From: Mesonia sp. K7
GTDB lineage: Bacteria; Bacteroidota; Bacteroidia; Flavobacteriales; Flavobacteriaceae
Length of the DNA stretch: 64,000 bases
Assembly (NCBI RefSeq): GCF_003233725.1
Contig: NZ_QKQV01000003.1
Coordinates: forward strand, 62,001 to 126,000
Direction: 5' to 3'
Of the stretch, positions 1 through 64,000 are shown one piece after another. The translations under genes and the position numbers were made by a program. Under the pieces are notes generated by a model that worked only from the letters and a program-made list of their open reading frames with translations, searched no databases and had not been told where the DNA came from. Within the stretch, counting starts at the first letter, position 1; each line of letters begins with the position of its first letter.

Positions 1-959
1 GTTGCAGCATTGGCATAATGCGCCATCTTTTCGTGATCATGGAAGCGATAATTTTCTTCTCCTAATCCAAGCGAAGCGTGCCATTTCTGACGGGTTTCTT
101 TCCAGTATTCAAACCATTTGAGTTCTTCTCCTGGACGCACAAAAAACTGCATTTCCATTTGTTCGAACTCACGTTGACGGAAAATAAACTGCCTCGCAAC
201 GATTTCATTCCTAAAGGCTTTACCGATTTGAGCAATCCCAAATGGGATTTTCATACGACCTGTTTTCTGTACGTTGGCAAAGTTGACAAAAATACCCTGG
301 GCAGTTTCTGGTCTAAGGTAAAGATCTGTAGCAGAATCCGCCGAAGCACCTAATTTAGTACCAAACATCAAGTTAAACTGCTTGACGTCGGTCCAGTTTT
401 TAGAACCACTTTCGGGGCAAGCAATACCCAGTTCTTCTATCAAGGCTTTGACATCGGCAAGGTTTTCTGCGGTAAGAGAAGTCGCCAAACGCTCCATAAT
501 GGTTTTTTGCTCTTCACGGTAACGTAATACTCTTGGGTTGGTCGTCACAAACTCTTCTTCGTTAAAAGCTTCCCCAAAACGCTTTTGGGCTTTATCGATC
601 TCTTTTTGTGCTTTTTGATTGATTTTTTCTACATAATCTTCTACCAAAACATCAGCACGGTATCGTTTTTTGGAATCTTTGTTATCAATCAACGGATCAT
701 TAAACGCATCGACGTGACCCGAAGCTTTCCAAGTGGTGGGGTGCATCAAAATAGCTGCATCTAAACCTACAATGTTTTGGTGCATTTGCACCATACTTTT
801 CCACCAATAATTTTTGATGTTATTTTTGAGCTCGACACCGTTTTGACCGTAATCGTAAACGGCACTCAAGCCATCGTAAATTTCGCTTGACGAAAATATA
901 TATCCATACTCTTTGGCATGGGATATCACTTGCTTAAAATTGTCTTGTTCTTTTGCCAT
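1..959 (-). CDS. glyS: Glycyl-tRNA synthetase, N-terminal part (runs off the window)
   Basis: Charges tRNA-Gly with glycine in the cytoplasm. The gene reads leftwards from an ATG at 957-959 and continues past base 1, so about 319 N-terminal residues are visible. The translation opens MAKEQDNFKQVISHAKEYG and contains the class II motif 2 region (GRMKIPFGIAQIGKAFRNEI) and FIFRQREFEQMEMQFF, typical of the single-chain dimeric type of GlyRS rather than the alpha2beta2 GlyQ/GlyS enzyme. A -7 element ends four bases before the ATG. The coiled-coil gene upstream points the same way, 52 bases away. Identity is firm; the C-terminal anticodon-binding domain is not seen. Confidence 0.95.
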   Translation of the reverse strand, partial: MAKEQDNFKQVISHAKEYGYIFSSSEIYDGLSAVYDYGQNGVELKNNIKNYWWKSMVQMHQNIVGLDAAILMHPTTWKASGHVDAFNDPLIDNKDSKKRYRADVLVEDYVEKINQKAQKEIDKAQKRFGEAFNEEEFVTTNPRVLRYREEQKTIMERLATSLTAENLADVKALIEELGIACPESGSKNWTDVKQFNLMFGTKLGASADSATDLYLRPETAQGIFVNFANVQKTGRMKIPFGIAQIGKAFRNEIVARQFIFRQREFEQMEMQFFVRPGEELKWFEYWKETRQKWHASLGLGEENYRFHDHEKMAHYANAA

Positions 960-963
960 GCCG

Positions 964-971
964 CAAAAATA
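964..971 (-). promoter_or_regulatory. Putative -7 element of glyS
   Basis: TATTTTTG on the minus strand matches the Bacteroidota -7 consensus TAnnTTTG. Only CGGC separates it from the ATG at 959, so transcription would begin at or next to the start codon. Confidence 0.55.
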
Positions 972-1011
972 TAAATTATCGGGATTTTAAATGCGAAATT
1001 TTGTAGGATGT

Positions 1012-1893
1012 TTATTCTAAAGTAAAGGTTTGCGTTGCAATACTGCTTTCGCCTTCAAATATATTGATGATGTAATCGCCTTTTACCAAGTTTTCTTGAT
1101 TAACGACAAAAGAAATACAGGTTTCAATGGGTTTGTTTTGATAATCAACTTCAGTAGAAGCACTATAAATGAGTTGTTTTTCCCCGAAATTTTCCATTTT
1201 TCGCATACCCATCAAGTTATTTTTAGGATTGATGATTTGCATGTATAGCTTCTTTTTTCCTGTTTCTACAAACTCATTTCCTACCAACAAAAAGCATGAA
1301 CTTATCTCATTGGTACGTTTTAGACTTGATGTCGTAATAGGTTCTTGTTTTTGGTTTCCATAAATGCCAAAAACAGCCAAATTACTCAATTGTAATAAGG
1401 AAGCCTTTTTTACTTTTTCTTCGAGCTCTGTGTTTTTATTTTGCAGTGAATCTGATTTCTGCTGTGTGAGTTGTAATTCTGTCGAAGTGCTATCGATTAC
1501 TTTTTGTAATTGCTGATTTTCTGATTGCAAATTTTCTACTACTTTCTGAATTTTTACATTCTGCTGTTTTAGTAAATCTACTTGTATTTGGTAGCGTCTA
1601 AATTTGTCGGCAGTCATTTCCATCGTCTCTAGTGAATCTAACAAATTGGAAATACGCTGTTTTTCGGCAATTAAATCTTCTCGCAAAGATTTATTTTCGA
1701 CAATAATAGATTCGTATTTTTTCTCGAGTTGGTCTAATTCTTCCTTTAGTTTTTGCTTTTCGGAAGCGATAATTTTGCCATTTTCCTCGTTTTCTTGATA
1801 GATGAGATAAGAATAACCAACTGCCAAAATGAGAAACAGGGCTAAAATTCCCAAAAGGATTTTTAAAACTTTATAATCATTTTTTTCACTCAT
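1012..1893 (-). CDS. Membrane-anchored coiled-coil protein, function unknown
   Basis: About 293 residues. A short cytoplasmic start (MSEKNDYKVLK) is followed by one membrane segment at about residues 9-31, then a long heptad-rich coiled coil to about residue 170 (many E, K, Q, L and the pattern LEKKYESIIVENKSLREDL), then a globular C-terminal part of about 110 residues with beta-strand character. The ATG at 1893 is preferred over a TTG two codons upstream. It would be a single-span inner-membrane protein with its coiled coil probably in the periplasm. I do not recognise a named family. It lies between glyS (same strand, downstream) and the divergent comF-like gene. Confidence 0.7.
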   Translation of the reverse strand: MSEKNDYKVLKILLGILALFLILAVGYSYLIYQENEENGKIIASEKQKLKEELDQLEKKYESIIVENKSLREDLIAEKQRISNLLDSLETMEMTADKFRRYQIQVDLLKQQNVKIQKVVENLQSENQQLQKVIDSTSTELQLTQQKSDSLQNKNTELEEKVKKASLLQLSNLAVFGIYGNQKQEPITTSSLKRTNEISSCFLLVGNEFVETGKKKLYMQIINPKNNLMGMRKMENFGEKQLIYSASTEVDYQNKPIETCISFVVNQENLVKGDYIINIFEGESSIATQTFTLE

Positions 1894-1944
1894 AATCAAG
1901 TATTTGAAAAAAAAATCTTTATCTTATATCCCAATAGCTAGGTT

Positions 1945-2625
1945 GTGCTTAAAGATTTATTTCAACTTTTCTTACCTCATCATTGTGCTTGTTGCCAAAC
2001 GCTTCTGAAAGGCGACGAAAAATGCCTTTGTACCTATTGCAGGTTTTTGTTGCCCACTACAAATATGCACAATCATAACGAAAATAGAATTAAAAAATTA
2101 TTTAGACATAAAATTCCGATAGAAAATGCAGTGGCTTTATTGAATTTTAAAAAACAAAATTTAACGCAAGAGCTTTTACATCAATTGAAATATAAAGGAA
2201 ATGAACAAGTTAGCTACACCTTAGGAAATTGGTTAGGGGAAAATCTAAAAGAGCGTGAATGGGCAAAAAAAGTGGATGTTATTATTCCTGTGCCGATTCA
2301 TAAAAGAAGAAAACGCAAAAGAGGCTTTAACCAAGTTACCGGTTTTGGGAAAAACCTAGCTAAGCATTTGCAATGTGAATTTCACGAAAGTGTACTCTTG
2401 AAAAAAATACCCGCCAAAACACAAGTTTTTAAAAGCAAATATGAACGAGAAGCTATAAAATTAGATTGGCTCATTCTTCAAAAACCTGAAATCATTGCCA
2501 ACAAACATGTGCTTTTGGTAGATGATATTATTACCACAGGTTCGACTTTAGCGGCTTGTGGCGAAAAACTACTCGAAGCCAAAAATGTAAAAATCAGTAT
2601 CGCTACAATGGCGGTGACAGTTTAG
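1945..2625 (+). CDS. comF: ComF family phosphoribosyltransferase-like protein
   Basis: 226 residues, the usual length for the ComF/GntX family linked to DNA uptake. An N-terminal zinc-finger-like pair of CxxC motifs (Cys14/Cys17 and Cys29/Cys32) is followed by a type I phosphoribosyltransferase fold with the PRPP-binding loop VLLVDDIITTGSTL near residue 190 and the family motif PVPIHKRRKRKRGFNQ. The start codon is GTG at 1945: no ATG lies in frame upstream, and the next internal Met would remove the zinc finger. It is divergent from the coiled-coil gene, with 51 bases between the starts. In other bacteria ComF is needed for transformation; here that is inferred from family only. Confidence 0.9.
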   Translation: MLKDLFQLFLPHHCACCQTLLKGDEKCLCTYCRFLLPTTNMHNHNENRIKKLFRHKIPIENAVALLNFKKQNLTQELLHQLKYKGNEQVSYTLGNWLGENLKEREWAKKVDVIIPVPIHKRRKRKRGFNQVTGFGKNLAKHLQCEFHESVLLKKIPAKTQVFKSKYEREAIKLDWLILQKPEIIANKHVLLVDDIITTGSTLAACGEKLLEAKNVKISIATMAVTV

Positions 2626-2657
2626 CCAATTCACAAAAAATATCGTTTCTTTGTGGC

Positions 2658-2665
2658 TATATTTG
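2658..2665 (+). promoter_or_regulatory. Putative -7 element deciding the start of the Ig-like lipoprotein gene
   Basis: TATATTTG followed by CAGTG and then ATG at 2671. The element overlaps the region of an in-frame GTG at 2653, which argues that translation starts at 2671 on a near-leaderless transcript. Confidence 0.55.
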
Positions 2666-2670
2666 CAGTG

Positions 2671-4281
2671 ATGAATTACAGAAGCTTCGTATATTTTTTC
2701 TTCGCTTTAGTTTTGGTAAGCTCTTTGAGTAATTGCGCTAAACGCGGAAGACCAACTGGAGGTCCACAAGATACCTTGGCGCCACAGTACATTCGTTCGA
2801 GTCCAGAAAATTATACGACCAATTTTAATGCTAAAGAAATACGTATTTATTTTGATGAATACATCAAACTCGATAATCCGCAGCAGCAAATCATTTTTTC
2901 CCCACCCATCAATCCACGTCCGGTTATAGGACCAATGGGTTTACCGCGAAAGTATATTTCGTTAGAAATAAACGACACTTTACAACCCAACACAACCTAC
3001 ACCATCAACTTCGGGAAATCGATTGTAGATAATAACGAAAACAATCCCTTACCCTATTTTAAGTATGTTTTTTCGACAGGAGATCATCTCGACTCGCTAC
3101 AAATCCGCGGAAGCGTAAAAGATGCTTTTGAAAAAGATACCGAAGAATATATTTCGGTGTTGTTGTACGAAATCAACGAAGCCTACACCGACTCGATTCC
3201 GTATAAAGAATTGCCCATCTATATTGGTTATACGCAAGATTCGACCACGACTTTTACCATTGAAAACATGAAAGCGGGAAAATACCGAGTCATCGCGATG
3301 AAAGATAACAACAGCAATTATTTATTTGAACCCAATGTCGATAAAATAGGTTTTCTAGAAGACACGTTAGTTTTACCTTCAGAAAACGCTTTGGATATCA
3401 CCATTTTTAAAGAGCAGCTCGATTTTAAGGTAACCAACATCAAACAAAACGGAGCACAAAAAATATTGTTGGGTTACGAAGGTTTACTTGCCGAAAATTT
3501 TGAAGCAAGTGCGCTCAACGCAAGTTCAGATTTCACAAGCAGGTTTACCGAAGATATAGAAAAAGACACCATTTACCTTTGGTATGCACCCAAACAAGAA
3601 TTAGACAGTTTGGTTTTTGAAGTCAAACAAGACCTTTACCGCGATACTTTAATGACGAGATTGAAGGAATTGTATAAAGATACGCTCACTTTTACGGCTT
3701 TACCGCAAGGGAAAATCAATTTTTATGAGAAGTTCCAACTGCAGGCGAATGTACCCATCACAAAAGTTGATAGCAGTAAGATTAGTATTCTCAATAAAGA
3801 TTCTCTTTCGGTAGCTTTTACGACCAATTTTCTCAAAAATAAAAATACGCTTGAGTTAGATTTCGCTAAAGCGGAAGACGACAAATATGCGATTACGGTT
3901 TTACCCGAAGCTTTTACCGATTATTTTGACAGAACCAACGATACCTTAAGTTATCGTGTTTCTTCCCCAAAATTATCAGATTTAGGAACCCTCAGAATTA
4001 ATTTGAGTAACCTTCAAGAAGCTCCTGTAATTGTAGAACTCATAGAAAACAAAAAGATTATTCAGCGAAAAACCTTGTTGAGTATAGAGGAAAATTCAGT
4101 GTTTTTTGAAAGCCTAAAACCTGCAAAATACAAGGTTCGCTTTATTTTTGACACCAACCAAAACGAGCGTTGGGACACTGGAAGTTTTCTAAAGAAAATA
4201 CAACCTGAAGAAATAAGATACTTCCCCACTGAAATAGAAGTTCGCGCCAATTGGGATGTGGTCGAGCGTTTTAGTTTATAG
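2671..4281 (+). CDS. Ig-like domain lipoprotein (SbsA-type Ig fold), Bacteroidota family
   Basis: 536 residues. It starts with a lipoprotein signal peptide (MNYRSFVYFFFALVLVSSLS then NC, lipidated Cys22), followed by KRGRPTGGPQDTLAPQ and an Ig-like domain (residues about 30-130) that bears SSPENYTTNF and IRIYFDEYIKL, the pattern of the SbsA Ig-like family that is common in Flavobacteria. The rest is beta-rich with no catalytic motif. The start at 2671 is preferred over GTG 2653 because of the promoter position and the better signal peptide. The 3' end overlaps the convergent amidase gene by 11 bases. Role unknown; a cell-envelope location is likely. Confidence 0.8.
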   Translation: MNYRSFVYFFFALVLVSSLSNCAKRGRPTGGPQDTLAPQYIRSSPENYTTNFNAKEIRIYFDEYIKLDNPQQQIIFSPPINPRPVIGPMGLPRKYISLEINDTLQPNTTYTINFGKSIVDNNENNPLPYFKYVFSTGDHLDSLQIRGSVKDAFEKDTEEYISVLLYEINEAYTDSIPYKELPIYIGYTQDSTTTFTIENMKAGKYRVIAMKDNNSNYLFEPNVDKIGFLEDTLVLPSENALDITIFKEQLDFKVTNIKQNGAQKILLGYEGLLAENFEASALNASSDFTSRFTEDIEKDTIYLWYAPKQELDSLVFEVKQDLYRDTLMTRLKELYKDTLTFTALPQGKINFYEKFQLQANVPITKVDSSKISILNKDSLSVAFTTNFLKNKNTLELDFAKAEDDKYAITVLPEAFTDYFDRTNDTLSYRVSSPKLSDLGTLRINLSNLQEAPVIVELIENKKIIQRKTLLSIEENSVFFESLKPAKYKVRFIFDTNQNERWDTGSFLKKIQPEEIRYFPTEIEVRANWDVVERFSL

Positions 4282-5041
4282 TAAAACTATCCCGATCGTT
4301 GAGGAAACCTAATTTTTTTCTCGCTTCCAACATTTTTTCTTTGCTCAAAATCACGGTTTCTGTGTGTTCGTTTTCACGAAAGTTTTGATTGATTCTTTCT
4401 CCTAAATAATCATAAACTGCAGAATGCCCAACAAAATCAAAATCATTACCGTCTTTGCCCACACGATTTACGCCAAGCGTATAACACATATTTTCAACCG
4501 CTCTCGCTTGTAGTAAAACATCCCAAGCTTGGGTACGTTTGGCAGGCCAATTGGCTACATATAAAAGTAAGTCGTAATCTTGAGTGTTTCTCGCCCAAAC
4601 CGGAAAACGTAAATCATAACAGATAAGCGGACAAATTTTCCAGCCCAAATAATCTACGATCAGTTTTCTGTCACCAGCAGTGTAATAATTTTGCTCGTTT
4701 GCCAAAGTAAACAAGTGTTTTTTATCATAGGTTTTGTAGTTTCCATCAGGAAAAACAAAATACAAACGGTTGTAAAAATGCTTGTCTTCTTCAATTATCA
4801 AACTTCCAGTAATTGCCGCATTCTTTGTTTTGGCAATTTTTTGCATCCACTGTAGGGTTTCACCATTTTCGGGTTCTGACAATTGGGTATTCATCGTAAA
4901 ACCTGTCGAAAACATTTCTGGCAAAACAATAAGTTGTGTGTCTTCAACTTGAGAAACCATTTCGCTTAAAGCGGAAATATTCTTGGTTTTATTTTCCCAA
5001 AATATATCGAATTGTAAGTACGTGACTTGAAGCTTTTCCAT
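4271..5041 (-). CDS. Nitrilase-family amidohydrolase (omega-amidase / YafV-like)
   Basis: 256 residues, a cytosolic carbon-nitrogen hydrolase. The Glu-Lys-Cys triad is visible: Glu in LIVLPEMFSTGF, Lys in TYDKKHLFTLANE, and Cys in ICPLICYDLRFPVWARN. CYDLRFP is typical of the omega-amidase branch, which hydrolyses 2-oxoglutaramate or 2-oxosuccinamate produced by glutamine transaminases. The exact substrate is inferred from the family. Its tail overlaps the convergent lipoprotein gene by 11 bases, and its start faces the small membrane protein gene at 5107. Confidence 0.9.
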   Translation of the reverse strand: MEKLQVTYLQFDIFWENKTKNISALSEMVSQVEDTQLIVLPEMFSTGFTMNTQLSEPENGETLQWMQKIAKTKNAAITGSLIIEEDKHFYNRLYFVFPDGNYKTYDKKHLFTLANEQNYYTAGDRKLIVDYLGWKICPLICYDLRFPVWARNTQDYDLLLYVANWPAKRTQAWDVLLQARAVENMCYTLGVNRVGKDGNDFDFVGHSAVYDYLGERINQNFRENEHTETVILSKEKMLEARKKLGFLNDRDSFTIN

Positions 5042-5106
5042 CGTTTAGTGTGTAGAATTTAAAAATAAAGAATTATCTTTAAGAAAATCAACAAATTCTA
5101 TCTAAA

Positions 5107-5400
5107 ATGAGCTTTGGAGCTGGACATATACAAAATATGATTAATACAATAAAGTTTAATCGAAACCAGCAACGTTCTAATCTTAAAGGTTATAAAGATG
5201 ATTATTTTTTCAAATCTGGTGAACTGGACGAAAACTATATAAATGTTTTTAAAGAAAAAGTTCCAGGAGAGAAATTAGACCTCATCAAAAAGCAAATTAG
5301 AAAAGAAGCTCAAAAAAGAAACCGTAAAGATACTATGTTAAAAATGGGCATTGTTATTTTCTGCCTGAGTTTACTTGCGATTTTTTTGTTTTGGCTATAG
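5107..5400 (+). CDS. Small C-tail-anchored membrane protein, unknown
   Basis: 97 residues. A charged soluble N-terminal part (rich in K, E, R) ends in one hydrophobic segment at residues about 78-97 (MGIVIFCLSLLAIFLFWL), with no charged tail after it. A near-consensus -7 (TATCTTTA) lies about 20 bases upstream of the ATG. I recognise no family. Base composition and codon use look like the neighbours, so it is probably a real gene conserved in related Flavobacteria. Confidence 0.65.
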   Translation: MSFGAGHIQNMINTIKFNRNQQRSNLKGYKDDYFFKSGELDENYINVFKEKVPGEKLDLIKKQIRKEAQKRNRKDTMLKMGIVIFCLSLLAIFLFWL

Positions 5401-5526
5401 AATATTTATGATTTTCTTAATAAAATATTCAGTTTATTGATACTTTAACAAATTTTAACTTCTTTAGAAAAACTGTACCTCATTCATCTTCGTAAGTCTT
5501 GGTAAATCAACAAACTTTAGAAGATT

Positions 5527-6252
5527 ATGAGAAACAAAAAAATTAAAGTAGAACCTGCTGCTGTCGGTAAAGGCAACAGTAGAAGAAAGTTTTTAAAGCT
5601 TAGTGGTCTTGCTGTTGCAGGAACTGGGCTACTACTAAGTTGCAGTAGCGATGACGATGGAGGAAATCCAAATCCCGATGTTTTTGACTTAGGTGGCGGT
5701 GATCTAGGTGTTCTTAACTATGCTTATGCATTAGAACAATTAGAAGCAGAGTTTTATACGCGTGTAGTAAATGGTTCTTATTGGTCTAGTGCTGCCACAG
5801 AAGAAAAAAATATTCTTGAAGATTTATATAACCATGAGGTAAATCACCGAGAATTTTTTAAAGCAGCCCTCAATGCAAACTTTAGTGCAGATGTTGTTTT
5901 ACCCGCACAATTAGAATTTGACTTTTCATCCGTAGATTTTAATAACAGAAACTCTGTTTTACAAACAGCGATGGTTTTAGAAGATACTGGCGTTAAAGCA
6001 TACAATGGTGCTGGTAAAATTATTGAAACTGCAGCCTATTTGGTGATTGCAGGTAAAATTGTATCGGTAGAAGCAAGACATGCCGCAGCCATAAGAAGTA
6101 TTATTGGTGGTGATATGGACGATTTTAAACTATTCTCTGGTGATGATATCGTAGATGCAAATGGTTTAGATGGAGCAGAAAATCCTTCGGTAATCATTCA
6201 AGCGGCTGGTGGTTTTATTGTGACACCTTTTACAGCCAATCAGTTGCCGTAA
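5527..6252 (+). CDS. Ferritin-like domain lipoprotein with a Tat-type signal
   Basis: 241 residues. The N-terminus has a twin-arginine signal followed by a lipobox: SRRKFLKLSGLAVAGTG, then LLLSC with an acidic SSDDD stretch. The mature part is a four-helix ferritin_2-like domain (PF13668 type): ALEQLEAEFYTRV, YNHEVNHREFF, VLEDTGVKAYNGA and SVEARHAAAIRSI, which keep the Glu and ExxH-type metal ligands. It is probably folded with metal in the cytoplasm, exported by Tat and lipid-anchored. The paralogue at 6286 follows after 33 bases, so the two are likely one operon. Iron storage or redox function is not shown. Confidence 0.85.
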   Translation: MRNKKIKVEPAAVGKGNSRRKFLKLSGLAVAGTGLLLSCSSDDDGGNPNPDVFDLGGGDLGVLNYAYALEQLEAEFYTRVVNGSYWSSAATEEKNILEDLYNHEVNHREFFKAALNANFSADVVLPAQLEFDFSSVDFNNRNSVLQTAMVLEDTGVKAYNGAGKIIETAAYLVIAGKIVSVEARHAAAIRSIIGGDMDDFKLFSGDDIVDANGLDGAENPSVIIQAAGGFIVTPFTANQLP

Positions 6253-6285
6253 AAATCAACTTTCATTAATTTAAAAAACAACATT

Positions 6286-7131
6286 ATGAGTATTATAAAA
6301 TTTTTAGACGAATTTACTAACGATAATATTGAAGGAAAGCTTGCTTCAAGAAAAGATGCGTTAAACAAAATCACGAGAATAGGAAAAAAAGCAGCGATGG
6401 CTTCTATACCTTTAGGATTAGCTGGTATGGTTTCACAAAAATCAAAAGCTGCAGTTTTTCAAAGTAACGATCAAGTAGTAGCTACTTTACAGTTAGCTTT
6501 AGTTTTAGAATATCTTGAAGCAAGTTTTTACAATCAAGCTTTAGATTCTGGGGTGTTAACCAATCCTAAAGCAACAGCTATTTATGAGCAAATCGCTAAA
6601 CATGAAAATGCCCACGTAACACTTTTAAAAGACGTGATTAACAGTTTAGGAGAAACACCAGGAGCAGAACCAACATTCGATTTTACTGCTGGCGGAGCTT
6701 TTGACCCCTTTAATGAAAATGGTGCTGGTCAAGAAACTGCTTATGCACAACTTTTAGCTTTAGCACAAGCTTTCGAAGATACAGGTGTGCGAGCTTATAA
6801 AGGTCAAGCCGGAAATTTAATGGGCAACGATCAATTACTGACAGCAGCGCTTCAAATCCATTCGGTTGAAGCAAGACACGCTTCAGAAATTAGAAGATTA
6901 AGAGGTCTTGAAGGCTGGATCACACTCAATCAACGTGGTATAGGAATGCCTGCAGCAGCTCAGCCAGTTTATGATGGAGCGACACCCGAGAGCAACACTA
7001 TTCAAGGTGGTGTTGATGTAACTACTTTAGGTAACGGAAACCCGTTTACTGCAGAAGCTTCTTCACAAGCTTATGACGAAGTGCTGACTGGTGATGAAGC
7101 AGTTGCCATCGCAAGTTTATTTATCGAGTAA
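6286..7131 (+). CDS. Ferritin-like domain protein, paralogue of the gene at 5527
   Basis: 281 residues, same ferritin_2-like fold: ALVLEYLEASFYNQAL, EQIAKHENAHVTLL, ALAQAFEDTGVRAYKG and IHSVEARHASEIRRL. The N-terminus differs from its partner. A charged stretch (ASRKDALNKITRIGKKAAMA) precedes a hydrophobic segment (SIPLGLAGMV) and a possible cleavage after SKAA, but there is no RR pair and no lipobox. It could be a divergent Tat or Sec substrate, or ride with its partner. The C-terminal about 80 residues extend beyond the ferritin core. A strong terminator follows at 7160. Confidence 0.83.
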   Translation: MSIIKFLDEFTNDNIEGKLASRKDALNKITRIGKKAAMASIPLGLAGMVSQKSKAAVFQSNDQVVATLQLALVLEYLEASFYNQALDSGVLTNPKATAIYEQIAKHENAHVTLLKDVINSLGETPGAEPTFDFTAGGAFDPFNENGAGQETAYAQLLALAQAFEDTGVRAYKGQAGNLMGNDQLLTAALQIHSVEARHASEIRRLRGLEGWITLNQRGIGMPAAAQPVYDGATPESNTIQGGVDVTTLGNGNPFTAEASSQAYDEVLTGDEAVAIASLFIE

Positions 7132-7159
7132 TGATAGAAAAAATTCTTAAAATTCTATA

Positions 7160-7186
7160 AAGCTTCCTTAATAGGAAGCTTTTTTA
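7160..7186 (+). terminator. Intrinsic terminator after the ferritin-like pair
   Basis: AAGCTTCCT and AGGAAGCTT arms with a TAAT-centred loop, followed by a run of T. It ends the 5527-7131 operon. Confidence 0.85.
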
Positions 7187-7230
7187 TTGAAATATTCCGT
7201 AATTTTATTTGAAATCTAATTTTTAAAGCT

Positions 7231-7692
7231 ATGGGAATTAAAAGTTTTCAAGGGAAACATGTGGGTATAACAACTTCAGAAAATATTACTGTAAAAGACT
7301 TTATGCATAAAGATGTATATGTTTTTCATAAAGGGCAACCCATTCTAAAAGTGATTGATGAAATGGTAAGAAATAGGATTTCTGGAGGACCTGTAATTAA
7401 TGAAAAAGAAGAATTAATTGGTATTATTTCAGAAGGTGACTGTATTAAACAACTCTCAGAATCTCGTTATTACAACCAACCTATCGAAAACGTTTTGGTA
7501 GACGATTACATGGTTCATAAGGTAGAAACCGTTAACCCAGATATGAATTTGTTTGAAGTGGCAAACAAATTTCTAACCGAACGTAAAAGAAAATTTCCGG
7601 TTTGTGACGAACGCGGAAGACTTATTGGCTTGATAAGTCAAAAAAATGTACTCGAAACTGCTTTAAAACTTCACGGAGTAAATTGGAAATAA
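7231..7692 (+). CDS. CBS-domain pair protein
   Basis: 153 residues holding two CBS domains: the first at about 20-80 (VKDFMHKDVYVFHKGQPILK, then IGIISEGD), the second at about 90-150 (VDDYMVHKVETVNPDMNL, then LIGLISQKNVL). CBS pairs bind adenosyl nucleotides and usually regulate partner proteins. There is no fused catalytic domain, so it is a stand-alone sensor module whose partner is unknown. It is flanked by terminators at 7160 and 7698, so it is transcribed alone. Confidence 0.88.
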   Translation: MGIKSFQGKHVGITTSENITVKDFMHKDVYVFHKGQPILKVIDEMVRNRISGGPVINEKEELIGIISEGDCIKQLSESRYYNQPIENVLVDDYMVHKVETVNPDMNLFEVANKFLTERKRKFPVCDERGRLIGLISQKNVLETALKLHGVNWK

Positions 7693-7697
7693 AAAAA

Positions 7698-7721
7698 GAC
7701 CTCAAATTGAGGTTTTTTTTT
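7698..7721. terminator. Bidirectional terminator between the CBS gene and metG
   Basis: Arms ACCTCA and TGAGGT at 7699-7713 with A-tract on the left and T-tract on the right. It serves the CBS gene on the plus strand and metG on the minus strand. The stop codon of metG touches the T-tract. Confidence 0.8.
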
Positions 7722-9777
7722 AAGAAATCAGTGTTCCGTTATCGACACCTTTTTCATCTGGATTTACAAAAACCAATTTTCCGTCTTTATTTTGAGTCAT
7801 CAATACCATTCCTTCACTTAATGTTCCTCTCAGCTTTATGGGTTTTAAGTTTACCACTACCGAAACTTTTTTACCCACCACTTCTTCTGGTGAAAAATGC
7901 TCTGCAATCCCAGAAACAATTGTTCTTTTATCAATTCCGGTATCTACTTTTAAGATTAATAATTTATTGGCTTTAGGCATCTTTTCTGCCTCAATTATTG
8001 TTGCAGTTCTGATATCGAGTTTGGTAAAATCGTCAAACTCTATCAATTCTTTTTGAGGTTCTACCGTTTTAGCTTCTGCCATATTTTCTTTTTTTGTTGC
8101 TGCTAGTTTCTCTAATTGTTGATTGATTTCTTCGTCTTCTATTTTCCCAAAAAGTAATTCTGATTGCCCAATTTGGTGTCCCGCTTCTATCAACTCTTTT
8201 TGCGTTACTACCGAATCCCAGGATTTTATGGTGTCAAGGTTTAAGATTTTCTGCAGTTTTCTCGAAGTAAACGGTAAGAAAGGCTCAGAAACAGTTGCCA
8301 AAGCAGCAGCAATCTGCAACGCAACATTCATCACGGTTTTGGTACGCTCTTCATCTGTTTTTATCGTTTTCCAAGGCTCTTCGTCGGCAAGGTATTTGTT
8401 ACCGAGACGGGCTAAATTCATCATTTCGCCTTGAGCTTCTCTAAAACGATATTTCTCTATCGAACTCGCAATTACATTCGGATAAGCACGAAGTTCAAAA
8501 AGTGTATTTTCGTCTACATCACTCAATGCTCCCATTGCTGGAACTTTACCATCGTAATATTTATTGGTCAATACCACTACACGATTGATAAAGTTCCCGA
8601 AAATCGCCACTAGCTCACTGTTATTACGTTGCTGAAAGTCTTTCCAAGTAAAATCATTGTCTTTGGTTTCTGGTGCATTTGCTGTTAGCACATAACGTAA
8701 CACATCTTCCTTTCCAGAGAAATCTTCTAAATACTCGTGCAACCAAACCGCCCAATTTTTAGAGGTCGAAAGTTTGTTGCCTTCTAAGTTTAGAAATTCA
8801 TTTGCAGGGACATTGTCAGGCAAAATATAACTTCCTTCAGCGTTCAGCATCGCTGGGAAAATAATACAGTGAAAAACAATATTGTCTTTTCCTATAAAAT
8901 GAACCAACTTGGTCTCTTCATCCTTCCAGTATAGCTGCCAATCTTTACCGGTTTTTTCTGCCCATTCTTTGGTTGCCGAAATATAACCGATAGGTGCGTC
9001 AAACCATACATAAAGCACTTTTCCTTCGGCATTTTCTACCGGGACTGGAATTCCCCAATCGAGGTCTCTGGTAACAGCTCTTGGACGTAAACCATCGTCA
9101 ATCCAAGATTTGCATTGCCCGTAAACGTTAGCTTTCCAATCTTTTTGGTGTTGGTTTAAAATCCAATCTTTGAGCCAAGGTTCGTATTGGTCTAAAGGTA
9201 AGAACCAGTGTTTGGTTTCTTTTAAAATAGGCATATTTCCTGTAATTGCCGATCGTGGATTGATCAAATCGGTCGCGTTATGCGATGTCCCGCATTTTTC
9301 ACATTGGTCACCATAACTATCCTCATTGCCGCATTTTGGGCAAGTACCTACCACAAAACGATCGGCGAGAAACTGCTGTGCTTCTTCATCGTATAATTGC
9401 TCGGTAACTTCTTCGGTAAACTTTCCGCTATCATATAGTTTTTTAAAGAATTCTGAAGCGGTCTGATGATGAATTTCTGCCGACGTACGAGAATAATTGT
9501 CGAAGGAAATTCCAAAATCTTCAAAAGATTTTTTGATGATACGATTGTATTTATCGACTACTTCTTGTGGTGTTACTCCTTCTTTTTTTGCTTTTATAGT
9601 AATAGGAACACCGTGTTCGTCACTTCCGCAAACAAAAACAACATCTTTGCCTAACTGCCTTAGATACCTTACATAAATATCTGCAGGAACATAAACTCCT
9701 GCCAAATGACCAATATGTATTGGGCCATTGGTATATGGTAATGCTGCTGTAACGGTGTATCTTTTTGGAAAATTCAT
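7720..9777 (-). CDS. metG: Methionyl-tRNA synthetase
   Basis: 685 residues, full length with the C-terminal tRNA-binding domain. Class I signatures are present: [14 protein letters not shown] (HIGH) near residue 14 and [12 protein letters not shown] as the KMSKS equivalent. A zinc knuckle [18 protein letters not shown] lies at about residue 145. The EMAPII/Trbp111-like domain begins at about residue 575 ([20 protein letters not shown]). It charges tRNA-Met. Start ATG at 9777. The -7 region (TATTTTTA) is one base off consensus about 20 bases upstream. Confidence 0.97.
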
Positions 9778-9883
9778 TTATTTTATTTTGAAAGTGTAAA
9801 AATAGCAAAACCCTATTGGCTTAAAATAAATTATATGAAATATTTATGTATTATTGTGCTTTAATTTTTAAAAACATAAAACA

Positions 9884-10390
9884 ATGAATTTAATTAAAAA
9901 AATTACCCTAGTTTGTTTCTTAGCTATAGCTGCAATTGCATGTAGTAACGATGATGATAATGGATCATCAAAGAAAAATGAATTTACCTATGATGGTACA
10001 TCATATGAATTATCCTTGGGATATTTAGAAGATTTCGGAGAATTTTCAGAAGGAGTTTACAATTTTGACATCTATCTTCTTTCAAGCAATGCCGAGAATG
10101 GTATGTATTTTGAAATGTTTACAGATAACCAAAATAAATTAGAGGTTGGAACTTATACCCTAAGTAATAGTGGTAACGCAAATACATTTTCTAGTTCTTC
10201 TGAAATAGGTATAAATTTAAATAGCGAAAATGAAAAGTATTATGAGATAACTGAGGGAACGGTTGAAATATTATCAAACGATACTTATAAAATCGAGTTT
10301 GAGGGTACAGCAAACGGTAAAGCTTTCTCTGGATATTATAAAGGTTCTTTAAACAGTGGTGACATTCTGCCAAGACCTGCTAGAAAATAA
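9884..10390 (+). CDS. Small surface-type lipoprotein, unknown function
   Basis: 168 residues. Lipoprotein signal peptide (MNLIKKITLVCFLAIAAIAC) followed by SNDDDNGS, the acidic lipoprotein-export-signal pattern of Flavobacteriia, so it is probably exposed at the cell surface. The mature part is Ser/Gly/Asn-rich and beta-strand-like (TYDGTSYELSLGYLEDFGEF, GTVEILSNDTYKIEFEG, AFSGYYKGSL), like many Bacteroidota lipoproteins of about 150 residues. No named family is recognised. Transcription ends at the hairpin at 10415. Confidence 0.75.
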   Translation: MNLIKKITLVCFLAIAAIACSNDDDNGSSKKNEFTYDGTSYELSLGYLEDFGEFSEGVYNFDIYLLSSNAENGMYFEMFTDNQNKLEVGTYTLSNSGNANTFSSSSEIGINLNSENEKYYEITEGTVEILSNDTYKIEFEGTANGKAFSGYYKGSLNSGDILPRPARK

Positions 10391-10414
10391 AATAATTTTT
10401 GTTTAGAATAATTT

Positions 10415-10454
10415 AAAAATCCTCTTTTCATACCTTTGAAAAGAGGATTTTTTT
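10415..10454 (+). terminator. Terminator hairpin with a promoter element in its loop
   Basis: A 13-bp perfect stem (AAAATCCTCTTTT at 10415-10427 with AAAAGAGGATTTT at 10439-10451) and a T run up to the ATG at 10455. The 11-base loop holds TACCTTTG. The structure ends the lipoprotein gene and lies immediately upstream of the LD-carboxypeptidase gene. Confidence 0.75.
10430..10437 (+). promoter_or_regulatory. Putative -7 element of the LD-carboxypeptidase gene, inside a terminator loop
   Basis: TACCTTTG fits TAnnTTTG and ends 17 bases before the ATG at 10455. Initiation here would produce an RNA that carries only the right arm of the hairpin, so the terminator could not form on the new transcript. 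Confidence 0.5.
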
Positions 10455-11351
10455 ATGAAAACACCACCCTATTTACAAAAAGGAGATACCATAGCCATTG
10501 TTGCCACGGCTAGAAAAGTCAAAAAAGAAGAGTTGAAGCCTGCCATCAAACTGATGGAAAGTTGGGGTTTACAGCCTTTTATTGGTAAAAGTATCGGTTT
10601 GGAAAACCATCAATTTGCAGGAAGTGATTTAGATCGAGCAAATGATTTTCAAAAACAACTTGATGACCCGAAAATAAAAGCGATTTGGTGTGCTAAAGGC
10701 GGTTATGGAACGGTAAGAATGCTTGACCTACTAAATTTTTCCAATTTCCACAAACAACCTAAATGGATAGTTGGTTACAGTGATGTAACTGTTTTGCATA
10801 ATCATATTCACAATTTAGGATATTGCAGTCTGCACGCCCAAATGTGCTTAGGGGTCGAAACTAAAACAGAACTTAGTCGAGAAACGCTTCGCAAATCACT
10901 TTTTGATGAAAGTTTTGGTTATACATTCCCAAAATCAAAACTTAATAAAACTGGAAAGGCCCAAGGTGAAATTATCGGCGGAAACCTTTCAGTACTTTAT
11001 TCACTTTGCGGAAGTAAAACCAATTTAAAGACAGATGGAAAAATATTGTTTTTGGAAGATTTAGATGAATACCTCTATCATATCGACCGCATGATGCAAA
11101 ACCTAAAACGAAACGGAATGCTAGAAAATCTTGCTGGGTTAATTGTTGGGGGAATGTCTGAAATGAACGACAACAACATTCCTTTCGGGAAAACAGCCAA
11201 AGAAATTATCTCCGAAACCGTTGCCGAATATGATTTCCCTGTGGCTTTTAACTTTCCGGCAGGACATATCAAGAACAATCAAACCATTATATTGGGCAAA
11301 AAAATCACCTTAACGGTAGACAAAAACGAGAGCACTGTAAATTATAGCTGA
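10455..11351 (+). CDS. ldcA: LD-carboxypeptidase, S66 peptidase family (LdcA/MccF fold)
   Basis: 298 residues. S66 serine peptidases cut the L,D-bond of murein tetrapeptides during peptidoglycan recycling. Seen: the N-terminal PPYLQKGDTIAIVATARK, the nucleophile elbow with Ser in IVGYSDVTVLHNHI, then the C-terminal domain with Glu in ILFLEDLDEYLYHIDRMM and His in FPAGHIKNN. The protein has no signal peptide, in line with cytosolic recycling. Microcin-C-type MccF hydrolases share the fold, so the substrate is inferred. The stop overlaps the yraN start (TGATG). Confidence 0.9.
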   Translation: MKTPPYLQKGDTIAIVATARKVKKEELKPAIKLMESWGLQPFIGKSIGLENHQFAGSDLDRANDFQKQLDDPKIKAIWCAKGGYGTVRMLDLLNFSNFHKQPKWIVGYSDVTVLHNHIHNLGYCSLHAQMCLGVETKTELSRETLRKSLFDESFGYTFPKSKLNKTGKAQGEIIGGNLSVLYSLCGSKTNLKTDGKILFLEDLDEYLYHIDRMMQNLKRNGMLENLAGLIVGGMSEMNDNNIPFGKTAKEIISETVAEYDFPVAFNFPAGHIKNNQTIILGKKITLTVDKNESTVNYS

Positions 11352-11710
11352 TGGCACAACACAACGAACTCGGAAACAAAGGAGAACAATTGGCGGTTGA
11401 TTTTTTAATCGACAAAGGCTATCAAATTCTTGAGCGTAATTTTCGTTACCAAAAAGCTGAAATCGATATTATTGCTCAAAAAGCTGATATAATTTGTGCC
11501 GTCGAAGTAAAAACCAGAAGTACTTCTTCTTTTGGTAATCCGCAAGATTTTGTCAAACCCAAGCAAATACAACAATTGGTCAAAGCACTCGATTTTTATA
11601 TTATCAATAATGACTTAGATGTCGAAGTGCGTTTTGATATTATTGCGATTGTTCAAAACAAATCGGGCTCCAAAATAGAACATCTCGAAGACGCTTTTTT
11701 ACATTTCTAA
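11351..11710 (+). CDS. yraN: YraN family (UPF0102) endonuclease-like protein
   Basis: 119 residues, standard length. It has a restriction-endonuclease-like fold with the family motifs GNKGEQLAVDFL, ERNFRYQKAEIDIIAQ (the E-x-D-I-I acidic site) and CAVEVKTRSTSSFGNP (E-x-K). Function is poorly known; Holliday-junction-type nuclease activity has been suggested for the family. Its start overlaps the ldcA stop by one base. Its TAA shares two bases with the TAG of the convergent mfd gene. Confidence 0.92.
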   Translation: MAQHNELGNKGEQLAVDFLIDKGYQILERNFRYQKAEIDIIAQKADIICAVEVKTRSTSSFGNPQDFVKPKQIQQLVKALDFYIINNDLDVEVRFDIIAIVQNKSGSKIEHLEDAFLHF

Positions 11711-14700
11711 ACTTCAACTGTTTGTTTAGCAAAAGGCTGTAAAGCCTGTAATGCTTTACTTATCGAACTAATTTTATCAAATGTAATCAACAATCGTAAA
11801 CCATTACGGGTTTGCTTTTCTTTGATTTGGCATTTCGAACTGTTTTGTTGGAAGTATTGCAACACTTTCGTGAATTTTTTTGACTGGTAAAACTCCGAGT
11901 TTTGGTCAGCAATAAAATAACCGACCAGCTTATTCTTTTTCATTACCAATCGTTCTATTCCCATATCGGAAGCAATCCACTTGATGCGAACACTGTTCAA
12001 TAAGTCTTCCGCTTCGGTAGGGAGTTTACCAAAACGATCTACCAATTCACGCTCGTATTTCTGTAACTCATCTTCAGTAGTAATTTCGTTGAGCTTGGTA
12101 TATAAATTCAATCGCTCGGTAATGCTATTGATATAGTCGTCAGGAAAAAGAATCTCAAAGTCGGTATCGATTTGGGTTTCTTTTACAAAAACTTTTTCCG
12201 TCGTAGCGGAATCATTTTCGTACAACTCTTTAAACTCATTTTCTTTAAGCTCTTCAATTGCTTCATTCAGAATTTTTTGATAGGTTTCAAAGCCAATCTC
12301 ATTGATAAACCCACTTTGTTCACCTCCTAATAAATCCCCAGCCCCACGAATTTCAAGATCTTTCATCGCAATATTAAATCCGCTACCCAATTCTGAGAAT
12401 TGTTCAATCGCCTGGATTCTTTTTCTGGCATCTTCGGTCATCACCGAAACAGGTGGAGTAATAAAATAACAAAAGGCTTTTTTATTACTTCGTCCCACAC
12501 GACCTCGCATTTGGTGTAAATCAGACAAGCCAAAATTATTGGCATTATTAATAAAAATAGTATTGGCATTAGGCACATCTAAACCACTTTCGACAATGGT
12601 TGTACTCACCAAAACATCAAACTCACCATTCATAAAGCTCAACATTATCTTCTCGAGGTTTTTACCCTCCATTTGGCCGTGACCAATTCCTACTTTAGCA
12701 TCGGGAACTAATCGTTGGATAAGTCCTGCAACCTCTTTGATATTTTCGATACGGTTATGAATAAAAAATACTTGTCCGCCCCGCTGAATTTCATACGAAA
12801 TGGCATCGCGTATGGTCTCTTCCGAAAACTGAACCACATTGGTTTCGATAGGGTAACGATTGGGCGGTGGCGTAGTAATGGTCGATAAATCTCTGGCAGC
12901 CATCAAACTAAATTGTAGAGTTCGTGGGATTGGCGTTGCCGTAAGCGTAAGCGTATCTACGTTTTCTTTGATGGTTTTGAGTTTGTCTTTAACCGCTACT
13001 CCAAATTTTTGTTCTTCATCGATAATCAATAAGCCTAAATCTTTAAACACCACATTTTTATTGACCAGTTGATGTGTCCCTATGACGATATCTACTTTTC
13101 CAGCTTCGAGATTTTCTAATACCAATCGTTTTTCTTTAGCGGTTCTAAATCGGTTTAAATAATCTACGACTACAGGAAAATCTTTAAGTCTTTCGCTAAA
13201 GGTTTTAAAATGCTGAAAAGCCAAAATAGTTGTTGGCACTAAAACAGCTACTTGTTTGCCGTTGTCTACCGCCTTAAAAGCTGCACGCAGTGCAATTTCG
13301 GTTTTACCGAAACCAACATCTCCACAAATAAGTCTATCCATAGGTTGTTCGCTTTCCATATCCTTTTTTACTGCTTCGGTTGCAGTAACTTGATCTGGTG
13401 TGTCTTCATACATAAACGAAGCTTCGAGCTCGTGTTGCATAAACGTATCTGGACCAAAAGCGTGACCTTTTTCCAGCTTTCTTTTTGCATAAAGTTTGAT
13501 GAGGTTAAAAGCGATATTTTTAACTCTGGTTTTGGTTTTTTGTTTAAGGTTTTTCCAGGCGTTACTGCCTAATTTATAGATTTTAGGAGGCTTACCGTCT
13601 TTTCCGTTGTATTTGGTAATTTTATGTAACGAGTGAATGCTTAGGTATAAAATATCACGTTCGCCATAAATAAGTTTGATAGCTTCTTGTTGTTTGCCTT
13701 CGACATCTATTTTCTGGAGTCCGCCAAATTTACCAATACCGTGATCAATATGTGTTACATAATCGCCAATTTCGAGGTTAGTAAGCTCTTTTAAGGTAAT
13801 CGATTGTTTTTTGGCATACCCGTTTTTGAGATGAAATTTATGGTAGCGATCAAAAATCTGATGGTCGGTATAACCTGCTATTTTTAAATCGTCATCTATA
13901 AATCCTCTGTATAGAGAAGCAATTACAGTTTGATAATGTATCTCGTGCTCTTGATCATCGAAAATATCATGAAAACGTTGGGCTTGTTGCTCAGTAATAC
14001 AAAAAATATAATTGGTATATCCTTTTTCGTGGTTTTCAATAAGATTTTGTATCAACAAATCGAAATGCTTATTGAACGAAGGCTGCGGTTTGGTCTGAAA
14101 AATAATTTCTTTATCGGATAGAAAATGAGTTTGATTGCTTAGTTCTAGCAATTTGTATTTCTCTATATCTTTAAGAAACTGTAAAGCATTTACAAATAAG
14201 TCTTGAGGCGATTTTTGAGCGATTTCTCCGTCAAGTTTTTTAAAACTTTCTTCTGCTTTTTCGAAAAGTTTATCGAATTGTGCCTGATGTAATGCTAGGT
14301 TTTGTGCAAATACAACCGTTTGATCCGAAATGTAATTGAGAAACGTTTCTCGAATCTCTTCGAGATGTTTGTTTTCAAGGTTGGGAATAATCTGAACTTT
14401 TTTGTGCTTTTCGGTAGAAAGTTGGCTCTCGACATCAAAACTGCGTATACTTTCTATCTCGTCGCCAAAAAACTCAATCCGATAAGGCTCGTCATTACTG
14501 AAAGAGAAAACGTCTATAATTCCGCCTCTGAGCGAAAATTCGCCTGGTTCGGTCACAAAATCTACCCGTCTAAATTTGTACTCAAACAAAACCTCGTTGA
14601 CAAAATCTACCGAAAGTTCGTGACCGACTTCAATCTTTAAGGTGTTTTTGTTGAGCTCTTTTTTGGTCACTACCTTCTCAAAAAGAGCGTCAGGATAAGT

Positions 14701-15072
14701 GACAATAAGCGATGGTTTTTTTCGGGAATTGATTCGGTTTAAAACCTCAGCTCTCAGTAGAATATTTGCATTATCGGTTTCTTCTATTTGGTAAGGCCTG
14801 CGATAACTTCCTGGGTAAAAAAGCACGTTTTTATCACCCAGTAAGTTTTCAAAATCGTTGAGATAATAAGCCGCTTCTTCTTTGTCGTTAAAAATCAACA
14901 AAAAGGGCTTTTCAACTGCATTAAAGGCATTGGCTATCACAAAAGATAACGACGAACCGACCAATCCTTTGAGTTGTGCTTTCGCGAAAGCTTTATCAGA
15001 ATTGAGAAAGTTTTTTAATTCTTGATGCTGAAGGTTATGCTTATACTTCTCTACTATCGTCGAAAGACTCAT
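11707..15072 (-). CDS. mfd: Transcription-repair coupling factor
   Basis: 1121 residues. Mfd removes stalled RNA polymerase and recruits UvrA. The UvrB-homology region (residues about 1-300), the RNAP-interaction (CarD-like) domain (DYVTHIDHGIGKFGGLQ at about 445) and the SF2 translocase are in order: Walker A GDVGFGKTEIALRAAF, DEEQKFGV box, TATPIPRTLQFS and MRGRVGRS. The C-terminal TRCF domain follows (FGKLPTEAEDLL). Start ATG at 15072, 17 bases after the upstream prcB-like gene on the same strand. Confidence 0.97.
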   Translation of the reverse strand: MSLSTIVEKYKHNLQHQELKNFLNSDKAFAKAQLKGLVGSSLSFVIANAFNAVEKPFLLIFNDKEEAAYYLNDFENLLGDKNVLFYPGSYRRPYQIEETDNANILLRAEVLNRINSRKKPSLIVTYPDALFEKVVTKKELNKNTLKIEVGHELSVDFVNEVLFEYKFRRVDFVTEPGEFSLRGGIIDVFSFSNDEPYRIEFFGDEIESIRSFDVESQLSTEKHKKVQIIPNLENKHLEEIRETFLNYISDQTVVFAQNLALHQAQFDKLFEKAEESFKKLDGEIAQKSPQDLFVNALQFLKDIEKYKLLELSNQTHFLSDKEIIFQTKPQPSFNKHFDLLIQNLIENHEKGYTNYIFCITEQQAQRFHDIFDDQEHEIHYQTVIASLYRGFIDDDLKIAGYTDHQIFDRYHKFHLKNGYAKKQSITLKELTNLEIGDYVTHIDHGIGKFGGLQKIDVEGKQQEAIKLIYGERDILYLSIHSLHKITKYNGKDGKPPKIYKLGSNAWKNLKQKTKTRVKNIAFNLIKLYAKRKLEKGHAFGPDTFMQHELEASFMYEDTPDQVTATEAVKKDMESEQPMDRLICGDVGFGKTEIALRAAFKAVDNGKQVAVLVPTTILAFQHFKTFSERLKDFPVVVDYLNRFRTAKEKRLVLENLEAGKVDIVIGTHQLVNKNVVFKDLGLLIIDEEQKFGVAVKDKLKTIKENVDTLTLTATPIPRTLQFSLMAARDLSTITTPPPNRYPIETNVVQFSEETIRDAISYEIQRGGQVFFIHNRIENIKEVAGLIQRLVPDAKVGIGHGQMEGKNLEKIMLSFMNGEFDVLVSTTIVESGLDVPNANTIFINNANNFGLSDLHQMRGRVGRSNKKAFCYFITPPVSVMTEDARKRIQAIEQFSELGSGFNIAMKDLEIRGAGDLLGGEQSGFINEIGFETYQKILNEAIEELKENEFKELYENDSATTEKVFVKETQIDTDFEILFPDDYINSITERLNLYTKLNEITTEDELQKYERELVDRFGKLPTEAEDLLNSVRIKWIASDMGIERLVMKKNKLVGYFIADQNSEFYQSKKFTKVLQYFQQNSSKCQIKEKQTRNGLRLLITFDKISSISKALQALQPFAKQTVEV

Positions 15073-15089
15073 ACATGAATAAAGAAAAT

Positions 15090-15581
15090 CTATTTTACTT
15101 CTTCAAAAACAATTTTTTTATCGGTTTTTGGAATCAAAGCAATATAGTAAGGTTGTGTCATTACCGAAGTTGCCAACCCATCTGGACTTGTTTTTTTATA
15201 TTTTACGGTTATATTTTCACCTGTAACTACATTTTCAATAAAAATACTATGACCTCCAGAGCCTTTTACTTGATCGAATAAAGCGATGGCGTAGTTTTTA
15301 CTAAAATCTATTTTTGTCTCTAATAAGTTTCCATCAACAGGATTTACTGTTCCCATTTTTCGAAGTAATTCATTCCATTGTAGCTCAGACTTTACAACAG
15401 TTTGCTGCGCTTCGATGCCTTCTTCACCACTTCCGTGCAAGTCTCCTTGGGAAATTAAAGCCATGTTTTCTTGACTAATCGCTTTTTCTTGTCCTTCAGA
15501 TTTCTCTTGAGACATACTTTTTTTGTTGCTATTGCACGCTAAAGTAAGAATAGCTACTAAGGCAAGGATAACTTTTTTCAT
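15090..15581 (-). CDS. PrcB-C-domain lipoprotein
   Basis: 163 residues. Lipoprotein signal (MKKVILALVAILTLAC) with Cys16, a polar linker rich in Q, E, S and K, then a PrcB C-terminal-type domain with NYAIALFDQVKGSGGHSIFI, then VKYKKTSPDG and TQPYYIALIPKTDKKIVF. In Treponema PrcB helps assemble a protease complex; a similar role here is only inferred. It lies directly upstream of mfd on the same strand, so they may be co-transcribed. Confidence 0.78.
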   Translation of the reverse strand: MKKVILALVAILTLACNSNKKSMSQEKSEGQEKAISQENMALISQGDLHGSGEEGIEAQQTVVKSELQWNELLRKMGTVNPVDGNLLETKIDFSKNYAIALFDQVKGSGGHSIFIENVVTGENITVKYKKTSPDGLATSVMTQPYYIALIPKTDKKIVFEEVK

Positions 15582-15629
15582 ATCTTAATTGTTTTTTCTA
15601 GATCAAATATCGCAATTTTCTTGTTTTCT

Positions 15630-16340
15630 CTAAAATAATTGACTTAAAACCTCTAATGATTTTGGTTTTTTAAAGCCATGCAAATGTAACTCATAATAAG
15701 TTAAAAGTAGATTTAAAATGTCTTGTCTTTGTGATTGGTTGAGTTTGTATTGCTGCGCTGCTGAAAACTTTTTATTTAAATTATTCTTCACAAACAAAAC
15801 TTCTTCACTTTCTAGGCAATATTTATTGTCTTTATAGTTTTGAAAAGTTCCGTCAATCATATTAAAAACGTTTCCTTGGTTATTGTGTGGATAAAAACCA
15901 AGATACCTGGTGAGTTCTAACAATAACCAAAGATGAAAATTTGAAAATTCTTTTGAAATGTCTAATTCTTGGAAAGATTCTTCTAAAAAAATAAACAGAC
16001 TTTCGTTTTTTTCTTCTTCTTGAATGCAATTTTTAAGAATCTCGGCAATAAAAATTGTTATGGAAGATTTATAAATATGCGTATGTATTTGTTGGTAAGG
16101 ATAATTTATTTTAGCTTCTTTGATGTACTCTAAACTTCCTTTATTTTTATGATTTGCTACCAATTCAAGTTGCGACAAAGGCTGAAACATCGATGCTTTT
16201 AATTTTCCTTTTTTGCTTTTTAAAATACTTCTGAGTAGATATGATTTTAAACCATCGGTTTGTGTAAAGCATTTTACAATGAGATCGGCTTCGCCATAGC
16301 GAATAGCATGAATCACAATTGCCTTGGTATGAACAAGCAT
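15630..16340 (-). CDS. recO: DNA repair protein RecO
   Basis: 236 residues. It acts with RecR/RecF to load RecA on gapped DNA. Seen: N-terminal OB fold (MLVHTKAIVIHAIRYGEADL, then CFTQTDGLKSYLLRSI), and the helical C-terminal domain with FYPHNNQGNVFNMIDGTF. The zinc-binding Cys set of some RecO proteins is absent, as is usual in Bacteroidota. Its ATG directly follows the TAG of porZ (no gap), so the two are translationally linked. Confidence 0.94.
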   Translation of the reverse strand: MLVHTKAIVIHAIRYGEADLIVKCFTQTDGLKSYLLRSILKSKKGKLKASMFQPLSQLELVANHKNKGSLEYIKEAKINYPYQQIHTHIYKSSITIFIAEILKNCIQEEEKNESLFIFLEESFQELDISKEFSNFHLWLLLELTRYLGFYPHNNQGNVFNMIDGTFQNYKDNKYCLESEEVLFVKNNLNKKFSAAQQYKLNQSQRQDILNLLLTYYELHLHGFKKPKSLEVLSQLF

Positions 16341-18629
16341 CTATCTAATAATCATAATTTTTGTAATCTTGGTCTCCAACTGATCTTCTGAAGTAAGCAT
16401 CACCATATAAACTCCAGAAGCAACTTTATGTCTCCCAAAAGCTGTCGTATCCCATTGTATGCTTCCACCTTGAGCGGTTACTTCATAAACCAAATTGCCC
16501 GTAATATCCGTAATTTTAACATTGGCTCCCTCGCGAAGGCCATCTATGGTAACCATACCTGTGTAATTAGGACGAACGGGGTTTGGGAAAGCTCTTACTT
16601 GCTCAAAGGTTTCATTCCCTGAAGTTGCTGTTCCGCGAAAAGCTACCAAACCATTTATTGTCCCGATATAAACTTTACCAGAAGCTTCATCAACCTCGAT
16701 TGAAGAAACCGAATTCGACGGTAAAGGAGAGTTTTCTTTGGTAAACCTGTAAATAGTCTCTTGCCCGTTAGAAGAAAGGTAAAAAGCACCTGCATCGGTA
16801 GCAATCCATTTGTTATTGTTTCCGTCAACAGTAATATCTGAAATAGAAGCGTCACGCAATAACTCTTGTGGAACACCATCTTCATCGAGGATTACAATTT
16901 CGCTGGCACTTAAATTAGGATCATTAAACATGGCTGAAGGACCGTAAAGTACCCTCAAACCGCGAGAAGAACCTATCCAAAGTTGATTATTGTTATCTAA
17001 AGCCAAACTTCTCACATAAGTTTCTGGGATATTCTCTGTTACTTTTCCAAAAGTATTTGAGTTTGAATTATAACCAACAACTCCTTCTCTGTATGAGCCA
17101 AAAAAAACATTACCAATATTATCAACGACTAAGTCTGTAAAACCAAGGTTTGCACCATTAAAATCGGGTATTATTTCTGTAATATCAAAAAATTGAAAGC
17201 TTATACTTGAACTATTAAATTTGAATAAGCCGTTCTTTACCATAGAAATATTTCCCCAAAGGTTCCCTTGTCTATCAAAACCTATTCCGTTGATTCTTAC
17301 ATCACCTTGCACTATAACATCGCCATTAGAATCTACAGTCTCTGGCATTTGGGTATTAGTTTCATCATAAACCATAAGTAACTGCCCCTCTAAAATCTCT
17401 ATCAAACCGTCATAAAAACAACTTAAAAAAACTTGGTTAGTATTGGCAGGATTAATGGCTATTCTAGATATTTCTTTTTTTTCGTCTAACTGCTTGTAAT
17501 CTACATTTTGCCATTCTTCATTTTTGTAATGACTTACACCTCTTTGGTTTAGCGGATATGGGTTTAGAGTAATGTCATATTCTCCGTGAGTTATCCATAA
17601 TTCATTCGGAATAGCCTTGGTATTGAATATTCTATTCATCACAGGGCCATCTGGACTTAAAAAACTATAAGGTTCTGTTCCTTCAGGGTTGTGTCTTAAC
17701 AAACCAAGTGTAGAATCACCAATAAAAGTGGTTTGTAAATCAAAAATTGCCGTGTTGAAGCTTTCTTCGAAATCTGGGAAATTGTTTAAGTTAATGAAAG
17801 TACTTACTTGACTGTTATATACTTTTACTTTGTTAACTCCGCAGACGGTTAGAAAGCTCCCAGCAGATTTAAAACTTCGTACATTGGTGTTAAAATTTTC
17901 CACAAAAGTGAAAGCATTGCCATTGAACCTGCTAATGTTATTATCATCATCCACAACAATCATTTGGTTTTCTAGTGTAACAATTCCTTTGTAAAAAGTG
18001 TTTGGGTCTATGGTTTGCCAAACATTATAATCGATAAGATTTGGATTGTCTTTTTCTGCAGTTTTTATACCAAATTCTGTTGCAGTATAAATTCTACTTT
18101 GGTTAACTGTAATTTGGTTGACTTTAATCTGACTTGCATTATCACCAATAAAATAGGAGTCGCCAAACTCCAAGTTGTTAAGTCTAAAAACTGAGATTCC
18201 GTAGTTGGTAGCTATGTAAAGTAGATTTTCGTCTTCGTAGAAATGGTTAATCATCTTGTTTTCTGGCGTAATGGTTACTTTTTCTACAATATCAATAACC
18301 GTTAAAACAGATTTATCTTGAGGGTTGTAGATATCTATCAAACCACTTTCGTAACCCACAAAAAGTAAATTATAAGCCCTAGAGAAGTGAATTTTACTTA
18401 TTTTTTCACTTGATAAACCCTGAATTGAAGAAATTTTTTCGGTTTGGTTAGAAATTTTTGAAAAACTAAATACCGAATTTTCTGCAGCCGCATATATTTT
18501 CTGTGACCCTAAGGAAACATCCTGGATATTATAATAAGAAAACATATCTTCCCATTGGGTAGAATAATCTTGAGAAATTCCCCAAAAAGGGAAGAAAACC
18601 AAAAGTAAAAGAAGTACTTTTTTCATCAT
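16341..18629 (-). CDS. porZ: PorZ-like type IX secretion protein (beta-propellers plus T9SS sorting domain)
   Basis: 762 residues. After a signal peptide (MKKVLLLLLVFFPFWGIS), repeated two-component-regulator-type propeller blades run through the protein (FSYGSYREGVVGYN-like, LDNNNQLWIGSSRGLRVLYG, VDGNNNKWIATDAGAFYL). The last about 85 residues are a type A T9SS C-terminal domain (VRAFPNPVRPNYTGMVTIDG to the terminal KITKIMIIR). This two-propeller plus CTD layout and the position next to recO match PorZ of Porphyromonas and its flavobacterial relatives, which take part in attaching cargo to A-LPS at the surface. Start: the ATG at 18629 or the next at 18626. Confidence 0.85.
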   Translation of the reverse strand: MMKKVLLLLLVFFPFWGISQDYSTQWEDMFSYYNIQDVSLGSQKIYAAAENSVFSFSKISNQTEKISSIQGLSSEKISKIHFSRAYNLLFVGYESGLIDIYNPQDKSVLTVIDIVEKVTITPENKMINHFYEDENLLYIATNYGISVFRLNNLEFGDSYFIGDNASQIKVNQITVNQSRIYTATEFGIKTAEKDNPNLIDYNVWQTIDPNTFYKGIVTLENQMIVVDDDNNISRFNGNAFTFVENFNTNVRSFKSAGSFLTVCGVNKVKVYNSQVSTFINLNNFPDFEESFNTAIFDLQTTFIGDSTLGLLRHNPEGTEPYSFLSPDGPVMNRIFNTKAIPNELWITHGEYDITLNPYPLNQRGVSHYKNEEWQNVDYKQLDEKKEISRIAINPANTNQVFLSCFYDGLIEILEGQLLMVYDETNTQMPETVDSNGDVIVQGDVRINGIGFDRQGNLWGNISMVKNGLFKFNSSSISFQFFDITEIIPDFNGANLGFTDLVVDNIGNVFFGSYREGVVGYNSNSNTFGKVTENIPETYVRSLALDNNNQLWIGSSRGLRVLYGPSAMFNDPNLSASEIVILDEDGVPQELLRDASISDITVDGNNNKWIATDAGAFYLSSNGQETIYRFTKENSPLPSNSVSSIEVDEASGKVYIGTINGLVAFRGTATSGNETFEQVRAFPNPVRPNYTGMVTIDGLREGANVKITDITGNLVYEVTAQGGSIQWDTTAFGRHKVASGVYMVMLTSEDQLETKITKIMIIR

Positions 18630-18685
18630 TTCTATAACCGAAAAAAAAGGTTTTTATTGTTTAGCGTCAGCTCTGCTTATATAAA

Positions 18686-18710
18686 AAAAGCCGCATGAAT
18701 TGCGGCTTTT
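18686..18710 (-). terminator. Terminator of gdhA
   Basis: Ten-base perfect arms (AAAAGCCGCA and TGCGGCTTTT) with loop TGAAT. The T run on the minus strand follows the gdhA stop. Confidence 0.85.
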
Positions 18711-18728
18711 CTTTTAAGAGTTTTATGT

Positions 18729-20078
<1,350 letters not shown>

Positions 20079-20108
20079 TTAAAAAATAAAAGTTGTTTTT
20101 TCGTGTTG

Positions 20109-20116
20109 CAAATATA
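20109..20116 (-). promoter_or_regulatory. Putative -7 element of gdhA
   Basis: TATATTTG on the minus strand, full match to TAnnTTTG, giving a leader of about 30 bases before the ATG at 20072. Confidence 0.5.
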
Positions 20117-20131
20117 AACTAACTTTCGTTG

Positions 20132-20171
20132 AAAGCGTTTTATTTTAGAAATAATATTTTCTAATCGCTTT
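20132..20171. repeat. Two-step hairpin downstream of metB
   Basis: Outer arms AAAGCG (20132-20137) and CGCTTT (20166-20171) enclose inner arms TTAGAAA (20145-20151) and TTTCTAA (20158-20164). It could end metB transcription, but no T run follows, so a terminator role is uncertain. Confidence 0.35.
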
Positions 20172-20188
20172 ATAACTAAAGTGCTATC

Positions 20189-21331
20189 TTACCCTATAGC
20201 TTGCTTCAAGTCATCAATCAAATCATCGATATCTTCAATTCCTACACTTAAGCGGATAAGCGAATCAACCACACCTGTTTTTTCCCTTTCTTCTTTCGGA
20301 ATGGATGCATGCGTCATCGAAGCTGGGTGTCCAGCTAAAGATTCTACACCACCCAGTGATTCTGCTAAGGTAAAAACTTTGATTTTTTCCACAATTTTTA
20401 CGGCAGAATCCAATGTTCCTTCTTTGGTTGTGAAAGAGAGCATTCCTCCAAAATCCTTCATTTGTGTGGCAGCAACATCACGGTTGGGGTGGTTTTCTAA
20501 TCCTGGCCAATATACTTTATCAATTTTTGGATGCTGATCTAAAAACTCAGCAATCGCCTTACCATTTTCACAATGACGTTGCATTCTAACATGCAGTGTT
20601 TTTATTCCGCGTAAAGCGAGAAAACTATCTTGCGGACCAGCAATTGCACCACTTGCATTTTGTATGAAATACAACTTTTCTGCAAGTGCTTGGTCTTTTA
20701 CCGCCAAAAGTCCCATCACGACATCACTATGACCTGCGATATATTTGGTCGCACTGTGCATCACGATATCGGCACCCAAATCTATAGGCTGTTGCAAATA
20801 AGGTGTTGCGAAGGTGTTGTCTACCGCCAAAAGTAAATTGTGCTTTTTTGTAATCGAAGCTATTTTTTTGATGTCAATGATATTCATCATCGGGTTAGTT
20901 GGGGTTTCTACCCAAACCATTTTTGTGTTATCGTTGATGTATTGCTCGATATGTTCGGCATTGTTCATCCCTACAAAATGGAATTTTAGCCCAAAATCTT
21001 CGAAAATCTTGGTGAAAAGTCGGTAAGTTCCGCCGTATAAATCGTTGGTAGAAATAATTTCATCGCCAGGTTTAAACAATTTTAAAATAGCATCGATTGC
21101 TGCCAAGCCCGAGCCAAAAGCCAAACCATGATTTCCGTTTTCTAAACTTGCAATTGCATTTTCTAAAGCGGTTCTCGTTGGGTTGGCACTTCTAGAGTAC
21201 TCAAAACCTTTATGCCCACCAGGTGTTTTCTGGTGATAGGTCGATGTTTGATAAATTGGTGGCATCACTGCTCCGTATGCAGGATCTATATTTTCTTGTC
21301 CGCCGTGTATTGCTTTGGTATTAAATTTCAT
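20189..21331 (-). CDS. metB: Cystathionine gamma-synthase / trans-sulfuration PLP enzyme
   Basis: 380 residues of the Cys/Met-metabolism PLP family. Seen: PIYQTSTYHQ, YSRSANPTRTALENAIA, FGSGLAAIDAILKLF, VETPTNPMMNIIDI, LAVDNTFATPYLQQPIDLGA and the Schiff-base lysine in VMHSATKYIAGHSDVVMG, then SLGGVESLAGHPASMTHA near the end. Members of this family are hard to separate (gamma-synthase, gamma-lyase, O-acetylhomoserine enzymes). The 380-residue length and motifs fit MetB/MetC-like gamma-synthase best. A TACATTTG -7 with a TTTG element 20 bases further upstream precedes it. Confidence 0.9.
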   Translation of the reverse strand: MKFNTKAIHGGQENIDPAYGAVMPPIYQTSTYHQKTPGGHKGFEYSRSANPTRTALENAIASLENGNHGLAFGSGLAAIDAILKLFKPGDEIISTNDLYGGTYRLFTKIFEDFGLKFHFVGMNNAEHIEQYINDNTKMVWVETPTNPMMNIIDIKKIASITKKHNLLLAVDNTFATPYLQQPIDLGADIVMHSATKYIAGHSDVVMGLLAVKDQALAEKLYFIQNASGAIAGPQDSFLALRGIKTLHVRMQRHCENGKAIAEFLDQHPKIDKVYWPGLENHPNRDVAATQMKDFGGMLSFTTKEGTLDSAVKIVEKIKVFTLAESLGGVESLAGHPASMTHASIPKEEREKTGVVDSLIRLSVGIEDIDDLIDDLKQAIG

Positions 21332-21347
21332 AGTATTTTATTTTTTA

Positions 21348-21355
21348 CAAATGTA
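21348..21355 (-). promoter_or_regulatory. Putative promoter of metB
   Basis: TACATTTG (-7) with TTTG (plus-strand CAAA at 21376-21379) 20 bases upstream, close to the Bacteroidota TTTG-N19-TAnnTTTG consensus. About 16 bases separate it from the ATG at 21331. Confidence 0.6.
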
Positions 21356-21419
21356 TGATACGATTTGTGCAATCACAAAATACAACTTACCTTTAGTTTT
21401 TACTTAACTAAATAACGCA

Positions 21420-22211
21420 ATGAAAAAACTTATCCCTTTATCGCTTTTTTTCTTGTTTTTGATGGCATGTAAAAACGATCCCAAGCAAGAAAATACGAAA
21501 GAAGAAATCACCACAACGGATTTAGTTACCGAAAAAGTAATGAAAAGAAGCACTGATTATACCAATTGTGAAGCTGTAAAATGCCCAAGCATAGATGTTG
21601 CTTATTATAATTTTAAGGGAACTGAAAATACTGAAGCACTTAACCAACGAAACCAAGCGTTTTTGGCAAAAGTTATCTACACAAATCAGGAAACGGGAGA
21701 ATCGCCCGAAACCATTGATGAGGCAATAGATAAATTTATAAACGATTACCACAAGTTTAAACAGGATTTTCCGGAGTCATCTGCAGAATATGAGCTGATG
21801 ATTGATCAGCACCTCAAGGAAGAAAACAAAAATAAATTGGTCATCGAAACCAAATCTTACACCTATATGGGTGGAGCGCACGGATATGGTGCAACACATT
21901 TTAGCACTTTCGATAAAAAAGACGGCCATTTTATAGAGAAGGAAGAAATGATTACCGATATCCAAGGTTTTACCCGCGAAATCGAAAATATTTTTAGAAA
22001 GAAAAAGGGCATCAGCCCGAAAGAAAGCCTAAATGCCCGTGGTTATTTTTTTGAAGACGATCAGTTTGTCTTGCCCGAAAATATGGCAATTACCAAAGAC
22101 AGTGTTCATTTAATGTACAATCCATACGAAATTGCAGCTTACGCGGAAGGACAAATAAAAATGGTAGTGCCAACTGCACAGCTTCAAAAGTTTTTGAAAA
22201 ATGAAGAATAA
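21420..22211 (+). CDS. DUF3298/RsiV-type lipoprotein
   Basis: 263 residues. Lipoprotein signal MKKLIPLSLFFLFLMAC with Cys17. The mature protein has the N-terminal DUF4163-like part and the DUF3298 hallmark KSYTYMGGAHGYGATHFSTF, near residue 150, as in RsiV-like proteins. In Bacillus RsiV binds lysozyme as an anti-sigma factor, but here there is no cytoplasmic anti-sigma part, so it is an envelope protein of unknown job. Its stop lies 11 bases inside the following ArsC-like gene, so the two are coupled. Confidence 0.83.
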   Translation: MKKLIPLSLFFLFLMACKNDPKQENTKEEITTTDLVTEKVMKRSTDYTNCEAVKCPSIDVAYYNFKGTENTEALNQRNQAFLAKVIYTNQETGESPETIDEAIDKFINDYHKFKQDFPESSAEYELMIDQHLKEENKNKLVIETKSYTYMGGAHGYGATHFSTFDKKDGHFIEKEEMITDIQGFTREIENIFRKKKGISPKESLNARGYFFEDDQFVLPENMAITKDSVHLMYNPYEIAAYAEGQIKMVVPTAQLQKFLKNEE

Positions 22212-22551
22212 AGTCTATCATCTCTCTACTTGCGATACTTGTAAACGCATTTTAAATGAAGTGAGTTTGCCTGAAAACACGACACTCCAAAACATCAAAG
22301 AGCAACCAATTTCAGAGAAAGAATTAGAAGAATTGCATCAACTTGCTGGAAGTTACGAAAGTCTTTTTAATAAACGAGCACAGCTTTATAAGCAGCGAGA
22401 TTTAAAAAACAAGAATCTTTCTGAAAAAGATTATAAAGACCTTATTCTAGAACACTACACATTTCTAAAAAGACCTGTTTTTGTGGTAAAAAATCAAGCC
22501 TTTATAGGAAACAGCAAGAAAACGGTTGCATCTTTAAAAGAAAATTTATAA
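22201..22551 (+). CDS. ArsC/Spx-family thioredoxin-fold protein
   Basis: 116 residues of the ArsC-like family: HLSTCDTCKRILNEV places a CxxC redox pair at the start of a thioredoxin fold, and the C-terminal half has FLKRPVFVVKNQAFIGN, matching the conserved P-x-x-x strand and the Arg of the family (KRP). True arsenate reductases carry CxxxxxR; here the CDTCKR context with a CxxC is more like Spx/YffB-type members. It overlaps the end of the DUF3298 gene by 11 bases and the convergent thioesterase gene by 6. Confidence 0.8.
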   Translation: MKNKVYHLSTCDTCKRILNEVSLPENTTLQNIKEQPISEKELEELHQLAGSYESLFNKRAQLYKQRDLKNKNLSEKDYKDLILEHYTFLKRPVFVVKNQAFIGNSKKTVASLKENL

Positions 22552-23025
22552 TTCTAAATCCTGCGGTTTTTTACCAAATTTTCTCGTGTCTTCTTTGGTG
22601 AGCACTCTAAAATCTGTTGTCTTAGATAAACCTTGAAGGTTTTTGAGCAAGTGTTCTGGTAAAATGGTGATTTTTCGAGTTTTTAAATCGATCCATGTTC
22701 CTAACATTTCGCAACTTGCACAATGTTTTCCGTCTTCGGTGTAGAAGTTGTGCGAAAATTCAAAAAACATCCCGTCTTCAGACAAACCCTTTAATTCTAA
22801 GGTAACCGTTATCGGTTTCCCTGGAAAAATTTCTTTGAAATAATAAATGTGCTCGTAAAAGACTACGGGACCAATGTTGTATTTTTTAAGTTCGTCTTGA
22901 CCAAAACCGTTTTGTAATAAAAAAGACATTCGGGTGTGGCTCATAAAATTGAGGTAAGCCGAATTTGCCAAATGACGATTGGCATCGATATCACTCCAAC
23001 GAATTTCAAACTTTTTTTTGTACAT
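22546..23025 (-). CDS. Acyl-CoA thioesterase, 4-hydroxybenzoyl-CoA thioesterase (hotdog) family
   Basis: 159 residues with a single hotdog fold. The catalytic-site region EIRWSDIDANRHLANSAYLN (Asp in the W-x-D-x-D-x-x-x-H pattern) is typical of YbgC/FadM-like thioesterases. GNGFGQDELKKYNIGPVVF-like and FEFSHNFYTEDGKHCASCEM segments follow. It hydrolyses acyl-CoA; chain length is unknown. It is divergent from yicC, with promoters 30 bases apart in the 94-base gap. Leader about 30 bases. Confidence 0.88.
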   Translation of the reverse strand: MYKKKFEIRWSDIDANRHLANSAYLNFMSHTRMSFLLQNGFGQDELKKYNIGPVVFYEHIYYFKEIFPGKPITVTLELKGLSEDGMFFEFSHNFYTEDGKHCASCEMLGTWIDLKTRKITILPEHLLKNLQGLSKTTDFRVLTKEDTRKFGKKPQDLEL

Positions 23026-23055
23026 GCTCTTATTTATTATGCGTGCATAAAATTA

Positions 23056-23063
23056 CAAAAATA
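23056..23063 (-). promoter_or_regulatory. Putative -7 element of the thioesterase gene
   Basis: TATTTTTG on the minus strand, 30 bases before the ATG at 23025. It stands back to back with the yicC promoter. Confidence 0.45.
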
Positions 23064-23093
23064 AATTCAACTCGCTTAAAAATTGTTTTTCAT

Positions 23094-23101
23094 TACCTTT
23101 G
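23094..23101 (+). promoter_or_regulatory. Putative -7 element of the yicC-gmk-nadD operon
   Basis: TACCTTTG, full match to TAnnTTTG, 18 bases before the ATG at 23120. Confidence 0.5.
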
Positions 23102-23119
23102 CCTTTTTAAAAACAGCCT

Positions 23120-23980
23120 ATGATTTTATCGATGACAGGTTTTGGAAAAGCCGTAAAAACCTTACCCGAAAACAAAATTACGATAGAAATAAAATCTTTA
23201 AACAGTAAGAGTTTAGATTTAAACACCCGTATTCCGTCGCAATACCGCGAAAAAGAACTGAGCATGAGACAGTTTATCGCACAGAAATTACAACGTGGGA
23301 AAATAGATTTAAACCTGTATATAGAATCTACGGGCGAAAACACCTCAGCAAGTGTCAACGAAGCGGTAGTAAAAACTTACATCAAACAACTTCAGAATAT
23401 TTCAAATCATTCCAGCGAAAGCGAGCTGATGGCGATTGCCATGCGACTGCCAGACACCTTAAAAACCGAGCGTGAAGAAATAGATGAAGGTCAGTATAAA
23501 GAAATAGAAGCTACGATTTCCGAGGCTACAGAAAGTCTTTTGCAGCACCGTAAAGACGAAGGCGCTGTCTTGGAAAAAGAGTTTTTATTACGCATTACCA
23601 ACCTCAAAAAACTCTTGGAAGATGTCGTTGAGATTGATCCCGAGCGAATTATCGCTGTACGCGAAAGGTTAGAAAAGGGCATTGCAGAAATCAAAGAAAA
23701 TGTAGATGAAAATCGTTTTGAGCAAGAACTCATTTTCTACATCGAAAAATACGATATCACCGAAGAAAAAATAAGGTTGGGCAATCATTTAGCATACTTT
23801 TTAGAAACTATGAAAACTGAGACTCCAAATGGAAAAAAACTAGGTTTTATCGGTCAAGAAATTGGTCGTGAAATCAACACCATTGGAAGCAAGTCTAATT
23901 ATGCCCCGATGCAAAAACTCGTCGTACAGATGAAAGACGAGCTTGAAAAAATAAAAGAACAATTACTAAACGTATTGTAA
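23120..23980 (+). CDS. yicC: YicC family endoribonuclease
   Basis: 286 residues. The family hallmark MILSMTGFGKA opens the protein, with EIKSLNSKSLDLNTRIP and RGKIDLNLYIE next. The C-terminal DUF1732 part has KRLGFIGQEIGREINTIGSK-like sequence (here KKLGFIGQEIGREINTIGSK), where the Glu residues are thought to bind metal. YicC proteins cleave small RNAs in enterics; the target here is unknown. The TAA overlaps the gmk start (TAATG), first gene of the operon. Confidence 0.93.
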   Translation: MILSMTGFGKAVKTLPENKITIEIKSLNSKSLDLNTRIPSQYREKELSMRQFIAQKLQRGKIDLNLYIESTGENTSASVNEAVVKTYIKQLQNISNHSSESELMAIAMRLPDTLKTEREEIDEGQYKEIEATISEATESLLQHRKDEGAVLEKEFLLRITNLKKLLEDVVEIDPERIIAVRERLEKGIAEIKENVDENRFEQELIFYIEKYDITEEKIRLGNHLAYFLETMKTETPNGKKLGFIGQEIGREINTIGSKSNYAPMQKLVVQMKDELEKIKEQLLNVL

Positions 23981-24552
23981 TGATAGAAGGTAAACTTATT
24001 GTGTTTTCTGCTCCCTCTGGTTCAGGAAAAACAACCATTGTAAAACATTTACTCAACCAAGAAGACCTCAATTTAGAATTCTCTATTTCGGCGACTTCAC
24101 GTGCTCCACGAGGTGACGAACAACACGGTAAAGAATACTATTTTATGAGTGCCGAAGAGTTTAAAAAACACATCAAAAATGATGATTTTTTAGAATGGGA
24201 GGAAGTCTATCGCGACAATTTTTATGGCACCTTAAAAAAAGAAGTCTATCGCATTTGGGAAAGTGGGAAACACGTTGTTTTTGATATTGACGTAGTTGGT
24301 GGATTGGACATTAAAAAATTATATCCCGAAAGGACCTTAGCGGTTTTTGTAAAACCACCAAGCATCGAAGAACTAAAAATTAGACTTAAAAAGCGAAAAA
24401 CAGAAAGTGAAGACCGTATCAATATGCGGATTGCCAAAGCCTCGATAGAGTTGGCAACAGCGCCACAATTTGATTATATTATCGAAAACAATAACCTGAA
24501 AGAAGCTTTAGACGAATCGTATCGATTGGTAAAAAACTACCTCAATAACTAG
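23980..24552 (+). CDS. gmk: Guanylate kinase
   Basis: 190 residues. Phosphorylates GMP to GDP. P-loop FSAPSGSGKTTIVKHLL at about residue 10; GMP-binding ISATSRAPRGDEQHGKEYYF; DDFLEWEEVYRDNFYGTLKK; lid region KRKTESEDRINMRIAKA. Second gene of the operon, overlapping yicC by one base and followed by nadD after three bases. Confidence 0.97.
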   Translation: MIEGKLIVFSAPSGSGKTTIVKHLLNQEDLNLEFSISATSRAPRGDEQHGKEYYFMSAEEFKKHIKNDDFLEWEEVYRDNFYGTLKKEVYRIWESGKHVVFDIDVVGGLDIKKLYPERTLAVFVKPPSIEELKIRLKKRKTESEDRINMRIAKASIELATAPQFDYIIENNNLKEALDESYRLVKNYLNN

Positions 24553-24555
24553 CAG

Positions 24556-25140
24556 ATGAAAAAGAAAGTGGCTCTTTTTTTTGGCACCTTCAACCCGATA
24601 CATATTGGGCATTTGGCTATTGCCAATCATATTGCAGAGTTTGGTGATGTAGATGAAGTTTGGATGGTGGTCACGCCACATAATCCGCATAAAAAAAAGA
24701 AAACATTGCTAGATGACTACCAACGTCTCGAAATAGTACATCTGGCAACACAAGATTATACCAAACTCAAACCCAGTGACATTGAGTTTGGTTTACCACA
24801 ACCCAATTATACGGTAAATACGTTGGTGCATCTGGAAGAAAAATACCCCGATTATCATTTTGTTTTGGTGATGGGCGAAGACAATTTACAAAGCTTTAAA
24901 AAATGGAAAAACTACGAGGTGATTCTTCAAAACCAAGAATTGTTGGTTTATCCTCGTGTATATGCCCAAAAAACTACTCCAGAACTTGCTACGCATCCCA
25001 AAGTAAAAATGATTGCTGCTCCCATTATGGAAATTTCCTCTACCTTTATTCGCAAGGCCATTAAAGAAAAGAAAAATATCAAACCTTTATTACCCAAAGA
25101 AGTTTGGGAATATATCGACAAAATGGGGTTTTATGAGTGA
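24556..25140 (+). CDS. nadD: Nicotinate-nucleotide adenylyltransferase
   Basis: 194 residues. Makes deamido-NAD from nicotinate mononucleotide and ATP. Seen: the nucleotidyltransferase start [19 protein letters not shown] with its H-x-G-H, VVTPHNPHKKKKTLLDDYQR, VLVMGEDNLQSFKKWKNYE, and ISSTFIRKAIKEKKNI, the ISSTxIR motif. Third gene of yicC-gmk-nadD, an order that is usual in Flavobacteriaceae. Confidence 0.96.
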   Translation: MKKKVALFFGTFNPIHIGHLAIANHIAEFGDVDEVWMVVTPHNPHKKKKTLLDDYQRLEIVHLATQDYTKLKPSDIEFGLPQPNYTVNTLVHLEEKYPDYHFVLVMGEDNLQSFKKWKNYEVILQNQELLVYPRVYAQKTTPELATHPKVKMIAAPIMEISSTFIRKAIKEKKNIKPLLPKEVWEYIDKMGFYE

Positions 25141-25159
25141 ATTTTTATTATGACAAAAC

Positions 25160-25711
25160 TCACTCTCTGGTTATAACATCATTCAAGCCTACCCCTACAC
25201 CATATGCCTTAAAGAAGTTATTCTCTTGAGGTACTATAACATAGATTTTTTTTGTTTTAAAATTATAAAAAAAGTCTGTCGCTGTAATTTCTTCTAGCTT
25301 TTTCTCACCTAAGATAGGTATATTTTCACCAAATATAGAAATATCAGAAAAAGTCAACTCATCATATGGAGATGGAACAATAATATACTCTACTCTGTCA
25401 GAGTTTTCTGTCAATTTTTTTTGTTTCTTTAAGTGATTTAAAATTATCTCTGACTCTTTTCCTCTTAAATGAAAACTTTTTACTTTAATTAGGTTATCTT
25501 CATCAACTCTAGCAATATAATCCCTTATATAATTTTTAGAATCATTTAAATCAAACAAAACCAATATTGTATCGTTATACTTATACTCCTTGATTATTGA
25601 GGAATCATAGCTTTTAACCATAAAAACATCTTTGTCTGTATTCTTTAAAGAATCACATGACTGTAAAATTGTTCCTAAAAATAAAATGATAAAGTATTTA
25701 TTGATAATCAT
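25160..25711 (-). CDS. Lipoprotein at the end of the toxin island, candidate immunity protein
   Basis: 183 residues. Signal peptide MIINKYFIILFLGTILQSC with Cys19, then a soluble domain of unknown family, rich in D, K, N and I. No homologue recognised. It lies 78 bases downstream of the broken toxin tip (25790-25987) and in the same direction. In polymorphic toxin loci the gene right after a toxin tip is normally its immunity gene, and for toxins acting in the periplasm these are often lipoproteins, so an immunity role for the older, now broken tip is a fair inference, not a demonstration. The stop is 19 bases from the convergent nadD stop. Confidence 0.6.
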   Translation of the reverse strand: MIINKYFIILFLGTILQSCDSLKNTDKDVFMVKSYDSSIIKEYKYNDTILVLFDLNDSKNYIRDYIARVDEDNLIKVKSFHLRGKESEIILNHLKKQKKLTENSDRVEYIIVPSPYDELTFSDISIFGENIPILGEKKLEEITATDFFYNFKTKKIYVIVPQENNFFKAYGVGVGLNDVITRE

Positions 25712-25770
25712 TAAAGGTAATTTTTAGGTTTATTCTCTTCTAACCACTTTTTTGAATCCCCGAGCTATTG

Positions 25771-25785
25771 CGAGTTTGCAACTCG
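25771..25785. repeat. Short palindrome downstream of the broken toxin tip
   Basis: CGAGTT, three bases, AACTCG. The surrounding 40 bases are richer in GC than the island. It may be a terminator remnant or a recombination scar; no T run follows. Confidence 0.35.
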
Positions 25786-25789
25786 TGTC

Positions 25790-25987
25790 CTACTCATACA
25801 TTTTTAAATCTACATTCGGCACCCAACTCAGTCTAACACTAGCGGGATTAGAGTCATAATAAAATTTGTTTTCATCGCTAGCTCCATCATCTGAATTTCC
25901 AGAAGCATTATTATCATAAAATATAAAATAACCTCCTTAAGTATCTGACCCCATACCTACAATTACAACAAAATGATCTGTTACATT
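25790..25987 (-). pseudogene. Remnant of a C-terminal toxin tip, one in-frame stop
   Basis: Read on the minus strand from 25987, the frame gives NVTDHFVVIVGMGSDT, then TAA at 25937-25939, then GGYFIFYDNNASGNSDDG and on through FYYDSNPASVRLSWVPNVDL to TAG at 25790-25792. There is no start codon near the beginning, and sense coding resumes exactly after the stop, so this is a broken 3' fragment of a larger gene. The DHFVVIVGMG pattern with GYFIFYDN resembles the His-containing half of papain/C39-like cysteine peptidase domains. Its upstream end coincides with the stop of the Tai4-like gene. I read it as an older toxin C-terminus displaced by the Tae4-Tai4 cassette. Confidence 0.6.
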
Positions 25988-26385
25988 TATTTTAAACGAG
26001 AGGTAGCAATTGAATCTAGCCATTTACTGTTATAATCACATAAACACTTTTTGAAAACTTTTTTTCCTTGTGCAGATTCATGTGCTGTTGTTAGAGATTT
26101 TATTGAATCTTTTTTAATAGCTTTTGCAGTTAACTTTGCGAGACTATCTATGTATTTATAGTTCTGCATTCCTAATATAAAATCTGATCTATAGCTTTTA
26201 TCTTCTACCAATATCTTCATTATCTCATCAGATTTATTAAAACCATGTTTTAAACAATCTTGGAAATAGGTAAACTTAAAATGGTCTCGTAAAAAATTAT
26301 ACTCTGCTTTAGTGGTTCTTGTAGTAGTTTTACAATTATACATAAATAGTATAATTATGAATAACAAAAAGTTTCTTTTCATCAT
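25987..26385 (-). CDS. Tai4-like immunity lipoprotein
   Basis: 132 residues. Signal peptide MMKRNFLLFIIILFMYNC with Cys18, then a small all-helical domain: AEYNFLRDHFKFTYFQDCLKH, the middle KYIDSLAKLTAKAIKK and the C-terminal GKKVFKKCLCDYNSKWLDSI. The Cys-containing first helix, the second KxCLxxY-Sxx-LDS helix and the size match Tai4, the periplasmic inhibitor of Tae4 amidases. It begins three bases after the Tae4-domain stop and would be held in the periplasm by its lipid, where the amidase would strike. Family assignment is by eye. Its last base pairs run into the broken tip. Confidence 0.65.
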   Translation of the reverse strand: MMKRNFLLFIIILFMYNCKTTTRTTKAEYNFLRDHFKFTYFQDCLKHGFNKSDEIMKILVEDKSYRSDFILGMQNYKYIDSLAKLTAKAIKKDSIKSLTTAHESAQGKKVFKKCLCDYNSKWLDSIATSRLK

Positions 26386-26388
26386 TAT

Positions 26389-26865
26389 CTAATTTAACAC
26401 CCAAAAATCAATTTCTTGTGCAACATTAAAATAACATTTTGCAGCACATTTATTGCCGTCAAACATATCTGCATGACCACTTGCACCAAAATTAGCTTGT
26501 GGATCAGGTATCATGCTATAAATACCCTTTTTCCCGTTTAAAAGAGTGGGGAAGTTTTCTCCATCAGTTCCTCCATCAACAGAATTATATTTATAATGTT
26601 GTGGATTTGATGGTGAAATTCCAAAAGTTTTTTTCATCCACACATTTAAAGCCTTAGCGTTTAAAAAATAATATTTTCCATCAGCACCTTGAATTGTACC
26701 AGGATTTCCTGATGTACTTTGTATAAAGGGTATGTTAATTCCTGATTCATTTAAAGCAATAGAAACTTTTAATGCACAAGTATTATTTGTTTCAATTGGA
26801 TAATCTAACCTAGCTTGCGCTACATCACCACCAACATAACTATATACATTATCGGCTCCTGTCAT
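26389..26865 (-). CDS. Tae4-like peptidoglycan amidase domain (toxin tip)
   Basis: 158 residues from an internal ATG. The catalytic Cys30 sits in ETNNTCALKVSIALNESG and the His131 in FGASGHADMFDG, with a Cys pair near the end and IDFWVLN as the last strand; all are hallmarks of Tae4 (PF14113), an NlpC/P60-like enzyme that cleaves D-Glu-mDAP in peptidoglycan. There is no signal peptide of its own. The 21 codons before the ATG (QNLPSWNDFNDGYPRNEDGSF) stay open in the same frame up to the TAA of the core gene, so this is the C-terminal domain of one larger protein cut by that stop. Immunity gene follows directly. Confidence 0.72.
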   Translation of the reverse strand: MTGADNVYSYVGGDVAQARLDYPIETNNTCALKVSIALNESGINIPFIQSTSGNPGTIQGADGKYYFLNAKALNVWMKKTFGISPSNPQHYKYNSVDGGTDGENFPTLLNGKKGIYSMIPDPQANFGASGHADMFDGNKCAAKCYFNVAQEIDFWVLN

Positions 26866-26928
26866 AAACGAACCGTCTTCGTTTCTTGGGTAACCATCAT
26901 TGAAATCATTCCAACTAGGTAAATTTTG

Positions 26929-28131
26929 TTAAGGAAATGTTAAATTTGGATTTTCCCAATAATCCGCATCATAAAAAAAATCTTGACTTTCATCTTCTCT
27001 TGAAAACCAATTTTCATATTCACTAAAAGTTATCCCAGGATTTTCCGATATAAATTGCATGGCTTCTAGGGCGAAGGCTTGGGCTTCTGGTAAAACATCT
27101 CCATTTTCGTCTTTATTATCAGTAAGAAAGTTAATCACTTGCTGCATTGTTTCTCCTTCCATCTCAAAATTGATGTAATTATATAGAGGATGGTTGATAT
27201 TCATATCCAACAATGCTATCAATACAGAAATCCTAATATCTATATTTTCGCTAAATTGTTTGATAGCTGTTAACTCGTTAGATACAGCACTTGTTCCTAT
27301 TCCGCTTAGGGGTTGTCCATCGATAATTAATGTACCATCGGTTTGGCCATTATAGTTGCCATTACCACCTCCATTACTTGGTGGATCATTGCTGCCCGGA
27401 TCTCCATTACCTGGATTATTATTCCCAGAACCGTCACCAGGTTCTCCATCTGAAGGCTCTCCTCCGTCTTCACCGCTTCCTCCTCCGATACTCACGGTAT
27501 AACAACTTTCTACAAAATTTTGTGAAAAAGGGCCATTACATTTTGGCCCTCTTACATGAGGTTCCCCATTTGGGTTTCCTGAATAGGTATTAGAGCAGTA
27601 TTGCACAAGTGAAAAGCTGCAAATAGTAATTGTAATGCTATTAATAGCCTGTGTTTCTGGCTCATATCTCCATATCTCCTCGCGTTCGAGACTATACTTT
27701 GTAATGGTCCCTTCAAAGTTTTCGGGATCAATCACAAAATTTCCTTCTGGGGTATAATTCAACTCATCTGCCATATATTCATCAGAAGGGGTATAGCGCA
27801 TAATGTAACTGATGTAACCGTCTGTTGTTTCCATCAAAATCATGTTTTCTAAGTAGCCTGTTTCTTCAAAATGGGTATCAATCTCTAAAATATAATTGCT
27901 CACTCCATATTCATCCGTAATTTGTATGACTTCATCAGTAATCACGTTTTCTATCCCATAATAAGTTTCAACTGTTCTACCTAAAAAAATTGAAGAAGTG
28001 TTTTCTAAGTTTCCAAGGTTTGTCTTGATTTTATCGAAATCAGGAATTTCCTCCGATGTAATAATTTTGTATGAATGCTCTATGATAGCATCCTCTTTCT
28101 CTATTTCTATATCGGGTTCGCAACCCACCAT
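26929..28131 (-). CDS. Polymorphic-toxin-type lipoprotein core with Gly/Asp linker
   Basis: 400 residues from the ATG at 28131, but that start falls inside the lipobox (MVGC): the h-region KLLLCLIFVGMVGC is encoded just upstream in the same frame with no start codon. The true start is likely the ATG at 28199, out of frame at present because of the 7-bp repeat. Parts: acidic stretch after Cys (EPDIEIEKED), a beta-rich domain to about residue 200, a low-complexity Gly/Asp/Asn/Pro linker (about 213-265), and a helical pre-toxin domain ending in NPNLTFP before the TAA. The order lipoprotein, linker, pre-toxin, enzyme is that of flavobacterial polymorphic toxins. No exact family name known. Confidence 0.65.
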   Translation of the reverse strand: MVGCEPDIEIEKEDAIIEHSYKIITSEEIPDFDKIKTNLGNLENTSSIFLGRTVETYYGIENVITDEVIQITDEYGVSNYILEIDTHFEETGYLENMILMETTDGYISYIMRYTPSDEYMADELNYTPEGNFVIDPENFEGTITKYSLEREEIWRYEPETQAINSITITICSFSLVQYCSNTYSGNPNGEPHVRGPKCNGPFSQNFVESCYTVSIGGGSGEDGGEPSDGEPGDGSGNNNPGNGDPGSNDPPSNGGGNGNYNGQTDGTLIIDGQPLSGIGTSAVSNELTAIKQFSENIDIRISVLIALLDMNINHPLYNYINFEMEGETMQQVINFLTDNKDENGDVLPEAQAFALEAMQFISENPGITFSEYENWFSREDESQDFFYDADYWENPNLTFP

Positions 28132-28162
28132 TCCAACAAAAATTAAACAAAGTAGTAGCTTA

Positions 28163-28190
28163 AGCGTGTAGCGTGTAGCGTGTAGCGTGT
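28163..28190. repeat. Four tandem copies of a 7-bp unit (AGCGTGT) at the start of the toxin gene
   Basis: Perfect copies at 28163-28169, 28170-28176, 28177-28183 and 28184-28190. They lie 6 bases after the ATG (28197-28199, minus) and before the hydrophobic signal-peptide core. Each unit gained or lost shifts the frame by one base. Confidence 0.95.
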
Positions 28191-28470
28191 AAATTTCATA
28201 ATTAGCGATAAAGTATGTTAATGTTTTGCTAATAAATAAAATTTTATCGTCAAAAGCAAGTTTTAGGCAGTTAGATTATTGTTAAGTAATGGTTTAGCTT
28301 TAAAAGTATTGCTAAGAACATCTTTCTGAGCCAACTCTTTTTTTTAATCCTACCTCTCAATTTCCTGTAGCCAAAACAAAGTAAGCCATCTCTACTAGAA
28401 AACCTATGTAAAAGCCCTGAACACTTCTATTTCCAAGGTATTTATCCTTATACCAAGCCTATAGCTAACC

Positions 28471-28503
28471 CGATACTAACTCGATACTCCTTCGATGCTA
28501 GCT
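28471..28503. repeat. Three degenerate 11-bp tandem repeats
   Basis: CGATACTAACT, CGATACTCCTT and CGATGCTAGCT follow each other directly. The third copy overlaps the left arm of the 9-bp inverted repeat at 28491-28548. Confidence 0.7.
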
Positions 28504-28548
28504 CGTACAAAGTCCCCATTTACGGGGGAACTACGGGTCAGCATCGAA
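28491..28548. repeat. Nested hairpin in the GC-rich patch
   Basis: Outer arms TTCGATGCT (28491-28499) and AGCATCGAA (28540-28548). Between them a second stem forms from AGTCCCC (28511-28517) with GGGG-A-ACT (28525-28532). This looks like a folded RNA or a single-strand recombination site, but no family is recognised. Confidence 0.5.
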
Positions 28549-28774
28549 CCAGCAGCGGTCCAGCTATACTTGAACCCTACTCTTGATAGGGCGTTACTAG
28601 GGAGCTGTTGGGAAGGAACATGGGGGAATCTTAGCGAATGTATCACATAGGTGAAACCATTCAGTAGGCATCAAAAACCAAAATTTATTTTATCGCTTAA
28701 CTTTATAAAAAAGATAAAATCACTATTACAAGAAAAGTGGAAGAAAGTATGCTGCAAATAAGCATTGGAATTAG

Positions 28775-28820
28775 AAAACCGCTTTACAAAATCCTTATAA
28801 AAGAATAGTAAAGCGGTTTT
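28775..28820. repeat. 13-bp perfect inverted repeat
   Basis: AAAACCGCTTTAC at 28775-28787 and GTAAAGCGGTTTT at 28808-28820, loop of 20 bases. It resembles a long terminator stem, but no gene ends nearby on either strand. It could end a small RNA. Confidence 0.6.
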
Positions 28821-28966
28821 CAACTAAATAACCAACCAAAAAATCTATTACAATAACGGAGTATTTTCAGAATTAATTGTACAACAAAAATTATAATTTT
28901 GTTAAAATTTATAACTTCCTAAATTTCAGAAGAGTTACAAACCTAAAAAAGTCCATTTTTTTTGAA

Positions 28967-28974
28967 TATTTTTG
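28967..28974 (+). promoter_or_regulatory. Putative -7 element of gpsA
   Basis: TATTTTTG followed by TAGTG and ATG at 28980. The arrangement is almost the same as at 2658-2671 and argues against the in-frame TTG at 28962. Confidence 0.55.
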
Positions 28975-28979
28975 TAGTG

Positions 28980-29984
28980 ATGAAACAACAAACAAAAATT
29001 GCCGTTTTTGGCGGCGGAAGTTGGGCAACAGCCATTACCAAAATGCTGTGCGAAAACACCGAAAAAGTGATTTGGTACATGCGAAATACCGATGCGATTG
29101 CCCATATACAAAAAGAAGAACACAACCCCAATTACCTAAGTTCGGTAGAGTTTGACGTAACGCAACTACAACTCACCAATAATATCAACGAAGCGGTAGA
29201 ACAAGCAGATGTACTTATTTTTGCCATCCCTTCGGCATTTTTGAGCAGCGAATTGGAGAAACTTAGCGTCTCGCTCAAAGACAAGTTGGTTTTTAGTGCC
29301 ATTAAGGGTATTGTCCCAGAAACCAGCCTCATTGTCGGCGAACATTTTCACGATGTGTACGAAATCCCATTTAAAAATATTGGCGTAATTACCGGTCCTT
29401 GTCACGCCGAAGAAGTCGCACTCGAACGGCTTTCTTACCTCACGATCGCTTGCGCGGATAAAGACAACGCAAAACTTTTAGCCACACATCTTGACAGCGA
29501 ATACATCAACTGTAAAATTTCAGAAGACATTATCGGTACCGAATATGCGGCAATGCTTAAAAATATTTACGCCATTGCTGCCGGAATTGCCCATGGCTTG
29601 GGTTATGGTGACAATTTTCAAAGCGTATTGATGAGTAACGCTATTCGCGAAATGAAGCGCTATATCAAACGTATTTACAAGATGAAACGCAACATCAACG
29701 ACTCCGCTTATTTGGGTGATTTGTTGGTGACCGGTTATTCGGTTTTTAGCCGTAATCGTATGTTCGGAAATATGATTGGGAAAGGTTATACCGTAAAAAG
29801 TGCCCAAATGGAAATGAGTATGATTGCCGAAGGTTATTATGCTGCCAAAAGTGCCTACGAAATCAACCAAAGTAAAGGGAAGAAAAAAGCGAAAACGCCT
29901 ATTATCAATGCCGTTTATGAAATTCTATACGAAAAGAAAAACCCTAAAAAAGTCTTTAAAAAACTAACCGAAAAACTCAACTAA
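28980..29984 (+). CDS. gpsA: NAD(P)H-dependent glycerol-3-phosphate dehydrogenase
   Basis: 334 residues from the ATG at 28980. Reduces DHAP to sn-glycerol 3-phosphate for phospholipid synthesis. Seen: Rossmann GGGSWATAITKMLCEN, FAIPSAFLSSEL, the KGI region FSAIKGIVPETSLI, GPCHAEEVALERLSY, and the catalytic-lysine region MLKNIYAIAAGIAHGLGYGDN. The start is chosen from the -7 element and from the family's usual short N-terminus. The EamA transporter follows after three bases. Confidence 0.96.
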   Translation: MKQQTKIAVFGGGSWATAITKMLCENTEKVIWYMRNTDAIAHIQKEEHNPNYLSSVEFDVTQLQLTNNINEAVEQADVLIFAIPSAFLSSELEKLSVSLKDKLVFSAIKGIVPETSLIVGEHFHDVYEIPFKNIGVITGPCHAEEVALERLSYLTIACADKDNAKLLATHLDSEYINCKISEDIIGTEYAAMLKNIYAIAAGIAHGLGYGDNFQSVLMSNAIREMKRYIKRIYKMKRNINDSAYLGDLLVTGYSVFSRNRMFGNMIGKGYTVKSAQMEMSMIAEGYYAAKSAYEINQSKGKKKAKTPIINAVYEILYEKKNPKKVFKKLTEKLN

Positions 29985-29987
29985 CAC

Positions 29988-30878
29988 TTGAAAAACCAAA
30001 CCTTAAAAGGTATCATTTTGGTGGTTTTGGGAGCTGCCAGTTATGGCGTATTGACTACTTTCGTGAAATTGGCTTACCAAGATGGTTTTACTCCTTTTGA
30101 AGTCACTTTTGCACAGATGTTGCTCGGTTTGGTCACGCTATTTATCATCAATATTTTTTACAACCAAAAGAAGAAAAAGAAGCGACAAGTTTATGCGGGC
30201 AAAAATATTGTAAAACTTATTTTGTCTGGGACTTCATTGGGTTTAACCAGCATTTTTTATTACCTATCGGTACAATACATTTCGGTCTCCGCCGGAATTG
30301 TTTTGCTCATGCAAAGCGTTTGGATGGGAGTTCTTATCGAAAGTATACTGCTTAAAAAATTCCCCGAAAGTGTAAAAATTATTGCTGTAATTCTCATTTT
30401 GTTAGGAACAGTTCTAGCAAACAACGTCTTGACAGAAAATGTTGCTTTAGATATTTTGGGCGTTGTCTATGGTCTTATCGCAGCACTTTCGTATGCGATT
30501 ACGATTTATGCTTCGAGCCAAATTGCAACCGAAATGCCATCGATCACACGTAGCAAATATATGCTCATCGGCGGATTTTTAATCGTAGCAATAGTCACTT
30601 TACCGTCGTTAGTCAAGTCGTTTGATTTGGGAGTTTTTTTATTATGGGGACCCATTTTAGCCTTTTTCGGCACCATTTTACCACCACTTCTTTTTACGGC
30701 GGGAATGCCAAAAATAAATGTTGGTTTGGGTGCAATTCTCTCTGCCATCGAATTGCCTGTTGCTGTTATCATGGCTTATTTTTTACTACAGGAAAAAGTA
30801 AGTCTTATACAATGGCTTGGAATTTTGATGATTCTTTTTTCGATTGTGTTGATGAATCTGAGAAAAGTAAAGTCTTAG
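29988..30878 (+). CDS. EamA-family (DMT superfamily) transporter
   Basis: 296 residues, about ten membrane segments in two EamA halves (first at about 6-140, second at about 150-290; for example GIILVVLGAASYGVLTTFVK and GVVYGLIAALSYAITIYAS). The start codon is TTG at 29988: there is no in-frame ATG before residue 44, and later starts would remove the first helices. It starts three bases after gpsA and is probably co-transcribed. The substrate is unknown. It ends two bases from the convergent gene at 30881. Confidence 0.88.
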   Translation: MKNQTLKGIILVVLGAASYGVLTTFVKLAYQDGFTPFEVTFAQMLLGLVTLFIINIFYNQKKKKKRQVYAGKNIVKLILSGTSLGLTSIFYYLSVQYISVSAGIVLLMQSVWMGVLIESILLKKFPESVKIIAVILILLGTVLANNVLTENVALDILGVVYGLIAALSYAITIYASSQIATEMPSITRSKYMLIGGFLIVAIVTLPSLVKSFDLGVFLLWGPILAFFGTILPPLLFTAGMPKINVGLGAILSAIELPVAVIMAYFLLQEKVSLIQWLGILMILFSIVLMNLRKVKS

Positions 30879-30880
30879 TT

Positions 30881-31276
30881 TTATTCTGCCAAGATACCTT
30901 GCTCTCCTATCAAGGGAATTTTTTGGGTGCTACTTTCTTTAATCGTTCCCGCTTTGAAGATAAAATCTTTATGATACATTTTACTTCCGTGAAAGTAACT
31001 CACCGAGAACTGATTGTTGATGTTGATTAAATCATCGGTTAACATCTCAATTTTTGAAAAGGATTTGGCAGGCAAAACATCAATTTTATGGCGTATGGTT
31101 GATGATTTTTTGTCGTTCTTACTGCCTGTAGAAACAATAAGCACGGTTTCTATAGGTTCGTTATTATCATTGATTACGTAAGCATTCCATTCGTCTTCTT
31201 TAAAAGCAACATTGTAGGTATAAATTGCGGCGACAAAAACGCCTTTTACTTCTGGAATATCAATATCTTTTCGCAT
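30881..31276 (-). CDS. Conserved small protein downstream of pheS, unknown
   Basis: 131 residues, soluble, with no signal peptide or membrane segment. Motifs seen are VKGVFVAAIYTYN, EWNAYVINDN, ETVLIVSTGS and KIDVLPAKSFSKIEMLTDDL. It begins directly after the pheS stop (no gap), so it is translated from the pheS message. Similar proteins seem to sit after pheS in related Flavobacteria; they are not part of the synthetase. Function unknown. Confidence 0.75.
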   Translation of the reverse strand: MRKDIDIPEVKGVFVAAIYTYNVAFKEDEWNAYVINDNNEPIETVLIVSTGSKNDKKSSTIRHKIDVLPAKSFSKIEMLTDDLININNQFSVSYFHGSKMYHKDFIFKAGTIKESSTQKIPLIGEQGILAE

Positions 31277-32299
31277 CTAAATCACCGATTTAAACTGATT
31301 TAAAAACCTTAAATCATTTTCATAAAACATTCTGATATCACTTATTTGATACAACAACATGGCAATACGTTCGATTCCCATCCCAAAAGCAAAACCCGAA
31401 TAATCTTCAGGGTTGATGTTACAGTTTTTTAAGACATTTGGGTCTACCATTCCGCAGCCCATAATTTCTAACCATCCTGTTCCTTTGGTAATTCTATAAT
31501 CGGTTTCGGTTTTGAGTCCCCAATAAATATCTACTTCAGCACTTGGCTCGGTAAACGGAAAATAAGAAGGTCTCAGTCTGATTTTAGACTTTCCGAAGAG
31601 TTGTTGCGTAAAATATTGCAAGGTTTGTTTTAAATCGGCAAAACTTACGTCTTTATCGATATACAAGCCTTCCACTTGATGGAAAATACAATGTGAACGT
31701 GCAGAAATGGCTTCATTTCTGAAAACACGGCCTGGAGAGATGGTACGAATTGGCGGTTTGTTTTCTTCCATATAACGTACTTGTACACTCGACGTATGCG
31801 TACGCAACAAAATATCTTCAGGATTGGTTTGGATAAAAAACGTGTCTTGCATATCTCGCGCCGGATGATATTCGGGCAAGTTCAAAGCTGTAAAGTTGTG
31901 CCAGTCGTCCTCGATTTCTGGACCTTCGGAAACGTTAAACCCAATGTTTGAAAAAATATCGATGATCTGATTTTTAACCATCGAAATTGGGTGTCTTGAA
32001 CCTAAATTAATCTCTTCGCCTGGACGTGACAAATCACCATAAACTCCTTTTTCTTCTTGCTTATCCGATAAGGCATTTTTTAAAGCCTCTACTTTATTTT
32101 GTGCCGCAGTTTTGAGTTCGTTGATGGTTTGTCCAAACTCTTTTTTCTGTTCGTTGGGTACATTTTTAAATTCCGCAAAAAACGCATTTAGAATTCCCTT
32201 TTTACCAAGGTATTCTATCCTGAATTTTTCTACCTCTTCGGCAACATCGGTCTGGAAGTTTTCTACGTCTGCAATATGAGCTTTTATCTTGTCGATCAT
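31277..32299 (-). CDS. pheS: Phenylalanyl-tRNA synthetase alpha subunit
   Basis: 340 residues. Class II synthetase catalytic subunit; the beta subunit gene (pheT) is not in the window. Seen: the N-terminal coiled-coil arm, [40 protein letters not shown] with [11 protein letters not shown], motif 2 [36 protein letters not shown], and motif 3 [20 protein letters not shown]. Transcription may start inside the terminator of the upstream lipocalin-like gene. Confidence 0.96.
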
Positions 32300-32312
32300 T
32301 GGGCTAAAAACA

Positions 32313-32348
32313 TTAAAGGTGCAAATTTAAGAAAATTTGCACCTTTAA
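32313..32348 (-). terminator. Terminator of the lipocalin-like gene, overlapping the pheS promoter
   Basis: A 16-bp perfect stem: TTAAAGGTGCAAATTT (32313-32328) and AAATTTGCACCTTTAA (32333-32348), loop AAGA. A T-rich stretch follows on the minus strand. Confidence 0.8.
32322..32329 (-). promoter_or_regulatory. Putative -7 element of pheS within the terminator stem
   Basis: TAAATTTG on the minus strand, full match to TAnnTTTG. The ATG of pheS at 32299 is about 22 bases downstream. The element spans the loop and the start of the second arm of the hairpin. Confidence 0.45.
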
Positions 32349-32369
32349 AAACCATTTTATAAGCTTATC

Positions 32370-32768
32370 TTATTGCTTTGCAAAAGTTGAAGAAAAACCA
32401 TCTTCTTCAATGGTAAACTTATTGTTGTTGTTTGAAAAAATAACTTCTGTAGTAGTAGTTTCTCCTGCAAAAGTTGTTTGATAAGTTGTTCCTTGTGTCA
32501 ACTCCCAAGTTCCTTCTGAAATTGTATCTACTTCACATTCATCATTTTCATTCAACATGTAATCCGTAGCAATAACCTCTCCGTTACTTTTAAATTGAAC
32601 TGTAGTTTCTCCTTCACATTCTTCTAGAGGGAATTCTTGCCCTTCAAAAGAAATGCTTTCAAGCTCCCAAGTTCCAATGATTGGATCTTGACCTCCATCA
32701 TCATCATTGCTACAGCTTACTAACGAAATGGATAAAATTAAACTCGCTAATACTAATAATTTTTTCAT
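32370..32768 (-). CDS. Lipocalin-like surface lipoprotein
   Basis: 132 residues from the ATG at 32768 (MKKLLVLASLILSISLVSC). An ATG 11 codons upstream would put a charged tail in front of the signal and is less likely. The acidic SNDDDGG after Cys19 is a flavobacterial lipoprotein export signal. The mature part is a Lipocalin_4-like barrel: IIGTWELESISFEGQEF, then VQFKSNGEVIATDY, SEGTWELT, TTTEVIFSNNNNKFTI. Ligand unknown. It ends at the strong terminator. Confidence 0.83.
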   Translation of the reverse strand: MKKLLVLASLILSISLVSCSNDDDGGQDPIIGTWELESISFEGQEFPLEECEGETTVQFKSNGEVIATDYMLNENDECEVDTISEGTWELTQGTTYQTTFAGETTTTEVIFSNNNNKFTIEEDGFSSTFAKQ

Positions 32769-32836
32769 TTTAAATAATTTTAGGTTTTTATATAGATGCA
32801 ATAATGAAAAAAGGTTGCGCGTGTTTTTAGGTTTTT

Positions 32837-33193
32837 TTATTTAATGTAATTTTTCTCCAAAAAATAAGCCACCAACGCTTCTTTCATCATAATACTTTGT
32901 TCGCCAGCTTTGAGGTTAGGAAGTTTTTCTAAACTTTTATAATGCGGCCAACCATCGTCATCTACATAATCAAACTCATAATAACCGTAAGGTTCTAACA
33001 GTTTGCAAATCGCAATATGCATCAAATCCAGCTTGTGGTCTTTTTTAAAGCGTCGATGCAATTGTCCCAATTCTTGAACACCAACCAAATAAATAATCGC
33101 GTCTAAGTCTAAAGTTTCGCCGTCGGCAAACTGTTTCGAAAGTTTTTGTTGTAGGGTTTCCCAGCGTGTTTTAAGTTCTTCGTCTCTTACCAT
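32837..33193 (-). CDS. Conserved Bacteroidota protein, unknown function
   Basis: 118 residues from the ATG at 33193 (MVRDEELKTRWETLQQKL). The -7 element TATCTTTG ends four bases upstream, so a TTG/ATG start further up (MYLCTM) would lie before the transcription start. The protein is soluble, with DLDAIIYLVGVQELGQLHRR, FKKDHKLDLMHIAICKLLEP and a Tyr/Asp-rich stretch YGYYEFDYVDDDGWPHY. It is divergent from cvpA, 50 bases between the two ATGs. No function known. Confidence 0.75.
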   Translation of the reverse strand: MVRDEELKTRWETLQQKLSKQFADGETLDLDAIIYLVGVQELGQLHRRFKKDHKLDLMHIAICKLLEPYGYYEFDYVDDDGWPHYKSLEKLPNLKAGEQSIMMKEALVAYFLEKNYIK

Positions 33194-33197
33194 AGTG

Positions 33198-33205
33198 CAA
33201 AGATA
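33198..33205 (-). promoter_or_regulatory. Putative -7 element of the gene at 33193
   Basis: TATCTTTG, then CACT, then ATG on the minus strand. Predicts a leaderless transcript. Confidence 0.6.
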
Positions 33206-33231
33206 CATAAGTGATGAATTTATTTTTGTTC

Positions 33232-33239
33232 TATATTTG
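33232..33239 (+). promoter_or_regulatory. Putative -7 element of cvpA
   Basis: TATATTTG, then AAAT, then ATG at 33244. With the element at 33198-33205 it forms a compact divergent pair. Confidence 0.6.
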
Positions 33240-33243
33240 AAAT

Positions 33244-33765
33244 ATGAATTTAATTGATGTTCTGCTGGGAATTATTTTTGTGTATGCTTTTGTACGCGGT
33301 TTTATGCAAGGTTTTATTTCTGCTGTGGTTTCGCTCATAGCACTTGCCGCAGCCATTTATGCGACGCTATATCATAGCGATATCATTACTAATTTTCTCA
33401 TTAATACTTTAAATTTCGAAATCAACAACCTCAGCATTATTGGTTATATACTTACTTTCTTATTGGTTTTTATTGTGCTGGTTTTAATCGGAAGAATTCT
33501 CACCAAACTCGCTGGTTTTTTAGCCCTTGGGATTGTCAATCGGATTTTAGGAGGCTTTTTTAATGTTGCTAAATATGCCCTTCTAGTCAGTGCTATCATC
33601 ATGTATAAACCCGCTTTTACAGAAAAGATTTTCTTTAAAGAAAAAACGATTGAAAACTCTTTCTTGTATCTTCCTGTAAAATCGATAGCACCAAAAGTGT
33701 TTGATGTTTCGTTAGATTATATCGAAAAACGAAAAGAGAAAAATGGGGAGGAAAACAAGATTTAA
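33244..33765 (+). CDS. cvpA: CvpA family membrane protein
   Basis: 173 residues with four membrane segments in the CvpA pattern (NLIDVLLGIIFVYAFVRGFM and GFISAVVSLIALAAAIYATL first; then IIGYILTFLLVFIVLVLIGR). Cytoplasmic tail KRKEKNGEENKI. In E. coli CvpA is linked to colicin V production and purine-locus expression; its molecular role is not settled. The stop overlaps the convergent SulP gene by four bases. Confidence 0.88.
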   Translation: MNLIDVLLGIIFVYAFVRGFMQGFISAVVSLIALAAAIYATLYHSDIITNFLINTLNFEINNLSIIGYILTFLLVFIVLVLIGRILTKLAGFLALGIVNRILGGFFNVAKYALLVSAIIMYKPAFTEKIFFKEKTIENSFLYLPVKSIAPKVFDVSLDYIEKRKEKNGEENKI

Positions 33766-35627
33766 ACAACATCTCTTACATTTGCTGTAATCCATTCTTT
33801 ACACTCATCAAAATTTTCAAAAATAAACTCTTCCGCAACCACATCCGGAATTACATCTATTCTTTCCATCATATAACGTGGTTGCTTTAAAAGATTGACA
33901 AATAAAACCTTTATCTTGGCTTTTTGTAAATCTTGTATCACTCGTAGTAAGGTATAAAGTCCCGATTGGTCAATATATTGCATTCTTCCGAATCTAAAGA
34001 TAACCGTCGTTGCCGTAGCAGGTATTTTTGCAGCAAGATTTTCAAACTCTTCTGTCGAGCCAAAAAACAAAGGTCCTTTGACGTATTTTACGAAAACTTC
34101 TTCTTTTAAGTTTTCAGGTATCCCTATTTGGTCTGCCCAGGATTTTTTCTGCGACAAGGTTTTTACTGAAGAGCGCTGTGCAGTAAGGTTTCCTATTTGT
34201 TTCATAAACATGAGTGAAGCAATGATAAAACCTATTCCGACGGCGTAAACCAAATTCCAAACGGCAGAAAGGATCATCACCACAAACATCACCATTACTT
34301 CAGAACTTATTTTAATCCAACCAAAATCTAAGTCTTTTGGTAAACTTGGTATGGCTTTTAAGCCTTTATAATCGATAACCCCAATTCCAACCGTAATTAA
34401 AATTCCTGCTAAAACAGCCGCTGGAATGGTTGAAGCAATGGGCCCTAAAAGCAATAAGGTGACCAGCAACAATAAACCTGCTATCATCCCTGAAAGTCTT
34501 GTCTTTCCTCCCGATTGAATATTGACCACCGTTCTTATGGTTGCTCCCGCTCCTGGAATTCCACCAAAAAGAGCAGCAATACTGTTACCAATTCCTTGAC
34601 CAACCAATTCTTTGTTGGGTTGATGCTTGGTTTTGGTCATATTATCAGCCACTAAACTGGTAAGCAAAGAATCGATTGCCCCAAGTAATGAAAGTGTAAT
34701 TGCCGCAAAAATGTAAGGTGTAATAGCGCCCAATTTAAATTCGGTAATAATCTCTAACTTAGGAATAGGAAAACCGTCTGGTATTTTAGCGATAGGTTTA
34801 TAATCGAAGTTAAACAAAATCGCCACAAGTGTCATCACCACCAAAGCCACTAAAGTACTTGGAACTGCGGTCGTTATTTTCTTAAATCCGTAAATGATCA
34901 AGATAGTGCCGAGAGCTAAAAAGAGTTCTAAAAAATTGATATTACCCAAAGCCTTGGGCAAAACTTTTATAGTTCCTATAACTCCCGAAGAATCGTTGGC
35001 GGCTAATATTTTTGCCTCTTTCATCACATCTTCCTCCGAAATATAATTTGCCCTGCGAATCGTTTCTTTGAAATCTTCGAGCACCAAAATGCCTTCTTCG
35101 GCCTCATCTTTCAAAATGTTTTCTAAAACGACTTCTTGTGCTCTGGGCCTATATTTTTCTAGTAATTCTTTATCTTCTAACGGGTAATATCCCAAAGATG
35201 GTAAAATCTGAGTGACAATAATGATGATCCCGATAGCTGTCATAAAGCCAGAAACCACCGGATAAGGAATATAACGAATATAATTTCCTAATTTTAAAAC
35301 CCCCAACAAAATCTGGATAAGCCCCGCTAATAGAAAAACGGTTAATATAGCTGGCAATGCTTGATTGACATCTCCTTTATTAGCAGCAACAATGCCTGCC
35401 ACTACCACCATACTTACGGCTGTCATCGGAGCTGTTGGCCCAGAAATTTGGGTATTGGTTCCGCCGAAGAGCGCCGCAAAGAAACCAATAAAAATTGCTC
35501 CGTAAAGACCAGCACTTGGCCCTAGACCCGAGCTTACACCAAAAGCCAATGCTAAAGGTAAAGCGACTATTCCAGCGGTAATCCCGCCAAAAAAGTCGCC
35601 TTTTAAGTTTGAAAATAATCCTTTCAT
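33762..35627 (-). CDS. SulP-family inorganic anion transporter with STAS domain
   Basis: 621 residues. About 12-14 membrane segments, beginning with FFGGITAGIVALPLALAFGV and the family motif ISGPTAPMTAVSMVVV, then PGAGATIRTVVNIQSGGKTR. The C-terminal STAS domain (about 510-615) keeps the motif FRFGRMQYIDQSGLYTLL with IDQSG. A charged insertion of about 65 residues (about 150-220, from LLEKYRPRAQEVVLENILKD on) lies between membrane segments and is not typical of short SulP proteins. The anion could be sulfate or bicarbonate. The second SulP gene lies upstream after 53 bases, same strand. Confidence 0.9.
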   Translation of the reverse strand: MKGLFSNLKGDFFGGITAGIVALPLALAFGVSSGLGPSAGLYGAIFIGFFAALFGGTNTQISGPTAPMTAVSMVVVAGIVAANKGDVNQALPAILTVFLLAGLIQILLGVLKLGNYIRYIPYPVVSGFMTAIGIIIIVTQILPSLGYYPLEDKELLEKYRPRAQEVVLENILKDEAEEGILVLEDFKETIRRANYISEEDVMKEAKILAANDSSGVIGTIKVLPKALGNINFLELFLALGTILIIYGFKKITTAVPSTLVALVVMTLVAILFNFDYKPIAKIPDGFPIPKLEIITEFKLGAITPYIFAAITLSLLGAIDSLLTSLVADNMTKTKHQPNKELVGQGIGNSIAALFGGIPGAGATIRTVVNIQSGGKTRLSGMIAGLLLLVTLLLLGPIASTIPAAVLAGILITVGIGVIDYKGLKAIPSLPKDLDFGWIKISSEVMVMFVVMILSAVWNLVYAVGIGFIIASLMFMKQIGNLTAQRSSVKTLSQKKSWADQIGIPENLKEEVFVKYVKGPLFFGSTEEFENLAAKIPATATTVIFRFGRMQYIDQSGLYTLLRVIQDLQKAKIKVLFVNLLKQPRYMMERIDVIPDVVAEEFIFENFDECKEWITANVRDVV

Positions 35628-35680
35628 ATTTCCGATTTTAGGAAACAGAAAGTTAATTATTTATTTCTAATTTTAAAAAA

Positions 35681-37270
35681 TTATCTGTCTAGAGCTAATT
35701 CTGGTCGAACCTTTCTCTTGAAAAATTCTCTGTAACTCTCAGGATTTTTTATTGTTCCTCTTTCGGATAACAAAGTGATATTTATATTTTTCTCTGCCGC
35801 CCTTATCTTAAATTCGTCTAAAATCTCGATAATGTCGAAATCTAAACTTCTCGTTTTGCGTACATCTATTTCTAAATAAGCATTTTTAGGCAAACTGTGT
35901 AATTCCCTAGAAATAGCTCCTTTGTTTAAAAACGTCACTTCTTCCGCTAAGGTCATTTTAAAACTCTTCTCATCTGCACTAGTTTCCTTATGCAAAAAAT
36001 GAGAGTTTTTGTAACTGTATAATAAAATAGTGATGATTCCTACCGCTAAACCTAAGCCTATTCCTATCAATAAATCGGTAAAAACGATACCTATAATAGT
36101 TGCTATAAAGGGAAAAAACTGAGGTTTTCCTAAACTATACATTTCTTTGAACAGTGAGGGTTTTGCCAACTTGTAACCTACCAATAACAATATCGCAGCC
36201 AATACGGCTAAAGGAATCATATTAAGAAGCGTAGGAATAGTGATAATAGAAACTAATAGAAAAATACCATGTAGTATGGTTGAAAGTTTAGTTTGACCTC
36301 CCGACTGTACATTGGCAGAACTTCTCACAATTACTTGGGTTACGGGTAAACCTCCAATTAATCCAGAAAGCATATTTCCAGTACCTTGCGCAAAGAGCTC
36401 TCGATTGGTAGGTGTCTCACGCTTGTGAGGATCCATTTTATCTGATGCTTCTACACAAAGTAAGGTTTCTAAACTGGCCACAATAGCAATTGTTACCCCT
36501 GTTACCCATACTTCATAATTGGTAATGGCAGCAAAGTTGGGAAAAGTAAATTGCCCCAAAAAGTCAGATGCGCTTTCTGGCACAGGAACCTGTACCAAAT
36601 GTTCTGTAGAAATTCTTAAAGCTTCATTGTCATTCATCAAAATTTGATAAATCACTCCAAAGACTACCGCTACTAATGGTCCTGGTATAACTGTAAAAAT
36701 TTTATGCTTTTTTGTTAAAATAAATTCCCAAAGCAACAATATCAATAAGCTAACTCCTGTTACTACTAAGGCTCCTGGCGAAATATAGTCGAGCATATTG
36801 ATAAGCTCGGTAAAAGTATTTTGCCCGTCAGATTGGAAAAAATTGAGGTCACCTTCATAATCTTTATCGTAACCAAATGCGTGTGGAATTTGTTTTAAAA
36901 ATATGATAATACCTATACCTGCCAGCATCCCTTTGATAACCGACGAGGGGAAGAAGTAACCAATCACACCTGCTTTTAGTGCTCCCATGATGATTTGAAG
37001 AATCCCGCCAATAACCACAGCTACCAAGAAATTTTCAAAGCCCAAAGAGGCTATTGCCGCCAAAACAATAACGGCCAAACCTGCGGCTGGACCACTTACA
37101 CCGAGTTGAGAACCACTGATAGATCCGACAACGATACCACCAATAATTCCAGCGATAAGCCCTGAAAATAATGGTGCTCCACTTGCCAAAGCAATACCCA
37201 AACATAAAGGTAATGCTACAAAAAATACGACCAAACTTGCTGGAAGGTCTTTACTGATATGCTTAAACAT
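35681..37270 (-). CDS. SulP-family transporter with a degenerate STAS tail
   Basis: 529 residues. SulP membrane domain: DLPASLVVFFVALPLCLGIA, LGVSGPAAGLAVIVLAAIAS, GLIGGLPVTQVIVRSSANVQ with SGGQTKLS. The C-terminal domain (about 440-520) has the STAS size but reads ISRELHSLPKNAYLEIDVRK then LDFDIIEI, without the DxSG motif. Relatives in marine bacteria transport bicarbonate (BicA/DAB type), often with a carbonic anhydrase gene nearby, which is not seen here. Substrate therefore open. Confidence 0.88.
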   Translation of the reverse strand: MFKHISKDLPASLVVFFVALPLCLGIALASGAPLFSGLIAGIIGGIVVGSISGSQLGVSGPAAGLAVIVLAAIASLGFENFLVAVVIGGILQIIMGALKAGVIGYFFPSSVIKGMLAGIGIIIFLKQIPHAFGYDKDYEGDLNFFQSDGQNTFTELINMLDYISPGALVVTGVSLLILLLWEFILTKKHKIFTVIPGPLVAVVFGVIYQILMNDNEALRISTEHLVQVPVPESASDFLGQFTFPNFAAITNYEVWVTGVTIAIVASLETLLCVEASDKMDPHKRETPTNRELFAQGTGNMLSGLIGGLPVTQVIVRSSANVQSGGQTKLSTILHGIFLLVSIITIPTLLNMIPLAVLAAILLLVGYKLAKPSLFKEMYSLGKPQFFPFIATIIGIVFTDLLIGIGLGLAVGIITILLYSYKNSHFLHKETSADEKSFKMTLAEEVTFLNKGAISRELHSLPKNAYLEIDVRKTRSLDFDIIEILDEFKIRAAEKNINITLLSERGTIKNPESYREFFKRKVRPELALDR

Positions 37271-37346
37271 AAATAAAAAAGTTGTGTAGGAAATATTTCC
37301 TACGGTTAGAAATAAATTAGTTAAATAAAAAAGTAAACGAGATTAA

Positions 37347-37649
37347 CTAACTGATTTCTGGTGGTGGAGAAAAAGTTTCTGAATAATGAATATTATTTCC
37401 AAGAATGTAGTGAAAATACTCCCCAAACTGTAATTCGTTAGGATTTACAATAGAAACATCTGATTTTGGAATAAGTTTCCAGGAAATGTTATGACTGGTT
37501 TCTTTTTCACTACTCGAAGAGTTTTCTTCCTCTTCGGTAAATGTATAGACATAAGAAATATCAGCGTCATTTTCTATTAAAATCACAACGGTTGGCATGA
37601 CAATAAATGTCATAAAAAGTGATATAAAAAATATTGCTAAATATTTCAT
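37347..37649 (-). CDS. Small membrane-anchored protein, unknown
   Basis: 100 residues from the ATG at 37649 (MKYLAIFFISLFMTFIVMPT). One N-terminal membrane anchor or signal segment, then a Glu/Ser-rich stretch (TEEEENSSSSEKETS) and a C-terminal part ending SETFSPPPEIS. A TTG three codons upstream lies within the -7 element TACTTTTG, so the ATG is the start. It lies between batE and the SulP genes, all on the minus strand. No family recognised. Confidence 0.65.
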   Translation of the reverse strand: MKYLAIFFISLFMTFIVMPTVVILIENDADISYVYTFTEEEENSSSSEKETSHNISWKLIPKSDVSIVNPNELQFGEYFHYILGNNIHYSETFSPPPEIS

Positions 37650-37655
37650 AGGCTG

Positions 37656-37663
37656 CAAAAGTA
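37656..37663 (-). promoter_or_regulatory. Putative -7 element of the small membrane protein gene
   Basis: TACTTTTG, then CAGCCT, then ATG at 37649 on the minus strand; near-leaderless. Confidence 0.5.
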
Positions 37664-37714
37664 CAGTTTTAAACTATCTATTTTGTTAAAAACTTATTAA
37701 GTTATCTAATCTTA

Positions 37715-38473
37715 TTATAGAGTTTTTATATCGTCTTTAAAAATCCAACCCTGTGAACCATTAGGTAATTCTAATTTATAAAACCCATTAAAACTATCCA
37801 GTATTTTAATTTTTGCTCCTTCATGTAACTGAAAAGCCGTTGATGAGTTTTGATTGGGCTCTGACTTTACATCGGTCTCTTTTTCAAAAACGATTGCATA
37901 ATTATTAGAAGCTACTTCCCTTGCCTTGGTATAAGCAAATGTGGTAAAGCTTATCAATAAGACTAACGAGATGACAGAAAGTACAAAGTAAAGTTTTTTC
38001 TTTTTTGAAAATCCTGTGAAAAAATAGGCCAAGAAAAAAACACACATCAACACAGAAGCGATAATTGCCAATACTGCCCATTGGTTTTGGGTAAAAGCTC
38101 CTATCGTGTTTTCCTTAAACTTCTGAAACGCCGTTTTGGGCAGTTCTTCAAAAGCATCGAGTGTCATATTTTGGGCAAAAGCCAAATTGTTTATGATGTC
38201 TTTGTGGTTTGGGTCAAGCTGCAAACCTTTTTCGTAATAATAGATACTGGGTGCAATTTGGTTGAGTTTATAATGGGCGTTACCAAGATTATAATACAAG
38301 TTACTCGATTCTTTTCCCTGATTTAAAATCTGTTCATACTTTGTAATCGCATCCTCAAAATTTCCGTTAGCATAATCTTGTGTCGCGCTTTCAAACAATT
38401 CATCGGGTGATTGTGCCCAACCCAACACCGAAAAAATCAACAATATAACCGATACAAATGTTTTCATCTTCAT
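37715..38473 (-). CDS. batE: BatE: TPR and SH3-like periplasmic/membrane protein
   Basis: 252 residues. Signal peptide (KTFVSVILLIFSVLGWAQ), TPR motifs at about 24-105 (DELFESATQDYANGNFEDAI, NLYYNLGNAHYKLNQIAPSI), two membrane segments at about 130-185, and a C-terminal SH3-like domain (FQLHEGAKIKILDSFNGFYK). Last gene of the Bat operon; overlaps batD by ATGA. Bat proteins are linked to oxidative-stress tolerance and envelope integrity in Bacteroides and Leptospira; the molecular role is unclear. Confidence 0.87.
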   Translation of the reverse strand: MKMKTFVSVILLIFSVLGWAQSPDELFESATQDYANGNFEDAITKYEQILNQGKESSNLYYNLGNAHYKLNQIAPSIYYYEKGLQLDPNHKDIINNLAFAQNMTLDAFEELPKTAFQKFKENTIGAFTQNQWAVLAIIASVLMCVFFLAYFFTGFSKKKKLYFVLSVISLVLLISFTTFAYTKAREVASNNYAIVFEKETDVKSEPNQNSSTAFQLHEGAKIKILDSFNGFYKLELPNGSQGWIFKDDIKTL

Positions 38474-40224
38474 AATTCTTTATCTATCGCTGGCAATACC
38501 TCAGTGGCTCTTTCATAAACTTGTGTGTTTTCTCCCGTTGTAGTAGGCGAGTATCTTGCCATTTCGCAATTTTCCAATAAACCAATAAATTCATTTGCGT
38601 TAGCTTCTGAAGCCCCTTTTTCTGCAAGTGCTTTACGAATATTTTCTTTACTCATTTCACTGGTGGTAATTCGCAATTTTGCTTTCAAGTAATTGTGCAA
38701 AGCTTTTTCGAGCGCTACATAAAAAATAGTATTTTCACCAATATTACTTTTGGCTTCGCTTAAATACTTTCGCGCCAGCTTATCTGCTTTTTTTACATTA
38801 TTGCTTACCTGATCGTTTTGCTTATTTATATATTTTCTTCCCGCTAATATCCCTATCGGAATTAATAATAAAGGGAAAAGCAATAACACCCAAAACCAAG
38901 TCGATTCAAAGAAATCCTCTTTACCGATTTCCTTTAATTTTGGTTTTAACTGAATGTACCGAAACTGGTTTCCTGCTTCCACAAGATTTTTGGTAGTTCC
39001 AACAGAAGCAGATTGATTACCTGAATTTAATGGACCGTTTTCGACATCTATCACAATTTGGTTTGAGGTAATTGTGCGGTAGGTTTCTGAACGTGTGTCG
39101 AAATAAGAAAAGCTCACAGGCGAAATAGGAAATTTACCTTTTTGTTGCGGCACAATGGTATAATTATCAGAAATGCTACCGTAAACACCATTCAAATTAG
39201 TGTTGATGTCTTCCTGGTGTTGGGGCTCATAAACTTCTAATGAAGAAGGCAAGTCTAATTTTGGCAACTGAAAAAGCATTAAATTTCCGTTACCGGAAAC
39301 TTTTACGCTGGCTTCGAGTGCTTCACCAGCATCAAGGGTTTCTCTGTTGGTCGTTACACTAAAATTAAAACTTCCTACTGCACCGCTAAAATTAACTGGT
39401 TTACCTTCTGTTGGCAAAGGTCGTACCTCTATTGTTCTGGTTTGCGCAGCTACTCTTTGTTGCACGGTTTCGTATAATCTTCTCCCAAAAAAATCCCGTT
39501 TATCTGAAGGAACATCTACCGAAACCGAAAGTGTCAACGGTTCTATTTTTAATTCTCCTATTTTCTGTGGGTAAAGAATGGTTTTCCTTAAAGTCACATA
39601 ACGATAAGGTTCGCCTTGGAATGTTCCTTGCTTGACATTAAGCTGATTGATATCTATATTCTGGCTCCAAAAATCGGGAAAAGTCGGGTTGTTTAAAGCT
39701 CGCCATTGACTCACATTGATATTCGGACTCACATACAATATATATTCTACGCTAATGCCTTCATTTAAGTAGGGTGTTTCGTCGGAGATTTTAGTCACCA
39801 AATGTATGTTTTGAGAAGCTGTAATTTCTGCATTATTTCCATCGGTTGGGTTATTTACAGCGGCAACCACTTCTACTTCAATCGGTGTGGTTTTATAGGT
39901 TTTTCCACCTATTTGTATTTCGGCTTGACCAATGGTAAATTTACCACGCGAATTAGGTTGTAAATAGTAACCATAAGACTTCTCATAACTTTTTTTACCA
40001 TTGATCCAGCTATTGCTGATGGATTGAAACGGGCCTCCAACCACCTGAAAACCTCTAAAATCGGGTGGATTGAAATTATCACCGTCTTGATTCATGGTGA
40101 AATCTACCCGAACACGTTCGTTTAAACCAATCGTGTTGCGGCTCACTTTGGCTTCAAACTTTACTTGAGCTTGCGCAAAAAAGCCGATAAAAAATACGAG
40201 TATGTACAATAATTTCGATTTCAT
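38470..40224 (-). CDS. batD: BatD family protein
   Basis: 584 residues from the ATG at 40224, which overlaps the batC stop (TAATG); the TTG two codons earlier is rejected. Signal peptide KSKLLYILVFFIGFFAQAQ, beta-rich repeats with VKFEAKVSRNTIGLNERVRV, DFTMNQDGDNFNPPDFRGFQ and VVGGPFQSISNSWINGKKSY, typical of BatD (oxygen-tolerance family), then one membrane segment at about 445 (FWVLLLFPLLLIPIGILAG) and a cytoplasmic helical tail. Exposed to the periplasm for most of its length. Confidence 0.9.
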   Translation of the reverse strand: MKSKLLYILVFFIGFFAQAQVKFEAKVSRNTIGLNERVRVDFTMNQDGDNFNPPDFRGFQVVGGPFQSISNSWINGKKSYEKSYGYYLQPNSRGKFTIGQAEIQIGGKTYKTTPIEVEVVAAVNNPTDGNNAEITASQNIHLVTKISDETPYLNEGISVEYILYVSPNINVSQWRALNNPTFPDFWSQNIDINQLNVKQGTFQGEPYRYVTLRKTILYPQKIGELKIEPLTLSVSVDVPSDKRDFFGRRLYETVQQRVAAQTRTIEVRPLPTEGKPVNFSGAVGSFNFSVTTNRETLDAGEALEASVKVSGNGNLMLFQLPKLDLPSSLEVYEPQHQEDINTNLNGVYGSISDNYTIVPQQKGKFPISPVSFSYFDTRSETYRTITSNQIVIDVENGPLNSGNQSASVGTTKNLVEAGNQFRYIQLKPKLKEIGKEDFFESTWFWVLLLFPLLLIPIGILAGRKYINKQNDQVSNNVKKADKLARKYLSEAKSNIGENTIFYVALEKALHNYLKAKLRITTSEMSKENIRKALAEKGASEANANEFIGLLENCEMARYSPTTTGENTQVYERATEVLPAIDKEL

Positions 40225-41138
40225 TACCAATCTTTTCCGTTACTTGGCTGACTTTGTTTTGCCTTTTGGGCGTTTATTTTATCTTGTATTTCCTTTTCCT
40301 TGTTTTCCATCGCTTCTAACAAACTTTTGATTTGCTGTGGCGAAAGCTGACCTTTGGCTTGTTGCGGCTGCTGATTTTCTTTTTTCTCATCGCCTTGCTC
40401 CTTTTTAGGATTTTGCTGTTCTTTATTTTGTTGGTCTTTTTTCTGATCGCCTTCGTTTTCTTTTGGCTCTTGCTTTTCTTGGTTGTCTTTAATGTCACCT
40501 TGATCGCCCTCTTCGCTTTTCTTGTCTTCTTGATCTTTGTTTTGTCCTTCTTTTTGATCTTGGTTTTGCTGTTGTTGATCTTGATTTTGGTTGTCCTTAT
40601 TCTGGTCTTTATTATCCTGGTTCTGCTCGTTTTCTTGCTGCTCTTTTTCCAGCATTTTTTTAGCTAAGGCCAAGTTATACCGCGTCTCGTCATCGGTAGG
40701 ATTATTACGCAAAGCGTTTTTGTAGGCATTTACTGCTTTTTCGTACTGTTTTTGCTTCATAAAGGCATTGCCTTGATTATGAAAAGCCTTGTGTTTAACC
40801 ACTTTTTCTTCTGTGGTGGTTGCTGCCGTTTTGTGGTTAAAGCCTGCTTCGGTATTTTTCTCTTGGCTATAATACATATTCCCAAGATTATATCTCGCTT
40901 CAGCATTTTGCGGGTCTCTCGCAATCGCTTTTCTATAATTGGCTTCTGCTTCTGCGAAATTATTATCAGACAGATTTTCTTGCGCCTCTGCCGCAAATGC
41001 TCTTGCTTCTCGTTGCGCTTTTTTTTCTTCTTTGGTTTGTGCATGGAGCACTGAAAAACTCAATAGACCGAAGAACACCCCTAAAAGCGAAACAAAATTT
41101 TTATTTATTTTCTGTAACTTCATTTTCTTTCTTTTCAT
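40224..41138 (-). CDS. batC: BatC: TPR protein with a highly charged Gln/Lys/Asn/Asp tail
   Basis: 304 residues. Signal peptide to about HAQ34, TPR repeats at about 45-165 (NFAEAEANYRKAIARDPQNA, EARYNLGNMYYSQEKNTEAG, QYEKAVNAYKNALRNNPTDD), then a long low-complexity tail of Q, N, K, D, E and a C-terminal helix QLSPQQIKSLLEAMENKEKE. Start ATG at 41138 or 41123 (both fit). Either way it overlaps batB by 38 or 23 bases. The tail explains an apparent hydrophobic gene on the other strand. Confidence 0.87.
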   Translation of the reverse strand: MKRKKMKLQKINKNFVSLLGVFFGLLSFSVLHAQTKEEKKAQREARAFAAEAQENLSDNNFAEAEANYRKAIARDPQNAEARYNLGNMYYSQEKNTEAGFNHKTAATTTEEKVVKHKAFHNQGNAFMKQKQYEKAVNAYKNALRNNPTDDETRYNLALAKKMLEKEQQENEQNQDNKDQNKDNQNQDQQQQNQDQKEGQNKDQEDKKSEEGDQGDIKDNQEKQEPKENEGDQKKDQQNKEQQNPKKEQGDEKKENQQPQQAKGQLSPQQIKSLLEAMENKEKEIQDKINAQKAKQSQPSNGKDW

Positions 41139-42159
41139 TAAATAAATTCAGTTGGGTAATCCAACTGGTTTTTCTTTCCAATAATAAAATCTCAAATACC
41201 AAAAATAAGATTCCTAAGCCTAAAAACCATTGAAACTGCGATTTGTAATCGGCAAATTGCTTGGCTTCAAACTCGGTTTTCTCAACATCTTGTAATAAAG
41301 TATTTATCTCTTCTACTACTTTAGAAGTGTTAGTGCCGTCGATATAACTACCATCGGTTTCTTCCGCAATAGCGGTTAAAACTTCTTGATCTAATTTGGT
41401 GATGACCGTTTGGTTGTTTTGGTCTTTTTTAAACTCAATAACCCTACCATTTCTTTTTATAGGGATGGTTCCCCCCTTTTCGGTTCCTACACCAACGGTA
41501 AAAATTTTGATACCTACTTCTGCCGCTTTTTCCGAAATGGCTTCGATATCGCCACTGTGATCTTCGCCGTCACTCAAAATTACGAGAATTCTACTCGTTT
41601 TGGTTTCATCATCATAATAAGTGGTTGCCAATTCTATCGCATCGTTTATCGCGGTTCCTTGGCTAGAAACCATATCGGTGTTAAGTGCTTGCAGAAACAA
41701 TTTTGCCGAACTGTAATCCGTTGTGATGGGCAGTTGCGGAAACGCACTTCCAGCGTAAGCGATAATACCTACACGATCACCCGCCAAATTGTTGAGTATT
41801 TGCGTCACAATTTGTTTCGATTTTTCTAACCGATTGGGCGCAATGTCTTCGGCTAGCATACTTTTGGAAACATCGACAGCAAAGACAATATCAACCCCTT
41901 CGCGCTTTACGGTTTCTAATTTTGACCCGATTTGCGGATTGACCAATGCCAAAATAAAAAAGCAAAGTGCCAATAAGAAAACAATAAATTTTAATACCAC
42001 TTTAAAGGTGGATAGATTTGGGCTCAATATTTTAAGAAATTTCGCAGAAGCAAACTTTTGATGTGCTTTTTTACGCCACAGCAAATAGCCCAAAAACAGC
42101 AGTACCAAAATTGGGATGATTACAAATAGCCAAAAGTATATTTTCTGTTCAAAAATCAT
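41101..42159 (-). CDS. batB: BatB: von Willebrand A domain membrane protein
   Basis: 352 residues. Two N-terminal membrane segments (YFWLFVIIPILVLLFLGYLL and VVLKFIVFLLALCFFILALV), a VWA domain with the MIDAS motif DVSKSMLAEDIAPNRLEKSK and the later TGxxI-equivalent, ILVILSDGEDHSGDIEAI, and a C-terminal membrane segment (FLGLGILFLVFEILLL). It starts exactly after the batA stop. Confidence 0.92.
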   Translation of the reverse strand: MIFEQKIYFWLFVIIPILVLLFLGYLLWRKKAHQKFASAKFLKILSPNLSTFKVVLKFIVFLLALCFFILALVNPQIGSKLETVKREGVDIVFAVDVSKSMLAEDIAPNRLEKSKQIVTQILNNLAGDRVGIIAYAGSAFPQLPITTDYSSAKLFLQALNTDMVSSQGTAINDAIELATTYYDDETKTSRILVILSDGEDHSGDIEAISEKAAEVGIKIFTVGVGTEKGGTIPIKRNGRVIEFKKDQNNQTVITKLDQEVLTAIAEETDGSYIDGTNTSKVVEEINTLLQDVEKTEFEAKQFADYKSQFQWFLGLGILFLVFEILLLERKTSWITQLNLFNEKKENEVTENK

Positions 42160-43170
42160 TTACACAAAACTTCTAAATAGCGTTAATTTTAAAATATAAC
42201 CAAGCAACAATAAAATTCCAGCCAACAGAACGAGTGGTCTATATTTTTCGTCGTAATTGTAAAATTTCAATTCTTCGATTTCGGTTTTTTCCAATTTATT
42301 GATCTCGTCGTAAATCTCTTTTAGTTTGGTATTATTAGTTGCTCTAAAATACTTTCCTTCAGTTTGTTCGGCAATGCTCTTCAGTAATTGTTCGTCTATT
42401 TCTACAGGCATATTTCGGTACTGAATTCGCCCACGAGCATCAATAAAATAAGGACTCAAAGCCATCCCGTTTGTTCCGAGACCAATAGTATAAACTTTTA
42501 TATCGTACTCTACGGCTAATTCTGTCGCAATTTTTGGGTCGATAAAACCCGTATTGTTTACACCGTCGGTCATCAAAATAATGACTTTGCTCAAAGCATC
42601 ACTGTCTTTTATACGATTTACAGCGGTGGCTAAACCCATTCCGATAGCGGTTCCGCCCTGAAGCACATCGCTATATTCTATATCCCGAAGCGAAGACAAA
42701 ACAATACGTTCGTCACTGGTAATTGGCGTTTGCGTAAAACTTTCTCCTGCGTATTGCACGATTCCTATTCTATCGTTTGGTCTACCTTTTACAAATTCTG
42801 CAGCGACATTTTTTAAAGCCTCCAATCGGTTTGGGCGTAAATCTTTTGCCAACATACTTGCCGAAACGTCTATTGCCAAAACAATGTCGATACCTTGTGT
42901 AGTTTTGGTTTGCGTACTCACATCTACTGTTCTCGGTCTTGCCATTGCAGTGATTAATAAAGCCAATGCAAGAAGTTTTAAAAGAAACAAAAGTGGTCTT
43001 AATCGCGACATCAAACTTTGTGACTTTTCCAGACCAGCGGTATTCGAAACCTTTACTTCGGGCAATTGCTTGTTTCGTTTCCAGAAATACCAAAAAACCA
43101 ATAAGGGCAGTAGCAAAAACAGCCAAAACCATTGTGGATTTTCAAACGTCATATTTCCGAAATCAAACAT
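42160..43170 (-). CDS. batA: BatA: von Willebrand A domain membrane protein
   Basis: 336 residues. Same layout as BatB: NPQWFWLFLLLPLLVFWYFW, a second membrane segment (LRPLLFLLKLLALALLITAM), VWA domain with DVSASMLAKDLRPNRLEALK and ILMTDGVNNTGFIDPK, and a terminal membrane segment (VLLAGILLLLGYILKL). Start ATG overlaps the TAA of the upstream gene (TAATG). Confidence 0.92.
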   Translation of the reverse strand: MFDFGNMTFENPQWFWLFLLLPLLVFWYFWKRNKQLPEVKVSNTAGLEKSQSLMSRLRPLLFLLKLLALALLITAMARPRTVDVSTQTKTTQGIDIVLAIDVSASMLAKDLRPNRLEALKNVAAEFVKGRPNDRIGIVQYAGESFTQTPITSDERIVLSSLRDIEYSDVLQGGTAIGMGLATAVNRIKDSDALSKVIILMTDGVNNTGFIDPKIATELAVEYDIKVYTIGLGTNGMALSPYFIDARGRIQYRNMPVEIDEQLLKSIAEQTEGKYFRATNNTKLKEIYDEINKLEKTEIEELKFYNYDEKYRPLVLLAGILLLLGYILKLTLFRSFV

Positions 43171-44774
43171 TATTCTTGTTCTTGTATTAATTCGATTGAA
43201 CTTGTGATTTTACTCGTTATTTCCTCGCCATAACTGTTTTCAAAATCATATACCAAGGTTAACATTTGTATATTGTTGAGATGATTAAAAACAATCATTT
43301 CGTATTCTTTTTTGAGGGTTTGTTCTTTATTAATTGGATTTGCGATATTAAAAGTCCCTGAAATTTTTACTCCTTCGGTTCCATTATTGGCGACAAAAGT
43401 TTCTTGTTTTGTCAAAATGTTACTCGCTCCTTTGCTTTCTAAAAATTGTGAAATCAAACCGGTAGCTTTTTCTAAATCTATTTGTATGCCTTGTTCACTA
43501 GAAACGACCTCTAAATTGATGTAATATTCGCCCAAAATACTTCCGTAGGAAAAACTTTCTACATTTTGGGTAGGATTTATCAAAATAGAATCTGCAGTCT
43601 GTCTTACCAAAACTCGAGGTGTGGTTAATGCTACAGGCGGATAACCGTATTCGCTTCGGTACCAATCGCCCTTGACCAAATCTTTAGTCGGACTGCCAAT
43701 AATTTTGTCTTGTACGTAATCGTAACCTTTTATTCCCACGAAAGTGAAAAGCGCAATCACAATCACCAAAAAACCGATCACAGAACCCACAATAATTTTT
43801 CTTCGCTTTTTCTTTTTGGCTAATTTCTCACGGTATTCTTGGTCTCTCAATAACTCTTCTTCAGTAGGCTCTGGTTTAGAAGTCTTAATGGTTTCTATTT
43901 GAAGCGTCACTTTTTTTCGATCTTCACGAGCCGTGAGGATATCGGTAGAACCTCCTGCAAACTTGATCAAATCTGCACGTTGCAGCAAATTGTTCAGTTC
44001 ATCAATCTTGTCTTGCGAAAGTTTGAGTTTATCGTTGGCGACCAGTTCATTGAGTCGTGCTGTAAGTTCGCTGGTTGTTCTTTCTAAAGCTCCGTCGTCA
44101 ATCTCTTCGTCGATGTAACGTTTGACCGCATCGGTTAAACCGGAATAATATTTTTTGATTTCTCCATGTTCCAAAGCATGGCTTTCGTCTAAGTTTTTTA
44201 GCGTAAGCATCGCTTTTTCGTATGGTGGCAATTGTCTCTCTTTTCTTTCTTTATGCTTTTTTCGGAAAAAGAAAATCAAGAAAATAAGTCCGCCCAAAAT
44301 AATTGCTCCTAAAATCCACCAAAGTATAGCTGATATCTCAAAAGGTTCTTCTATTTCTATCGAAGGTTTTATAGGATACATTTTTTGTTTGGTGGTATCG
44401 ACCGCTACGTCATTTACCAAAACTTGCAACGAATCTGTATAAAATGCTTTTTCATTTATCATCACTCGCTGTCGCGGAATGGTATAACGACCCGAATCAA
44501 ACTGTGTCAAGGCATATTCTTTCTGTAAACGAAATTTTCTGCCGTTGATAACGGTGTCTATCGGGTTATTTTCAAAGCTTTCTAAGGGCATAAAAGTTTG
44601 TCCTTCTGGGAAAACCACCAAATCAGTCGTGTCGGTTTCTACTTGAATTTTAAAAGCTATTTTTTCACCTATTTTGATGTTGGTCGTATCAACTTGTGAA
44701 GTAAGCGTCTGTGCTTTGGTCAACTGAAAAACAAAAAACAAAAAGCCAAGCCATAGCAAGGTTTTGGTTTTCAT
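43170..44774 (-). CDS. BatD-like/Bat-operon membrane protein of unknown role
   Basis: 534 residues from ATG 44774 (MKTKTLLWLGFLFFVFQLTK, signal peptide); an ATG at 44804, one base after the DUF58 stop, would add ten residues and is also possible. N-terminal BatD-like beta domain (TSQVDTTNIKIGEKIAFKIQ), a membrane segment at about 155, a DUF4381-like helical part (GEIKKYYSGLTDAVKRYIDE), a second membrane segment at about 335 and a C-terminal domain ending in SSIELIQEQE. It is tightly packed between DUF58 and batA, so it belongs to the Bat complex or its assembly. Confidence 0.83.
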   Translation of the reverse strand: MKTKTLLWLGFLFFVFQLTKAQTLTSQVDTTNIKIGEKIAFKIQVETDTTDLVVFPEGQTFMPLESFENNPIDTVINGRKFRLQKEYALTQFDSGRYTIPRQRVMINEKAFYTDSLQVLVNDVAVDTTKQKMYPIKPSIEIEEPFEISAILWWILGAIILGGLIFLIFFFRKKHKERKERQLPPYEKAMLTLKNLDESHALEHGEIKKYYSGLTDAVKRYIDEEIDDGALERTTSELTARLNELVANDKLKLSQDKIDELNNLLQRADLIKFAGGSTDILTAREDRKKVTLQIETIKTSKPEPTEEELLRDQEYREKLAKKKKRRKIIVGSVIGFLVIVIALFTFVGIKGYDYVQDKIIGSPTKDLVKGDWYRSEYGYPPVALTTPRVLVRQTADSILINPTQNVESFSYGSILGEYYINLEVVSSEQGIQIDLEKATGLISQFLESKGASNILTKQETFVANNGTEGVKISGTFNIANPINKEQTLKKEYEMIVFNHLNNIQMLTLVYDFENSYGEEITSKITSSIELIQEQE

Positions 44775-44805
44775 TAGCTGTATTTCTCTTTGTTGAACAC
44801 TCATT

Positions 44806-45675
44806 TTATCTAGCTCTTTGTTTAAAATATCCCAGCAATTTTTTGACATAGCTTTCATCGACTCGACAACTAAAAGCGCCTGCTCTGCTCAAGCGAAAAC
44901 TGTTGGTAAAATAATCTTCAAATTCACGGTAATTGGCCAAATAGCGGTTCCTTACTTGTTTTGAAGCTGTGTTGAGTAAAATATTCTTACCCGTTTCGGC
45001 ATCTTGCATTTGCAGTAAACCAACGTTCGGTAAAACTTTTTCCCTTTCGTCATAAATTCTTATGCCGGTAACGTCATGTTTGTTGGCTACAATTTTTAAG
45101 GTATGCTCGTAATTTTTATCCAAAAAGTCTGAAAGAATAAACACAATGGCTCTTTTTTTCTGGAAATTCTGTAAAAATCGCAATGCTTTCTGGATGTCTG
45201 TTTTTTTGCTTTGCGGCTGAAACTCGATAAGTTCCCTGATAATTCGCAATACGTGCGAACGTCCTTTTTTTGGCGGCACAAAAAGTTCGACCTCATCAGA
45301 AAAAAGTAATAAACCTATTTTATCGTTGTTTTGGGTTGCCGAAAATGCTAAGGTTGCAGCGATTTCGGTTACAATTTCTTTTTTAAGCTGCGTGTCACTA
45401 CCAAAATTTTCTGAACCCGAAATATCTACCAAAAGCATCAAGGTAAGTTCGCGTTCTTCTTCAAAAACTTTTACAAAAGGTTCGTTATAACGAGCGGTCA
45501 CATTCCAATCGATCGCACGTACGTCGTCACCAAATTGGTACTGTCGTACCTCGCTAAAAGTCATTCCGCGACCTTTGAACGTAGAATGGTATTCGCCACC
45601 AAACACGTGATTGCTCAAACGCCGCGTTTTGATTTCGATTTTACGAACTTTTTTTAATAATTCTTTGGTATTCAT
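44806..45675 (-). CDS. DUF58 domain protein of the Bat operon
   Basis: 289 residues with the DUF58 hallmark GRGMTFSEVRQYQFGDDVRA then IDWNVTARYNEPFVKVFEEE. A VWA-like domain follows (LLVDISGSENFGSD). Soluble. The pair MoxR ATPase plus DUF58 is usual at the head of Bat operons, where the ATPase is thought to act as a chaperone on VWA proteins. It lies 69 bases after moxR. Confidence 0.92.
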   Translation of the reverse strand: MNTKELLKKVRKIEIKTRRLSNHVFGGEYHSTFKGRGMTFSEVRQYQFGDDVRAIDWNVTARYNEPFVKVFEEERELTLMLLVDISGSENFGSDTQLKKEIVTEIAATLAFSATQNNDKIGLLLFSDEVELFVPPKKGRSHVLRIIRELIEFQPQSKKTDIQKALRFLQNFQKKRAIVFILSDFLDKNYEHTLKIVANKHDVTGIRIYDEREKVLPNVGLLQMQDAETGKNILLNTASKQVRNRYLANYREFEDYFTNSFRLSRAGAFSCRVDESYVKKLLGYFKQRAR

Positions 45676-45744
45676 TGTGATGAAACAGAAATAGTTTTCA
45701 GAAATTTTTATTCCGCTTAAAGCGAATTTACTTTTCTATACTTT

Positions 45745-46749
45745 TTATGGCACTTCTATTTCGTTGACAATTTTTTGTACAATATCTTCTGAGGTCACGT
45801 TCTCGGCTTCGGCTTCGTAAGTGATTCCTATTCTATGTCTTAAAACATCTAGCACAACCGCACGAACGTCTTCCGGAATCACATAACCTCTACGTTTGAT
45901 AAAAGCATAACACTTAGCAGCATTGGCAAGATTGATACTTCCTCGAGGTGAAGCCCCAAAAGAAATAAGCGGTTTTAAATCAGACAACCTATATTTTTCT
46001 GGATAACGGGTTGCAAAAATAATATCGAGAATGTATTTTTCTATTTTTTCGTCCATGTAGACTTCACGAACGGTTTGTTGAGCTCGTAAAATCTGTTCTA
46101 AAGTCACGACTTGATTCACCTCTTCAAACTCACCTTTGAGATTGGCTCTAATCACTAGCTGCTCTTCTTCTAACTTAGGATAGTCAATAACAGTTTTGAG
46201 CATAAAACGGTCGACCTGAGCTTCTGGTAACGGATAGGTTCCTTCTTGCTCTACAGGGTTTTGCGTTGCCATTACCAAAAATGGTTTGTCGAGTTTAAAG
46301 CTTTGATCACCAATGGTTACCTGTTTTTCTTGCATCGCTTCAAGAAGTGCCGATTGTACTTTTGCGGGAGCACGGTTGATCTCATCTGCTAAGACAAAAT
46401 TGGCAAAAATAGGACCTTTTTTGATGCTAAAATCGTTGACTTTAATGTTGTAAATCATCGTACCAATGACATCGGCAGGTAATAAATCTGGTGTAAATTG
46501 TATTCTGCTAAAACTTCCGTGAACGGCTTTAGAAAGTGTGTTGATGGCCAGTGTTTTTGCCAAACCAGGAACACCTTCCAACAAAATATGTCCTTGACCA
46601 AGAAGCCCAATCAATAATCGTTCGACCATGTGTTTTTGGCCAACAATTACCTTATTCATTTCGGTTACTAATAAATCTACAAATGCACTTTCTTTTTGTA
46701 TCTTTTCGTTAAGTTCTGCTATGTTGACTGACGTTGATGTCGTATCCAT
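45745..46749 (-). CDS. moxR: MoxR-type AAA+ ATPase, first gene of the Bat operon
   Basis: 334 residues from ATG 46749 (MDTTSTSVNIAELNEKIQKE). A longer frame reaches back 50 codons but has no proper start context. Seen: KVIVGQKHMVERLLIGLLGQ, Walker A LEGVPGLAKTLAINTL, Walker B region FVLADEINRAPAKVQSALLE, sensor 1 MATQNPVEQEGTYPLPEAQV and DRFMLK, then the C-terminal helical lid LISFGASPRGSINLANAAKC. Soluble. A perfect 10-bp inverted repeat lies 100 bases upstream (46849-46874). Confidence 0.95.
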   Translation of the reverse strand: MDTTSTSVNIAELNEKIQKESAFVDLLVTEMNKVIVGQKHMVERLLIGLLGQGHILLEGVPGLAKTLAINTLSKAVHGSFSRIQFTPDLLPADVIGTMIYNIKVNDFSIKKGPIFANFVLADEINRAPAKVQSALLEAMQEKQVTIGDQSFKLDKPFLVMATQNPVEQEGTYPLPEAQVDRFMLKTVIDYPKLEEEQLVIRANLKGEFEEVNQVVTLEQILRAQQTVREVYMDEKIEKYILDIIFATRYPEKYRLSDLKPLISFGASPRGSINLANAAKCYAFIKRRGYVIPEDVRAVVLDVLRHRIGITYEAEAENVTSEDIVQKIVNEIEVP

Positions 46750-46848
46750 TATTGAGTATCTTTTTGTATTAAGAAAATTATTCGCAAATTGGCAAATTCT
46801 TGAATTTTTGCTTGTTAAATATTGGTTAAAAAGCAAGAATACAAAAAT

Positions 46849-46874
46849 TCCATTATAAGCGCTATTATAATGGA
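46849..46874. promoter_or_regulatory. Palindromic operator candidate upstream of moxR
   Basis: TCCATTATAA (46849-46858), six bases (GCGCTA), TTATAATGGA (46865-46874). The symmetry, spacing and position in the intergenic region between moxR and the terminator of the DUF4382 gene fit a dimeric regulator site; the cognate regulator is not in the window. Confidence 0.5.
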
Positions 46875-46906
46875 CTGATAAAAATTGGAAACGTTGCAAA
46901 AAAAAA

Positions 46907-46932
46907 ACTTCTTTTAAAAAAGAAGCTTTTTT
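46907..46932 (-). terminator. Terminator of the DUF4382 gene
   Basis: On the minus strand, CTTCTTTT and AAAAGAAG arms followed by a long T run, downstream of the stop at 46954. Confidence 0.8.
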
Positions 46933-46953
46933 GAAATTTTAAACTGCAATTTA

Positions 46954-47754
46954 TTAAGGAGTTGTAGTATTCAAGTCTATTTCTCCCATTGCTGAAACTT
47001 CACCTGCGGTAACATCTATATCGTTTACCGTAACTACGTTAAGCCCTAAAGTTGCATCTGGTGTAAAAGTTACCGTGTAAGTACCTTCTGGCAACCCGTG
47101 TAAAACAAACTCGCCTTGTGCATTGGTATAAGCATCTACTGTTGTCGTACCGTCTGTTGCAGAAACTAATACTGCATCGGTCGCTGGTAAAACTGTTCCT
47201 GAAACGGTTCCTGTTTGAGCTTCCGCGGAAGCTCTAATTACTGGCTTCAATAAATAACCGCCGTTTCCTTGTTCTACAATAGATTCTTCAACGTCAAAAT
47301 CTAAAGTATACTCGTAAACTACATCGGCTTGTAAAGTTTCATTTAAATTAATTTTTAATCCTGATTGTTGTGCACTTGGCGTTTGCAAATCGTGCGTTGT
47401 GCCGTCTACAACAACTGTATTGTTGGAGCCTAAAACCAATCTAATTTGATTGATATCTCCCGCAGGGATTTCATACTCTGTCGCTAAAGCTGCAGAAACA
47501 CCTCCTGTTAATTCTAGTAGATTATAAATTTCATCATCTACATCTAAAGAAACTTCTGTATCATTATTATATTTAATCATGACATCAACCACTTCGATGT
47601 TTACTTCTTCGTAATCACCTGGTGCATCAACCAATTTTACAGACATCTTTGCATTACCTTCTTGCTCTCTTGGGCTTTCATCGTCACTACAAGAAGTGAA
47701 ACCAACAGCAGCAATCAATAGAACTGCTAAACTTTTTAATTTTAAATTTTTCAT
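46954..47754 (-). CDS. DUF4382 lipoprotein with carboxypeptidase-regulatory-like tail
   Basis: 266 residues. Lipoprotein signal KSLAVLLIAAVGFTSC then SDDESPREQEG, an acidic export-signal type. DUF4382 domain: MSVKLVDAPGDYEEVNIEVV, ELTGGVSAALATEYEIPAGD, INQIRLVLGSNNTVVVDG and LDFDVEESIVEQGNGGYLLK PVIRA. A C-terminal beta-sandwich (AYTNAQGEFVLHGLPEGTYT) of the carboxypeptidase regulatory type follows. Likely surface-exposed and structural or ligand-binding; exact role unknown. Confidence 0.87.
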   Translation of the reverse strand: MKNLKLKSLAVLLIAAVGFTSCSDDESPREQEGNAKMSVKLVDAPGDYEEVNIEVVDVMIKYNNDTEVSLDVDDEIYNLLELTGGVSAALATEYEIPAGDINQIRLVLGSNNTVVVDGTTHDLQTPSAQQSGLKINLNETLQADVVYEYTLDFDVEESIVEQGNGGYLLKPVIRASAEAQTGTVSGTVLPATDAVLVSATDGTTTVDAYTNAQGEFVLHGLPEGTYTVTFTPDATLGLNVVTVNDIDVTAGEVSAMGEIDLNTTTP

Positions 47755-47934
47755 AATTTTAAATTTGGGTTTTTGGGTTTAATTTTTATGTTATTAATGT
47801 AACACGTCGAAAATTATATTTTTATTGCTTATAGACAATGCTATTAACTTAACTTTAGATAAACCTTAACTTGTATTGCTGTAGTTTCATAAAAAATGTT
47901 AAACCTTTGGCTAGGTTTGTAAGGCTAATAGAAT

Positions 47935-47952
47935 ATACCCACCATTGGGTAT
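47935..47952. promoter_or_regulatory. Short inverted repeat upstream of the SDR operon
   Basis: ATACCCA, four bases, TGGGTAT. It lies 56 bases before the ATG at 48008, in the region where the -33 element would be (a TATCTTTA-like -7 follows near 47970). Possible operator; no T run makes a terminator less likely. Confidence 0.4.
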
Positions 47953-48007
47953 TTGACAGAAATCTATTATCTTTAGTTTTAGCTACATAAATCTTAGTAA
48001 AAAAACA

Positions 48008-48772
48008 ATGATGAATAGAACAGCTTTAATTACAGGTGCCTCAAGTGGAATAGGCAAAGCAACAGCAATTGCTCTGGCTAGAGAAAATTTTAATTTGATT
48101 CTTTGCGGAAGACGTACAGAAAAGTTACAAGAACTTAATGATTTTCTAAAAGATACGCCAACCCATCTTCTTAATTTTGATGTGCGAGAGAAAGAAAAAA
48201 TAAACGAAGCCATACAAAGTTTGCCCGAAAATTTTAAAGAAATAGACGTGCTTATAAATAATGCAGGTAACGCACATGGTTTAGATTTTATTCAAGATGG
48301 AGATTTAAACGACTGGGATGCGATGATCGATATTAATGTAAAAGGTTTGCTCTATGTGAGCAATGCCATTATTCCAGGAATGGTCAAAAGAAAACGCGGA
48401 CATATCATTAACATTGGTTCGACTGCTGGAAAAGAAGTTTACCCCAAAGGCAATGTCTATTGCGCGAGCAAACATGCCGTAAACGCGCTTACCGAAGGGA
48501 TGCGTCTCGACCTTAACGGAATGGGAATAAAAGTTGGTGCTATTCATCCGGGTATTGTAGAAACCGATTTTAGTAATGTTCGTTTTAAAGGCGACTCGCA
48601 TAGAGCAAAAAAAGTTTACGAAGGCTTTAGAGCTTTACAACCTAGAGATATTGCCGATATTATCGCTTTTACCGTAACCCGGCCTTGTCACGTAAATATC
48701 GCCGATATTATGGTTATGAGTACTGCACAAGCTTCATCAACGATTATCGATAAAAGTGAGGTTGCTATATGA
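48008..48772 (+). CDS. Short-chain dehydrogenase/reductase (YdfG-like)
   Basis: 254 residues. Classical SDR: cofactor motif TGASSGIGKATAIALAREN, NNAG in DVLINNAGNAHGLDF, catalytic Ser in IINIGSTAGKEVYPKG, and YCASKHAVNALTEGMRLDL for the Y-x-x-x-K. RTEKLQELN after CGR suggests NADP. Substrate unknown (YdfG relatives reduce hydroxy acids such as L-allo-threonine). Start ATG 48008 or the next codon. Overlaps the following gene by four bases (ATGA). Confidence 0.92.
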   Translation: MMNRTALITGASSGIGKATAIALARENFNLILCGRRTEKLQELNDFLKDTPTHLLNFDVREKEKINEAIQSLPENFKEIDVLINNAGNAHGLDFIQDGDLNDWDAMIDINVKGLLYVSNAIIPGMVKRKRGHIINIGSTAGKEVYPKGNVYCASKHAVNALTEGMRLDLNGMGIKVGAIHPGIVETDFSNVRFKGDSHRAKKVYEGFRALQPRDIADIIAFTVTRPCHVNIADIMVMSTAQASSTIIDKSEVAI

Positions 48773-49905
48773 TTAACAAACGCTTATTGATTAAAAACTT
48801 GTTGGCTCACGTCGCCGAAAATAGTTTTTATGATAAAAAGTTGAAAATTAATCTCTCAGACAAAGAAGGAAAAGCAAAATTTCTAAAACACATTTGTGCA
48901 CTTTCTAATACCAACCCGTATAACAACAGTTATATCGTCATAGGTGTAGAAGACAAACACAACCAGATTGTGGGTGTCGATTTTTACGATGACAGCAAAA
49001 TTCAGAACCTCATCAATGCTTATCTCACCAATCCTCCGAAGGTAAATTATGCAAATATTCCTTTTCCGCATTTAGGAGAAAATAAAGTGGTTGGTTTGGT
49101 GAGTATTTCTCCTAATCAAGGAAAAATTTGTTCGCTTAGAAAAAATATTTGGAAATATTATGGCGGAATGGTTTTTTACCGGGAAGGTAGCAATAGCAAA
49201 CCTCAAGATTTTGAAGCCAACCTTAACGACCACAACGAAGCAGTTGTTCATTCTATCGAAAGTCACTCACAAAACACGATAAAATATACGCTCGATGGCG
49301 TTTTCGATTTTATGGAACTCGCCAAAGATTACAACCCAAAATATCAAGTTTTTAAAGAATACTTTGTGGTCTGTTGGGCAGGAAAGAAAAAAACAACTGA
49401 GAAAGGTACTTTTTATTCGCGTGTAAATATCGAGTTGATCAACGAGCAGATAAAACTGTTTTATTCCAATTTAGACGAAGTGAGTATCGATTTTGATGAA
49501 GACAAGTTTACGATTTTAGAATATGTGCACCTCGGCCTTCAAAAAAGCTATAAATATTACCCCTTAGAAGAAGTGACCATATATTTTAAGAATAATGTAA
49601 GTTATGAAATCGAAAATAAAATGGTTTTTGAACCACCGAAATTTTCGAAATCTACGCTTTACCATATTGTAAATAGTAACAACGCACTTTTAGAAAAACT
49701 CAAAAAAAATGTTCCGCTTAGCGAAAGAGAAGAAAGAGACCTTGTAAAACTTCCCGCCAATTACCTGTTGAGTTATTTTAACGGTTTCCCAGAATCGATA
49801 GACAAGTTGGAAGAAATAAAACCGTACCTAAAAGAAAAGTATGCAGAAGCTTACCTTCGTTATAAAGAGAATATAAGAATTTTAAGAAAAGTAAAATACA
49901 GTTAA
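48769..49905 (+). CDS. AlbA_2 (Schlafen-type) domain protein
   Basis: 378 residues. The N-terminal half has an AlbA_2 domain: AKFLKHICALSNTNPYNNSY, IVIGVEDKHNQIVGVDFYDD, IQNLINAYLTNPPKVNY and FYREGSNSKPQ. This domain occurs in putative nucleic-acid-binding regulators and in Schlafen-like nucleases. The C-terminal half has no recognised motif. It is the middle gene of a three-gene operon with an SDR and a phosphoesterase; overlaps of four and one base at the two ends imply coupled translation. Confidence 0.82.
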   Translation: MINKRLLIKNLLAHVAENSFYDKKLKINLSDKEGKAKFLKHICALSNTNPYNNSYIVIGVEDKHNQIVGVDFYDDSKIQNLINAYLTNPPKVNYANIPFPHLGENKVVGLVSISPNQGKICSLRKNIWKYYGGMVFYREGSNSKPQDFEANLNDHNEAVVHSIESHSQNTIKYTLDGVFDFMELAKDYNPKYQVFKEYFVVCWAGKKKTTEKGTFYSRVNIELINEQIKLFYSNLDEVSIDFDEDKFTILEYVHLGLQKSYKYYPLEEVTIYFKNNVSYEIENKMVFEPPKFSKSTLYHIVNSNNALLEKLKKNVPLSEREERDLVKLPANYLLSYFNGFPESIDKLEEIKPYLKEKYAEAYLRYKENIRILRKVKYS

Positions 49906-50630
49906 TGATGAAAACCTTTGCAGTTGGCGATATTCATGGTGGTTTAAAAGCTTTAAAACAGCTTTTTGAGAGCGCAAAAATCACCACGAAAGATCAATTT
50001 ATTTTTTTAGGCGATTATGTCGATGGTTGGAGCGATTCTGTAAAAACCGTTTCTTTTTTAATCGAGTTTCAGAAAACACATCGTTGCGTTTTTTTACGCG
50101 GCAACCATGATGAGTTGGCTTATGATTGGCTAAGAACCAAACAAGACAATGAGCTTTGGTTTGCTCACGGCGGAAAGCTTACCCAAGAAAAATACCTAGA
50201 ACTCGATGAGAAAACAACCGATGAGCATCTTCTTTTCTACAAAAACTTAAAAAATTATCATATTCAAAATAACAAACTTTTTGTTCATGCAGGTTTTACC
50301 AACCTTCACGGACCCCAACACGAATATGCACCTTATATGGTTTATTGGGATAGAACTTTGTGGGAAACTGCATTGGCAACAAATCCAAAAATGAGTGAAA
50401 ATGATGTTCGTTTTCCGAAAAGATTAAAACTTTTTGATGAAATTTATATTGGTCATACTCCAACCACAAGAATTGGTGAAAACAAACCTACAAAAGCCAT
50501 AAATGTCTGGAATGTTGATACCGGAGCAGCTTTTAAAGGACAGCTCTCCATGATTGATATCGATAGCAAAGAAATATTTCAGAGTGAACCTGTTTACCAT
50601 TTTTACCCTAACGAAAATGGAAGAAATTAG
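49905..50630 (+). CDS. Metallophosphoesterase, serine/threonine protein phosphatase family
   Basis: 241 residues. All metal-site motifs are present: GDIHGGLKAL, GDYVDGWSDS, RGNHDE, a His in FVHAGFTNLHG, and IGHTPTTRIG. Relatives dephosphorylate proteins or diadenosine tetraphosphate. The TAATG overlap with the AlbA_2 gene makes it part of the same operon. The next gene has its own promoter just after the stop. Confidence 0.92.
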   Translation: MMKTFAVGDIHGGLKALKQLFESAKITTKDQFIFLGDYVDGWSDSVKTVSFLIEFQKTHRCVFLRGNHDELAYDWLRTKQDNELWFAHGGKLTQEKYLELDEKTTDEHLLFYKNLKNYHIQNNKLFVHAGFTNLHGPQHEYAPYMVYWDRTLWETALATNPKMSENDVRFPKRLKLFDEIYIGHTPTTRIGENKPTKAINVWNVDTGAAFKGQLSMIDIDSKEIFQSEPVYHFYPNENGRN

Positions 50631-50632
50631 CT

Positions 50633-50640
50633 TATATTTG
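50633..50640 (+). promoter_or_regulatory. Putative -7 element of the outer-membrane barrel gene
   Basis: TATATTTG three bases after the phosphoesterase stop and 18 bases before the ATG at 50659. Confidence 0.5.
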
Positions 50641-50658
50641 TTACCAAAATAAAATACC

Positions 50659-51216
50659 ATGAAAAAACTTAGCTTATTATTACTTGCAATGTTTATTTGC
50701 AATTTTACCCTTGCACAAGTAGAAACCTACCCTCAAAACGAAGTAAAATTTAACATCGCCAATGTCATGGTTGTTGCGGCAGTAGAAGTAGGTTACGAGC
50801 GTTTTGTTGCTTTTAACCAGTCAGTAGAATTGGTTGCGTTGATAAATGACCGAATGAATTATCACTCAGAAAGTGGTTCTCGTAAATTCAACACTAATAG
50901 CTTTAAACTAGGTTACAACTACTATTTTGGAAGAGAAACAGCAGGCTCTGGTCTTTACGCCAATCCATTTCTAAAATACAGAACCGGTGACTTTGAAGAA
51001 CAAAAAGACATAGATAATGACGGTGATCGTGAAGAAGTAATTACCGATATGAATGCTTTTATTATTGGTATTGGCGCAGGTTATAAATGGAACTTTGGCG
51101 ACAAGTTTGTTTTTGGTCCATTTGTAAATATCGCTAGAAACTTTAGTGAAGAAACCGAAGCCCGTTTTACTGCATTTGAATTTAATAGCGGTTTATTTGT
51201 TGGTTATCGGTTTTAA
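50659..51216 (+). CDS. Small outer-membrane beta-barrel protein
   Basis: 185 residues. Signal peptide MKKLSLLLLAMFICNFTLAQ, then about eight amphipathic strands with Gly and aromatic ends (VEVGYERFVAFNQSVELVAL, SFKLGYNYYFGRET, IIGIGAGYKWNFGDKFVFGP), ending in Phe (FNSGLFVGYRF), the usual C-terminal signature for insertion by BamA. It fits the OmpA/DUF3575-like small-barrel class. Followed by a strong terminator. Confidence 0.85.
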   Translation: MKKLSLLLLAMFICNFTLAQVETYPQNEVKFNIANVMVVAAVEVGYERFVAFNQSVELVALINDRMNYHSESGSRKFNTNSFKLGYNYYFGRETAGSGLYANPFLKYRTGDFEEQKDIDNDGDREEVITDMNAFIIGIGAGYKWNFGDKFVFGPFVNIARNFSEETEARFTAFEFNSGLFVGYRF

Positions 51217-51242
51217 CATTTAAACAAAAGAATATACGCTCT

Positions 51243-51268
51243 AAAGCCTGCTTTTTGCAGGCTTTTTT
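51243..51268 (+). terminator. Terminator of the barrel gene
   Basis: AAGCCTGC and GCAGGCTT arms with a T-rich loop, followed by a run of T. Confidence 0.85.
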
Positions 51269-51353
51269 CTTTTATGACTTTTTAAAATGTTAAAGAAATC
51301 ATCGGTAAAGTGTAAATTTTAAACGATTATTTGCACAATCTATTTTTACGCCC

Positions 51354-51361
51354 TATATTTG
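51354..51361 (+). promoter_or_regulatory. Putative promoter of the secreted hypothetical gene
   Basis: TATATTTG with TTTG at 51330-51333, 20 bases upstream: nearly the full Bacteroidota consensus. The ATG at 51392 is 30 bases downstream. Confidence 0.65.
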
Positions 51362-51391
51362 TCATTGTAAATGATTTAAAACCCATGAGCA

Positions 51392-51886
51392 ATGAAGAAG
51401 ATTTCTTTAATAATGGTAACCTTTTTAATGGCTTTTAGCTTACAGGCTTTTAATATGGTTAATGAGGGATGTAACGATAACAATACCTCTACAAACTTTG
51501 AAGAAGACAATTCTTGTACGGCAACTATTCTTGATATCACCAAGCAAAATAGCCTAGAAGAAATGAATAACGTAAAGTTTTACGCTCAAACAGAGGTAAA
51601 TGAAAACATAGATATCACCAGTAGTACTTTTGAAGTTGTTTACAACAACGGTTATAAAGTAAACTATTTCGGACATATCGATCCTACAAGTGGTGATCCG
51701 GTTATCAATTTAAATATAGATTGCGATACCAACTCTCATTTAGTACAACAAATAAAAGTGACTATTTACACCTCAGATAATAACGGTAATAATTGCTCTT
51801 CTACACAAATACGTGATTGGTCTTCTATAGGCGGTATTTGTGCTAGCACAGCAAACAATATAATAGATATTGCTCAACAAGATTAG
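51392..51886 (+). CDS. Secreted protein, unknown function
   Basis: 164 residues. Signal peptide MKKISLIMVTFLMAFSLQA, then a mature region rich in Asn, Asp, Thr and Ser with several Cys (NEGCNDNNTSTNFEEDNSCT, NIDCDTN, NNCSSTQIRDWSSIGGICAS) that could form disulfides. No T9SS sorting domain or lipobox is present. Not recognised. It has its own consensus-like promoter and a terminator, so it is a separate unit. Confidence 0.7.
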   Translation: MKKISLIMVTFLMAFSLQAFNMVNEGCNDNNTSTNFEEDNSCTATILDITKQNSLEEMNNVKFYAQTEVNENIDITSSTFEVVYNNGYKVNYFGHIDPTSGDPVINLNIDCDTNSHLVQQIKVTIYTSDNNGNNCSSTQIRDWSSIGGICASTANNIIDIAQQD

Positions 51887-51910
51887 TCGAGTAAATTTTG
51901 GTTGAAGAAA

Positions 51911-51935
51911 AAAATCCGCTTTACGCGGATTTTTT
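51911..51935. terminator. Bidirectional terminator between the secreted protein and ALDH genes
   Basis: AAAATCCGC (51911-51919) and GCGGATTTT (51925-51933), with A tract before and T tract after. Confidence 0.82.
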
Positions 51936-51958
51936 GTTTTCTAAGGTAAAATTAAATT

Positions 51959-53512
51959 TTACAAATCAAACTTGATACCCTGTGCTAAAGGTAATTCTGT
52001 TGTATAATTAATCGTGTTCGTTTGACGACGCATATAAATTTTCCATGCATCAGAACCCGATTCTCTTCCGCCTCCAGTTTCTTTTTCACCACCAAAAGCA
52101 CCTCCAATTTCTGCTCCAGAAGTTCCAATATTTACATTAGCGATTCCGCAATCAGAGCCTTGAGCTGATAAGAAAAGCTCTGCCTCACGTAAGTTATTGG
52201 TCATAATTGCCGATGACAAACCTTGACGGACATTGTTCTGCTTTTCAATAGCATTTTCTACATTTCCTGAATATTTTAATAAATACAGTACTGGTGCAAA
52301 AGTCTCGTGTTGAACAATTTCAAAATGGTTTTCTGCTTCTGCTATTGCAGGTTTAACATAACAACCACTTTCGTAACCCTCACCTTCAAGAACACCACCA
52401 TCAACAATTACTTTTCCGCCTTGAGCGAGCACTTGTTCTAAAGCTCTGTTATAATTTTTTACGGCATCTTTATCGATAAGCGGACCAACGTGATTATTTT
52501 CGTCAAGCGGATTTCCTATGCGTAACTGTTTATATGCATCAACCAAAGCATTTTTTACTTGATCATAAACTTCTTCATGTACGATCAAACGACGGGTTGA
52601 AGTACAACGTTGTCCGCAAGTGCCTACCGCTCCAAAAACAGCTCCAATCACGGTGTTTTTGATATCGGCTTCTGGTGTAACAATAATGGCATTGTTTCCG
52701 CCAAGCTCTAGCAATGTTTTTCCTAGTCTGCCTGCCACTTCTTGAGCTACAATTTTACCCATTCTAGTCGAACCTGTGGCCGAAATCAACGGAATTCGCT
52801 CGTCTTTGGTCATCATTTCGCCCACTTTATAATCACCAGTAATCAAACAAGAAATGCCTTCAGGTAAATTATTTTCAGCAAAAACCCTTGCTGCTATTCT
52901 CTGGCAAGCTACCGAGACCATAGGTGTTTTTTCTGAACCTTTCCAAACCGTGCAATCGCCACAAACCCATGCTAGTGCTGTGTTCCAAGACCAAACTGCT
53001 ACCGGAAAATTAAACGCTGAAATGATACCAACTATGCCAAGCGGATGGTATTGCTCATACATTCTGTGACCTGGTCTTTCTGAATGCATGGTCAATCCGT
53101 GAAGCTGGCGCGAAAGTCCAACTGCAAAATCACAGATATCTATCATTTCTTGTACTTCACCTAAACCTTCTTGATAAGATTTTCCCATTTCATAAGACAC
53201 AAGCTTACCTAGCGGTTCTTTTAATCTACGCAGTTCGTCATTAAATTGTCTTACGATTTCTCCTCGTTGCGGAGCTGGCATTTTTCTCCAAACCTTAAAA
53301 GCTTTTTCTGCTGCAGAGATCGTTTTATCGTAGTCTGCTTGTGTAGTTGCTTTTACTTTCCCTATTAAAGCTCCATCTACTGGAGAATACGATTCGATAA
53401 TTTCGCCTTGAGCGAAAAAATATTTTCCTGTGGAAGTTCCATCGTTGATCTCTTGAAGGTCTAAATCTTTTAAGACTTGAGCCATGCCAAAGTCTTTTGC
53501 TTTTTTACTCAT
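51959..53512 (-). CDS. Aldehyde dehydrogenase, ALDH7-like (aminoadipate-semialdehyde type)
   Basis: 517 residues. Oxidises an aldehyde with NAD. Seen: PAPQRGEIVRQFNDELRRLK, FNFPVAVWSWNTALAWVCGD, CTVWKGSEKTP, ISATGSTRMGKIV, catalytic Glu in LLELGGNNAIIV and catalytic Cys in VGTCGQRCTSTRRLIVHE. GNNA and CTSTRR are ALDH7 signatures, the family of L-piperidine-6-carboxylate/alpha-aminoadipate semialdehyde dehydrogenase in lysine breakdown. A -7-like TACATTCG lies upstream. The neighbour acts in the kynurenine pathway, so a role in 2-aminomuconate semialdehyde oxidation is a weaker alternative. Confidence 0.9.
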   Translation of the reverse strand: MSKKAKDFGMAQVLKDLDLQEINDGTSTGKYFFAQGEIIESYSPVDGALIGKVKATTQADYDKTISAAEKAFKVWRKMPAPQRGEIVRQFNDELRRLKEPLGKLVSYEMGKSYQEGLGEVQEMIDICDFAVGLSRQLHGLTMHSERPGHRMYEQYHPLGIVGIISAFNFPVAVWSWNTALAWVCGDCTVWKGSEKTPMVSVACQRIAARVFAENNLPEGISCLITGDYKVGEMMTKDERIPLISATGSTRMGKIVAQEVAGRLGKTLLELGGNNAIIVTPEADIKNTVIGAVFGAVGTCGQRCTSTRRLIVHEEVYDQVKNALVDAYKQLRIGNPLDENNHVGPLIDKDAVKNYNRALEQVLAQGGKVIVDGGVLEGEGYESGCYVKPAIAEAENHFEIVQHETFAPVLYLLKYSGNVENAIEKQNNVRQGLSSAIMTNNLREAELFLSAQGSDCGIANVNIGTSGAEIGGAFGGEKETGGGRESGSDAWKIYMRRQTNTINYTTELPLAQGIKFDL

Positions 53513-53569
53513 TAAATCTATTTTTACAGTTTTATGTTAGGTTTTTGCGAATGTAAGAAAAATAAAACG

Positions 53570-54112
53570 CTATTCCTCATCGGCAGTAAAACGTTCGTCA
53601 ACGGGCATTTCCGTTCCGCATTTATCACAGGTTCTCAATTCTTTACTTCCGTAGAAATGCTTAAAGTGTTTTAAGAAGTCCTTTTCAACATCTTCCAACG
53701 GGAAATAAACCTCATGCAATTTGTGATTACAATTGTCGCAAAACCATAGCAAGCCATCTTTTCCGCTAAGGTCTTTACGTTTTCGTTCTACCACCAGTCC
53801 GATAGAATTTTCGCCCCTTTCTGGAGAATGTGGGACTTTTCCTGGATGTAAATACATATCTCCTGGGCCGAGTTTCATGGTTTTTTTCTCACCATTTTCT
53901 TGGATGTGTACTTGTATATTACCTTCTAATTGGTAAAACAATTCTTCGGTTTCGTTATAGTGATAGTCTTTTCTGGCATTTGGTCCAGCCACAACCATCA
54001 CAATATAATCCCCTGCATCTTTATAGAGGTTTTTATTTCCGACAGGTGGTTTTAACGTATCACGGTTTTCTTCTATCCATTGGTTAAGATTAAAGGGTTT
54101 TTGAATAGCCAT
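53570..54112 (-). CDS. nbaC: 3-hydroxyanthranilate 3,4-dioxygenase
   Basis: 180 residues. A small cupin dioxygenase that opens the ring of 3-hydroxyanthranilate in tryptophan (kynurenine) breakdown. Seen: NARKDYHYNETEELFYQLEG (H-x-N-E-x-E-E metal-site pattern), MKLGPGDMYLHPGKVPHSPE, and the C-terminal rubredoxin-like pair CDNC and CDKC typical of the bacterial enzyme. Pathway neighbours (kynureninase, ACMS decarboxylase) are not in the window. Same strand as the ALDH gene, 57 bases upstream of it. Confidence 0.93.
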   Translation of the reverse strand: MAIQKPFNLNQWIEENRDTLKPPVGNKNLYKDAGDYIVMVVAGPNARKDYHYNETEELFYQLEGNIQVHIQENGEKKTMKLGPGDMYLHPGKVPHSPERGENSIGLVVERKRKDLSGKDGLLWFCDNCNHKLHEVYFPLEDVEKDFLKHFKHFYGSKELRTCDKCGTEMPVDERFTADEE

Positions 54113-54180
54113 AGCGTTTATTTTTTTAATTTAGTAAATCGAAGTTTTAGGATTTCTAAAATTACTTAATTATTCATAAA

Positions 54181-55227
54181 ATGAAAAACATTCTGCTCCT
54201 ATTCATCGCTATCGCTTTTTTTGCTTGTAAGCAAGAAAACAATTTACCTCTAGTGGAAAAAAATTCAACGAAAGTTGAACCCGAAAAAGTAGCCGATTAT
54301 GGGATTGTCATTCACGGTGGCGCTGGATTTATCAAAAAAGAAAATATAAGCGACTCTCTAGAAAAAGTGTATAAACAAAAGTTACAAGAAGCTATTTTGG
54401 CAGGAAACGAAATTCTAAAAAATGGCGGAAAGGCTGTTGATGCTGTAAAAGCAAGTATTGTTATTTTAGAAAATTCACCCTTGTTTAACGCTGGAAAAGG
54501 AGCCGTTTTATCCCATGAGGAAAAGGCAGAACTTGATGCTTCCATTATGGACGGAAAAACCTTAAATGCGGGAGCTGTCGCTGGAGTTACCACTATCAAA
54601 AACCCAATTCTTTTAGCAGAAAAAGTGATGATCAATTCTAAACACGTGATGCTTTCGGGAAAAGGAGCTGAAAAATTTGGTGAAGGACAAAAACTAGAAA
54701 TGGTTTCTCCCGAATATTTCATCACCGAAAAACAGTTAGAAAATATCAAACGCATTAAAACTGAAGAGAGTAAAAAAGTGAGTTTTTATGATCCTACACT
54801 TCAAAACGCAAAATTTGGAACGGTAGGTTGCGTTGCCCTTGATAAAAATAGTAATCTCGCTGCAGGAACTTCTACAGGTGGAATGAGCAATAAAAAATAC
54901 GGTAGAATTGGCGACTCTCCCATTATTGGAGCCGGAACTTATGCCAACAACCAAACTTGTGCGGTTTCTTCTACGGGTTGGGGCGAATATTACATTCGTG
55001 GTGTTGTAGCTTACGATATTTCTACCCTGATGGAATATAAAAGGCTGACTCTTGAAGAAGCCACCAAAGAAGTGATCCACAAAAAACAACCTCAACTTGG
55101 CGGAAACGGAGGCATTATCGCTATTGATAGAAATGGAAATATTTCTATGGAAATGAATACTCCCGGAATGTTTAGAGCAAGTTTGGTGAATGAGGAATTA
55201 GACATTCAACTTTACGGAAAACCTTAA
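54181..55227 (+). CDS. Isoaspartyl peptidase / L-asparaginase (Ntn hydrolase), exported
   Basis: 348 residues. Lipoprotein-type signal MKNILLLFIAIAFFAC with Cys16. Ntn-hydrolase core: YGIVIHGGAGFIKKENISD, GGKAVDAVKASIVILENSPL, FNAGKGAVLSHEEKAELDAS, and the autocleavage Thr in NAKFGTVGCVALDKN, with ATGTSTGGM-type AAGTSTGGMSNKKYGRIGDS next. The enzyme splits isoaspartyl dipeptides and asparagine after self-cleavage before that Thr. The lipid anchor places it in the periplasm. It is divergent from nbaC. Confidence 0.92.
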   Translation: MKNILLLFIAIAFFACKQENNLPLVEKNSTKVEPEKVADYGIVIHGGAGFIKKENISDSLEKVYKQKLQEAILAGNEILKNGGKAVDAVKASIVILENSPLFNAGKGAVLSHEEKAELDASIMDGKTLNAGAVAGVTTIKNPILLAEKVMINSKHVMLSGKGAEKFGEGQKLEMVSPEYFITEKQLENIKRIKTEESKKVSFYDPTLQNAKFGTVGCVALDKNSNLAAGTSTGGMSNKKYGRIGDSPIIGAGTYANNQTCAVSSTGWGEYYIRGVVAYDISTLMEYKRLTLEEATKEVIHKKQPQLGGNGGIIAIDRNGNISMEMNTPGMFRASLVNEELDIQLYGKP

Positions 55228-55285
55228 TTTTTTTTATCCATTTATAGGTGTAATTCTTATTTAACTTTAAATTAATTTCTTTTAC

Positions 55286-55301
55286 TTCGGAAAATTCCGA
55301 A
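55286..55301. promoter_or_regulatory. Operator candidate for the GbsR/MarR regulator
   Basis: TTCGGAAAATTCCGAA: seven-base perfect arms around AA, eight bases upstream of the -7 element and overlapping the -33 region. Confidence 0.55.
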
Positions 55302-55308
55302 CTAAACG

Positions 55309-55316
55309 TATATTTG
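55309..55316 (+). promoter_or_regulatory. Putative -7 element of the GbsR-RND operon
   Basis: TATATTTG, 20 bases before the ATG at 55337. Confidence 0.55.
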
Positions 55317-55336
55317 CCATTTCAAATCATAATTTT

Positions 55337-55816
55337 ATGACCCCAAACGAAAATAAAAAATGTAAATTAGTTGAAAAACTAGGTATAAGCATAGAGAAAA
55401 AAGAGCAAATGGCTCCTATGGCCGCACGCATTTTTTCTTATGTTATTTTAAATGGAAAGCAAGGTGCTACCTTTGAAGAATTGGTTTCTAACCTTTGTGC
55501 AAGTAAAAGTACCATTTCCACGCATCTTAACCATTTGCAAGATTTAAAAAAGCTAAGTTATTATACCAAAACCGGTGACCGGAAAAAGTACTTTATACTC
55601 AATCAAGACACCATGATTCAAGGTATTAATAATATGATTGAAGAATGGAAAGAAGAAAAACAATTACACCTAGAAGTGATGTCCTATAAACAAGAAATGA
55701 ATAAGACATTAAATAAAGAAAACCTATTTGAACTTAGTTTTCACGAAAGTTTTATTGGTTTTTTAGATGGGGCTATTTCTTCTATTACTAAACTAAAAGA
55801 AAACTATAGTAAATAA
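55337..55816 (+). CDS. GbsR/MarR-family transcriptional regulator of the efflux operon
   Basis: 159 residues. Winged helix at about 20-90: MAPMAARIFSYVILNGKQGA, TFEELVSNLCASKSTISTHL and NHLQDLKKLSYYTKTGDRKK. A C-terminal helical dimerisation part follows. It is the first gene of the efflux operon (20 bases to the adaptor gene), the usual layout for a local repressor. The palindrome at 55286 is its likely site; the ligand is not known. Confidence 0.9.
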   Translation: MTPNENKKCKLVEKLGISIEKKEQMAPMAARIFSYVILNGKQGATFEELVSNLCASKSTISTHLNHLQDLKKLSYYTKTGDRKKYFILNQDTMIQGINNMIEEWKEEKQLHLEVMSYKQEMNKTLNKENLFELSFHESFIGFLDGAISSITKLKENYSK

Positions 55817-55836
55817 TAAACACTAATTTATAAAAA

Positions 55837-56961
55837 ATGAAACACCTAAAAATATATCAAATTACCTTTCTTGCTTTAAGCAGTATTTTTTTTACTAGCT
55901 GTAAGCAAGAACAACAACAAGCTCCACAACAGCAGGCTTTACCATTGGCTGTAACTCAAGTTCCACAAAAAAATGTTACGGCCTACACCAGTTACCCAAC
56001 AACCATAGAGGGAACTATAAGTAGCGAGGTACGTGCCAAAGTATCGGGCTATATTCAAGCAGTATTGGTAGATGAAGGGCAAAAAGTAAATAAAGGTCAA
56101 GCTCTTTTTAAGTTAGAAACCCAGTCGTTAAGCCAAGATGCAGAAGCCGCAAAAGCAAATGTAAATGCAGCTCAAGTAGAAGTAGACAAACTAAAACCGC
56201 TGGTAGAAAAAAATATCATTAGTTCAGTACAGTTAGAAACAGCAAAAGCCAAATTAGCCCAAGCAAAGAGTGCTTATAATAGTTTGATGGCCAATATTGG
56301 TTACGCTACGGTAACAAGTCCGGTAAACGGATATGTAGGAGCAATTCCGTATCGCGAAGGGTCGCTGGTAAGTGCTACCAGTGCAAAACCCCTAACTACT
56401 GTAGCTAGTATTGAAAAAGTGTTTGCTTATTTTTCGATGAACGAAACCGAATACCTCAACTTTATTCAGAAGGCCGAAGGAAAAACATTGCAAGACAAAA
56501 TCGATAATTTCCCAAAGGTGAAATTGCTATTGGCTAACGGACAAACCTATGCACAAAAAGGAAAAATAGAAACCGTTACGGGCCAAATAGACGCCAATAC
56601 AGGAACAGTAAGCTTTAGGGCTACTTTTGAAAACCCTAACTTATTATTAACCAACGGAAATAGCGGAACCATTAAAATCCCAACCACATACGAAAATGCT
56701 TTAGTCGTACCACAATCGGCTACCTATGAGCAACAAGGTCAAACCTATATTTATGGGGTCGATAAAGAAAATAAAGCGATAGCAACTTTAATACAGGTAA
56801 AAGACAAAACAGATCTTTTATATATCGTGAAAAGCGGTATCAAAAAAGGGGATTTAATTGTAGTAAAAGGCATCGGAAAGTTAAGGAACAACATGCCTAT
56901 TCAACCACAAAAAGTAGCTTTTGATAGCATTGTTAAGCCTATCAAACCCTTATTTCAATAA
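55837..56961 (+). CDS. RND efflux periplasmic adaptor (AcrA/MexA type)
   Basis: 374 residues. Lipoprotein signal ending SSIFFTSC, then a Gln-rich linker. The lipoyl/barrel-sandwich halves (RAKVSGYIQAVLVDEGQKVN and YATVTSPVNGYVGAIPYREG) surround the helical hairpin, and the beta-barrel and membrane-proximal domains follow (NGNSGTIKIPTTYENALVVP). Membrane-fusion protein of the pump; it follows the regulator and precedes the permease by 17 bases. Confidence 0.95.
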   Translation: MKHLKIYQITFLALSSIFFTSCKQEQQQAPQQQALPLAVTQVPQKNVTAYTSYPTTIEGTISSEVRAKVSGYIQAVLVDEGQKVNKGQALFKLETQSLSQDAEAAKANVNAAQVEVDKLKPLVEKNIISSVQLETAKAKLAQAKSAYNSLMANIGYATVTSPVNGYVGAIPYREGSLVSATSAKPLTTVASIEKVFAYFSMNETEYLNFIQKAEGKTLQDKIDNFPKVKLLLANGQTYAQKGKIETVTGQIDANTGTVSFRATFENPNLLLTNGNSGTIKIPTTYENALVVPQSATYEQQGQTYIYGVDKENKAIATLIQVKDKTDLLYIVKSGIKKGDLIVVKGIGKLRNNMPIQPQKVAFDSIVKPIKPLFQ

Positions 56962-56978
56962 TTTTCAGAAAAATTGTT

Positions 56979-59900
56979 ATGTTAAAAACATTTATAGAAA
57001 GACCGGTTTTATCTACCGTTATCTCCATCATCATTGTGATTTTGGGAGTGTTGGGCTATACTTCCCTTCCGGTGGAACAATATCCTGATATCGCTCCGCC
57101 AACCATTCAGGTAAATGCCACCTACCCAGGTGCCAGTGCCGAAACCATATTAGAGAGTGTTATCATCCCGATAGAAGAACAAATTAACGGAGTAGAAGGA
57201 ATGACTTATATGACTTCTTCTGCCGATAATAACGGTACGGCCAATATCACCGTTTATTTTGATCAAGTAATGGATCCAGATATTGCTGCGGTAAACGTTC
57301 AAAACCGTGTAGCCCGTGCCAATCCTTTATTACCACAAGAGGTGATTCAAACTGGGGTAACCACACAAAAACAGCAAACCTCAGCCTTAATGTTCTTATC
57401 GGTGTATTCAGAAAACGATGATTACAACGCTACGTTTGTTCAAAATTATTTAAAAATAAATGTAATTCCTGCTTTACAAAGGGTAAATGGCGTAGGAAAT
57501 GTAAATGTATTTTCTAACCAAGATTACGCCATGCGTGTATGGTTAAAACCAGAAAAATTAGCTGCTTATAATCTAGTTCCTACCGATGTGACCGCAGCAT
57601 TAAGAGAACAAAGTTTAGAAGCTTCTGCTGGATCTTTAGGTAAAAATAACGGAAATGCTTTTTCGTACAACATTAAATATAGTGGGCGTTTTAAAACCGA
57701 AAAGCAATACGAAGACATCATCATTAAAGCGATGGATAATGGCGAGTATTTGCACTTAAAAGATGTGGCTAAGATCGAATTAGATGCACAAGGTTACGAC
57801 TCATACGGGTTTACAGGAGGTCACCCAAGTGTTAACATGGGAATTTACCAAACTGCAGGCTCAAATGCGCAGGAAATCATAGAAAATATAAAATCTGAAT
57901 TAGACCGTTTATCGCAAAGCTTTCCTGAGGGCATAAAGTATGAGATTAATTACGACACCAATGAGTTTTTAACCGCCTCGATGAACAAAGTAAGAAACAC
58001 TTTAGTCGAAGCCTTCTTACTCGTATTTTTGGTGGTTTTTATTTTCCTTCAAGACTTTCGTTCTACTTTAATTCCGGCTATTGCCGTTCCAGTAGCTATT
58101 GTAGGAACTTTCTTTTTCTTAAACCTATTTGGCTATTCGGTTAACTTATTAACCTTATTTGCGTTAGTTTTAGCAATTGGTATTGTAGTAGATGATGCTA
58201 TTGTAGTGGTTGAAGCTGTACACGCCAAAATAGACGAAGGTGCTAAAAGTGCTAAAAAAGCAACGATAGATGCAATGCATGAAATTTCAGGAGCTATCAT
58301 CTCGATTACCTTAGTTATGGCAGCGGTATTTATTCCGGTAACCTTTATTCAAGGGCCTACGGGAGTATTTTACGAGCAATTTGGAGTTACTTTAATTGTG
58401 GCCATTTTAATTTCAGCGGTAAACGCCCTCACTTTAAGTCCGGCTCTTTGTGCGCTATTCTTAAAAGGACACGATGATCACGAAGATAAAAACAAAAGTT
58501 TTTTACAAAAATTCTACGATAAATTTAATGCAGGATTTAACGCTACTACAGAACGCTACGGAAAATCATTACAATTTTTATACAAAAACAAATGGATTAC
58601 CGGAGCTATTTTGGTGTTGTCTGGAGTAGGAATTTGGTGGACAGCCAATACCACGCCTACTGGTTTTGTTCCTAACGAAGATCGTGGTATCATTTTTATG
58701 AATGTAGAGTTACCTGCTGGAGCTTCTATGGATAGAACCAATATGGTAACCCAAGAATTGTATCAAAAAGCAACACAAATTCCAGGAGTAAAAGGCGTAA
58801 CCGTTATTAACGGAAGAAGTTTAATTAGTGGTGCTGGTAGCAATTTCGGATTAGGTTTTGTAAAGCTAAAAAATTGGAGCGAAAGAGAAAGTGACGACCA
58901 ATCGTCTAATGCCATTGTCGGAAAACTTTTCGGAATTGCAGCTACTATTCCCGATGCTAATATTATTTTCTTTGCACCACCAAGTATACCTGGTTTTGGA
59001 CTCTCTGGCGGATTTGAAGTAAACTTATTAGACAAGTCTGGAGGAAGTTTTGAAGATCTCGATGCAACCACACAAGAGTTTATTGGCAATCTAATGAAGC
59101 ATCCAGAAATTCAGTACGGGCAAACTTCTTTTAACACAAAGTACCCACAATACGAATTAGATATAAACGTTCCTCTAGCCAAAAGATACGGCGTCTCGGT
59201 AAGTAGTATTTTCTCTACTTTACAAGGTTACATAGGCGGGGTTTATGCCGCAGACTTTGCCCGCTTCGGAAAACAATATCGGGTATATGTACAAGCTTTA
59301 CCAGAAGACAGAACTGATAAAAACTCACTCAACGAACTGTACATCAAAACCAAAAACGGAGAAATGGCTCCTATCACACAATTTGTTAATTTAAAACGGG
59401 TATATGGACCACAATCGGTAACCCGCTTTAACCTGTATAATTCTACTAAAATTAGCGGAGCTTCTAACCCTGGATTTAGTACAGGTGATGCTATTGCTGT
59501 AGTTCAAGAAGAAATCAAAAATCTACCTAGTAATTTTGATGTAGCCTATTCTGGGCTATCACGAGAGGAAGTAAATGCCGGTAACCAAACCATGGTTATT
59601 TTCTTATTGGTAATCGTGTTTGTATACTTTTTATTGGCCGCTCAATACGAAAGTTATTTGCTACCTCTTGCCGTAATTTTCTCGTTACCTCTAGGAGTAT
59701 TTGGCGCTTTCTTTTCTACCAAAATGATGGGACTAGAAAACAACATTTATTTTCAAATTGCTTTGATTATGTTGGTCGGCCTCTTGGCAAAAAATGCTAT
59801 TCTTATTGTAGAGTTTGCCATACAAAGAAGAAGGCACGGAGAAAACCTTGTTGATGCAGCCATTCATGGAGCCAAAGCACGTTTACGCCCTATTTTAATG

Positions 59901-60122
59901 ACTTCCTTTGCCTTTATTTTAGGATTAATGCCGTTGGTATTAGCCAAAGGTGTAGGAGCCGAAGGTAATAACTCGATCGGAACAGGAGCTGCTGGAGGAA
60001 TGCTTATCGGAACTATTTTAGGGGTCCTTATCATTCCTATTTTATTTATTCTTTTCCAATGGTTGCAAGAAAAAATATCAGGTCAGCCAAAAGATAAAAC
60101 AGCCATTGAAGCTACAAACTAA
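56979..60122 (+). CDS. RND efflux permease, HAE1 family (AcrB/MexB type)
   Basis: 1047 residues, full length. First helix FIERPVLSTVISIIIVILGV, porter motif LPVEQYPDIAPPTIQVNATY, the proton-relay Asp pair in LAIGIVVDDAIVVVEAVHAK in TM4, and YDSYGFTGGHPSVNMGIYQT; the second half repeats the layout with VGLLAKNAILIVEFAIQRR. Proton-driven export of hydrophobic or amphiphilic compounds is inferred from family. The end is inside the operon; tolC-like gene follows after 16 bases. Confidence 0.97.
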   Translation: MLKTFIERPVLSTVISIIIVILGVLGYTSLPVEQYPDIAPPTIQVNATYPGASAETILESVIIPIEEQINGVEGMTYMTSSADNNGTANITVYFDQVMDPDIAAVNVQNRVARANPLLPQEVIQTGVTTQKQQTSALMFLSVYSENDDYNATFVQNYLKINVIPALQRVNGVGNVNVFSNQDYAMRVWLKPEKLAAYNLVPTDVTAALREQSLEASAGSLGKNNGNAFSYNIKYSGRFKTEKQYEDIIIKAMDNGEYLHLKDVAKIELDAQGYDSYGFTGGHPSVNMGIYQTAGSNAQEIIENIKSELDRLSQSFPEGIKYEINYDTNEFLTASMNKVRNTLVEAFLLVFLVVFIFLQDFRSTLIPAIAVPVAIVGTFFFLNLFGYSVNLLTLFALVLAIGIVVDDAIVVVEAVHAKIDEGAKSAKKATIDAMHEISGAIISITLVMAAVFIPVTFIQGPTGVFYEQFGVTLIVAILISAVNALTLSPALCALFLKGHDDHEDKNKSFLQKFYDKFNAGFNATTERYGKSLQFLYKNKWITGAILVLSGVGIWWTANTTPTGFVPNEDRGIIFMNVELPAGASMDRTNMVTQELYQKATQIPGVKGVTVINGRSLISGAGSNFGLGFVKLKNWSERESDDQSSNAIVGKLFGIAATIPDANIIFFAPPSIPGFGLSGGFEVNLLDKSGGSFEDLDATTQEFIGNLMKHPEIQYGQTSFNTKYPQYELDINVPLAKRYGVSVSSIFSTLQGYIGGVYAADFARFGKQYRVYVQALPEDRTDKNSLNELYIKTKNGEMAPITQFVNLKRVYGPQSVTRFNLYNSTKISGASNPGFSTGDAIAVVQEEIKNLPSNFDVAYSGLSREEVNAGNQTMVIFLLVIVFVYFLLAAQYESYLLPLAVIFSLPLGVFGAFFSTKMMGLENNIYFQIALIMLVGLLAKNAILIVEFAIQRRRHGENLVDAAIHGAKARLRPILMTSFAFILGLMPLVLAKGVGAEGNNSIGTGAAGGMLIGTILGVLIIPILFILFQWLQEKISGQPKDKTAIEATN

Positions 60123-60138
60123 AAATTGTACCCTAAAG

Positions 60139-61545
60139 ATGAAAAAAAACAAAATATATCATATATCTCTAGTAATGATTTCTTCTTTGCTCATGACCTC
60201 GTGTTTTGTAGCTAAAGATTACGAAAGACCAGAATTAGAAGAAGAAACAGAAAATCTTTATAGAACCAACGAGCTGCCACAAGATAGCCTATCAATGGCA
60301 AATATTTCTTATCAAGAATTGTTCAACGATGCTTTTTTAAAAAACTATATAGAAGAGGGATTACAAAATAACCTCGACATTAGAGTAGCTTTACAAAACT
60401 TAGCTTCCGCGGAAGCTTATGTAAAACAAGGAAAAGTAGGCTATTTACCAAGCCTCTCTGCCAACGGGCAAGCAACGCATCAAGAGTTTTCAAAAAACAG
60501 TCAGTTTGGAAGTATCTTTAACGGCGGTTTAACTCAATACGAACTAACAGCCAACCTCTCTTGGGAAGCCGATATTTGGGGAAAAATACGCAGTCAAAAA
60601 CGTGCTTTTGAAGCTTCATACCTGCAAAGTGTTGCTGCACACCAAGCGGTAAAAACACAATTGGTGTCTAGCATTGCCACTACCTATTACCAACTTTTGG
60701 CTTTAGACGCACAGTTAGAAGTTACCCAGCAAACTATTGCTACAAGAGACAGCAGTGTTACGACTATAAAAGCTTTAAAAGATGCTGGGCAAGTAACCCA
60801 AGTAGCGGTAGATCAAAACATTGCTCAGTTTAACAATGCTAAAGCTTTAGAAATAGACTTAAAAGCTGCTATTTTTGAAACTGAAAATGCCCTAAATTTA
60901 CTTTTAGGTCGCGGGCCTATGGCCATCGAAAGAAGTAAATTAGACCGACAATCACTTAACGCAGAAATAGCTTTGGGTTATTCAGTTTCTTTATTGAGCA
61001 ATCGCCCCGATGTAATGCAAGCAGAATATGCCTTGGTTGAAGCTTTTGAAATGACCAATGTATCACGTAGTAACTTTTATCCATCACTAACCATTACAGG
61101 TTCTGGTGGATTTCAAAGCTTAGAATTAGATGAGTTGGTAAATGTCAATTCTCTTTTTGCCAATATTGTAGGCGGTATAGCGCAACCTATATTTAATCAA
61201 AGAAAAATTAGAACTCAACATGAAGTTGCCAAAGCACAACAAGAACAAGCTTTATTAAACTTTAAAAAAGCTTTACTCGTTGCCGGAAACGAAGTTTCTA
61301 ATGCTTTATACAACTACAAAGCAGAAACAGAAAAATTTGAATATAGAGAAGAAGAAGTTAAAGCATTAAAACGAGCAGAAAGTAACTCAGAAGAACTATT
61401 AAATAATGGTTTTGCCAATTATTTAGATTTATTAACGGCAAGACAAAGTGCCTTGAGTGCAGAGCTCAATATGATAGATAACAAATTACAACAATTGTTA
61501 ACTACCGTAACTTTATACAAAGCTTTAGGTGGCGGTTGGAGATAA
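60139..61545 (+). CDS. RND outer-membrane factor (NodT/TolC family lipoprotein)
   Basis: 468 residues from ATG 60139. A TTG at 60106 inside the permease gene is rejected because the later start gives a clean lipoprotein signal (KIYHISLVMISSLLMTSC). Seen: NLYRTNELPQDSLSMANISY, SWEADIWGKIRSQKRAFEAS, SLLSNRPDVMQAEYALVEAF and FNQRKIRTQHEVAKAQQEQA, typical NodT motifs. It forms the channel that completes the pump. A terminator follows. Confidence 0.95.
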   Translation: MKKNKIYHISLVMISSLLMTSCFVAKDYERPELEEETENLYRTNELPQDSLSMANISYQELFNDAFLKNYIEEGLQNNLDIRVALQNLASAEAYVKQGKVGYLPSLSANGQATHQEFSKNSQFGSIFNGGLTQYELTANLSWEADIWGKIRSQKRAFEASYLQSVAAHQAVKTQLVSSIATTYYQLLALDAQLEVTQQTIATRDSSVTTIKALKDAGQVTQVAVDQNIAQFNNAKALEIDLKAAIFETENALNLLLGRGPMAIERSKLDRQSLNAEIALGYSVSLLSNRPDVMQAEYALVEAFEMTNVSRSNFYPSLTITGSGGFQSLELDELVNVNSLFANIVGGIAQPIFNQRKIRTQHEVAKAQQEQALLNFKKALLVAGNEVSNALYNYKAETEKFEYREEEVKALKRAESNSEELLNNGFANYLDLLTARQSALSAELNMIDNKLQQLLTTVTLYKALGGGWR

Positions 61546-61570
61546 TTTTAATATTTGATGTTTGTAAGTG

Positions 61571-61607
61571 AAAAGTCTTGTACCAAAGTGCAAGGCTTTT
61601 TTTATTG
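61571..61607 (+). terminator. Terminator of the efflux operon
   Basis: AAAGTCTTG and CAAGGCTTT arms (one G-U pair), then a T run that overlaps the stop codon of the convergent gene at 61602. Confidence 0.75.
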
Positions 61608-62114
61608 AAGTTTTCCGCCTTTACCTACCCACCAAGGATGAACTTCAACTTCTAACCTTCCCGCTTTTACGATCGGATCGAGTTTTGCCAAACTGTCGGC
61701 CATTTCTATATTTGGTGTATTGTAAACAACAATCCCACGAATATCTCCATCATCACCAAAAGGCCCTGTCAAACTCGTATAACCTTCGTTTGCCATTCGG
61801 GTTAAATGAGCTAAATGTTGTTTCTGTAACTCAGCTGTTTCTGTAGAGTCTTGATTTCTGTTTTCTCCTTTTTTTAAGAATACCATAAAATATTGTTGCA
61901 TCAAATAAGTAGAATCTTCTGCTTTGTAATGAAAAACCTGATAGCCTTTTTCTTCGAGTGCTTTTGTTCTTTCTTCTAATGTTAAAACCTTTGATTCTTC
62001 TCTTTTTGAAATCGTATCCTCTGATTTTTCATCATCTAAATTTCCGTTTTTTATAGTCATCTCGCAGGAGCAAAACAATATTGACGATAAAAATAGAAAA
62101 GTAATTTTTTTCAT
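61602..62114 (-). CDS. YCII-like domain lipoprotein
   Basis: 170 residues from ATG 62114, which overlaps the stop of the CYTH gene (ATGA); the ATG three codons earlier is less likely. Signal KKITFLFLSSILFCSC, a charged linker, then a YCII-related domain (MQQYFMVFLKKGENRNQDST, QKQHLAHLTRMANEGYTSLT, GPFGDDGDIRGIVVYNTPNI), with the His and Asp usual in the fold. The linker between lipid and domain is long (about 70 residues). Enzymatic role unknown. Confidence 0.8.
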   Translation of the reverse strand: MKKITFLFLSSILFCSCEMTIKNGNLDDEKSEDTISKREESKVLTLEERTKALEEKGYQVFHYKAEDSTYLMQQYFMVFLKKGENRNQDSTETAELQKQHLAHLTRMANEGYTSLTGPFGDDGDIRGIVVYNTPNIEMADSLAKLDPIVKAGRLEVEVHPWWVGKGGKLQ

Positions 62115-62584
62115 GATTTCCATGTTTTAAAAGGTTGTTTAGACAAATAGGCGTTATAATATTTTTGATCTCCGGTTACTTCTTCGCCAATCCAATCGGG
62201 AAGATTGATAATTTCATTTTCATTTTCTAATTCAACCTCAGCGATGATTAAGCCTTGGTTTTCTTCTTCAAAAACATCTACTTCAAATATATGGTTTTTG
62301 TACGTAACCAAATACCTGGTTTTAACTACACAACCATTTTCGCACAACGCAAAAAGTTGTTCGGCTTCTTTGGTATCGATTTTCTTTTCCCATTCAAACC
62401 GTGACATTCCAGATGCTGAAGATTTTCCCTTAATGGTTAAAAAAGCTTGATTTTCAGTAATTCTAATACGTACAGAACGCTCCGGATGTGAGCTGAGATA
62501 ACCTTGTTTTATCGAAAATTGCTTTTTCGCGAAAGCCATAAAACCTTGATTTTTGACTAAAAACTTACGCTCTATTTCTTGCAT
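62111..62584 (-). CDS. CYTH-domain protein (class IV adenylate cyclase / triphosphate tunnel fold)
   Basis: 157 residues. The tunnel-fold motif E-x-E-x-K appears as MQEIERKFLVKN, then RSVRIRITENQAFLTIKGKS and FEVDVFEEENQGLIIAEVEL, ending with DWIGEEVTGDQKYYNAYLSK. Members hydrolyse triphosphates or, less often, make cAMP; triphosphatase activity is more likely in Bacteroidota. It overlaps the upstream NAD(P)-binding protein gene by 13 bases and the downstream gene by four. Confidence 0.92.
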   Translation of the reverse strand: MQEIERKFLVKNQGFMAFAKKQFSIKQGYLSSHPERSVRIRITENQAFLTIKGKSSASGMSRFEWEKKIDTKEAEQLFALCENGCVVKTRYLVTYKNHIFEVDVFEEENQGLIIAEVELENENEIINLPDWIGEEVTGDQKYYNAYLSKQPFKTWKS

Positions 62585-63234
62585 ATCTCTTTCATTTCTT
62601 CTGATTCTATAATCGCTTTAGGATAATTGTTTTTAGCTAAAAAATGCATACAATTGTCTATGGTTTTCGCTTTTATTGAGCGGTACTTTTTTAAAGGCCC
62701 AAACATCAATAAATTAGCTAATTTCATTATTTTTTTCCAAGCAAACTCAAAAGGTCTCGTTTCGTCTCTGTTACCATCAATAAGCGAAGGTCGTAAAATA
62801 TAGGTTTCCGGAAGTTGCTGTTTGAGCACTTTTTCTTCCATTTCTCCTTTGGTTTTGTTATAGAAAAACCGACTTTCTTTATCAGCTCCCAAGGCAGAAA
62901 CTACAATCATTTTTGAGATGTTGTTTGCCTTTGCCAATTTTGCAGCCGTTACTGGAATACCGTAATCTACTTTTTTATAAACCTCTTGGTCTGGGGTTTT
63001 CTTCTGCGTACTTCCTATACAGCAAAATACCACATCGGCATTAAACTGGTTTTGGTATTTTTCCAACGCAAATAAGTCGACCAAATGCTCTTCTATTTTG
63101 GGATTTTGTTGGGTTACTTTTCTTCTCGAAAATAATATTACCCGTTCAAAATTATCGTCTTTTAGAAGCAAGTCTAACAACAGATTACCTGTTAAACCCG
63201 TTGCGCCAAGAATAATTGCTGTTTGCTTTTTCAT
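62572..63234 (-). CDS. NAD(P)-binding Rossmann protein (atypical SDR, HTATIP2-like)
   Basis: 220 residues from ATG 63234 (MKKQTAIILGATGLTGNLLL). A further nine upstream codons are open but end in a weak start. Glycine motif GATGLTGNL, DVVFCCIGSTQKKTPDQEVY, KKVDYGIPVTAAKLAKANNI, VSALGADKESRFFYNKTKGE and YILRPSLIDGNRDETRPFEF match the oxidoreductase HTATIP2 type. Substrate unknown. It is divergent from dinB, with 53 bases between the starts. Confidence 0.85.
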   Translation of the reverse strand: MKKQTAIILGATGLTGNLLLDLLLKDDNFERVILFSRRKVTQQNPKIEEHLVDLFALEKYQNQFNADVVFCCIGSTQKKTPDQEVYKKVDYGIPVTAAKLAKANNISKMIVVSALGADKESRFFYNKTKGEMEEKVLKQQLPETYILRPSLIDGNRDETRPFEFAWKKIMKLANLLMFGPLKKYRSIKAKTIDNCMHFLAKNNYPKAIIESEEMKEICKK

Positions 63235-63275
63235 TATAGAAAGATATAAAATAAACTTCAAAAAAGAAGATTGGT

Positions 63276-63283
63276 TAACTTTG
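63276..63283 (+). promoter_or_regulatory. Putative -7 element of dinB
   Basis: TAACTTTG, then TCTT, then GTG at 63288. The short spacing supports the GTG as the true start. Confidence 0.5.
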
Positions 63284-63287
63284 TCTT

Positions 63288-64000
63288 GTGGAGCAAAACA
63301 GAAAAATCATACACATCGATATGGATGCTTTTTACGCCTCTGTAGAGCAGCGTGATCATCCCAATTTACGCGGAAAACCTTTGGCTGTTGGCGGAGGTTC
63401 CAAACGTGGTGTGGTAAGCGCTGCGAGTTATGAAGCTCGGAAATTTGGGGTGAAAAGTGCGATGAGTGGTGTTTTGGCTGCAAAACTTTGCCCAGACCTG
63501 ATTTTTGTACGTCCCGATTTTGAAAAGTACCAAAAGGTGTCAAAACAGATTCGGAAGATCTTTTTTGAGTATACCGATCTGGTCGAACCGCTTTCGCTCG
63601 ACGAAGCTTATCTAGATGTGACCGAAAACAAAAAAGGAAACCCAAGTGCAAGTTTGATTGCCGAAGAAATCAGGCAGAAGATTTTTGAGAAAACGGGTTT
63701 AACTGCTTCCGCTGGAATTTCTATCAATAAATTTATTGCTAAAATTGCAAGCGATTACAACAAACCCAACGGACAAAAAACGGTAAATCCGGAAGAAGTT
63801 TTAGATTTTTTGGAACAATTAGACATCAAAAGGTTTTACGGAATCGGTAAAGTTACCGCAGAGAAAATGTACAACTTGGGCATTTTTACGGGTAACGATT
63901 TAAAAAATAAAAGTTTAGAATTTCTCGAACAGCATTTCAGTAAAAGCGGAAAATATTATTATCACGCTGTTCGCGGAATTCACCGAAGTGAGGTAAAACC
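63288..64000 (+). CDS. dinB: DNA polymerase IV, N-terminal part (runs off the window)
   Basis: 237 residues are visible. Y-family polymerase for translesion synthesis. Seen: RKIIHIDMDAFYASVEQRDH (first catalytic Asp pair), LRGKPLAVGGGSKRGVVSAA, YEARKFGVKSAMSGVLAAKL, EPLSLDEAYLDVTENK (second catalytic Asp-Glu) and GLTASAGISINKFIAKIASD, then IKRFYGIGKVTAEKMYNLGI. Start codon GTG: no in-frame ATG lies before the conserved IDMDAFYAS motif, and its -7 element is four bases upstream. C-terminal half not seen. Confidence 0.95.
   Translation, partial: MEQNRKIIHIDMDAFYASVEQRDHPNLRGKPLAVGGGSKRGVVSAASYEARKFGVKSAMSGVLAAKLCPDLIFVRPDFEKYQKVSKQIRKIFFEYTDLVEPLSLDEAYLDVTENKKGNPSASLIAEEIRQKIFEKTGLTASAGISINKFIAKIASDYNKPNGQKTVNPEEVLDFLEQLDIKRFYGIGKVTAEKMYNLGIFTGNDLKNKSLEFLEQHFSKSGKYYYHAVRGIHRSEVK

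Follow-up and report, generated by a model that had tools for sequence, protein, structure and literature searches.

The element analyzed here lies between two codirectional genes of a marine, Mesonia-type bacterium, in a window of 64,000 nucleotides representing the whole stretch of DNA under study; positions refer to this window unless another locus is named. A small lipoprotein gene on the forward strand (9884–10390, 168 aa), featuring a lipobox of the SNDDD type and giving no Pfam match, is followed by ldcA, an LD-carboxypeptidase gene of the S66 family (forward strand, 10455–11351, 298 aa; Peptidase_S66/S66C, PF02016 and PF17676). The next open reading frame, assigned by its family match to YraN/UPF0102 (forward strand, 11351–11710), overlaps the ldcA stop codon and is probably cotranscribed with ldcA, while the transcript of the lipoprotein gene is presumed to stop at a hairpin located between that gene and ldcA. 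The ATG at 10455 aligns with the LdcA starts of 15 congeners and hence represents the homologous start codon; the LdcA proteins of these other Mesonia genomes, including Mesonia aquimarina and Mesonia sp. HuA40, are 61–74% identical to the one encoded here. In 8 of the 15, a homologue of the lipoprotein (E ≤ 1e-4) is encoded immediately 5' of ldcA.

The hairpin upstream of ldcA

The segment 10415–10454 (AAAAATCCTCTTTTCATACCTTTGAAAAGAGGATTTTTTT) is a perfect inverted repeat around TACCTT, followed by a T run and then by the ATG. The arms of the hairpin, AAAAATCCTCTTTTC on the 5' side (forward strand, 10415–10429) and GAAAAGAGGATTTTT on the 3' side (10438–10452), delineated both by the inverted repeat and by the RNA fold, form 15 perfect pairs, or 16 if the closing pair A10430–T10437 is counted. 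The stem is thus two to three pairs longer than the 13 bp given in an earlier, sequence-only reading of this DNA, which was correct in placing the ATG directly after the T run: the seven T (10448–10454, forward strand, five of them shared with the 3' arm) adjoin the start codon. The RNA of the segment 10400–10460 is predicted to fold at −20.6 kcal/mol (z −6.4), and none of 200 shuffled sequences was equally stable. The hairpin begins 24 nt 3' of the lipoprotein stop codon, and its stem ends 2 nt from the ldcA ATG. The window has no match in Rfam.

Terminator-like hairpins occur within 80 nt 5' of ldcA in 8 of the 15 congeners, being alike in form and different in sequence. Since the structure recurs there in other letters, the lipoprotein gene very probably has its intrinsic terminator in this hairpin; the earlier proposal of a terminator at this place is thereby well supported, together with the stem, the T run and the 24-nt spacing. 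In seven of the eight hairpin-bearing congeners, the hairpin ends 23–36 nt before the ldcA ATG. In the eighth, Mesonia aquimarina (L008:1459–1497), it ends 3 nt from the start, and its loop harbors TAATTTTA, a one-mismatch −7 box 22 nt before the ATG. The situation in the present genome is interpreted as an old lipoprotein terminator which seemingly now abuts the ldcA start codon.

The candidate −7 box and its possible use as a promoter

The hairpin also carries TACCTTTG (forward strand, 10431–10438), a match to the sigma-A −7 box TAHHTTTG situated 24 nt from the ATG and occupying the loop plus the first base or bases of the 3' arm. The earlier claim of a complete TAnnTTTG within the loop therefore holds for the presence of the box and fails for its boundary: as the stem comprises 15–16 pairs rather than 13, the box reaches into it with its final one or two bases. 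In Flavobacterium johnsoniae, the published account places the transcription start 4–5 nt past the −7 box and describes the −33 TTG as weak (PMC6847099). With the same spacing, transcription of ldcA would start at 10443–10444 (forward strand), leaving a leader of 11–12 nt.

By itself, TANNTTTG is common, 103 copies being present in the window vs. 95.8 expected, so the notion that TAnnTTTG is rare per se was rejected. It is the position of the box that is informative. In a sample of 581,345 bases (30 pieces of the same genome), 333 genes are preceded by 45 nt or more of non-coding sequence; TAHHTTTG was encountered 44 times 24–40 nt before their ATG vs. 3.1 times in shuffled sequences and twice for the reversed motif. 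The motif took 56 of 7412 positions at 22–42 nt and 13 of 15610 at 70–140 nt (ratio 9.1). Because its rate is about nine-fold higher 22–42 nt before starts, position by itself favors a real promoter by about 8:1, chance background accounting for about one in nine such boxes. In the same 333 upstream regions, TAHHTTTA appears 31 times 24–40 nt before starts vs. 8 times for TAHHTTTC and 11 for TAHHTTTT; given this frequency, A may replace the final G of the −7 box in this genome.

The surroundings of the box are less favorable. A TTG is absent 17–23 nt 5' of it, i.e., there is no −33 element, the nearest TTG being separated by a spacer of 29. This trinucleotide was not treated as required, since it is missing at N17–23 from 60 of the 71 well-placed TAHHTTTG boxes of the genome sample and since the −33 element was found weak in the F. 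johnsoniae work (PMC6847099). The leave-one-out score of the flanks, in which A/T-rich stretches at −18 and −28 are expected, ranks the ldcA box fourth lowest of 52 (likelihood ratio 0.24) because the stem places TCCTC where promoters are A/T-rich. Combined with the positional evidence, this leaves about 2:1 for a promoter. As for competing signals, no other full box is present in the 470 nt 5' of ldcA, and among the one-mismatch boxes there, TAAATTAG alone has a TTG at N17–23; it falls within the lipoprotein gene, at a distance of 320 nt.

Conservation at the locus gives the box no support. A search of the 120 nt next to the ldcA start revealed TAnnTTTG in none of the 15 congeners, so the box is not conserved and its conservation in the genus was rejected. 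The survey was extended to 124 LdcA loci (an alignment-based LdcA search of genome contigs gave 80 named loci), of which 6 duplicated upstream regions already included and 6 were omitted because of an unclear start or masked bases; of the 112 distinct upstream regions, 11 possess TAHHTTTG at 18–60 nt and 10 a terminator-like hairpin, both being combined in this genome only. The searches for relatives returned none closer than 74% LdcA identity. One-mismatch boxes are present in or after the hairpin in several congeners (after the T run in L004, L005 and L013), and these would be weak support for conservation at best. The same comparison bears on the idea that the palindrome is an operator at which a regulator covers the promoter, with no RNA signal involved. 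A −7 box enclosed by a perfect inverted repeat of 15 bp would suit such a site; however, the core sequence is found once in the 16 Mesonia genomes at up to 3 mismatches, and the congeners conserve structure, not sequence, which makes an operator highly improbable.

Taken together, the proposal of an ldcA promoter in the loop agrees with the box and its distance, which fit the genome-wide peak, and is weakened by the poor flanks, the missing TTG and the lack of retention in congeners. From the letters as they stand, the chance that TACCTTTG is used as the ldcA promoter is put at somewhat better than even.

In the reading considered the most probable, by a modest degree of confidence, the hairpin at 10415–10452 with its T run would end the lipoprotein transcript, and the loop DNA would carry the −7 box of ldcA. 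A polymerase arriving from upstream would copy both arms, the hairpin would form, and most transcripts would stop in the T run. A polymerase starting at 10443/10444 would copy only GAGGAUUUUUUU-AUG, i.e., a part of the 3' arm; hence neither hairpin nor termination would be expected from such a start, and the start codon would be more open. A read-through transcript, by contrast, would retain the hairpin 2 nt before the AUG, and ldcA would be poorly translated from it for this reason. According to the fold prediction, the unpaired probability of the region −12 to +3 is 0.41 for the transcript from 10443 vs. 0.11 for the read-through RNA. It is also conceivable that a polymerase retained after termination might restart on the same element. 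The dual use of these 40 bases, ending one transcript and starting the next, thus appears likely; drawn from one genome, it is on balance the better bet.

Two further explanations have to be weighed against this model. The hairpin could be solely a leaky terminator, with the match in the loop due to chance and with ldcA and yraN expressed by read-through or from a weak promoter elsewhere. The poor flanks, the missing −33 element, the lack of conservation and the share of background among boxes at this distance (about 1 in 9) all agree with this, as do the partial terminations described for F. psychrophilum (PMC9723704). Yet read-through RNA would hide the ldcA start region in a stem of 15–16 bp, with the low predicted accessibility given above, and the 470 nt before ldcA offer no other full box, the one-mismatch TAAATTAG being the sole candidate with a properly spaced TTG. 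A leaky terminator is therefore regarded as possible, though clearly the less probable account. Alternatively, the palindrome may chiefly block ldcA translation from upstream transcripts by hiding the start, in the manner of T4 gene e, with little termination. Such a mechanism is already known from T4 (PMC3014915, PMC2988022), and it would suit both a stem ending 2 nt before the AUG and the lower predicted accessibility of the start in read-through RNA. Still, the hairpin has the classical form of a terminator with seven T, and in seven of the eight hairpin-bearing congeners it lies away from the start codon, at the distances noted above; a role confined mainly to translation is accordingly deemed improbable.

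Hairpin–box overlaps elsewhere and the pheS locus

Overall, 99 terminator-like hairpins were found in the 581-kb sample; a codirectional start follows within 90 nt in 29 cases and, in 7, at a distance of no more than 18 nt. Three of these seven (those of ldcA, pheS and recX) have TAHHTTTG 24–34 nt before the start. Two of the 99 hairpins, those of ldcA and recX, carry TAHHTTTG with 4 nt or more in the loop vs. 0.27 expected (P 0.012); the ldcA hairpin, however, prompted the test, and the count becomes 1 of 98 without it. When boxes in hairpins were compared with matched positions and the T run was not required, no enrichment was detected either in the own genome (2/58 vs. 14/940, P 0.24) or in 800 kb of congeners (2/96 vs. 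24/1196). The excess of hairpins over well-placed boxes was likewise not significant in the own genome (4/23 vs. 4/73, P 0.09) and was absent from the congeners (1/25 vs. 4/111). Promoters in terminator loops as a general device of the genome are thus unsupported, there being no significant excess here or in the congeners. Since well-placed boxes fall in hairpins no more often than matched positions do, the overlap looks like a rare consequence of crowding and not like a device in wide use.

At the recX locus, the terminator is flanked by what are presumably an RNase G-like gene and recX. The loop of its hairpin (L046:5066–5114, i.e., G000:C28:25066–25114) contains TATTTTTG 34 nt before the recX ATG. 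In several congeners, the recX box sits after the T run, where this genome also has TATTTTTA. Because the conserved signal in these congeners follows the T run, the loop box (G000:C28:25114) is probably incidental and was set aside as a promoter. Another candidate, with TATTTTTG at the end of the stem and T run (L112), was rejected; in that region, TACCTTTG lies closer to the gene.

The pheS locus offers a better-supported case. A 16-bp hairpin (minus strand, 32313–32348; TTAAAGGTGCAAATTT-TCTT-AAATTTGCACCTTTAA) separates an extra lipoprotein gene from pheS, and the pheS −7 box TAAATTTG (minus strand, 32322–32329) lies in its 3' arm. This box is located 30 nt before the pheS ATG, is recognized by its conservation in Mesonia genomes and reads TAAATTTGC in this genome. 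The box and the C following it are kept in all 16 Mesonia genomes, as TAAHTTTGC in 15 and as TACCTTTGC in one. At the same time, the tight hairpin is found in 1 of the 16, namely here only, and so is the lipoprotein gene at that place. In a few other genomes (e.g., L094, L097, L100), looser pairings with long loops run through the pheS box without a T run. With its surroundings, the pheS hairpin is predicted to fold at −21.2 kcal/mol (z −3.8). It is followed by a poor T run, TGTTTTTAG, which makes termination less certain than at ldcA. Read most simply, an additional gene would have entered before pheS, and a new 5' arm, complementary to the existing promoter, would have completed the hairpin. 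The general idea is strengthened by pheS and seems firmer than it would be from ldcA alone. A comparable arrangement was observed in another genome (L119, minus strand, near the ATG at 12477), where an 11-bp hairpin has TACCTTTG as its 3' arm, 35 nt upstream of a start codon.

Annotation normally treats terminators and promoters as distinct elements that follow one another. Should a single inverted repeat be able to serve as both, programs predicting terminators and programs predicting promoters would each overlook one half, and closely spaced codirectional genes with an intervening terminator could be independent units. What pheS suggests is that the terminator of a new gene can be folded out of the promoter of its neighbor, which loses no promoter thereby. 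A broader proposal, that terminators in this lineage have repeatedly been built onto existing promoters, with pheS as the clear example and ldcA as the second, is a speculative one and rather unlikely to hold. If true, the promoter would become the 3' portion of a hairpin through an inverted duplicate of its −7 region or through a stem closing around it; the inserted gene would gain a terminator and the old downstream gene would keep its start signal, read-through being silenced as well. RNA polymerase set free at an element of this type might then start again on those very bases.

Relation to known systems

Compared with the sigma-A promoters of Bacteroidetes (TTTG or TAnnTTTG; TAHHTTTG in F. 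johnsoniae), the ldcA box is full, neither free position being a G, and its distance from the ATG likewise gives a leader of 11–12 nt. Unlike these promoters as usually found, it lacks a properly spaced −33 TTG, has G+C in the flanks and is located in a hairpin loop. The hairpin resembles intrinsic terminators in its stem of 15–16 bp, its T run and its position 24 nt past a stop codon; it differs from ordinary ones in that the T run touches the next start codon and the loop contains a promoter box. Among the titles and abstract openings surveyed, a range lying outside most subscription papers, no report of an overlapping terminator and promoter of this type was recognized.

The nearest parallels come from phage T4. 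For gene e and the T4 homing endonucleases, two papers state that initiation at a promoter within the hairpin region yields transcripts that lack the 5' part and are translated, whereas longer ones are not (PMC3014915, PMC2988022). In T4 gene e, soc, 49, I-TevI and segB, as at ldcA, the promoter lies within the hairpin-encoding DNA, and transcripts from there lack the 5' arm; as predicted for ldcA, the read-through RNA hides the start. The T4 hairpins, however, hide a ribosome site for the sake of timing, whereas the ldcA hairpin has the form of a terminator of the upstream gene and is associated with no phage timing. A second parallel is polymerase recycling: E. coli RNA polymerase can stay on the DNA after intrinsic termination and restart at nearby promoters, distance mattering most (PMC7957599). 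These results were obtained in vitro with the E. coli enzyme, whereas at ldcA the terminator and the promoter would share the same bases. Read in this light, the ldcA element, if it functions as predicted, belongs to a known type of arrangement and is an unusually compact example of it.
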